Assembly: GCF_008326305.1 (NCBI RefSeq)
Contig: NZ_BIXY01000081.1
Location: 1-33,993 of the forward strand
DNA: 33,993 nt
From: Dictyobacter arantiisoli
GTDB taxonomy: Bacteria > Chloroflexota > Ktedonobacteria > Ktedonobacterales > Ktedonobacteraceae
Reading direction: 5' to 3'
Position numbers and translations under genes: made by a program. Below the pieces are notes generated by a model. It did no database searches. It worked only from the letters and a program-made list of their open reading frames with translations, and had not been told where the DNA came from. Shown here in pieces: positions 1 through 33,993 of the stretch. Positions within the stretch are counted from its first letter, which is position 1. Each line of letters starts with the position of its first letter.

Positions 1-128
1 CCTGCGCACTTTTTAGTGTGTGTTGCTGTAAATGTGCATAGCACATTTACAGCAACACACACTAAAAAGATGTTTGAGCACCATCGGTGCGAAAACTCAT
101 GCGCCAGGATGGCGAAGACCATGGAAAT
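1..128. repeat. Variable-stem palindromic element, copy A
   Basis: The core is a perfect inverted repeat: arms 9-37 and 41-69 (29 bp) around a 3-nt loop at 38-40. The arms begin CTTTTTAGT and end ACTAAAAAG. The 5' flank CCTGCGC (1-7) and the 36-nt tail at 69-104, which includes GAGCACC and GAAAACTCATGCGC, recur around a second palindrome near 7347. The tail itself can form a small CACC/GGTG hairpin. The element lies just beyond the 3' end of the sortase gene. Its left boundary may extend outside the window. It could be a bidirectional terminator, a dispersed repeat of the REP/MITE kind, or an RNA element; the sequence alone does not decide. Confidence 0.75.
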
Positions 129-193
129 CAAACACTTTGTAATAAAAAGGAAACTGGTGCGCTATTGAAAGATGAAAAGAGTCTATTAGCCAC

Positions 194-808
194 TCAGGCC
201 ACCTTCTGAGTATAAACAACCAGACGTTGTGAAAATTGATTTTCAGACGGAACCCAGACCCCCAGACAAGTAACGAGATTAAGATAAGAGCCATCCTGTT
301 TACCGAATATCTGATGAAGAGGAGCTTGATCAGGAGCATAGCTAGCCACTTTGGTAACTTTAAAATGAACGGTCAACCCATGCTTATCACGCACATCTAT
401 TCGATCACCGGCATGTAGATCCTTAAGACGCCAGAACACAGCCGGTGCGCCGCCAGTACGATCCAGATGACCATCAATTACCGCACTACCAGCCTGGCCT
501 GGAATAGGACCTTTCTTATACCATCCCACCGCATTCCATTGATTACGGGTTGGCACATCCATCAGACCATCAGGAGTGACCCCTACAGCCTCAATGGGAG
601 CCTTCACACCAATGGCGGGTATAACGAGTTGCGCCCCAGATATTACATCCAGGGAATCAGGAGTAGCACTGGACACGACATGGCTCACCGCAGGGGAAGA
701 CCGATGTTGTGAGGAAAGAATGTGCCTCCACTCCCAAACGCCTACACCAATACTCAGCACGACAAACAGAACGACAACGATATACCAATAACGCTGTTTT
801 ATATGCAT
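194..808 (-). CDS. Membrane-anchored sortase (class D/E/F-like)
   Basis: A 204-residue sortase, a membrane transpeptidase that cleaves LPXTG-like signals and attaches or processes surface proteins. One N-terminal membrane segment spans about residues 8-25, followed by a Ser-rich linker and the sortase barrel from about residue 60. The catalytic triad is visible: His114 in DGHLD, Cys181 in VTCLG and Arg195 in SQRLVV. The ATG at 808 was chosen because AAGGAG lies 11 nt upstream; an in-frame GTG at 829 would place that ribosome site inside the gene. The gene follows the repeat-rich LPLTG protein on the same strand after a gap of about 226 nt, which suggests that protein is its substrate. The exact sortase class is uncertain. 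Confidence 0.9.
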   Translation of the reverse strand: MHIKQRYWYIVVVLFVVLSIGVGVWEWRHILSSQHRSSPAVSHVVSSATPDSLDVISGAQLVIPAIGVKAPIEAVGVTPDGLMDVPTRNQWNAVGWYKKGPIPGQAGSAVIDGHLDRTGGAPAVFWRLKDLHAGDRIDVRDKHGLTVHFKVTKVASYAPDQAPLHQIFGKQDGSYLNLVTCLGVWVPSENQFSQRLVVYTQKVA

Positions 809-1034
809 CGTATTCACACTCCTTTCCACCAGACTCTATGCCTTATTATGACTTGTATAGAGTCTCGTACAGACACAGAACAATTCGCCATCCCATCCGG
901 AGAACCGGAAGAGACGACGAATGTTCAGAACACTGGTACGGTAGGGAATAAGAAGGAACAAAACATGAAACAGATCACTCATCGCCCCTTCCCTTATCCC
1001 TTACCTTCCCAGAAAGCATCAATAACGTCCAACT

Positions 1035-3953
<2,919 letters not shown>

Positions 3954-4107
3954 CACTAAGAACCCTTCTTCCACTATACTGATTACCAAAGAAAGTAGTA
4001 TCTAGCATGAATTGATATGTATCCAATACACTGCAAACTATACCTATGAAGCAGCTACTAATCATGCCAGGTTCAAATCAAGTATACAGAAAGCCACCAA
4101 AAAAAGT

Positions 4108-4171
4108 GCAATCATATATAGAAATAATAGAATCATGTATACGTGATTCTATTATTTCTATATATGATTGC
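4108..4171. repeat. Long perfect palindrome, 28-bp stem
   Basis: The arms at 4108-4135 and 4144-4171 are perfectly complementary (28 bp) around an 8-nt centre containing GTATAC. The element is AT-rich and lies between the surface-protein gene and the divergent fur gene, just upstream of the fur -35 box. In size it resembles the 61-nt palindromes at 9-69 and 7355-7415, but it lacks their CTTTTTAGT ends and conserved tail, so it may be unrelated. Apart from this element and the fur promoter, the 331-nt gap 3954-4284 shows nothing convincing. Confidence 0.9.
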
Positions 4172-4184
4172 TGTATGGGGAAAC

Positions 4185-4213
4185 TTGACAAGTGAAAGAG
4201 TCGGTGGTATATT
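4185..4213 (+). promoter_or_regulatory. Promoter of the fur-family gene
   Basis: TTGACA (4185-4190) and TATATT (4208-4213) are separated by 17 nt. Transcription would start near 4220, so the Fur box lies just downstream of the start. Confidence 0.75.
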
Positions 4214-4231
4214 TCCCACGTCAAGAAAAAT

Positions 4232-4250
4232 GAGAATGATTATCATTATT
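4232..4250. promoter_or_regulatory. Fur box (operator)
   Basis: GAGAATGATTATCATTATT matches the classical 19-bp Fur box (GATAATGATAATCATTATC) at 16 of 19 positions. It sits between the promoter and the start of the fur-family gene, the expected arrangement for autorepression. Confidence 0.85.
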
Positions 4251-4284
4251 AGTACGACCTAAGACAAAGAGGATGTGTAGGACC

Positions 4285-4698
4285 ATGCATGATAGATTGA
4301 ATAAAAATTCTATGGCAGTGCTGAAGATGGTACGTGCCTCGCACAGTCATCCAACAGCATCTGAGGTATATGAGGCAGTACGACAAGAACGACCTCAGAT
4401 TGGGTTGGCGAGCATCTATCGTATCCTGCACAATCTGGTTGAGCAGAACTACATAAAGGAACTCAGACATGGGGACGATACGTGTCGCTATGACGCACAT
4501 ACTGCTCGTCATGATCATGCGATTTGCACACAGTGTGGAGCGTTACTAGATATTCCCATCGATGTAGCACTGCCTCAGGATCTGCTTGAAGCAGCCGCAC
4601 AGGCCACAGGTATTGAGTTTAGCTCGCATGAGCTACGACTCTATGGGCGCTGCCCTACCTGTCAGGGGCAAGCAGTTCAGCACAAAACTGTAGAATAA
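4285..4698 (+). CDS. fur: Fur/PerR-family metal-responsive repressor
   Basis: A 137-residue DNA-binding repressor of the Fur family, the usual length. The N-terminal winged helix is visible at about residues 8-60 (PTASEVYEAVR, IGLASIYRILHNLVE). The dimerisation half carries HDHAICTQCG (Cys81/Cys84) and CPTC (Cys123/Cys126), the structural zinc site seen in Fur, PerR and Zur. With iron or another metal bound it should repress its own promoter and other genes through Fur boxes; the box at 4232-4250 supports this. ATG 4285 was preferred because an AAAGAGG site ends 12 nt upstream; an ATG at 4273 directly abuts that site. The downstream VIT1-like transporter supports an iron role, but a PerR-type peroxide sensor cannot be excluded. 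Confidence 0.9.
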   Translation: MHDRLNKNSMAVLKMVRASHSHPTASEVYEAVRQERPQIGLASIYRILHNLVEQNYIKELRHGDDTCRYDAHTARHDHAICTQCGALLDIPIDVALPQDLLEAAAQATGIEFSSHELRLYGRCPTCQGQAVQHKTVE

Positions 4699-4816
4699 TA
4701 ACTTCTGTTATAGAAAAATAACCATCAAGCCACAGCAGAGCAACGAATGTTCATACAGAAAAAGATGCTCGCACGATTATAGAAACCCAACGCATGAGCA
4801 TTAAGGAGACCACGAG

Positions 4817-5401
4817 ATGGCACAAGAGACAAACGAGTCCAAACGACCCGAGATCATGATCGAACAGGCAGAGAAGGTAACAGTACGTGAAGAGGTAAAC
4901 GCGATTTTTAGCGCATTACGCAATAATGATGATACCTCACATGACTTTCTCCTACGTGTGGTACAGCCAGGTCTGGCAGGCTTAATGGATGGCTCAGTAT
5001 CGACGCTTGCCCCCATTTTCGCGACGGCCTTTGCCACACATAATCCTTTCACAGCCTTCCTGGTAGGTATGGCCTCTGCCACAGGCGCAGGTATCAGTAT
5101 GGCATTCTCCGAAGGTCTCTCGGATGATGGAACACTGACCGGGCGAGGGAGTCCACTGGTACGTGGCACGATTACTGGTCTGATGACATTTATTGGTGGT
5201 TCGCTGCATACATTGCCATTTCTGGTCAAAGATATTCATATCGCCCTGCTACTCGCCTACGTCGTGGTTGCGGTAGAACTGGTTCTTATTGCCGCTATTC
5301 GTCATCGCTATTTCCGCACCCAATGGCTGAAATCAATGATCCAGGTTGTGGGTAGTGGTATCCTTGTCTTCGCGGCAGCTCTGATTTTTGGGAATGCTTA
5401 A
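4817..5401 (+). CDS. VIT1/CCC1-family iron/manganese transporter
   Basis: A 194-residue membrane protein of the vacuolar iron transporter (VIT1/CCC1) family, which moves Fe2+ or Mn2+ across membranes, usually for export or storage. A charged N-terminal cytoplasmic stretch of about 45 residues precedes the core, where PGLAGLMDGSVSTLAP and GAGISMAFSEGLSDDG match the family's first-helix and metal-binding motifs. Three further hydrophobic segments follow, with a basic loop (RHRYFRTQW) before the last. AAGGAG lies 9 nt before ATG 4817. No ferritin-like domain is fused. The gene is 118 nt downstream of the Fur-type repressor on the same strand and may share its iron control, although no second Fur box was seen in the gap. 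Confidence 0.85.
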   Translation: MAQETNESKRPEIMIEQAEKVTVREEVNAIFSALRNNDDTSHDFLLRVVQPGLAGLMDGSVSTLAPIFATAFATHNPFTAFLVGMASATGAGISMAFSEGLSDDGTLTGRGSPLVRGTITGLMTFIGGSLHTLPFLVKDIHIALLLAYVVVAVELVLIAAIRHRYFRTQWLKSMIQVVGSGILVFAAALIFGNA

Positions 5402-5425
5402 GCACCACAACACTTGATAAAATCC

Positions 5426-5460
5426 TTTTGAGCGTCATTGGTGCGAAAGTTCATGTGAGA
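5426..5460 (+). repeat. Degenerate copy of the palindromic-element tail
   Basis: TTTTGAGC, CATTGGTGCGAAA and TTCATG at 5426-5455 match the tail that follows the 29-bp palindromes at 69-104 and 7415-7450, with several substitutions. No palindrome precedes it. It is probably a decayed copy that has lost the stem. Confidence 0.5.
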
Positions 5461-5586
5461 ATACCGCAGAAGAGAGGGGAGTCTGGCGCATTCTGAGTCA
5501 AGGTTGACGCCAATGAGGCATGTACAACGTGTAGCAATGGAAGAGGAATATCATAACAGGCCTCGTGACTATGTAAGGAGCGACAC

Positions 5587-6090
5587 ATGGCACAATCGAA
5601 TTCAGGACCAGCGCTATCCTTTACCATTTCTTCGCTGATCGGCGCTGCGGCAGGTGGCTTCGCAACTATTCCAATGACCATTTTTATGTTAAGCGCCCAT
5701 AAGTTCTTGCCCAACTGGCAAAAAGATGCCCTACCACCCGAAAAGATCACCGGTGAGATGACACAAAGAGCAGATATTACATTACCCAAAACCCAATTAT
5801 TGGGTGCCAGCCTGGTATCCCATCTGGGCTATGGTGCAAGCATGGGCTCCCTTTATATGACCTTTGCCAGCCAATGGAAAATATCCCCGCTGCTCAAAGG
5901 AAGTCTCTTTGGACTGGCTATCTGGGGTGGCAGCTACCTGGGCTGGCTACCAGCCGCTAAATTTGAAGCCGCAGGAACAAATGAGCCATCACAACGCAAT
6001 CTCCTTATGATCATAGCTCATCTCATCTGGGGAAGCGTTACCGCAACGGTCGCCGATAGGCTCATCCATCAACCTGTCACAAATAGCTAG
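5587..6090 (+). CDS. Small membrane protein, possibly DUF1440/YagU-like
   Basis: A 167-residue protein with about four hydrophobic segments: near residues 10-33 (ISSLIGAAAGGFATIPMTIFML), 70-93, 103-121 and 136-155. A PPEKIT motif follows the first helix, a layout that recalls DUF1440/YagU-type inner-membrane proteins, but the match is from memory and weak. AAGGAG lies just upstream of ATG 5587. It is on the same strand as the VIT1-like transporter, 185 nt downstream, so they may be co-regulated. There are no catalytic residues I can recognise and no function is assigned. Confidence 0.65.
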   Translation: MAQSNSGPALSFTISSLIGAAAGGFATIPMTIFMLSAHKFLPNWQKDALPPEKITGEMTQRADITLPKTQLLGASLVSHLGYGASMGSLYMTFASQWKISPLLKGSLFGLAIWGGSYLGWLPAAKFEAAGTNEPSQRNLLMIIAHLIWGSVTATVADRLIHQPVTNS

Positions 6091-6133
6091 AGAATTGCCC
6101 ATCTTCTTACCCGCATAAAACAGGGAGTTTTAA

Positions 6134-6209
6134 GTTGAGCATGGACTCGCCTCTATGCTCAACAAAACAAAGAGTTCGCATTGTATCTCCTGCTTAGAAG
6201 ATACAATGC
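6134..6209 (+). other. Two tandem intergenic hairpins
   Basis: GTTGAGCAT (6134-6142) pairs with ATGCTCAAC (6155-6163), and GCATTGTATCT (6178-6188) pairs with AGATACAATGC (6199-6209). Both stems are perfect, and neither is followed by a T run. They lie about 45-120 nt after the membrane-protein stop in the 359-nt gap before galU and could stabilise or end that transcript. Confidence 0.6.
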
Positions 6210-6348
6210 CCATTTATGTATTCCATAAAGTGGGTGGACAAGGGCCGCACGACCAGAATCGCATCCGAAACGTATACTATACGTAGCACCAGGCTGATAC
6301 TCCTCATCGTTAAGCAGGCAATACAAGTATATTGATCTGATTAACTGA

Positions 6349-6377
6349 TTGACCTTAGAATGTAAATAAAATACAAT
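6349..6377 (+). promoter_or_regulatory. Promoter of galU
   Basis: TTGACC (6349-6354) and TACAAT (6372-6377) are 17 nt apart. The predicted leader of about 65 nt contains a small ACAGGA/TCCTGT hairpin before the AAGGAGG ribosome site. Confidence 0.65.
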
Positions 6378-6449
6378 AAGAAATAGATGAGATGAGACAG
6401 CAACAGGATTATCTTTTCGATATCCTGTGGTTTAATATAAGGAGGACTG

Positions 6450-7319
6450 ATGCGCATTCGTAAAGCAGTATTACCAGTAGCTGGTTTAGGAACACGTGTT
6501 TTACCAGCCACAAAAGTTGTACCGAAAGAACTTTTGCCAATAGTAGATAAACCAACCCTGCAATATGTGGTAGAAGAAGCTGTTGAAGCAGGTATTGAAG
6601 AGATTATTTTTGTCACCAGCCATAGTAAGCATGCTATCGAAGATCATTTCGACGCTTTTCCTGAATTAGAGCAAACACTTGAGCGTAAAGGAAAAAAGAA
6701 AGAACTCGACACGGTCCGTCAGATGCAAAATCTGGCTAGCTATACATCGGTGCGTCAGGCTGAACCCCTCGGCCTGGGACATGCCATCCTGTGCGCCAAA
6801 CGTGCGATAGGCGACGAACCATTTGTCGTTATGCTAGGAGATGAGATTTATACCCCTGAAGAACCATTGCTGGCCCGACTGATTGACATTCACAATCAGC
6901 GTCAGAAATCAGTCATCTCACTCTTCTCCACACCTCGTGAACTCATCCCATCCTATGGCATCGCTTCGGTCAAAGAGTTAGAACCCTATATTTATCAAGT
7001 TCAAGATCTGGTCGAAAAACCCTCCATTGAAGAAGCCCCATCGGATCTGGCGGTCGCAGGGCGCTATGTCGTCACACCAGACATCTTTGAGATTCTTGAG
7101 CGCACAAAGCCCGGTCGCGGCGGCGAAATCCAGTTCACAGACGCGCTACTTGAGCAGGCAAAAGCCGGAAATTGCTACGGCTTCCACTATACAGGCAAGC
7201 GTTATGATATGGGGACGCCGCTGGGATTACTTACAACCTCAATAGCATGGGCGCTACGCAATCCAGCTATTGCACCAGGGTTGCGTGAATATATGAAAGA
7301 CGCCTTACAAGAAGGTTAG
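6450..7319 (+). CDS. galU: UTP--glucose-1-phosphate uridylyltransferase
   Basis: A 289-residue cytosolic nucleotidyltransferase, the usual length for bacterial GalU. It converts UTP and glucose 1-phosphate to UDP-glucose and pyrophosphate, supplying glucosyl donors for polysaccharides, glycolipids and wall glycans. The nucleotide-binding start AVLPVAGLGTRVLPATK and the following PKELLPIVDKPTLQYVVEEA are diagnostic, as are AEPLGLGHAILCA, the metal region VMLGDE, LVEKP and GRGGEIQFTDAL. The N-terminus is complete, with AAGGAGG directly upstream of ATG 6450. Its own promoter (6349-6377) and a GC-rich terminator after the stop make it a likely single-gene unit that converges on the amidohydrolase gene. 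Confidence 0.96.
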   Translation: MRIRKAVLPVAGLGTRVLPATKVVPKELLPIVDKPTLQYVVEEAVEAGIEEIIFVTSHSKHAIEDHFDAFPELEQTLERKGKKKELDTVRQMQNLASYTSVRQAEPLGLGHAILCAKRAIGDEPFVVMLGDEIYTPEEPLLARLIDIHNQRQKSVISLFSTPRELIPSYGIASVKELEPYIYQVQDLVEKPSIEEAPSDLAVAGRYVVTPDIFEILERTKPGRGGEIQFTDALLEQAKAGNCYGFHYTGKRYDMGTPLGLLTTSIAWALRNPAIAPGLREYMKDALQEG

Positions 7320-7331
7320 AGGCACTGGCTG

Positions 7332-7360
7332 GCAGGCGCTTGCGCGCCTGCGCCCTTTTT
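7332..7360 (+). terminator. Intrinsic terminator of galU
   Basis: GCAGGCGC and GCGCCTGC form a perfect 8-bp stem with a TTGC loop, followed by GCCC and five T. The T run is also the start of the 29-bp palindrome arm, so terminator and palindromic element overlap. Confidence 0.75.
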
Positions 7361-7483
7361 AGTATGTGATGGAGAAAAAGTTCTTCGAACTTTTTCTCCA
7401 TCACATACTAAAAAGATATTTGAGCACCGTAGGTGTGAAAACTCATGCGCAAAGACCGTGGAGGTCACGGGAGGCTAACACGT
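7347..7483. repeat. Variable-stem palindromic element, copy B
   Basis: The arms at 7355-7383 and 7387-7415 form a perfect 29-bp stem with a 3-nt loop, the same geometry as copy A at 9-69. CCTGCGC precedes it and the 36-nt tail at 7415-7450 matches copy A at 32 positions. The stems of A and B differ at 7 of 29 positions, each compensated in the other arm. The shared part continues with AAGACC and TGGA. It lies between the convergent galU and amidohydrolase genes. Confidence 0.8.
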
Positions 7484-7484
7484 A

Positions 7485-8678
7485 TTAGAAAAAGTTCAAG
7501 GTCGAGCGAACCAGCATCTCGACAGCAATGGGCAATGCGTCCTCATCCACATTAAAACGGGGATGGTGATGGGGATAGCGCGCATCTTTAGCGGGATTAT
7601 TGGCACCAACAATAAAATAGCAGCCCGGCACCGTATTCAAGAAATACGACATATCATCTCCACCGGTCGTAACAATGTCCTCATTTGTATCCACCTTCTT
7701 CTGACCAACCGTAGCAAGAGCCGCCTGATAAGCCAGTTCAGTTATAGCTGGATCGTTGATGCATGGTGGACAGCTATCATAGGCTTCCACCGTACACGAT
7801 CCCCCCATCGCAGCAGCAATCCCTTGCGCCAACTCGCCAATACGGCGTACCAGGCGTTCCTGTTCCGCAACCGAGAAATAGCGCAACGTGCCATTCATCT
7901 CAACTTCGCCAGGAACAATATTCCCGGCAGTACCAGCATGGATGGTACCAATCGTAAGCACAGCGGGATGGAAAGGAGAAGTTTCACGGCTAATCAACAT
8001 TTGCAGAGCTGTAATAATCTGGGCGGAGATCACAATTGGATCAATCGTTGTCTCGGGCATACCACCGTGACCGCCCTTGCCATAGACCGTCAGACGCAAC
8101 TTATCAGCTCCAGCAAACACAGCGCCCGCGCGCACCCCGACACGTCCCACGGGATAGCCACTGATCAGATGTAATCCAATGACCGCATCCACATCCTGCA
8201 TGATGCCGGCCTCAACCATCGGCCGCGCTCCCGCCACAATCTCTTCTGCGGGCTGAAAGATAAACTTCACATTGCCCTTTAAGTCTGCGCGTCGACGACT
8301 CAAGATATCCGCAACCGTCAGCGCAATCGATGTATGTCCATCGTGTCCACAGGCATGCATCTTCCCGGGCAACTGTGAACGATACTCAATCTCATTCAAT
8401 TCATGAATCGGCAAAGCATCCATATCGGCGCGAATAGCCAGCGTCTTCGCATCTGGACCTGCCGCCGCACCACGTAACAGACCCACCACACCAGTCTGAG
8501 CGATACCAGTTTGGACCTCAAATCCCAGCGACCGCAGACGTTGTGCCACGATACCAGAGGTGCGCACCTCTTCAAAGGCTGTTTCTGGATGTTCATGCAA
8601 ATCGCGGCGCAACGCCACCAGATCCGGCACACGCTCATCGATCTCAGCTTTCAAGCTATCGGGAGGAGATACTTGCAT
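7485..8678 (-). CDS. M20-family amidohydrolase (N-acyl-amino-acid/IAA-conjugate hydrolase type)
   Basis: A 397-residue metal-dependent amidohydrolase of the M20D group, which hydrolyses N-acyl or N-acetyl amino acids and similar amides in the cytosol. The metal and catalytic motifs appear in order: RRDLHEHPE (about 24-32), RADMDALP (83-90), HACGHDGH (108-115, with the group's metal-binding Cys and His), QPAEE (142-146), the dimerisation domain at about 185-295, GGDDMSYF and a C-terminal HHHPRFNVDEDAL. Length and order are typical. ATG 8678 is preceded by AGAAGG. The exact substrate cannot be read from sequence. The 3' end abuts palindromic element B. Confidence 0.93.
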   Translation of the reverse strand: MQVSPPDSLKAEIDERVPDLVALRRDLHEHPETAFEEVRTSGIVAQRLRSLGFEVQTGIAQTGVVGLLRGAAAGPDAKTLAIRADMDALPIHELNEIEYRSQLPGKMHACGHDGHTSIALTVADILSRRRADLKGNVKFIFQPAEEIVAGARPMVEAGIMQDVDAVIGLHLISGYPVGRVGVRAGAVFAGADKLRLTVYGKGGHGGMPETTIDPIVISAQIITALQMLISRETSPFHPAVLTIGTIHAGTAGNIVPGEVEMNGTLRYFSVAEQERLVRRIGELAQGIAAAMGGSCTVEAYDSCPPCINDPAITELAYQAALATVGQKKVDTNEDIVTTGGDDMSYFLNTVPGCYFIVGANNPAKDARYPHHHPRFNVDEDALPIAVEMLVRSTLNFF

Positions 8679-9011
8679 AGAAACCTTCTTTCCTGCGGAG
8701 AGAGCATCGGGAGATCTCCATATCTTCTGTGATCTTGCTGCTCACTGGTAGGCGCGTACCGCAGGAGTAAAAAAGATCAAGGAAGTCTGATACTCTGTTA
8801 AATAGTTCATGATGCTAATTATCGTAACATATACGAAAGCAAACTGGTAGAGGAGAGAAAAGGGTGAAAAGGAAGGATGAAGCAGGCTGGTTTCCATAAG
8901 AGGAAACGGAGTCACGCCCGACTACCGTGGAGGTAACACGTGCATACACCGTCTCCTCCCTCAGGAGAAATGCAGTTCTCAGCTATACATCGATAAACAT
9001 ATATCTAAGAA
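8679..9011. other. Intergenic stretch with element remnant
   Basis: No gene is visible. ACCGTGGAGGTAACACGT at 8924-8941 matches the distal end of palindromic element B (7455-7483) if about 11 nt are deleted, so this may be a remnant. GTTTCC (8890-8895) and GGAAAC (8902-8907) form a small hairpin. Confidence 0.4.
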
Positions 9012-9746
9012 TCAACGTGGGTGGAACGTCTTCCCATCATTGACAAAGAGGAAATCCTGGCTACCGACATGGACAATCAAATTGATTTTACCTTGCTGGT
9101 TGACAGTATTGCCTGTCACGGGAATAAGGTCCTGTCCTGAGCCACTGAGAGGAGGGCCATTGAAGATTCGAGGTTTTGATGTATCGCCACCCGGGAATTC
9201 AATAACTTCGATTTGTCCGTGCAGATTGATAAAGACAAAGTGGGTTGGATGCGCGGTACTATCGTTATGACCAACCACGGCATCGATCTGAGCGGTGCGC
9301 GGATACCCATACGTGATATCTTGCTGGAAGCCCTGCCACCATGAAACCAGAAAAGTCAGACCAACCATCACTACGACGGCGACAATCATGCCAATAATCA
9401 AGGCTGGATTAAAGCGCTTAGAACGACGAGAGTCATTTTGAATTGGATAATCATTGCGTCGCATATCTACCGTTTTGGACGGTCGAACTGCGCGAGAAGC
9501 AGCACTGCCCGTATGTCGAGTTGGATAGACACTTGAAGTTTTAATACTTGAAGTTTTTGTCGTATTACCACTTGACCGACGTCTTTGTATTGAGGATACG
9601 TACTGTTGCTGAAGCAGCAGTGGATCATCTATCGTCTCGTATGGCTTATAGCGGCGAGCGCTACTAGGCATGCGAGTTTCGTAGAGATCATCGCGATCCT
9701 CGACATCGTAATAGGCGGGCTGTCGGCGGGTATAAGTTGTTCCCAT
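9012..9746 (-). CDS. Single-pass membrane protein of unknown function
   Basis: A 244-residue protein I do not recognise. Residues 1-112 are hydrophilic, rich in Arg, Ser, Thr and Tyr and probably disordered and cytoplasmic. One strong membrane helix follows at about 114-136 (ALIIGMIVAVVVMVGLTFLVSWW). The roughly 105-residue outer part is beta-rich, with a repeated pattern in which a short strand (HFVFINLHGQIEVIEF, INLIVHVGSQDFLFV) alternates with loops; this could be a small sensor or binding domain. AAGGAGG precedes ATG 9746 and a good promoter lies at 9797-9824. No neighbour suggests a pathway. Confidence 0.75.
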   Translation of the reverse strand: MGTTYTRRQPAYYDVEDRDDLYETRMPSSARRYKPYETIDDPLLLQQQYVSSIQRRRSSGNTTKTSSIKTSSVYPTRHTGSAASRAVRPSKTVDMRRNDYPIQNDSRRSKRFNPALIIGMIVAVVVMVGLTFLVSWWQGFQQDITYGYPRTAQIDAVVGHNDSTAHPTHFVFINLHGQIEVIEFPGGDTSKPRIFNGPPLSGSGQDLIPVTGNTVNQQGKINLIVHVGSQDFLFVNDGKTFHPR

Positions 9747-9796
9747 TACGATTCCTCCTTCTAGTAGATTTTTTAGAACCTATGTTCTTATTGAGT

Positions 9797-9824
9797 AATA
9801 TAACAGAATAGATAGGCTTGTCAA
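9797..9824 (-). promoter_or_regulatory. Promoter of the membrane-protein gene
   Basis: On the minus strand, TTGACA (9824-9819) and TATATT (9802-9797) are separated by 16 nt, about 50 nt upstream of the start codon. The rest of the 565-nt gap 9747-10311 holds two hairpin structures described separately and no gene I can support. Confidence 0.7.
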
Positions 9825-10074
9825 GTGTTTGGGATTTAGCCACTCTAAACTAGTACTAACTGGTAGAGTAGATATATGTAGTAGATATCACATATGACCC
9901 GGATGAGGACTACCCTGCCTGCATTCAAGCAGGTGTTAATAATAGCGCAAATGAATAAAAGGTGCAAATAAACAACCAATAAGTCCGATCTCTATAGTAC
10001 ATGATGGAAGCACTGGAGGCTATCTAGCATTGATGAGCTTTAAAAATGGAGTGGTAGAATAGGGAAGACAAGAA

Positions 10075-10165
10075 AAAAAAGGAGAGATGTTCCCAATGGA
10101 TCCACTATCTTTATTATCCTCGCAAAGCCGTTTTCCCTACTAGAAGAGAAAGAAGGAACATCTCT
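10075..10165 (-). terminator. Long-loop stem followed by T8 (minus strand)
   Basis: AGAGATGTTCC (10083-10093) pairs perfectly with GGAACATCTCT (10155-10165) across a 61-nt loop. Read on the minus strand, the stem is followed by CC and a run of eight T. It lies downstream of the LysM-CHAP gene and may be a second terminator. The large loop is unusual. Confidence 0.5.
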
Positions 10166-10229
10166 ATTTAGAGTGTAACACAGTATAGAATCGAACAAAA
10201 GCAATGCAGCCAAAGGTATTAGCCGCAAC

Positions 10230-10264
10230 GATCGGTGTGCATGGGCGCTACGCGCACACCGATC
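10230..10264 (-). terminator. Hairpin after LysM-CHAP gene
   Basis: GATCGGTGTGC (10230-10240) and GCACACCGATC (10254-10264) form a perfect 11-bp GC-rich stem 48 nt beyond the stop. There is no T run directly after it; the T8 run lies further on near 10075. Confidence 0.55.
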
Positions 10265-10311
10265 AGAGCTTGACCATCCCAACAATGGTCAATTACCTGT
10301 ATCGGACATCC

Positions 10312-11031
10312 TCAGGCAGAGATAAAGGACACGCCAGGTCCGACATGGAAATCCACATTCGTCACCAGCGAATAATTCGGTCCCCAATTCAGATTGCTGG
10401 CAATCACATGTCCATTGCCCAGCACACGCTCAACCACAGCCACATGGCCCAGAAATGAGGCTCCCTGAACATTGGGCTGCAGAGTAACAATCGATCCGAT
10501 CGAAGGTTGACTTGAGATATTCCAGTGAAAATCCTGTGCACGTGCATTCCACTGCCAGGCATCCGCATTTGTACTCCACGGCACATAGAAGCCATGTAAC
10601 TCAAAGTAGCGCTGACTCGCCCACCAGGTGCACTGCCCATACGGATAGGGATTGATCGCGCCATGGATCCCACTGAGCGATACATTCTTGGCCGGTGCCT
10701 GTGTGATCCCTTGCTGCGGAACACAGACATGCTCGCCCACGAAAATCATATTGGGATTAGACAGATGATTATACGAACTCAACGTCTGCCAGGTCGTGCC
10801 ATGGCTGGCCGCAATCACACCCAGGGTATCCCCACTACGCACCACATAGGTCAAAGAGCCGGATGCGCATGGTGCCTGGGCCAGAGCACCAAATAAGGTT
10901 GGAGCGAAGGCAGTTCCCAACCAGACGAGGCCCAATACGGTCATCACGATGATATGGCCTGCGACAATACTGGCGACGCGATGTTGATGAAAGTAATTCC
11001 ATAGACGTTGACGCTTCTTCATAGCTAACAA
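10312..11031 (-). CDS. LysM-CHAP wall hydrolase, paralog 1
   Basis: About 239 residues. A hydrophobic N-terminal segment (about 20-45) acts as signal or anchor. A LysM module at about 60-105 (YVVRSGDTLGVIAASHGT, NPNMIFVGEHVCVP) binds peptidoglycan. A C-terminal CHAP domain follows, with PYGQCTWWAS (nucleophile Cys), LGHVAVVERV (His) and SNLNWG (polar third residue). CHAP proteins cleave peptide bonds or amides in peptidoglycan. The start is not certain: TTG 11031 has GGAG at 8 nt, while ATG 11022 (MKKRQ) has that site 17 nt away. The gene is about 36% similar by eye to the next gene and shares its upstream block; they arose by tandem duplication. Confidence 0.88.
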   Translation of the reverse strand: MLAMKKRQRLWNYFHQHRVASIVAGHIIVMTVLGLVWLGTAFAPTLFGALAQAPCASGSLTYVVRSGDTLGVIAASHGTTWQTLSSYNHLSNPNMIFVGEHVCVPQQGITQAPAKNVSLSGIHGAINPYPYGQCTWWASQRYFELHGFYVPWSTNADAWQWNARAQDFHWNISSQPSIGSIVTLQPNVQGASFLGHVAVVERVLGNGHVIASNLNWGPNYSLVTNVDFHVGPGVSFISA

Positions 11032-11102
11032 GTGAGCTTCTCCTCTGCTACGCAAAACATACAGGAAATCGAACCTGTCACTTATAATGAATGGATGTCA
11101 AT

Positions 11103-11164
11103 GTGTATATTAGCGCATCTACCGCCAATCATCATGAAATGTCCTGGAACATAGGAGAAAAGGG
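11103..11164 (-). promoter_or_regulatory. Conserved upstream block of LysM-CHAP paralog 1
   Basis: The minus strand carries CCTTTTCTCCTAT, GTTCC, CATTTCATG and GATGCGCTAATATA in the same order and spacing as the block upstream of the second paralog (12135-12204). TAATAT is a plausible -10. Conservation after duplication suggests a shared promoter and regulator site. Confidence 0.55.
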
Positions 11165-11242
11165 AGGGAGGAGGTTAAGACAAATACAGTGCTTTTTATA
11201 CAATTTTAATATGGTCTGCGTCAGGAGCAAACAATAGGACAA

Positions 11243-11271
11243 CAAAAAAGGCCAGATTTTTTATCTGGCCT
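11243..11271 (-). terminator. Intrinsic terminator of LysM-CHAP paralog 2
   Basis: On the minus strand, AGGCCAGAT and ATCTGGCCT form a 9-bp stem with a 5-nt loop followed by a U-rich tract (A run at 11243-11249). It lies 18 nt past the stop of the second paralog. Confidence 0.85.
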
Positions 11272-11288
11272 GTTCTCTCTAAATAAGA

Positions 11289-12071
11289 CTAGTTATGTGT
11301 GATAAAAGCAACGCCTGCGCCAGTAGCAAATACTGAATGAGAAACGATGCCAAGGCCACCGTTCCAGTTCATCTGGCTTACATTTACTTTACCGCCGGCC
11401 AACACCTGCTCAACAACAGCAACGTGACCGACACCAAAGGCACCCTGTGAGCCCGGGCTCAACTGCATGATCGCGCCTACTCGTGGTGTGCTAGAAACAT
11501 TCCAATGAAAATCATGGGCGCGAGCGGTCCACTGATATGCATTCGAATTAGTCGTCCAGGGAACATAAACACCATGCAACTGGTGATAACGCTCATTGGC
11601 CCACCATGTGCACTGACCATATGGGAAGTAGTTACCTGCGCCTAAAATAGCGTTTGACACTTTCATGGCAACTGGGACAGCAGGGATAACTGGAGTCTGG
11701 ACGGTGCTGGTAGCCTTCACAGGGCTCTGATTACTTGTGGCAGGGGCTGCGAAACCAGCTTTAGCAGGAATACAAATTGTCTGATCAACAAAAATAAGAT
11801 CAGCACTCGAAAGATGGTTGTAAGAAGTCAAATTTTGTACAGTGGTCTGATGATCCTTAGCGATATTTCCCAGGGTATCGCCCAAGCGAACGGAATAGGA
11901 AGTATCGCTGCTCGCACAAGAGGCTGAGGCGAAAGCTCCACTCACATTCAGAGACAAACCATTGCCAAGAACCATTAAGGCAAGAGCAGCGAGTATGACA
12001 ACCTGTCCTGCGACAATGCTAACGACTCGATGTCGGCTCAAGAGCTGCAAGATGCTGTGACTTTTCGGCAT
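11289..12071 (-). CDS. LysM-CHAP wall hydrolase, paralog 2
   Basis: A 260-residue exported wall enzyme. The N-terminal hydrophobic segment matches paralog 1 (HRVVSIVAGQVV against HRVASIVAGHII). LysM follows at about 52-100 (YSVRLGDTLGNIAKDHQT, DLIFVDQTICIP), then a Thr/Pro/Val linker of about 35 residues that paralog 1 lacks, then CHAP with PYGQCTWWAN, GVGHVAVVEQV and QMNWNGG. The role is peptidoglycan remodelling outside the membrane. ATG 12071 has AAGGAG at 11 nt; an in-frame GTG at 12101 would lie upstream of that site. A strong terminator follows the stop, so each paralog is its own transcription unit. Confidence 0.9.
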   Translation of the reverse strand: MPKSHSILQLLSRHRVVSIVAGQVVILAALALMVLGNGLSLNVSGAFASASCASSDTSYSVRLGDTLGNIAKDHQTTVQNLTSYNHLSSADLIFVDQTICIPAKAGFAAPATSNQSPVKATSTVQTPVIPAVPVAMKVSNAILGAGNYFPYGQCTWWANERYHQLHGVYVPWTTNSNAYQWTARAHDFHWNVSSTPRVGAIMQLSPGSQGAFGVGHVAVVEQVLAGGKVNVSQMNWNGGLGIVSHSVFATGAGVAFITHN

Positions 12072-12134
12072 AGAAAATGATTCTCCTTTTTTTACGGACA
12101 ATCAGTGCTACCATCGAGAATTCCGGTGCACTGA

Positions 12135-12204
12135 GTGGATGTATTTATATTAGCGCATCCATCGATGAAACACCATGAAATGCAAGGAACAATAGGAAAA
12201 AAGG
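12135..12204 (-). promoter_or_regulatory. Conserved upstream block of LysM-CHAP paralog 2
   Basis: The minus strand reads CCTTTTTTCCTAT, GTTCC, GCATTTCATG and GATGCGCTAATATA, matching the block upstream of paralog 1. The remaining part of the 380-nt gap up to the tRNA is A-rich and shows no gene. Confidence 0.55.
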
Positions 12205-12414
12205 ACTAATCAAAAAGGAACAGCCTGACACACCAGGGAGGAAACACCTAAAAAACTAGCTACAAAGGAATAGACAAGAAGATCGAGTCAATACAACAAA
12301 GCATATTTCTATAGAAAAAAGGTTATGAAGCGACACCCCTGACGAAAAGAAAAAAAAGCCAGACAAAAGTCCCCAAATTTTAGGAAAGAAAAAGAAAAAG
12401 ACTGTCAAAAGGGG

Positions 12415-12443
12415 TTGACGAAAACGCCGGATCATGTTATATT
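12415..12443 (+). promoter_or_regulatory. Promoter of tRNA-Phe
   Basis: TTGACG (12415-12420) and TATATT (12438-12443) are 17 nt apart, ending 8 nt before the mature tRNA, the spacing expected for a tRNA with a very short leader. Confidence 0.85.
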
Positions 12444-12451
12444 AGTGCCAC

Positions 12452-12524
12452 GCCAAGATAGCTCAGTTGGTAGAGCATAGCACTGAAAATGCTAGTGTCG
12501 TCGGTTCGATTCCGTCTCTTGGCA
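12452..12524 (+). tRNA. tRNA-Phe (GAA)
   Basis: A full cloverleaf is visible: acceptor GCCAAGA/TCTTGGC, D arm GCTC/GAGC, anticodon stem TAGCA/TGCTA with loop CTGAAAA (anticodon GAA), and T loop TTCGATT. The discriminator base is A and no CCA is encoded. The T stem GTCGG/CCGTC has one T-T mismatch. The gene has its own promoter and terminator. Confidence 0.95.
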
Positions 12525-12540
12525 CTTTCGCATTTTTGGG

Positions 12541-12587
12541 AACCGCGTCAACCCGCTTCGAGCGCAGGCTGACGCGGTTTTCTTTTG
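12541..12587 (+). terminator. Intrinsic terminator of tRNA-Phe
   Basis: AACCGCGTCA (12541-12550) and TGACGCGGTT (12570-12579) form a 10-bp stem followed by a T-rich tract (TTTTCTTTT). Confidence 0.9.
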
Positions 12588-12759
12588 CCTCGAAAAAGGG
12601 CATTTGATACCAAAACACAATTTTCTTATCCTTTAATCGTCTTCGGCCTCTTCATCTTCAAAAGAGCCGTGCTTGTTTTTCCCTCCTTCCTCCTTGTTCC
12701 TGGCTTTCTGTTCGGCTATACTTCTTTCCATCGTCGAGAAGCAAGAAAGGATATGCCTG

Positions 12760-14100
12760 ATGTTCACAAGAAGCTCAGAGGTCCGACAAGAGGGATCCTC
12801 AACAGGCATGCGACCAGAGGTACAGGAAAATCAAAGCGCCAGTTCTTCAACAGGAAATTCTGACGAGTCGCGCCTATTGGGAGCATTGTACCAAGCGCCG
12901 GAAGGGCTGGGAAGGGCTGAGAACAATAGCAATGCACAGATAGAGGGGATGACACAGTTCAACGAACAGAGGTATAAGGATGGGGGGAATAAGCCGAGAG
13001 AGATACCAAAACTGACAGATATAGTGCTCAAGCAACTGGGAACATCAAACCTGTCTGAAATGCTACTATTCCCTCAATCGGACAAGGAGAAACTTTTTCA
13101 GCAAATTTTTTCTGGTACACCTACAGGTCTCACATGGCTTGAGAGTGAGAGGGGCCAAGAGTTCCTGTATAAGGACGGACTCGCGTTTATCCAGAAAGAA
13201 CCTGGCGCCGCATGGTTTCGCGAATACGGAGCTGCCTGGCTTGAGAGTGAGAGAGGCCAAGAGTTCCTGTATAAGGATGGACTTGCGTTTATCCAGAAAG
13301 AACCTGGTGTCGCCTGGTTTCACGAATACGGAGCTGCCTGGCTTGAGAGTGAGAGGGGCCGCGCTTTCCTGGAAAAGGATGGGCTAACTTTTATCGAGAC
13401 AAAATCTGGGGTTGCGTGGTTTCGCGAACACGGAACCACCTGGCTTGATAGTAATGAAGGAGCAGCCTGGTTTGAGAGTGATAGGGGTCAAGCTTTCCTA
13501 TATTGGAACGGACTCGCGATGTTCAAGACGGAATCTTGGGCCGCGTGGTTTCGCGAACACGGAGCTACCTGGCTTAAGAGTAATATGGGCCAAGATTTCC
13601 TAAAAAAGGATGGACTCGCGTTTTTCGAGACAGAACCTGGGGCCTCCTGGTTTCGCGAACACGGAGCTGCCTGGCTTGAGCGTGAGAGGGGCCGATTATT
13701 CCGATACATTGGGAATGATAGTGACCTGGGTTTCCTAGAAAAGAATGGACTCGCGTTTACCAAGACAGAACCTGGGGCCTCCTGGTTTCGCGAACACGGA
13801 GCTGCCTGGCTTGATAGTGATTGGGGCCGATTATTCCTATATAGGGATGGACCAGCGTTTATCAAAACTGAACCTGGGGCCTCCTGGTTTCACGAACACG
13901 GAGCTGCCTGGCTTGCGAGTGATTGGGGCCGCACTTTCCTAAAAAAGGATGGACCAGCGTTTATCAAGACTGAACCTGGGGCCTCCTGGTTTCGCGAACA
14001 CGGAGCTGCCTGGATTAAGAGCGAGACCAACATATGGAAACGTACTCAATTATATGCATATTATAACTCTCTTCGCCTAACGCGTTCGAGAAACTCATAG
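12760..14100 (+). CDS. Trp/Gly tandem-repeat protein of unknown function
   Basis: A 446-residue protein I cannot assign to a family. Residues 1-123 are Ser-, Gln- and Glu-rich, ending in a short helical segment (LTDIVLKQLG, KEKLFQQIF). From about 124 to 425 it consists of eight full copies and one partial copy of a 34-residue unit. Each unit divides into four 8-9-residue steps ending in Gly with an aromatic residue inside: AAWLESERG, QEFLYKDG, LAFIQKEPG, AAWFREYG. Two copies carry insertions of 9-11 residues that extend the same step pattern. The regular period suggests a solenoid or repeated helical hairpins. No signal peptide or membrane helix is present from ATG 12760, which has AAAGGA at 8 nt; a TTG at 12673 lacks a ribosome site. 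Acidic and basic residues alternate on the repeat surface. Confidence 0.75.
   Translation: MFTRSSEVRQEGSSTGMRPEVQENQSASSSTGNSDESRLLGALYQAPEGLGRAENNSNAQIEGMTQFNEQRYKDGGNKPREIPKLTDIVLKQLGTSNLSEMLLFPQSDKEKLFQQIFSGTPTGLTWLESERGQEFLYKDGLAFIQKEPGAAWFREYGAAWLESERGQEFLYKDGLAFIQKEPGVAWFHEYGAAWLESERGRAFLEKDGLTFIETKSGVAWFREHGTTWLDSNEGAAWFESDRGQAFLYWNGLAMFKTESWAAWFREHGATWLKSNMGQDFLKKDGLAFFETEPGASWFREHGAAWLERERGRLFRYIGNDSDLGFLEKNGLAFTKTEPGASWFREHGAAWLDSDWGRLFLYRDGPAFIKTEPGASWFHEHGAAWLASDWGRTFLKKDGPAFIKTEPGASWFREHGAAWIKSETNIWKRTQLYAYYNSLRLTRSRNS
13129..14025 (+). repeat. About eight 102-bp coding repeats
   Basis: Units of about 102 bp encode the 34-residue Trp/Gly repeat. The first two units are nearly identical in DNA, later ones diverge, and units 4 and 6 are longer (about 129 and 135 bp), pointing to stepwise duplication. 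Confidence 0.9.
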
Positions 14101-14191
14101 GTCGGACGACCACTACTTTCCAGAAGTGGGACCGAGAGGGTAAGCTTACTGCTCGTAGAAGTACAGCGACCAAGATGATATTGGTAACACT

Positions 14192-14704
14192 TCAGGATTT
14201 TTTCGGGGCGGAGCGTAGGCGTTCGGACATCCATTGGTTGCGGCGTTGTTGCTGTTGCGGATCAACGTCTTGTGTGTATTGATTTACAATGTCAGCGAGT
14301 GTCTGGGTTTTGAGTGCTTCGCGCCAGGCTTTTTCGGCACGCGCCATGGCGACATGGATACCACAGGGCAGGCGATATGCCTGTGCCGATGCTTCACAGG
14401 CCAGGGGGCCACGTTGACGGATTTCGGTACAACGAAAGAGCGGTTCACGACCATCTATCGCTTCGACGATCTCTAATAGCGTGATCTCTTCTGGCAGGCG
14501 CAGCAGGCGATAGCCTCCCCTGGGTCCGGGTACCGATTCGATGATGCGGGCATTTGTCAGCGCTTGCAGATGTTTGGAGAGGTAGGTTTCGGAAAGCCCG
14601 TGATATTCGGCCAGCGTTTTGGTGGGTAAGGTGGCTCCAGACGGCAATCCCGCCAGTACACTGACACAATGTAATCCCCATTCAACCCCTTCGCTCAGTT
14701 TCAT
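14192..14704 (-). CDS. Rrf2-family transcriptional regulator, likely Fe-S sensing
   Basis: A 170-residue Rrf2 protein. The winged helix covers about residues 1-80 (MKLSEGVEWGLHCVSVLA, ETYLSKHLQALTNARI, GPRGGYRLLR). Three cysteines in the sensor loop (FRCTEI, LACEAS, LPCGIH; about 91, 103 and 113) match the cluster-binding pattern of IscR/NsrR-like members, so an iron-sulfur cofactor that senses oxidative or nitrosative stress is likely. GAGGAG lies upstream of ATG 14704. It is divergent from an AhpD-like gene, a frequent pairing, and the 230-nt gap between them contains repeated TTTTATCC(T/A)TGAT boxes that could be its operator. Confidence 0.9.
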   Translation of the reverse strand: MKLSEGVEWGLHCVSVLAGLPSGATLPTKTLAEYHGLSETYLSKHLQALTNARIIESVPGPRGGYRLLRLPEEITLLEIVEAIDGREPLFRCTEIRQRGPLACEASAQAYRLPCGIHVAMARAEKAWREALKTQTLADIVNQYTQDVDPQQQQRRNQWMSERLRSAPKKS

Positions 14705-14799
14705 AATGGTGTGTTTCTCCTCGTCCAGTTCGCAAGATGCGACTCACGTTTGACAATAGTTATCTTGAATAAGTTCTGCGCTAAACGTTGTATATATTG

Positions 14800-14851
14800 G
14801 ATATATTTTATCCTTGATATTTTTTATCCTTGATATTTTTTATCCATGATT
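14800..14851. promoter_or_regulatory. Three 16-bp-spaced direct repeats, candidate Rrf2 operator
   Basis: TTTTATCCTTGATA occurs at 14806-14819 and 14822-14835, and TTTTATCCATGATT at 14838-14851, all with a 16-bp period. Each contains the short inverted repeat TATC-3-GATA. Immediately before, GGATA-TATTT-TATCC (14799-14813) is also palindromic. The array sits between the divergent Rrf2 and AhpD-like genes. Confidence 0.55.
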
Positions 14852-14889
14852 ATATAATCTGGTTAAAAGTTGTCCAGGATAGTATAGCT

Positions 14890-14911
14890 GCTTGCTTTTA
14901 TGAATGCAAGC
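14890..14911 (+). other. Leader hairpin before the AhpD-like gene
   Basis: GCTTGC (14890-14895) pairs with GCAAGC (14906-14911) around a 10-nt loop, ending 9 nt before the AGGAGG ribosome site. Confidence 0.4.
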
Positions 14912-14934
14912 AACGAGACAGGAGGAATATGGTT

Positions 14935-15402
14935 ATGGATACGCGTTTGAATTATGTTAAAGCTGCTCCAGGAGGCTATCGGGCCATGAGTCAGCTTGAG
15001 CGCTATGTTAAAAATTGTGGTCTGGAGGCATCCTTGATTGAGCTCGTTAAGATGCGTGCATCTCAAATCAATGGATGTGCTTTTTGTCTTGATATGCATT
15101 CAAAGGATGCACGCGCGGCTGGCGAGAGCGAGCAGCGCATTTATCTCCTTTCCGCCTGGCGAGAAACACCGTTCTATACCGAACGGGAACGGGCCGCCCT
15201 GGAATGGACTGAAGCACTGACCCTGATCGCCGAGGAACATGTTCCTGATGAGATTTATGAACGCGTCAAGCCTTATTTTACTGAGGAAGAATTGGTGAAT
15301 CTTTCGCTGGCAGTTGTTACGATCAACGCGTGGAATCGGCTTGCAATCAGTTTCCGCAGCGAGGTAGGTAGCTATCAACCCGGGACAGTTGCCGCGCACT
15401 AA
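14935..15402 (+). CDS. AhpD-like carboxymuconolactone decarboxylase-family peroxidase
   Basis: A 155-residue all-helical protein of the CMD/AhpD superfamily. INGCAFCLDMHSKDAR (about residues 43-58) carries the CxxC-x3-H redox motif of alkylhydroperoxidases, which reduce organic peroxides using a disulfide/thiol pair. The rest (TERERAALEWTEALTLI, FTEEELVNLSLAVVTINAWNRLAI) matches the family closely. ATG 14935 was preferred over ATG 14929 because AGGAGG is 9 nt rather than 3 nt away. The gene is divergent from an Rrf2 regulator and is probably induced by oxidative or nitrosative stress. The physiological reductant is unknown. Confidence 0.92.
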   Translation: MDTRLNYVKAAPGGYRAMSQLERYVKNCGLEASLIELVKMRASQINGCAFCLDMHSKDARAAGESEQRIYLLSAWRETPFYTERERAALEWTEALTLIAEEHVPDEIYERVKPYFTEEELVNLSLAVVTINAWNRLAISFRSEVGSYQPGTVAAH

Positions 15403-15607
15403 GCAGATCTGACCGCTCCATGTTGATGATCCAATCATTAGATGCGACATGCCGATATTGCTCATTCTTTGGTGCTGCCAGCGGTGATAGGGCATGCGCT
15501 GGCGCAGTAAATAGCCGGCGCATGGCAGTGAAACCGTTCGCTTACTCGTATGCGTATACTGATGGTGATAGGATTCTTTTACTGCCAGGGATGACACCGC
15601 TACAAGC

Positions 15608-15634
15608 ACACTGTGTACAGAGAGTATACAGTGT
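15608..15634 (+). promoter_or_regulatory. Inverted repeat upstream of the DUF2795 gene
   Basis: ACACTGTGTAC (15608-15618) and GTATACAGTGT (15624-15634) match at 10 of 11 positions around a 5-nt centre. It directly precedes the ribosome site and may be an operator or a leader hairpin. Confidence 0.45.
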
Positions 15635-15652
15635 AAAGAAAAGGTGACAAGC

Positions 15653-15862
15653 ATGAATATCAATCCCGATCAGATTACACAGTTGTTGAACAAGCTTCCT
15701 TATCCCATCAGCAAATCACAGCTCGTGGATATGGCAAAGCAACATGGCGCGAATGCAGAAATGACTGGCATGCTGGATAAGCTTCCTGACAAAACCTACA
15801 ATTCGTCACAGGATATCATGAGCAGCTTTAGTAGCATCGGTGGAGGCGGTTTCAAGTTATAA
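15653..15862 (+). CDS. DUF2795-domain protein
   Basis: A 69-residue protein whose core (LPYPISKSQLVDMAKQHG, MLDKLPDKTYNSSQDIM) fits the DUF2795 pattern: a small helical domain with a LPD-x-x-Y motif, found in many Actinobacteria and Chloroflexota and without a firmly established function. The C-terminus is Gly-rich. ATG 15653 has AAAAGG at 8 nt. The 9-nt gap to a 14-codon ORF with a strong ribosome site suggests co-translation, and a strong terminator follows at 16085-16121. Confidence 0.8.
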   Translation: MNINPDQITQLLNKLPYPISKSQLVDMAKQHGANAEMTGMLDKLPDKTYNSSQDIMSSFSSIGGGGFKL

Positions 15863-15871
15863 GGAGATATT

Positions 15872-15916
15872 ATGGCTGCACGCTTTACAGAAAAGGATTT
15901 ACGTTCCGTTTTATGA
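15872..15916 (+). CDS. 14-codon ORF with strong ribosome binding site
   Basis: AAGGAG stands 5 nt before ATG 15872. The frame reads MAARFTEKDLRSVL and then TGA. It could be a leader or microprotein, or the remaining start of a gene truncated by deletion; the downstream sequence does not continue a protein in this frame. It begins 9 nt after the DUF2795 stop. Confidence 0.4.
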   Translation: MAARFTEKDLRSVL

Positions 15917-15921
15917 AGGGC

Positions 15922-16082
15922 GAGCAAGCCTGTAATTTTGCTTGATGACGGAAGGGGCCTGGCCTGTCAGACTGAATATGACACGTTGACAGAGCTATCG
16001 TTTTTGAGATAGCTGCCGATAGTAAGAGATGTAGCCCGACAACATTAACATCTTCTACGTTAAGGCTACCAACCTTCCGTCG
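15922..16082 (+). ncRNA. Candidate structured RNA or 3' UTR
   Basis: GACGGAAGG (15947-15955) pairs perfectly with CCTTCCGTC (16073-16081), closing a domain of about 135 nt. Inside, CTGTCA/TGACAG (15964-15969, 15987-15992) and AGCTATC/GATAGCT (15993-15999, 16008-16014) stack directly. The third arm can form either GAGATGT/ACATCTT (16026-16032, 16048-16054) or GTAGCC/GGCTAC (16031-16036, 16064-16069), which exclude each other. A 12-bp terminator follows. I do not recognise a known RNA family. Confidence 0.4.
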
Positions 16083-16084
16083 CA

Positions 16085-16121
16085 GGAGGAGCGAGAAACC
16101 CCTCTCGCTCCTCCTTTTTTT
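16085..16121 (+). terminator. Strong intrinsic terminator
   Basis: GGAGGAGCGAGA (16085-16096) and TCTCGCTCCTCC (16103-16114) form a perfect 12-bp stem with a 6-nt loop, followed by seven T. Confidence 0.95.
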
Positions 16122-16193
16122 GTCCATTTCCTCTACAGGCAGTATAAGAAAAGAAAAGAAAAGAAATGAAATGAAATGAAGTTTTTCTGTGTA

Positions 16194-16916
16194 CTAGCTG
16201 CGTTTTTCATAGTCATCTGGTGACCAGAGCAGGGGACGACGAGCCAGAAGTTGGGCCAGTTCGTCGGCAGCGGTTGAGGGTTGCTGTTCAGTCTGTAACC
16301 ATGCGGGTCCAATGATTTTAGAGTCAAGCATAAAGGGAAGTAAGACGGCAGGCAAGTGTGCAGGGCTACTGTCATCCTGCCAATGAGCGGTTCCATGCGG
16401 CAATCTACTGGGCGGTGCGACCGCATAGCTTCCTTCACCGTAAGTGACAATGCCCGGGCCGAGTTTATTACGGGTGGAGTGTAACGAGAGTGCCCGGTTA
16501 TATATGAAGTAGAGTTGCCAGCGGCCATCAGGAATGCGTGTCCAGGCCGTTTCAGGGATGGCATAGAGTTGTTTGAATTGTGTGAGCGATCCACCTCGCA
16601 AGGAATCAATTTCAATCACCAGCAGGCCATCACCAGTGACAATGCCTATATTTGCATCTTCGTCTTGCCGCCACCAGGTCTGGAGAGTAGCAAGATCGCT
16701 GGTGGCCCGCTGTATATCCATAGCGCCCAGTGGATGTTGGCCCGCCTTCGCGCAGGCAATCTGCGCGCAGGTACAGGCAAGGATACCGCTGGCATTGGTG
16801 ATCAGGCCATGGAGAGGAAGGACACGCCATCCCTGCCGGGCATAGTCATAGGCAGCATCCTGTAAACGGCATACGGAGGGATAAGTAGTTTGGATTGCAC
16901 GCGTGATTTGTCGCAT
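16194..16916 (-). CDS. PrimPol-like protein with degenerate catalytic motifs
   Basis: A 240-residue protein matching the N-terminal domain of bifunctional DNA primase-polymerases (archaeo-eukaryotic primase superfamily). AAYDYARQGWRVLPLHG (about 21-37), a zinc-type CTCAQIACAKAGQHP (48-62), ATSDLATLQTWW (71-82) and ANIGIVTGDGLLVIEID (88-104) follow the family order, and YAVAPPSRLPHG ends the core. The catalytic positions differ from the usual pattern: motif I is EID rather than D-x-D/E, the motif II His of GGxHxYF is Gln134, and the motif III Asp is Val157. Loss of activity is therefore likely, by inference from memory of the family. The ATG at 16916 has GGAG at 7 nt. No helicase or phage gene is adjacent. 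A short AAAGA/AAATG repeat lies just after the stop (16144-16180). Confidence 0.75.
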   Translation of the reverse strand: MRQITRAIQTTYPSVCRLQDAAYDYARQGWRVLPLHGLITNASGILACTCAQIACAKAGQHPLGAMDIQRATSDLATLQTWWRQDEDANIGIVTGDGLLVIEIDSLRGGSLTQFKQLYAIPETAWTRIPDGRWQLYFIYNRALSLHSTRNKLGPGIVTYGEGSYAVAPPSRLPHGTAHWQDDSSPAHLPAVLLPFMLDSKIIGPAWLQTEQQPSTAADELAQLLARRPLLWSPDDYEKRS

Positions 16917-17064
16917 AGAAGCTCTCCATCTCAAGGCACTGAGAGAAGACACTACGAAGTCCACCCCTAAGAGTGAGCAGTAGAGGCAAGAGCCAATACT
17001 TGCATCTAGTATAAACTCACCCACCAAAATCCAGCGTGTGGAAGGATGCTCCGTCTCTGTCTTT

Positions 17065-17952
17065 CTATCCCATCTGTGGTGCCAGGAGTTCAAAGACAAC
17101 GATCTCTGGTCGACAATTCAGCCGCAATTGAGGCGGTACCATTCCCAATCCTCTATTGGTATAATGCTGTAAGGATTGAATATGATACATGCCAGCAGGA
17201 TATTCACGCGCTAACTCTGGCGTATAGACTGAACCATAGAGGGGCAGGCGAATCTGCCCACCATGCGAATGACCGGACAGTTGCAGGTCAAAACGCCGAT
17301 GAGCAGCCGTCACAGCAGCAAAATCAGGCTCATGTACCATGAAAATGGCCGCTCCTTGCTCTGGAATATGCTTTAGTAAACGGGTCAGCCGATATTCTTC
17401 ATCCCAGGCTGACTGTACATGATCACCATCAGCCCAGAGGTCATCCATACCCACGATATGCAGCACTGCGTGCGAGCTACCTCGCTCAAGCGTATGGATA
17501 GCATCAGGCAACTCCTGTACCTGATTGGCATGGAGCAGGGCACGGACCTTTTGTGGACCGGCCCAGTGATCATGGTTTCCCAGTACAGCCAGCACCCCAT
17601 CAGGAGCCTGTAACAGGCGCAATGGACTCAATGCCCGCACTGAACTGGGTAGGAAGGATGTCACAAAATCCCCGGTAATCAACACCAGATCCGGCCTCAA
17701 CGCATTGATATGATGTACCACATCGGTCAAGCGCTCAACCGTCATAAATGTCTCATCTGTATGTAGATCGGAGATATGCACGATACGGTAACGGTGAAAA
17801 GCGGGATCTAAACGCGGAAGTTGGATTGGAATAGTATGGATATCTAACCAGGCTGGTTCAAGATCATACGCATAGAAGGCAGTTCCACCTCCACCCACAA
17901 CAATACCCGCAGCAGCATACAGAGAACTACGTACAAACATTCTTCGTCGCAT
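17065..17952 (-). CDS. YkuE/YaeI-type metallophosphoesterase with Tat-like signal
   Basis: A 295-residue calcineurin-like phosphoesterase. The N-terminus RRRMFVRSSLYAAAG with a following hydrophobic stretch resembles a Tat signal, as in Bacillus YkuE, so the enzyme probably acts outside the membrane. Motifs occur in order: HISDLHTD, ITGDFV, VLGNHDHW, MVHEPD and GHSHGGQIRLP, providing the ligands of a two-metal site. YkuE-like enzymes are thought to act on wall-linked or lipid-like phosphates, but the substrate here is unknown. ATG 17952 has GGAGG at 5 nt; an upstream in-frame ATG at 18036 would add a segment without a ribosome site. Confidence 0.88.
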   Translation of the reverse strand: MRRRMFVRSSLYAAAGIVVGGGGTAFYAYDLEPAWLDIHTIPIQLPRLDPAFHRYRIVHISDLHTDETFMTVERLTDVVHHINALRPDLVLITGDFVTSFLPSSVRALSPLRLLQAPDGVLAVLGNHDHWAGPQKVRALLHANQVQELPDAIHTLERGSSHAVLHIVGMDDLWADGDHVQSAWDEEYRLTRLLKHIPEQGAAIFMVHEPDFAAVTAAHRRFDLQLSGHSHGGQIRLPLYGSVYTPELAREYPAGMYHIQSLQHYTNRGLGMVPPQLRLNCRPEIVVFELLAPQMG

Positions 17953-18183
17953 CCAAACCTCCACCAACGATACTACCATCAACACATTCATTGAATGCAA
18001 TACAACACTAACATAAAAATTCTTCGAAGCATGCAATAGACTTGCATAAACAAGTCCATATATATATTGTATTTCAGCAACGAAATATGCAAGCTTATGA
18101 TAAAAAGAATAAAGATGTGATTTTAAGAAATATAATACATAAAGAAATAAACGTACAAAAACAGTATAAATTCATGAAAGGTG

Positions 18184-18430
18184 TATAATTAAGCAGGTAA
18201 AACTATCATTGAAAGGAGGAAGATGCATAAGAGGTTAAAGACAAAGACCATCAGTACAAAAGATGTCCTGATAAGGAGTTTTTATGGCGAATAGCAGAAG
18301 ACACAAAGAGGGCAGTGATTCTCTCATAAAGTACCAATGGAGGATTTATGAAAGTGCTTCTTGCGCACCAGCCAATGCCACAATTTCATCTATTTGTTTT
18401 AAGAGGCTCTGCGCATTGGTAAAGCCATAG
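18184..18430 (+). other. Possible short transcript with two overlapping small ORFs
   Basis: In the 393-nt gap after the metallophosphoesterase start, a TATAAT at 18184-18189 (no clear -35) precedes AAAGGAGG and ATG 18223, a 23-codon ORF ending at 18294. AAGGAG and ATG 18284 begin a 48-codon ORF ending at 18430, which overlaps the 3' end of the thioredoxin-like gene in antisense. The peptides are Lys- and Arg-rich and match nothing I know. The rest of the gap is AT-rich without other signals. Confidence 0.3.
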
Positions 18431-18840
18431 TTCACAGTATATGTCTTGCCACTTGCATCCAGCAATACGGTAGTTGGCACAGTTGATACATGATAGCGCT
18501 GCATCAACTCGGGCGAAGTAGGAGCATCAATAGTAGTGATCGTAACCACATCGCCTCTGGCCTCAATGACACGACGCAATACCGGGGCCTGTAACACACG
18601 GCACTGACGATTGTCTTCATCATTAAAAGCGAGAATACTGACTTTTGGCGCCACCGGAGCATTTACTATATCTTCACGTGTAGATGCGTTGATGCTTTTT
18701 GCCGATACTAACCCATGCGCTGGATTCGGGGCATGTTGTCGTCGGTATTCGCTGACAAAACGACGGCCCGCACGGATGAAGATAAAAACAAATACCGCGA
18801 TAAGCACTACAATAGCCAGCTGTAATACCAATTCAGACAT
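18346..18840 (-). CDS. Membrane-anchored thioredoxin-fold protein with one Cys
   Basis: A 164-residue protein with one N-terminal membrane helix (about 3-24), a basic linker and a thioredoxin-like domain from about 65. The fold is supported by VSILAFNDED, the cis-proline motif VSTVPTTVLLDASGK and the helix-ending NAQSLLKQIDEIVAL. Instead of the usual CxxC there is a single Cys (RQCRVL), so classical disulfide exchange is unlikely; a monothiol, peroxiredoxin-like or sensing role is possible. ATG 18840 has GGGGAG at 10 nt. The 253-nt gap upstream shows nothing clear. Confidence 0.75.
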   Translation of the reverse strand: MSELVLQLAIVVLIAVFVFIFIRAGRRFVSEYRRQHAPNPAHGLVSAKSINASTREDIVNAPVAPKVSILAFNDEDNRQCRVLQAPVLRRVIEARGDVVTITTIDAPTSPELMQRYHVSTVPTTVLLDASGKTYTVNYGFTNAQSLLKQIDEIVALAGAQEALS

Positions 18841-19102
18841 AACAATCACACTCCCCGCCAGGAGATTCTACCTATAGCAGGCAGAAAGACGGCGAAACGT
18901 TTACTACTACTAATGGTAGTAACACAGGCTCAGGATGGTTTATTCCACTCACTAACATAAACGAATATGTACACCTATAGCAACGTATCAAGCTTTTTCT
19001 CACGTGGTATTCCCACTTTATATCACAAACTATTCATTTTATGTACAGCAACGACTTCACAATCGTTTCATTTACCTTATCAGTGAGCAAGAATAAGCAT
19101 CG

Positions 19103-20431
19103 TCAGGATTGTGAAAATAATTGTGTGCGTTTCTCGCGTAAAAATTGCGCGATCTGTTCTGGATTATCTTTATGCAAAGCTGACGTTTTCAGGTCGCTCA
19201 ACACGGTGCTCCACTGTTCTCTGGCTGGCAGATAGCGACTATCCCTGCCCACCAGGTCCTCAAAAATGCGGCGTTCTAACTCATGCCACATCGAGCGATC
19301 GCGGCCATCGATATCCCCATCATCGGGCGCATAATCCTGATCGTTTGTGTTATTGTCGATACGCACATGCAACGGCGCGAAATGTTGTCGCACCAATTCC
19401 TCCATAGATGAGACATCCAATGAGCCAGCATCAAAAGCGAGGGTACCAAGCAGGTGAATCTGCACCACTGGCTGCTGATCTTGATAGCGTGGCCCCTCGC
19501 GTTGACAGTAATCTTCCAGGCGCCGGTGTAAAGCGGCGGGTTCCATCAAATTATCTACTCGCACATCATGGCGGACAAATGGGCGGCGGCGACTCGCCAG
19601 GCGTACAGCATGATGAATACGCTCTTTACGTTCAGGATCAATGATCCGTTCAGGCTCATCGGTATCGATCTCGACATAATAATAGCCGCGATCCTCCCAT
19701 TGTGCCTCTTCCGCGCCGCAGGTCTCCGTCGAGCCAGCATTATAAATCCAACCATCAAACTCATATGGCTTATGGACATGACCCAGAGCCAGATAATCAA
19801 GCTGCTCACGTAACGGTTGAAACTGGGCCATAGTCGGCAAGCCCTGGACGCGCGGCACAATCCCATCGATGCCAGTATGCATCATGAGCAAGCGATACTC
19901 GATGCCCTGCTCATTTTCAACAGTACGGACATCCTTCAGGGCCTGAGCCATGCCATCCAACGTCCGCGAAGTCGCCGCCCCCTGCCAGGGCAAACCATAG
20001 ACGCGCAAACGACCATCAAGCAGGTCAACATAACTGCCCAACATCGACTGAGGTTCCCAGGGAGTCAATTGAGGAATCCCATTCTGCATTACCGGTGCCA
20101 GCAACTTGATATAGCCCTGATAACATAAGAACTGTAACCAGGAAACTCCATCCCGATAGTAGCTACGATCGTGATTGCCCTCAATCGCGATCACCGGAAT
20201 ATTCTTTTCATGCAGCCTCTTTAATCCTTCAATCGCATGGATCAGTGTCAGCGCATCCAGGGCCCGTTTATTAAACAGATCACCCGCAATCACCACAAAA
20301 TCCACATGATGCTCCAGAGCGGCATCAACAACATCCCAGAAAGCGCGGCTAAAATCGTTGAAACGCTCACGTACACCATACTGCTCATATCCCAGATGGG
20401 TATCTGCGACATGGATAAAAGAAGCGTGCAT
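19103..20431 (-). CDS. SbcD/Mre11-type DNA repair exonuclease
   Basis: A 442-residue nuclease subunit of the SbcD/Mre11/YhaO family, which works on double-strand ends and hairpins, usually with an SbcC/Rad50 ATPase. Phosphoesterase motifs are complete: HVADTHLG (7-14), IAGDLFNKR (48-56), IEGNHDRS (83-90), MMHTGID, and ALGHVHKPY, all metal ligands. GSTETCGAEEAQWEDRGY is typical of the family's capping region. The C-terminal half is charged and less conserved. ATG 20431 has AAAGGA at 5 nt. No SbcC/Rad50 gene is in the window on either side, so its partner must lie elsewhere or be absent. Confidence 0.88.
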   Translation of the reverse strand: MHASFIHVADTHLGYEQYGVRERFNDFSRAFWDVVDAALEHHVDFVVIAGDLFNKRALDALTLIHAIEGLKRLHEKNIPVIAIEGNHDRSYYRDGVSWLQFLCYQGYIKLLAPVMQNGIPQLTPWEPQSMLGSYVDLLDGRLRVYGLPWQGAATSRTLDGMAQALKDVRTVENEQGIEYRLLMMHTGIDGIVPRVQGLPTMAQFQPLREQLDYLALGHVHKPYEFDGWIYNAGSTETCGAEEAQWEDRGYYYVEIDTDEPERIIDPERKERIHHAVRLASRRRPFVRHDVRVDNLMEPAALHRRLEDYCQREGPRYQDQQPVVQIHLLGTLAFDAGSLDVSSMEELVRQHFAPLHVRIDNNTNDQDYAPDDGDIDGRDRSMWHELERRIFEDLVGRDSRYLPAREQWSTVLSDLKTSALHKDNPEQIAQFLREKRTQLFSQS

Positions 20432-20603
20432 ATCTATCCTTTGTTTCTACTGGAGGCAAGGTCTCTCTCGCGCCATGACATACGAGACAGAGCATAGCTA
20501 TCGCCTCCGTTTTTGTTAGTAACAACGTATTCACAGGCCAGAAGGTTGCTGTGTCAACCCTATTTTCCAGGCCTATATAAATGAGATAGAGCCGCAAAAG
20601 TTG

Positions 20604-21005
20604 TTACGCTGGCCCCGTCATCCAGGCGCGTACAGCCACAACAGCAATCAGCAGGGCTGCACAACTATAAATGAGCAAATCCATACGTTTATTTTTGCCG
20701 TTGGTAGTAAAACTAATCCAGACCAATGGAATGCCCAGTGCGACGATGCCTCCATAGACATAGTGGAGGTAGTAGAGATGGGTACCACCACCTGGCTTGA
20801 GGCCGGCCGCCACCATAATGATACCGAACAGCCCCTGGAGCAGGCCGAAGGCCAATGACACCAGCAATGAAATATGCCATGGCCGGCTGGCTGGCAATTT
20901 TTTAAAATAGAGAACGAGGCCCCAGATACCCGCAACGAGCGAGCTCAGCAACACCAGATAAAGATTATAGCTGTGCAACAATAGAATGACGTCGATCACG
21001 GTCAT
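20604..21005 (-). CDS. Four-helix membrane protein of unknown function
   Basis: A 133-residue hydrophobic protein with four predicted helices, near 5-33, 43-68, 78-99 and 108-127. HLYYLHYVYGG between helices two and three contains two His in an aromatic setting, and HSYN lies in the first helix; haem or metal binding is conceivable but unproven. The start is ATG 21005 with AAAGGG only about 2 nt away, or GTG 20999 with a better 7-nt spacing. I do not recognise the family. It precedes the nuclease gene on the same strand by 172 nt. Confidence 0.65.
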   Translation of the reverse strand: MTVIDVILLLHSYNLYLVLLSSLVAGIWGLVLYFKKLPASRPWHISLLVSLAFGLLQGLFGIIMVAAGLKPGGGTHLYYLHYVYGGIVALGIPLVWISFTTNGKNKRMDLLIYSCAALLIAVVAVRAWMTGPA

Positions 21006-21157
21006 GCCCTTTCAGGTCAGTCAAATAGGCAACGCGCCTACCAGATACATTCTTTCGCAGGGTGGAAAATCAGGAATTTCCCTGGTCCTTACTATAACGT
21101 GTATCTGAATGAATGACAAGGCAAAACAGCGCCAGACAGGGCTTCACACAGATTATA

Positions 21158-21556
21158 CTATTCCATATAGGTTTGAATAATTTGTATGACATCATCCATA
21201 ACGAATGGTTTGGGCAGGATCTTATCTATCTCCAACGTTTTAGCCTGCGCCAAATGATCAAGAGCAGACATCATCACCACCACATGCCGCTGCCGCAACG
21301 CATGATCCGCACTTAATTGTCGATAGAACTCATAACCATCCATCACGGGCATCATTATATCCAGGAAGACAAGATAGCCGCTACGCAAGCCAGCCTGACG
21401 AATTTTTGTCAGAGCCTCCTGTCCATTACGGGCCACCTCAACTGTATATCCTTCGAGATCGAGGATATCTATCATCATATCACGAATCGTGGCTTCATCA
21501 TCCACAACCAGAATCTTTTTGAGGGGTGGATGATGAATACTATCTTTTGCGTGCAT
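21158..21556 (-). CDS. CheY-like single-domain response regulator
   Basis: A 132-residue receiver domain without an output domain. The acidic pair VVDDE (Asp19/Asp20), the phosphoacceptor Asp66 in VFLDIMMP, Ser97 in MMSALD and Lys116 in PKPF form a complete active site. It would take phosphate from the histidine kinase encoded 13 nt upstream on the same strand, forming an operon, and pass the signal by protein contact since no DNA-binding or enzymatic domain is attached. Confidence 0.93.
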   Translation of the reverse strand: MHAKDSIHHPPLKKILVVDDEATIRDMMIDILDLEGYTVEVARNGQEALTKIRQAGLRSGYLVFLDIMMPVMDGYEFYRQLSADHALRQRHVVVMMSALDHLAQAKTLEIDKILPKPFVMDDVIQIIQTYME

Positions 21557-21569
21557 ACTTCAGTATTCC

Positions 21570-24251
21570 CTATTCTATCGTATCAACAGGTGCTAGCACT
21601 TGTGGCAAATAAAAGCTAAAGGTTGAGCCCTCATTCGCAATACTCTGCTCAAGCCAGATCTTCCCACCCATCGCCTCAACATAACGGCGACAAATATAGA
21701 GACCCAGGCCAGAGCCTCGCACTGGAGTCGTCAACGAACGAGTAGCGCGTACGAATTTCTCAAAAATCTTCAGTTGATCATCCGGCAAAATACCTTCCCC
21801 CTGATCTTTTACACGGATTAACACAACAGGAATGTCGCCGGTATCTATTAATAACGTAGGATCGGCCTGGTCTTCAGTCATCAATGGCTCAACAGCGGAA
21901 AGTGGTACCACCGTCGCGCTTACCTCAACACTCGTACCAGGAGGTGAATATTTAGTAGCATTCTCAAGTAAATTCGTGAGTACCTGGCGCGTGCGAGGTG
22001 CATCGCCGAGCAGCCAGACATCAGGAGTAACATTCACATTGATAGCATGTTCAGAATTGTGGGTAAGCATATTGATCGCAATTTCGGTCGCCGCCAGCAC
22101 CTGAACAGGCTCTATATGAAGATCCATAATCCGATCAATCGGACCAATATGGGCGGCCTCAGTAATATTAGCGACCAGATCGCTCAACTGCTGGGCCGCC
22201 ACTGAGATTTTGGTGGCAAAGCGCAGTACTGTCGCAGGTGTGGCACGGGCACTCTGACGCTTCAACTGGCTGGAATAACCGATAATCGGAGTGAGGGGAG
22301 TACGCAATTCATGTGAAGCCGTGACCAGGAACTCATCCTTCAACTTATTCATGCGCTCCAGGGCCGCATAGGCATCCTCGCGTTGCTCGAAAAGATGAGC
22401 ATTACGAATAGCACTGGCCCCCTGAGCACAAATAGCCAGTACCGTCACCACATCTTTCGGTCGGAAATAGCGATTCCCTTTAGGGGTTGGCACTGCCAAA
22501 AATCCAATAAACTCGGTTTGATAGGTCATCGGAACCATCAGAATATGCTCGAATCCCATTTCGCGCAGGAAGATCATGCCGCCTTCATTGCTCTTCGAAG
22601 CTAATTTATCTATTTTTGACGAATCGAGATAGAAGAAACCTTCATCGACCATATGCTCTAAAAAGGTATCCTTAAAAGGCAGGGAGATCAGATTGACAAA
22701 TTTATCCGGTTCGCCTTTGCGTGGAGGAGGGGCAGGTTCAGGGAGACCGCTGCCATCATCCATCATATTGACGCTGGGACGGCCAAAGAGGGCATGTGCA
22801 ACCAGTTCTTCGCGTGAGGGAGTGGGCTCAAAAAAGGCGCACAGATCAACTTTGGTGATATTGGCCACCGCCTCCACCAGATTATTGAGCAGTTCAGTCA
22901 CATTGAGAGTGGAATTAATTGCCTGCAGGGCGCTATTGATCGCGGCCAGTTGTGCCTCGCGTTGACGCGCTTCATGCAGGATAGCCCGATCTCGCTCATA
23001 CAGCTTGGTATTCTCAATGCTGACCGTCACAATCTGAGCCATAGCTTCGAGCACCTGGATCTCCTCGTGCTGATACGCATCGGGCCGCTGGCTACTCAGG
23101 CAGATCGTGCCAATCACGCGATTAAACATTTTCATTGGCAGCAACAAAAACGACTCGGCCTGCCGCTGATCGCCCCAGACGCCAGTCAACAATTCCTGAT
23201 AGGCCAGGGACTTCTCCAGCTCCTGAGCCGGAGAAAAGAGCAAGGTTCGCTTTTCCTGTTGTGTCACCTGCCACCAGACCGGCCGTTCTGTCTTCAAGCG
23301 TACTGTCGGTTGCTCTCCCAGGCCTTCAATACGTACGCCATTTATGATCGCAAAAATATCATACAGTCGATCCAGATCGCGATCATAGATTGTCAATAAC
23401 ATACCAGAAACATCCACGACACGCGACGAAAACTGATAAATATTCTCAACCAGATCAGAAAGTTTGACAGAAGTTGGAAAGGCCGAACTGATATCCTGTA
23501 GGAGTTGGAGATATTCACTGGTACGGCGCTGCCTGCGCTGCAACAGATCATTCTGAATATAGAGAGCGATACGCTCGGTATATTGAAGCGCATCATTTTT
23601 CCAGGACTCTATACGTGACCGGGAGGGCGATCCATTGACATAATAAAGTACAATAACACCCAACACAGCAGCGGAACGTTTATGGCCGCGCATCTCATCG
23701 ACCAGCGTCGATTCCCGTACAGGCACCATCAGATAATGCTCGGGCACCATATCAAGGTGGAGAGGAGGCTGATTTGCCCGTAGGAGCGTCACATAATCCT
23801 CATGGCGCATCACATGGACTTCATTTTTACTCCAGAAATAGCCAATTAAATCCTGGCCCAGAGGATAGCTTGTTCCAACGGGAAACAAATCAGATTCTTG
23901 AGGAGACACATACTCAATATCATCCACGGAAGATGAGGATATTCGCTTATAACCGATGCCGGGAAGTGAGGCCATCATCTGCGTCTCTTGATCGCCCATC
24001 TCGAGTTGCGCCGTCACGCGTGGTGACAGGGCACGCTCAGTGACAACCGCTTTTTCTGCCGCAGCCCTGGCGCGCTTAAAGCGTATATGGACCTGAGTGC
24101 GCATCTGCCCGATGGTCTCATCATGTAAAGCGATACACGCACCCTGAGCACCAAAACGCTGCATCATTTGTTTTAACAACATGGTCAGTAAAGTTACAGG
24201 ATAGGTATCATCAGCATAGGAATCCGATCCTCCCCAAGTAGAAGCAGACAT
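21570..24251 (-). CDS. Soluble multi-GAF sensor histidine kinase
   Basis: An 893-residue kinase with no membrane helix, so it senses inside the cell. The N-terminal 620 residues form about three GAF-like modules (near 15-235, 255-420 and 440-620), joined by helical linkers (ERDRAILHEARQREAQLAAI). The HisKA domain has FLVTASHELRTPLTPIIGYS with His647. The ATPase domain shows LLENATKYSP (N box), VKDQGEGI (G1) and GSGLGLYICRRYVEAMGG (G2). Autophosphorylation should feed the CheY-like gene 13 nt downstream. Ligands of the GAF modules are unknown. ATG 24251 has GAGGAG at 6 nt; an in-frame TTG at 24257 is less likely. Confidence 0.92.
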   Translation of the reverse strand: MSASTWGGSDSYADDTYPVTLLTMLLKQMMQRFGAQGACIALHDETIGQMRTQVHIRFKRARAAAEKAVVTERALSPRVTAQLEMGDQETQMMASLPGIGYKRISSSSVDDIEYVSPQESDLFPVGTSYPLGQDLIGYFWSKNEVHVMRHEDYVTLLRANQPPLHLDMVPEHYLMVPVRESTLVDEMRGHKRSAAVLGVIVLYYVNGSPSRSRIESWKNDALQYTERIALYIQNDLLQRRQRRTSEYLQLLQDISSAFPTSVKLSDLVENIYQFSSRVVDVSGMLLTIYDRDLDRLYDIFAIINGVRIEGLGEQPTVRLKTERPVWWQVTQQEKRTLLFSPAQELEKSLAYQELLTGVWGDQRQAESFLLLPMKMFNRVIGTICLSSQRPDAYQHEEIQVLEAMAQIVTVSIENTKLYERDRAILHEARQREAQLAAINSALQAINSTLNVTELLNNLVEAVANITKVDLCAFFEPTPSREELVAHALFGRPSVNMMDDGSGLPEPAPPPRKGEPDKFVNLISLPFKDTFLEHMVDEGFFYLDSSKIDKLASKSNEGGMIFLREMGFEHILMVPMTYQTEFIGFLAVPTPKGNRYFRPKDVVTVLAICAQGASAIRNAHLFEQREDAYAALERMNKLKDEFLVTASHELRTPLTPIIGYSSQLKRQSARATPATVLRFATKISVAAQQLSDLVANITEAAHIGPIDRIMDLHIEPVQVLAATEIAINMLTHNSEHAINVNVTPDVWLLGDAPRTRQVLTNLLENATKYSPPGTSVEVSATVVPLSAVEPLMTEDQADPTLLIDTGDIPVVLIRVKDQGEGILPDDQLKIFEKFVRATRSLTTPVRGSGLGLYICRRYVEAMGGKIWLEQSIANEGSTFSFYLPQVLAPVDTIE

Positions 24252-24779
24252 CCACAACTCCTCTTCTAGCCAAGAGCACTTAGAAGCGCAGTGAAAAATT
24301 GCCTAGCCAGTAGTGGTCACTTGCTACACGAAATTTTCTACAGGGTAGCATATCACACACCTTAGCTATATTCAACAAGACAAGCAGAACGGCTGTATAG
24401 CTAGAAAGTTGATGCACAATATCAGCACGTATCAATGCATGCCGAAAAACAGATGGCCATTGCGCAGAGAAAAACATAGCGCGCATGGCACCCGTCAATG
24501 CGCCGTTGTGTTGAATTGATCACTTTATCACTATATCACTTCCTGATATAAGAAACAATATTATGGCACAATTTGATATAATTTCCAGACACTCCTGACA
24601 GGCAGGAAAAGCACCGAAAAACCCTGGAAGAGAACATTGCTCATTTGACAAGCCATCCATAGTGGGGCTATGATACCAGGTACAAAAAGAATAAAGCACT
24701 ACGCCTGTCGGATGACGAAAATGCCTGCTACGAGCACAGTAGGTAGGCAACCACGCCTTGCACACTGGAGGAGCAAGTT
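24252..24779. other. Divergent intergenic region
   Basis: This 528-nt stretch between the kinase and peptidase genes shows no coding region. A TATAAT lies at 24577-24582 on the plus strand without a clear -35. Short ATCACT repeats occur near 24520-24540, and a TGCTAC/GTAGCA inverted repeat lies near 24312-24345. Confidence 0.4.
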
Positions 24780-26051
24780 ATGTCAGAAATCACAGCGAAC
24801 GGAACTGTGTTTCATACCCACACGCTCAGTAACGGTCTACAGATTGTTGGTCAACCGATGCCTGATTTTGAATCGGTGGCGGTATCTTATTATGTACGGA
24901 CAGGCTCACGCGACGAGTACGATCCAGGTATTGCAGGCGTCTCGCACTTCCTGGAACACATGGTTTTTAAAGGTACGCAGTCGCTTGACTGGCAAGAAAT
25001 CACCCTCTCCTTTAATAAAATTGGAGCTGAGCTCAATGCCTATACCTCTCAAGAAGCAACCGTTTTTTATGCCCGTGTTCTCAGCGAGTATTTAGATCGA
25101 GCTTTTGAGCTTCTCAGTGATATGATGTATCCACGTTTGGACGAGAGCGATTTTACAACGGAGAAAGAAGTCATTGTCAACGAGATCGCTCGCTCGGAAG
25201 ATCAGCCATATAATCTGACCTACCGCAGGATGATGCAGGACTACTTCAAGGATCATCCTCTGGGGCACGATGTGCTGGGCACACGTGAGAGCATTCGCAA
25301 TATGCGCATTGAGCAGATGCGTGATTATTGGAAACGCCGCTATGCCGCCAATAACTTGATCCTCGCCGTTGCGGGTAAATTCGATTGGGATCATATTGTT
25401 GATCTGGCTGAGAAACATTGCAACAACTGGCGCACTGGCGATAGTGGTCGCGATGTCATCCACTACGAACCCCCTCAATCCAGCCACAATATCATGATTG
25501 ATAAAAACTTAAAGCAGCAAATCATGATTATCGCCATGCCGACCGTCGATATAAAAGATCCTGACTACTACGCAGCCAGCCTGGGTGGAAGCATCCTGGG
25601 CGATAGCGACGGCTCCCGCCTCTACTGGAACATCTATCAGCGCGGTCTGGCAGAATCCGCCAGCGCCGGTGTCTGGGCGATGGAAGGAACCGGCATCATG
25701 ATGATGGAGGCCAATTCAACCCCGGAGAATGCACCACGTGTGCTCAAGCTGCTCAATGAAGAATTAGAGAGCTTGCTGAACGATGGTGTCTATGAGGATG
25801 AGTTGCAACGCGCCAAGGATAAATGGATCAGCAGTATCGTACTGAGTAGCGAATCGACCTTTTCAAGGATGCGTTCATTGGCGGCAGACTGGGTCACAGA
25901 GGGTCGCCTGATCAGCGTAGAAGAGGAGATTGAGCGCGTTGAAAAGATCACCACAGAGGATGTCATGCGCGCCCTGAAACGCTTCCCACTGCGTGAGAAA
26001 CAGATTATCACGGCCCTGGGACCGCTAAGCGAGGCCGAGTTGTTCGCCTGA
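24780..26051 (+). CDS. M16-family zinc peptidase
   Basis: A 423-residue insulinase-type peptidase, the usual length of a single bacterial M16B chain. The inverted zinc motif HFLEH (about residues 56-60: two His ligands and the catalytic Glu) is followed by EKEVIVNEI, which supplies the third ligand. The N-terminal GLQIVGQPMPDFESVAVSYYVRTGSRDE and the C-terminal half (GSILGDSDGSRLYWNIYQRGLAESA) are typical. GGAGGAG lies upstream of ATG 24780. Such enzymes degrade or process peptides, and some work with a second, inactive M16 chain, which is not adjacent here. A long hairpin follows the stop. Confidence 0.94.
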   Translation: MSEITANGTVFHTHTLSNGLQIVGQPMPDFESVAVSYYVRTGSRDEYDPGIAGVSHFLEHMVFKGTQSLDWQEITLSFNKIGAELNAYTSQEATVFYARVLSEYLDRAFELLSDMMYPRLDESDFTTEKEVIVNEIARSEDQPYNLTYRRMMQDYFKDHPLGHDVLGTRESIRNMRIEQMRDYWKRRYAANNLILAVAGKFDWDHIVDLAEKHCNNWRTGDSGRDVIHYEPPQSSHNIMIDKNLKQQIMIIAMPTVDIKDPDYYAASLGGSILGDSDGSRLYWNIYQRGLAESASAGVWAMEGTGIMMMEANSTPENAPRVLKLLNEELESLLNDGVYEDELQRAKDKWISSIVLSSESTFSRMRSLAADWVTEGRLISVEEEIERVEKITTEDVMRALKRFPLREKQIITALGPLSEAELFA

Positions 26052-26092
26052 CAGTACAGAGACATGGTGTAGAGCACTGATAAGATAGATAC

Positions 26093-26137
26093 GGTCGCGA
26101 TAGCACGCAAGTCAGGCTTGCGGCTATCGCGATCACC
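26093..26137 (+). terminator. Long hairpin after the M16 peptidase gene
   Basis: CGCGATAGC plus CGCAAG pair with CTTGCG plus GCTATCGCG (15 bp with one bulged A), loop TCAGG. The following T-rich stretch is short (TTTATAAT), so this may be a weak terminator or an mRNA-stabilising hairpin. Confidence 0.6.
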
Positions 26138-26199
26138 TTTATAATGAGTTATAGATATTTGAAAGATGGATACTTTTATGTGTTGGGAGTTCAGGCCTT

Positions 26200-27057
26200 A
26201 TGCCATATCCTGTTGATCCTATCGTGCTCTCCTATGTGCAGGCGGACGAGTTATTAAAAGCTCACAAACAGACACTCAGTGCAGTGGATATTTCTCCCGA
26301 TCTGGGACTCACAACTGTATCAGTGGCACTCTCGGAGCAAGGCATCTCATTTGAAAAAGGAGAACAACTGAGCTGGCAACAGATCGAGAAGATCAAGCGC
26401 TCAGACGTAAACTGTTTTTTACTTGAGGATGACACGATACGTCCGATCCAATTCTTTTCTGAAGCGACCAACAGGATGTGTAGCCTCTTACCAACCAGAC
26501 GTACACCCAGTATGTTGATTGCAGGCTTCACCATGCACCGCATCGTCGATATCGACCCCATGCAGGATACACACAAAAAGATCGCTACCATTACGCCTAT
26601 CACGGGACGTGTATTGGATACAGCTACAGGATTAGGCTATACTGCCATTGAGGCCGCCAGAAACGCGCTAGAAGTGGTCACGATTGAACTGGACCCGGGG
26701 GCACAATATATCGCCCATCAGAATCCCTGGTCACGTGACCTCTTCAATAATCCCCACATCACTCAATTAATGGGCGATGCCTACGAACTGGTTCCCAGCT
26801 TCGAAGATGAAAGCTTCTCCAGCATCATCCATGATCCGCCTGTCTTCAGTCTGGCAGGCGAACTGTACTCAGGCGTCTTCTATCAAGAACTCTATCGCAT
26901 ATTGAAGCGCGGCGGTCGACTCTTCCATTACATTGGCGATTTGAATAGCAAATCCAGCGGTACCGTCACGCGCGGAGCCCTGAAACGGCTGCAAGAGGCT
27001 GGCTTTAAACGTGTCGTGCGCCGACCTGAAGCCTTCGGCGTCGTGGCGTATAAATAA
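26200..27057 (+). CDS. Archaeal-type SAM-dependent methyltransferase (COG2521-like)
   Basis: A 285-residue class I methyltransferase. The N-terminal third (about 1-105) is a family-specific domain; [17 protein letters not shown] leads into the Rossmann fold. [16 protein letters not shown] (motif I), VVTIELDP (motif II), LMGDAYE and [16 protein letters not shown] (motif IV, with DPP in place of the NPPY-type loop) precede [12 protein letters not shown]. This combination matches, from memory, a group described as predicted archaeal methyltransferases (COG2521). The substrate is unknown; the DPP motif would fit an amino group on nucleic acid or protein. GGGAG lies 10 nt before ATG 26200. Confidence 0.85.
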
Positions 27058-27147
27058 TGCTCAAGAGTACAGGCTGCTAGCTGTCGAGTGGAGCACAACG
27101 GTAAACATTCAAGCGCAGCGTAAAAGAGTGAGGCCAGAACAGCAGGA

Positions 27148-27804
27148 CTAAATAGCCTGCTGTTCGTCACGCGCGACATAGAGAGCATGATACTCAATAA
27201 TCCCCTGAATGATCTTCTCGACCGAACCGTAGCGTGTATCAACCGGCCACTGTTCCACATGTCCCTCATTGCGCTCTACATCCAGCCAGATACGTGCTCG
27301 GCTGGAACCATCGTTGGGACTCAATTGCAGAACCAGATTGCGTGCCTGAGAAAAATCGAGCACTTTGAGATCTCTGGGGTCCGCGAGATAGTTATGACAC
27401 TGTACCACACCATCCGGCGTTAAAAGCATCAAAGAATGTCGAAAAGCCAGGCCGCGTCGATATCCAACCACCATCACCAGCAGTGCGACAACGACCGGTA
27501 CAATCCAAAAGGAGAGACTCAGATTTTGCACTAATGGTATCAGATGATGGTAATCTACTGGATGCGGCGTCCCCTGAGGTCCAGATGGGACGCCGGGATT
27601 GGATTCAACCAGCCAACCAAGTATACTCAGAGGCCCCAGACTGATCAGCAATCCTAACTCGATAATACAGAGCACAATCAGAGTAATCAAGGCGGACAAC
27701 GCGGCCAGCCAGAGCGGCTTCCCCTGGCCAGGAAACACACGCCAATCCTCAGGAATTGGGCCACGCAAAGCTTGATCCAGAAGAGCATCGGAATTCAACA
27801 TCAT
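27148..27804 (-). CDS. Two-helix membrane protein of unknown function
   Basis: About 218 residues. A short N-terminal cytoplasmic part (LLDQALRGPIPEDWRVFPGQG) is followed by a membrane helix near 32-62, an outer Pro/Gly-rich loop, a second helix near 98-113, and a C-terminal soluble domain of about 100 residues (LMLLTPDGVVQC, RARIWLDVERNEG, VEKIIQGIIEYHALY) resembling a small beta-rich, PH-like module. ATG 27804 has AAAGG at about 6 nt; ATG 27801 is equally possible. I do not recognise the family. Confidence 0.7.
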   Translation of the reverse strand: MMLNSDALLDQALRGPIPEDWRVFPGQGKPLWLAALSALITLIVLCIIELGLLISLGPLSILGWLVESNPGVPSGPQGTPHPVDYHHLIPLVQNLSLSFWIVPVVVALLVMVVGYRRGLAFRHSLMLLTPDGVVQCHNYLADPRDLKVLDFSQARNLVLQLSPNDGSSRARIWLDVERNEGHVEQWPVDTRYGSVEKIIQGIIEYHALYVARDEQQAI

Positions 27805-27912
27805 GAGTATCCTTTCAATCATGCGCAAAGTGCATTAAACCTTCATTATGTATACTCATTACGGCGATACTCTGGATGCATAGCTACCTGAAAGAGAAAT
27901 TCCTGCGCAGTA

Positions 27913-28764
27913 TCAGGGTTTGCGGCGAAAGAGCAGATAGATAACATCGACAGTGATCGTTAAGGCAGTCATAGCTGCCATCAGGGCTCGCTGTTCGTCT
28001 GTGAGATGCCAGAAGTTGGGGGTCATGGTGACAATCTGGACAATTTCAGAATGCTGCAAGGCGAGATCATAGGTTAAGGGATGGGTATCGATGAGATCAA
28101 AGTGAGTGCCACACTGCTCAATGACGTGCTGTTGCTTATTCTCTTCAATCTGTAAAAGATGGAGTTCTTCACGCAGTTGCTGAATATGATTGGGACCAGG
28201 GATAACCACCAGGAATAATCCATCTGGGATAAGCACACGGGCATATTCAGGTATATTACGGGGCGCAAAGATATTGAGCATGCAGTCTAAGATACTGTCG
28301 CGCACTGGCAGCGCCTCTTTGAGGTCGGCCGCCAGGAAGAAGGATGCGGGATAGCGCTTTGCGGCCATACGTACTGCATCCTTAGAGATATCAATACCCA
28401 GGTTGATTACCTGCTCGCCCGTAGCGTAGAGTTGCTCATATAAGCGCCCACTATAATAGCCTTCACCACAGCCAGCATCGAGGAGATGGATAGGGGTCGT
28501 GCGCCGCTGTGGTAGGTGCGCAATCAGCAAGGCATTTAAGGCGTCTGAGACAGGCTGATAGTAGCCTTTATCGAAGAAGGCACGCCGGGCCTGCAACATC
28601 TCTTTGGTATCGCCCAACACCTTTTTACGCAGGACATTAACATAGCCCTCACGAGCCAGATCAAAGCTATGGGAACGTTCACAGCGTAAGGTGCCACTTT
28701 GTTCCTCAAGGGGCAACTGACAGATAGGACAGCATAAGAGTTCTCCGACAAGGGTTGAATACAT
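27913..28764 (-). CDS. rlmA: RlmA-like 23S rRNA (guanine-N1)-methyltransferase
   Basis: A 283-residue SAM methyltransferase. The N-terminal zinc finger (CCPICQLPL, then LRCERSHSFDLAREGYVNVL) is the hallmark of RlmA, which methylates N1 of a guanine in helix 35 of 23S rRNA. LLDAGCGEGYYSG is motif I, followed by LGIDISKDAVRMAAKR and a catalytic region NIFAPRNIPEYARVL. The end (LTDEQRALMAAMTALTITVDV) also fits. ATG 28764 has GGAAGGG upstream; an in-frame start at 28803 lacks a site. Some RlmA-type enzymes act at the neighbouring base and confer resistance to certain macrolides, which cannot be judged here. Confidence 0.88.
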   Translation of the reverse strand: MYSTLVGELLCCPICQLPLEEQSGTLRCERSHSFDLAREGYVNVLRKKVLGDTKEMLQARRAFFDKGYYQPVSDALNALLIAHLPQRRTTPIHLLDAGCGEGYYSGRLYEQLYATGEQVINLGIDISKDAVRMAAKRYPASFFLAADLKEALPVRDSILDCMLNIFAPRNIPEYARVLIPDGLFLVVIPGPNHIQQLREELHLLQIEENKQQHVIEQCGTHFDLIDTHPLTYDLALQHSEIVQIVTMTPNFWHLTDEQRALMAAMTALTITVDVIYLLFRRKP

Positions 28765-28955
28765 AGAATTCCCTTCCACCACCGATACGGTGTGACTGTG
28801 CAAATAATCTTATCTACAACGCAAATGTAAACAGGTATGTTAGAATAACAACAGAATACTATTTAAATGAATAGTATCTCATTCTATGGATAATGTGAAC
28901 TGGTGCAACAGATCGCTGCGAGATAAAAAAAAAAAACGTAACGAGGAAAAGAAGT

Positions 28956-30221
28956 ATGGAATACGCGGTACTTGGCGGTGGTGCCCTGGGATTAATGGCC
29001 GCATATCGATTAACGCAGGCTGGTCACTCAGTGATGATCTTTGAGCGGGAGGAAATGGCAGGCGGGCTGGCCTCAGGCTTTAAAATTGATGATATCTGGC
29101 TGGAGAAGTTTTATCACCATATTTTTCGCTCCGACAAAATGGTTATCAGTGTGATTGAAGAGCTGGGATTGAGTGAGCGGCTGGAATGGCAACATCCTCG
29201 TACCGTCAGCCTGGTGGGAGGCGAGAACCATCAACTGGATGATCCTATTTCGCTACTCAAGTTTTCTCCTCTGACTGTCTATGAGCGCCTACGCCTGGGC
29301 GCGGTGATGGCCTTTCTCAAAATAGCGAATCCTGACTGGCTCGAAGGCAAAACAGCCGATCCCTGGCTGGAGCGCTGGATGGGGAAACATGCCTATCAAA
29401 TGATTTTCAAGCAGCTCTTTGTGGGTAAATACGGTAAGCTCTATGATCAAATCGCCTTGCCCTGGTTCTGGGCCCGTATCCATGATCGTACATCGCAGCT
29501 CGGCTATCTACGCGGTGGCTTCCAGCTGGTGTATGATCGTCTGGTCGAATTAATTACGCAGGGCGGCGGCAAGCTGCTGCTCAAGACCAGCGTCGAGAAG
29601 GTTGAACAGGATGCGCAGGGCGGCTGGCAGGTTACCACGAACCAGGGGAGCTGGAAGTTTGAACGCATCATTTCAACCCTTCCTACCCGTCTGAGCATGC
29701 GCTTGATTCCTGAGTTGCCAGAAGCGTATCGCCAGAAATATGACTGGGGGCAGGCTTATGGGGCCCATTGTCTGATTTTAGCTCTGGATCGCCAGCTAAC
29801 AGATAGCTACTGGATCAATATTTGCGATACAGGTTTTCCTTTCACCGGCATTTTTGAGCACACAAACTTCCGCTCGGCCGCTGAATATGGTGGTCGGCAT
29901 CTCGTCTATCTGGGCAACTACCGTCCCATGGATGATCCAATCTTCAAGCAAAGCAAGGAAGAGTTGATTACAGAGTTTATACCGGCACTCAAAAAACTGG
30001 TGCCCACGTTTCAGCCGGAGTGGATCAGCGAGAGCTGGGTCTTTTCAGCACCCTACGCCCAGCCGATTGTCACAACCGATTATCGGCAACATATTCCGCC
30101 GCTCCATCCACCATTGCCCAATCTCTGGCTCGCCAACATGTTCCAGATTTATCCCCATGACCGTGGACAAAACTACTCATTAGAACTGGCAGACACCCTC
30201 GTCAAACAGATTCTCGCATAG
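28956..30221 (+). CDS. FAD-dependent amine-oxidase/protoporphyrinogen-oxidase-like oxidoreductase
   Basis: A 421-residue flavoprotein. The N-terminal dinucleotide fold is clear (VLGGGALGLMAAYRLTQAGH, then IFEREEMAGGLASGF, the motif that grips FAD). The middle resembles the NAD(P)-binding amine-oxidase/UDP-galactopyranose-mutase superfamily (GGFQLVYDRLVELI, IISTLPT). The C-terminus LPNLWLANMFQIYPHDRGQNYSLELAD closes the FAD site. Proteins of this kind often sit in cell-surface glycan or lipid clusters, but the neighbours here give no pathway. A poly-A stretch and GAGGAAAAG precede ATG 28956. Confidence 0.88.
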   Translation: MEYAVLGGGALGLMAAYRLTQAGHSVMIFEREEMAGGLASGFKIDDIWLEKFYHHIFRSDKMVISVIEELGLSERLEWQHPRTVSLVGGENHQLDDPISLLKFSPLTVYERLRLGAVMAFLKIANPDWLEGKTADPWLERWMGKHAYQMIFKQLFVGKYGKLYDQIALPWFWARIHDRTSQLGYLRGGFQLVYDRLVELITQGGGKLLLKTSVEKVEQDAQGGWQVTTNQGSWKFERIISTLPTRLSMRLIPELPEAYRQKYDWGQAYGAHCLILALDRQLTDSYWINICDTGFPFTGIFEHTNFRSAAEYGGRHLVYLGNYRPMDDPIFKQSKEELITEFIPALKKLVPTFQPEWISESWVFSAPYAQPIVTTDYRQHIPPLHPPLPNLWLANMFQIYPHDRGQNYSLELADTLVKQILA

Positions 30222-30333
30222 AGGGTTCTAACGCGTTATGCCCAATTTTATCTCACCCCTAAAGTTGGGAATAGCAAAAATGCCCTTTCTAGAAAATATT
30301 TACAAAAAAGCTGCAAAATGGCGCTACAAGGAC

Positions 30334-30363
30334 TTGTAAAAAGTTTGAGACATGTGCTATACT
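30334..30363 (+). promoter_or_regulatory. Likely promoter of tRNA-Pro
   Basis: TTGTAA (30334-30339) and TATACT (30358-30363) are 18 nt apart, giving a leader of about 100 nt before the tRNA. Confidence 0.5.
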
Positions 30364-30473
30364 AGTGATGAGCAGAGTAAAAGCTCGTGACATACGAGTA
30401 ATCTGCACGTAAGTCAATCAAGCGTAGACTCAGCTCATGGATAAGTTTGGCGAGTTTATTGCATGAATGTCAT

Positions 30474-30550
30474 CGGGGTGTAGCGCAGTCGGCTAGCGCG
30501 CAGCGTTCGGGACGCTGAGGTCGGAGGTTCAAGTCCTCTCACCCCGACCA
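30474..30550 (+). tRNA. tRNA-Pro (CGG)
   Basis: The cloverleaf is complete: acceptor CGGGGTG/CACCCCG, D arm GCGC/GCGC, anticodon stem CAGCG/CGCTG with loop TTCGGGA (anticodon CGG), T arm GGAGG/CCTCT with loop TTCAAGT, and an encoded CCA end. The tRNA-Phe gene in this window lacks encoded CCA. Confidence 0.95.
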
Positions 30551-30552
30551 GG

Positions 30553-30652
30553 ATGGCACATACTTCTCCCTTTAAAAGGGAGTCAGGAGCATCACAAATC
30601 CAATAGGATCAGTAGTGCGTAGCGACGAGAAGTATGTGCCATAATTTTTTTT
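30553..30652 (+). terminator. Long-stem, large-loop terminator after tRNA-Pro
   Basis: ATGGCACATACTTCTC (30553-30568) pairs perfectly with the 16 nt at 30627-30642; the loop is 58 nt and eight T follow at 30645-30652. Inside, CTCCC (30566-30570) can pair with GGGAG (30578-30582) and shares three bases with the long stem, so the two structures compete. This suggests either a plain terminator of odd shape or a small regulatory RNA or conditional terminator. Confidence 0.65.
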
Positions 30653-30679
30653 CCAGGCACAATCAAGGAGACTACAGAA

Positions 30680-30877
30680 ATGCAGGGATATCAGATCTAC
30701 GCGACAGCCAGCATCAATGACTGTCCACTGATACAACTGCATGCCAACGCGCACGCGGTCAGGTGTAGGCCAGCGATGGCAAGTAGGAGCAAATATGCGG
30801 TGCCTCATTCTCCTGGACATGCAATGTATCTCCCCATCTCTATCCACATAGTCGTCACAGGCAGTAGTAGCAACTAA
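30680..30877 (+). CDS. Possible 65-residue small protein
   Basis: AAGGAG stands 9 nt before ATG 30680 and the frame runs for 65 codons. The product contains many His, Pro, Ser and three Cys and has no recognisable domain, signal or membrane helix. It lies between the tRNA-Pro terminator and the HNH gene on the same strand. The ribosome site is the only support; it may be a chance frame. Confidence 0.3.
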   Translation: MQGYQIYATASINDCPLIQLHANAHAVRCRPAMASRSKYAVPHSPGHAMYLPISIHIVVTGSSSN

Positions 30878-30981
30878 GGAGCGCAAGGCAAGGAGCTCCA
30901 CGCTCTCTGACGTGCCTCTGATTGGTTCTCACTGTCTGTATGTCACTCATCGGCTCTGACAGAGAGGAAGGAAAGCCATTC

Positions 30982-31539
30982 ATGCCTGTTCTTGTGTTGA
31001 ATTCCTCATTACAGCCACTCTCGGTCATACCCGAGCGTCGTCTCATCGTATTATTGTCCAAACAAAAAGTGACATTTGTAGATGAGCAGGTACGCGAATT
31101 GATCGAAGAGAGCATTCAATTACGCCGTCTTGAGTCGGAACGTCCGGTCATCGTCCAGTTGCTGGCCAATGTCCGTGTTCCACGCGTCGCGTTACAGCCG
31201 ACCCGCACCAATATCCTGTTGCGCGACGATGAAACATGTCAATATTGTGGCAAACGTAGCCGCGATCTGACGCTCGACCATATTCTGCCACGATCTCGCG
31301 GCGGGCAAAGCACCTGGGAGAACCTGGTAGCATGCTGTAAACATTGCAATGGAAAAAAAGGCAATCGTCTCTTAAAAGAGGTAAATATGCATCTCTTACG
31401 CCAGCCACGAGCGCTGACGCAAGAATACGCGGGCTTTTTCCTGCTCCGCTATCCCAAGCTCCGCGAGGCCTATGAACAATTTTTGATGAGTGCGATGGGA
31501 CTGAAATCGGCCAATCCCAGTCATAGTATAAGTGCCTGA
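30982..31539 (+). CDS. HNH endonuclease-domain protein
   Basis: A 185-residue protein of the common stand-alone HNH family. The N-terminal 80 residues (VLVLNSSLQPLSVIPERR, VTFVDEQVRELI) are typical of this group. The nuclease core is ETCQYCGKRSRDLTLDHILPRSRGG (two Cys and the first catalytic His), WENLVACCKHCNGKKGNR with the central Asn and the second Cys pair. It should bind zinc and a catalytic divalent metal and cut DNA; the biological role of these chromosomal copies is unclear. ATG 30982 has GGAAGGA upstream and trims 20 residues from the longest frame. Confidence 0.92.
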   Translation: MPVLVLNSSLQPLSVIPERRLIVLLSKQKVTFVDEQVRELIEESIQLRRLESERPVIVQLLANVRVPRVALQPTRTNILLRDDETCQYCGKRSRDLTLDHILPRSRGGQSTWENLVACCKHCNGKKGNRLLKEVNMHLLRQPRALTQEYAGFFLLRYPKLREAYEQFLMSAMGLKSANPSHSISA

Positions 31540-31672
31540 TAGCAATAGCGTCGATATCCTGTATTCATTTTTCTATTCACAAAGTGCTTATTCAGGGCGT
31601 GGCGAATGCTGATAAGCGGGCAAGATAAAGCTCGCGATAGCAAGGTAAAGAAATAGCCCATCTATGTACCGG

Positions 31673-31693
31673 TAGATAGTCACGCCCTATCTA
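31673..31693. terminator. Hairpin between convergent HNH and PadR genes
   Basis: TAGATAG (31673-31679) and CTATCTA (31687-31693) form a perfect 7-bp stem with a 7-nt loop, flanked by weaker pairs. No T run is present, so a terminator role is uncertain. Confidence 0.4.
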
Positions 31694-31724
31694 TTGCCAG
31701 AGTGAAACGTAAATAGCGTTGTAT

Positions 31725-32249
31725 TTACTCGTCAGTGAGGGATTGAAAACGCTGTAAGATGGAAGCAACCCAATCCCGTTCCGCACGCGACATGATCAGG
31801 CGGTGCTCAACTGCCAGATCGACGCCACGGCCAAAACCATGCCTGGGTGTCTGCTCAAAGCCCACAATCTGCCGATCCAGCTCCTGTAAGTGCCCCTGGA
31901 GGCAGAGGGACACATCCTCATCGGGTAAACTGTCCAGAAACATCAAGCCAATATCAAAAGGAAACTGGATCACTCCGGCATGCTTCAAATATTCATGCAA
32001 AAGCTCAAAAAACTTCTGCTCACCCGTCGGGGTAATTGTATACACTTTTTTCTGAGGACGATTTCCAGCTTGTTCCATCGTCCCGTCAACATATCCTTGA
32101 TCGCAGAGACGCTCCAATAGCGTATAAGCCGTAGAGCGCTTCATATCAACCATACGACTCAAATTTTTTTCAATGAATTCATTGATTTGATAACCATGCT
32201 GGCTTTGTGATTTCAGCATGCCCAGGAGCAATAAACTTCTTTCATCCAT
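31725..32249 (-). CDS. PadR-family transcriptional regulator
   Basis: A 174-residue PadR repressor. The winged-helix half is clear (LLLLGMLKSQSQHGYQINEFIEKNL, MKRSTAYTLLERLCDQGYVDG, RPQKKVYTITPTGEQKFFELL), followed by the helical dimerisation half (LQELDRQIVGFEQ, ERDWVASILQRFQ). It is divergent from two ABM-domain monooxygenase genes and is probably their repressor as well as its own; two overlapping palindromes at 32277-32311 lie 28-62 nt upstream of its start. The ribosome site is weak. The inducer is unknown. Confidence 0.92.
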   Translation of the reverse strand: MDERSLLLLGMLKSQSQHGYQINEFIEKNLSRMVDMKRSTAYTLLERLCDQGYVDGTMEQAGNRPQKKVYTITPTGEQKFFELLHEYLKHAGVIQFPFDIGLMFLDSLPDEDVSLCLQGHLQELDRQIVGFEQTPRHGFGRGVDLAVEHRLIMSRAERDWVASILQRFQSLTDE

Positions 32250-32276
32250 TTTCTCATGTTTCCCTGACTATAATTT

Positions 32277-32311
32277 GTAGTATGATACATACTACGCGAC
32301 TACTTCGCGTA
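32277..32311. promoter_or_regulatory. Two overlapping 7-5-7 palindromes, likely PadR operator
   Basis: GTAGTAT-GATAC-ATACTAC (32277-32295) and TACGCGA-CTACT-TCGCGTA (32293-32311) are both perfect, have the same 7-5-7 layout and overlap by 3 nt. They lie in the PadR promoter region, between PadR and the ABM genes. Confidence 0.65.
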
Positions 32312-32353
32312 CTGACTGCTGTATAGATAGATCCGCCCTCATTATAATCGAGA

Positions 32354-32382
32354 TTGACTAATTAAACAAAAGAGACTACAAT
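32354..32382 (+). promoter_or_regulatory. Promoter of the ABM-domain genes
   Basis: TTGACT (32354-32359) and TACAAT (32377-32382) are 17 nt apart. The leader then starts with a perfect hairpin, AATAGTCG (32394-32401) with CGACTATT (32406-32413), which could be another regulator site. Confidence 0.65.
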
Positions 32383-32446
32383 ATCCAGAGATGAATAGTC
32401 GGAATCGACTATTGTGTGATTGAATTATCAATGAGGAGAAAAAGCT

Positions 32447-32794
32447 ATGTTGATAGCCGTTAATAAAATCCCAACCACCAGCGCGGAGCAGCGTGAGGCT
32501 ATATCAAAAGGCTTCCGTCATGCCACTCCAGGAATGAAACAATTCAAGGGATTTCTGGGAATGGAATTGTGGACCGAGTCCGATGGCACCATCAACGCTA
32601 TCTCACGCTGGGAGTCTAAAGCAGCCTTAGAGGAATATAAATCCAATCCCTTGTTCGGACAGCATCATGGCCAGGCTGGTGACAGCGCTCAGACAGCACA
32701 TAGTGAACACGGTGGGCATGGACACGGCGAGCATGGTGCTCATGGCCAGCAGCCTGTTCCTGCCACTTATTATGAAGCAGAAGTGCTCTCCTAA
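32447..32794 (+). CDS. ABM-domain monooxygenase with His-rich insertion
   Basis: A 115-residue protein with the antibiotic-biosynthesis-monooxygenase fold shared by IsdG-like haem-degrading enzymes. The N-terminal strand (MLIAVNKIPTT), the FKGFLGMELWTESDG turn and AISRWESKAALEEYKSNPLF are typical. A Gly/His segment at about residues 68-104 is absent from its neighbour and contains about ten His, which could bind metal or haem. The final strand TYYEAEVLS resumes the fold. GAGGAG lies upstream of ATG 32447. The gene is divergent from PadR and followed by a paralog 136 nt later; the pair may act as a dimer. Confidence 0.88.
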   Translation: MLIAVNKIPTTSAEQREAISKGFRHATPGMKQFKGFLGMELWTESDGTINAISRWESKAALEEYKSNPLFGQHHGQAGDSAQTAHSEHGGHGHGEHGAHGQQPVPATYYEAEVLS

Positions 32795-32930
32795 GCAGTA
32801 CCACGACCAGATAGAGCCTGGCTCTATCTGGTCGTCCATCATTAACTATCAAAGTTCGTATTAATACCAGAGGAATGATTAAGACAGGGGGATGGAGCCG
32901 GTAAACGCATAGTGATCAAAGGAGAGCAAT

Positions 32931-33224
32931 ATGTTTATTGTTACAAACCGTCTGGAGATGTCAGCAGAACAGCAGCAGAAAATGATCATGGCATTCCGTA
33001 AGTCGATGCCCACACTCCAACAATTTAAGGGATTCCAGAGCTTTGAGACCTGGATCAGCGATGATGGATCATATATGCTGGCGGTCTCGCATTGGGAGTC
33101 CAGAGCGGCCTACGATAACTATGTTAACAGCGAAACCTTCAGAAAGCATCATGGCGGGGCCAGTAGTGAAGAGATGCAGCCACATGCCAATATTACCTAT
33201 TACGCTGGAGAAACACTTGGTTAG
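32931..33224 (+). CDS. ABM-domain monooxygenase, second paralog
   Basis: A 97-residue ABM-fold protein. MFIVTNRLEMS, QFKGFQSFETWISDDGSYMLAVSHWESRAAYDNYVNSETF and NITYYAGETLG align along the length of the preceding gene without its His-rich insertion. Proteins of this size act as dimers on haem, quinones or polyketides; the substrate is unknown. AAAGGAG precedes ATG 32931. It is probably transcribed with the first paralog under PadR control. Confidence 0.9.
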   Translation: MFIVTNRLEMSAEQQQKMIMAFRKSMPTLQQFKGFQSFETWISDDGSYMLAVSHWESRAAYDNYVNSETFRKHHGGASSEEMQPHANITYYAGETLG

Positions 33225-33312
33225 AAACACAATGAGAGGATAAAAAAAGATAAGGGGAAGCTGGTCATTTTGTCCATTTGTCTGTGAGAAGAAAAATTTG
33301 CTCAAAAAAAGG

Positions 33313-33341
33313 TTGACAAATGCGCAAAGACATTGTAATAT
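33313..33341 (+). promoter_or_regulatory. Promoter of the 5S rRNA gene
   Basis: TTGACA (33313-33318) and TAATAT (33336-33341) are separated by 17 nt, about 33 nt before the mature 5S RNA. Confidence 0.88.
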
Positions 33342-33373
33342 GTATACATACAAGAACACCTGTCTGTGCAGGT

Positions 33374-33493
33374 GAGCTGGTGACATTAGCGAAGAGGGTA
33401 CACCCGTTCCCATCCCGAACACGGTAGTTAAGCTCTTCCTCCCCGATGATACTCCGTGGGCAACTGCGTGGGAAAATAGGAAGTCGCCATCTC
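33374..33493 (+). rRNA. rrf: 5S ribosomal RNA
   Basis: The sequence contains the conserved loop CGTTCCCATCCCGAACACGG, followed by AGTTAAGCTCTTC and ACTCCGTGGGCAACTGCGTG. The ends GAGCTGGTGAC and GTCGCCATCTC pair as helix I. Length is about 120 nt; both ends may be off by a few bases because the helix extends further. It has its own promoter and terminator and is not preceded by a 23S gene on this strand. Confidence 0.95.
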
Positions 33494-33516
33494 ACCCGCC
33501 CACACGGGTGTTTTTT
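33493..33516 (+). terminator. Intrinsic terminator of 5S rRNA
   Basis: CACCCG (33493-33498) and CGGGTG (33505-33510) form a 6-bp GC stem followed by six T. Confidence 0.9.
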
Positions 33517-33626
33517 GTTGTCCATTTTTGATCCACCTTATTGCATGAATCTTCGCACCCGAACTGCTCAAAGATTTTTAGTGTATAGTGCAGGCGCGGC
33601 AATCACTGCTTACAGAAGAGGGCAAC

Positions 33627-33659
33627 AAAAAAGACTTTATGCTCTCAGAGAGCATAAAG
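33627..33659 (-). terminator. Terminator of the 23S rRNA transcript
   Basis: CTTTATGCTCT (33635-33645) and AGAGCATAAAG (33649-33659) form a perfect 11-bp stem. On the minus strand it is followed by TC and six T. It lies about 130 nt past the 23S 3' end. Confidence 0.88.
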
Positions 33660-33784
33660 CCTACTTGTATGGGTCTGAACCACTGAAACGTGCATTTCCT
33701 CAATTTTGCCGAGCGCTTTCCTGTCAGCTTCGTTGAAGCAGACGACGCGCCATCCATTGCAGAGCCACGATGAAGATACTGAGT

Positions 33785-33993
33785 GGGAAACAAGCCGTAC
33801 GATCATTAGGGCGGCTTCGCTGCACCTGTTACCAGGCTTGCACGTGCCGTCTATCAACCAGGTGTTCTGCCTGGGATCTTGATCTCACGAAGAGATGGGA
33901 AAACTTATCTTGGGTGCGGCTTCGCGCTTAGATGCCTTCAGCGCTTATCCCTTCTCGACATAGCTATCCAGCTCTGGCCCGGGCGGGCCAACT
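33785..33993 (-). rRNA. rrl: 23S ribosomal RNA, 3' end (partial)
   Basis: On the minus strand the sequence contains GCTGAAGGCATCTAAGCGCG, followed by AAGATAAGTTTTCCC and a 3' segment (GTTGATAGACGGCACGTGC, CCTAATGATCGTACGGCTT) that aligns with the last part of bacterial 23S rRNA domain VI. The gene continues beyond the window edge. The 3' end is estimated to within about 10 nt from the bacterial alignment. Confidence 0.9.

Follow-up and report, generated by a model that had tools for sequence, protein, structure and literature searches.

The alpha-solenoid types described in a recent review are ANK, ARM, HEAT, PPR, PUF, TPR, TAL and Sel1, the TPR unit being about 34 residues long (PMC11514114). 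The stretch of Dictyobacter arantiisoli DNA analysed here (33,993 nucleotides; hereafter designated the window) encodes a protein with a tandem array of 34-residue units, which, like TPR, are predicted to form one two-helix hairpin each and together a solenoid, whereas TPR profiles gave no match to the array (Pfam, E up to 10). Moreover, models of the ANK, ARM, HEAT, PPR, PUF, TPR, TAL and Sel1 types were all absent from the Pfam matches of the protein at E values up to 10, and the aromatic and Gly positions of the array presumably depart from the TPR consensus. The solved folds closest to the modelled array were those of PUF, Armadillo (ARM) and HEAT proteins (Foldseek and VIA-align), which it resembles in general geometry only, with no significant structural match (E ≥ 0.018; Z short of what helical repeats require) and no sequence similarity (Pfam, E up to 10; PDB sequences).

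Anatomy and growth of the repeat array

The reading frame of the repeat protein, with AAAGGA located 5' of its ATG, is presented in Table 1 together with the other features of the window. Its N-terminal part of ~106 residues had no family match in Pfam, NCBIfam and PHROG scans, and ~120 residues lacking a family match precede the first 34-residue unit in all. Because neither a signal peptide nor a membrane helix was apparent by eye, the protein is probably cytoplasmic.

Table 1 Positions of features within the window
Feature	Position	Strand	Remarks
DUF11 protein, 984 residues	1035–3989	-	27- and 36-nt tandem repeats (GGSAPVSGP, GTPVSSTPVSGV)
LysM-CHAP cell-wall hydrolase genes, two in tandem	10312–12101	-	paralogous pair
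tRNA-Phe(GAA)	12452–12525	+	ARAGORN; upstream of repeat ORF
Repeat-protein ORF, 446 aa	12760–14100	+	ATG at 12760, stop 14098–14100
N-terminal ~106 residues, predicted disordered	12760–13077	+	pLDDT < 50, residues 4–106
Eight 34-residue units, each of two ~15-residue helices (predicted)	13135–14010	+	W codons start at 13135, 13237, 13339, 13468, 13570, 13672, 13807, 13909
Extra 9-residue step WLDSNEGAA, boundary of units 3/4	13441–13467	+	modelled as extra short helix, residues 232–239
11-residue insertion LFRYIGNDSDL, unit 6	13696–13728	+	modelled mainly as low-confidence loop, pLDDT 41
Beginning of ninth unit (WIKSE), broken off	14011–14025	+	
Remnant of IS607-type serine transposase N-terminus (SPNAFEKLIGRTTTTFQKWDREGKLTARRS...)	14037–14177	+	other frame than repeat ORF

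Each unit consists of four steps of 9, 8, 9 and 8 residues (WLESERGQE / FLYKDGLA / FIKTEPGAS / WFREHGAA), every one of which opens with an aromatic-hydrophobic pair and contains Gly; W1, G7, F10, L11, G15, W27, F28, E30 and G32 are invariant across the units. At the DNA level, the array reached a Tandem Repeats Finder score of 733, far beyond chance, with seven 300-nt copies showing 63–79% identity to a reference, and a five-step aromatic/Gly pattern matched 8 times in the array versus 0 in 100 shuffles. The initial annotation had described eight full units, each divided into four 8–9-residue steps with an aromatic residue and Gly, which these results bear out. It had also described two insertions following the same step: WLDSNEGAA is indeed exactly one additional 9-residue step, but LFRYIGNDSDL matches the step pattern loosely.

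Units 1 and 2, which share 95 of 102 bases with five of the seven differences at third positions, are the closest pair. Units 7 and 8 (differing at 11 bases) and units 5 and 6 (at 12) are also close, and growth therefore occurred more than once. The DNA likeness of the first two units had been read as recent growth, a fair reading for this pair, although dS between them is still ~0.29. Among the units, mean dN was 0.20 and mean dS 0.33, and parsimony changes were distributed 28/18/31 over the three codon positions, with second-position changes depleted (p = 0.04) and a synonymous excess at p = 0.10; evidence for protein-level selection on the array is thus weak. The synonymous codon-choice score of the gene was -0.14, versus 0.05 to 0.25 in the neighbouring genes tested (16 of 16 higher), and such atypical codon choice fits a foreign or young origin.

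Genomic setting and distribution

The repeat gene starts 234 bases after the end of tRNA-Phe. In same-genus genomes (loci L037, L038, L042 and L032 were compared), a LysM-CHAP gene and tRNA-Phe are kept, and the content downstream varies from genome to genome. One of these genomes carries a duplicate of the tRNA-Phe 3' end and its flank (window 12452–12616) 27 kb downstream (83% over 118 bp), together with a tyrosine integrase gene ~3 kb from tRNA-Phe; in a second, the tRNA-Phe 3' end is duplicated 21 kb downstream. These duplicated ends, together with the integrase nearby in one genome, mark tRNA-Phe as an integration hotspot in the genus. The window itself contains no second tRNA-Phe end. 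Elsewhere in the window, the DUF11 protein carries long Asn/His runs near its C-terminus.

At the 3' end of the ORF, ~140 bases match the starts of IS607-type transposase genes (DNA matches to L116 and L119). The remnant also has protein matches in its own genome, which harbours intact relatives, and the best of these own-genome matches contains both the Resolvase and the MerR domain of an IS607-type transposase (intact relative L119); the fragment itself, of which the HTH part alone is left in the window, had no Pfam match. Since the remnant overlaps the ORF, its stop codon and final ~20 residues are transposon-derived, and it follows from this fusion that the original array was probably longer and is now truncated.

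No homologue of the repeat protein was found in its own genome, in the genus and relatives, or among 47 genomes from the order and 400 from the phylum, nor in phage, plasmid and viral-contig collections, the last also searched with a unit profile; the gene is an accessory orphan. Marginal matches in relatives proved on reading to be unrelated proteins, wrong frames or chance, and a match in Salmonella phage SEN22 was rejected as antisense to an annotated gene; a Bordetella phage gave a weak match to the query (E 0.02). Likewise, there was no convincing match in Pfam, NCBIfam, PHROG, PADLOC or PDB sequences, PADLOC having been consulted for a defence role; the Pfam matches to CBD_PlyG and HI0933 were rejected, as they covered 15–38 residues and lay under the cut-offs.

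The statement of the initial annotation that no named family has this pattern accordingly stands, but a tandem search of the kind that it had proposed in other genomes revealed that the pattern is not unique, a 9-residue-step version occurring in two other phyla. Thus, a scan of ~85,000 genomes for five 8- or 9-residue steps of the form aromatic-hydrophobic...Gly gave 35 loci, two of which, from different phyla, were true in-frame 9-residue-step arrays; the other 33 and all viral matches of this generic pattern were rejected as low-complexity, RTX-like or wrong-frame translations. One of the two is a Schekmanbacteria subtilase (PF00082; L071:4445-7114, - strand), whose last ~300 residues form ~34 steps, mostly WLSSPAGQA; the other is a Clostridiales protein of 291 residues (L056:1795-2655) containing a dozen or so steps of the WLKTKKGRE kind. 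Their arrays aligned with that of the window at 87.8 and 63.8 bits, respectively, the maximum among 1,000 composition- or column-shuffled arrays being 10.9. Moreover, with the Schekmanbacteria repeat as query, the window gene was the best match among the 400 genomes of its phylum (E 4e-11); the matches read in other genomes contain no such repeat.

All three arrays share the step W-L-x-S/T-x-x-G-Q/R-x and align step for step, whereas the two distant ones consist of uniform 9-residue steps instead of 9/8/9/8 and are fused to other domains. Since identity is just ~25–31%, their likeness to the window array may also reflect convergence, which cannot be told from homology on such short repeats. 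Strings of the WLSSPAGQAWL type were not found in the literature searched, and a viral-contig search with the Clostridiales protein found nothing relevant. The subtilase array is an unusual protease appendage lacking a family model. The L114 protein resembles the Clostridiales protein in its N-terminal half (weak match, E 6.5e-4) and has a single YMKTPAYRA motif in an apparent helix in place of an array; both proteins come from small Clostridiales-type genomes, and the WL...G array is present in L056 alone.

A rival reading is that the ORF is decaying or never functional repeat DNA, kept open after slippage or unequal crossing-over by the multiple-of-three length of its repeats, with a product lacking any role. 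Such an origin is consistent with the atypical codon use, the weak selection signal, the single copy with no ortholog to confirm coding, and the replacement of the 3' end by the IS607 remnant. Nevertheless, all eight units and both insertions stay in frame and free of stops, though ~5% of random substitutions would produce a stop codon in the array, the core Trp, Phe and Gly positions are invariant, and the same protein pattern occurs in two other phyla with unrelated DNA. We therefore regard a roleless product as unlikely, though deserving consideration.

Predicted fold and putative role

Two AlphaFold runs with different inputs both gave an all-alpha solenoid in which each unit contributes two helices of ~15 residues. 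In the first, restricted to units 1–3 with a six-row alignment, helices were located at residues 31–45, 50–63, 65–78, 84–96, 99–113 and 116–130 (pLDDT 82, pTM 0.73). In the second, performed on the full protein in single-sequence mode, two helices per unit were found throughout with a disordered N-terminus (repeat pLDDT mostly 74–90, pTM 0.55), two of the five models being fair (mean pLDDT 68, 62, 42, 36 and 28). The models thus contain, by prediction only, the tandem antiparallel helix pairs in one superhelix that define an alpha-alpha solenoid, and the predicted fold is of the general TPR/HEAT/PUF kind. Two steps form one helix and four a hairpin, and the 8–9-residue step is therefore a half-helix, not a structural layer. 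The new solenoid fold suggested at the outset is accordingly retained as a predicted solenoid, but of a known class and with its four steps not being four layers; the array is a new sequence variant within an already known structural class.

The 34-residue helical hairpin, as predicted, could also mean that the array is a true, highly divergent TPR, PUF, ARM or HEAT member and not an independent repeat, and most of its neighbours in Foldseek and VIA-align were indeed proteins of the PUF, importin (ARM) and HEAT types. These scores, however, show only a shared general arrangement and lie in the generic range of helical repeats: a confident match to a solved structure was absent (best Foldseek E 0.018), and VIA Z values reached 9.4 with an rmsd of 11.4 Å over 326 residues, within the chance range for helical repeats. 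With the TPR, PUF, ARM and HEAT models also missing from the Pfam matches and no match among PDB sequences, membership in one of these families appears improbable. TPR chains were not conspicuous among the structure neighbours listed, an absence that carries no weight as to TPR. The regular aromatic...Gly spacing and weak RTX alignments of a relative's 9-residue-step repeat would also allow a solenoid or hairpin repeat of the beta type, similar to choline-binding or RTX proteins, with one strand plus one turn per 8–9-residue step. This reading is very improbable, given that strands are absent from both AlphaFold models, choline-binding and RTX models are not among the Pfam matches, CBD_PlyG, the sole cell-wall module listed, matches over 15 residues and below threshold, and no signal peptide is apparent by eye.

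Collectively, we consider it probable that the product is an alpha-alpha solenoid of the cytoplasm, serving as a putative binding scaffold and encoded by a tandem-duplicated accessory gene cut by the IS607 remnant. Each unit would be a helical hairpin in which a Glu-Pro-Gly turn joins helix A (ERGQEFLYKDGLAFI) to helix B (PGAAWFREHGAAWLE), with Ser/Thr residues capping the helices, a core made of the Trp/Phe-Leu pairs, and regular Gly residues within or beside the helices. The variable unit positions of helix A (5, 6, 9, 12 and 13) lie for the most part on a single face (p = 0.004 for positions 5–19 and 0.037 for 6–19 by permutation), and stacking of the units would align them in a rod-like row; the nearly constant helix B showed no such clustering (p = 0.73). 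Helical repeat proteins usually contact their partners through a variable stripe of this kind, and this makes a scaffold for binding the likeliest role of the array, whose helix A face would probably engage a protein or a nucleic acid, as TPR, PUF and ARM proteins do. The array may descend, through tandem duplication, from a 9-residue WLx[ST]xxGxx peptide as its ultimate source, in an accessory gene of the variable region beside tRNA-Phe, its 3' end presumably having been removed by the IS607 element.

More tentatively, and with some doubt, this peptide may have served repeatedly as the starting point for helical solenoids in distantly related bacteria, yielding the uniform 9-residue arrays of Schekmanbacteria and Clostridiales and, in the window, a more mature 34-residue hairpin with two steps per helix. 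The array would then show an alpha-solenoid family being born from half-helix peptides. The interest would be small if the gene were only a decaying orphan. The Trp-rich, nearly ideal repeat may find use in repeat-protein design. The array bears on the question of how helical repeat proteins originate from short peptides: it retains a small-step signature inside a larger hairpin unit, displays several rounds of duplication within a single gene, and has counterparts with 9-residue steps in other genomes.
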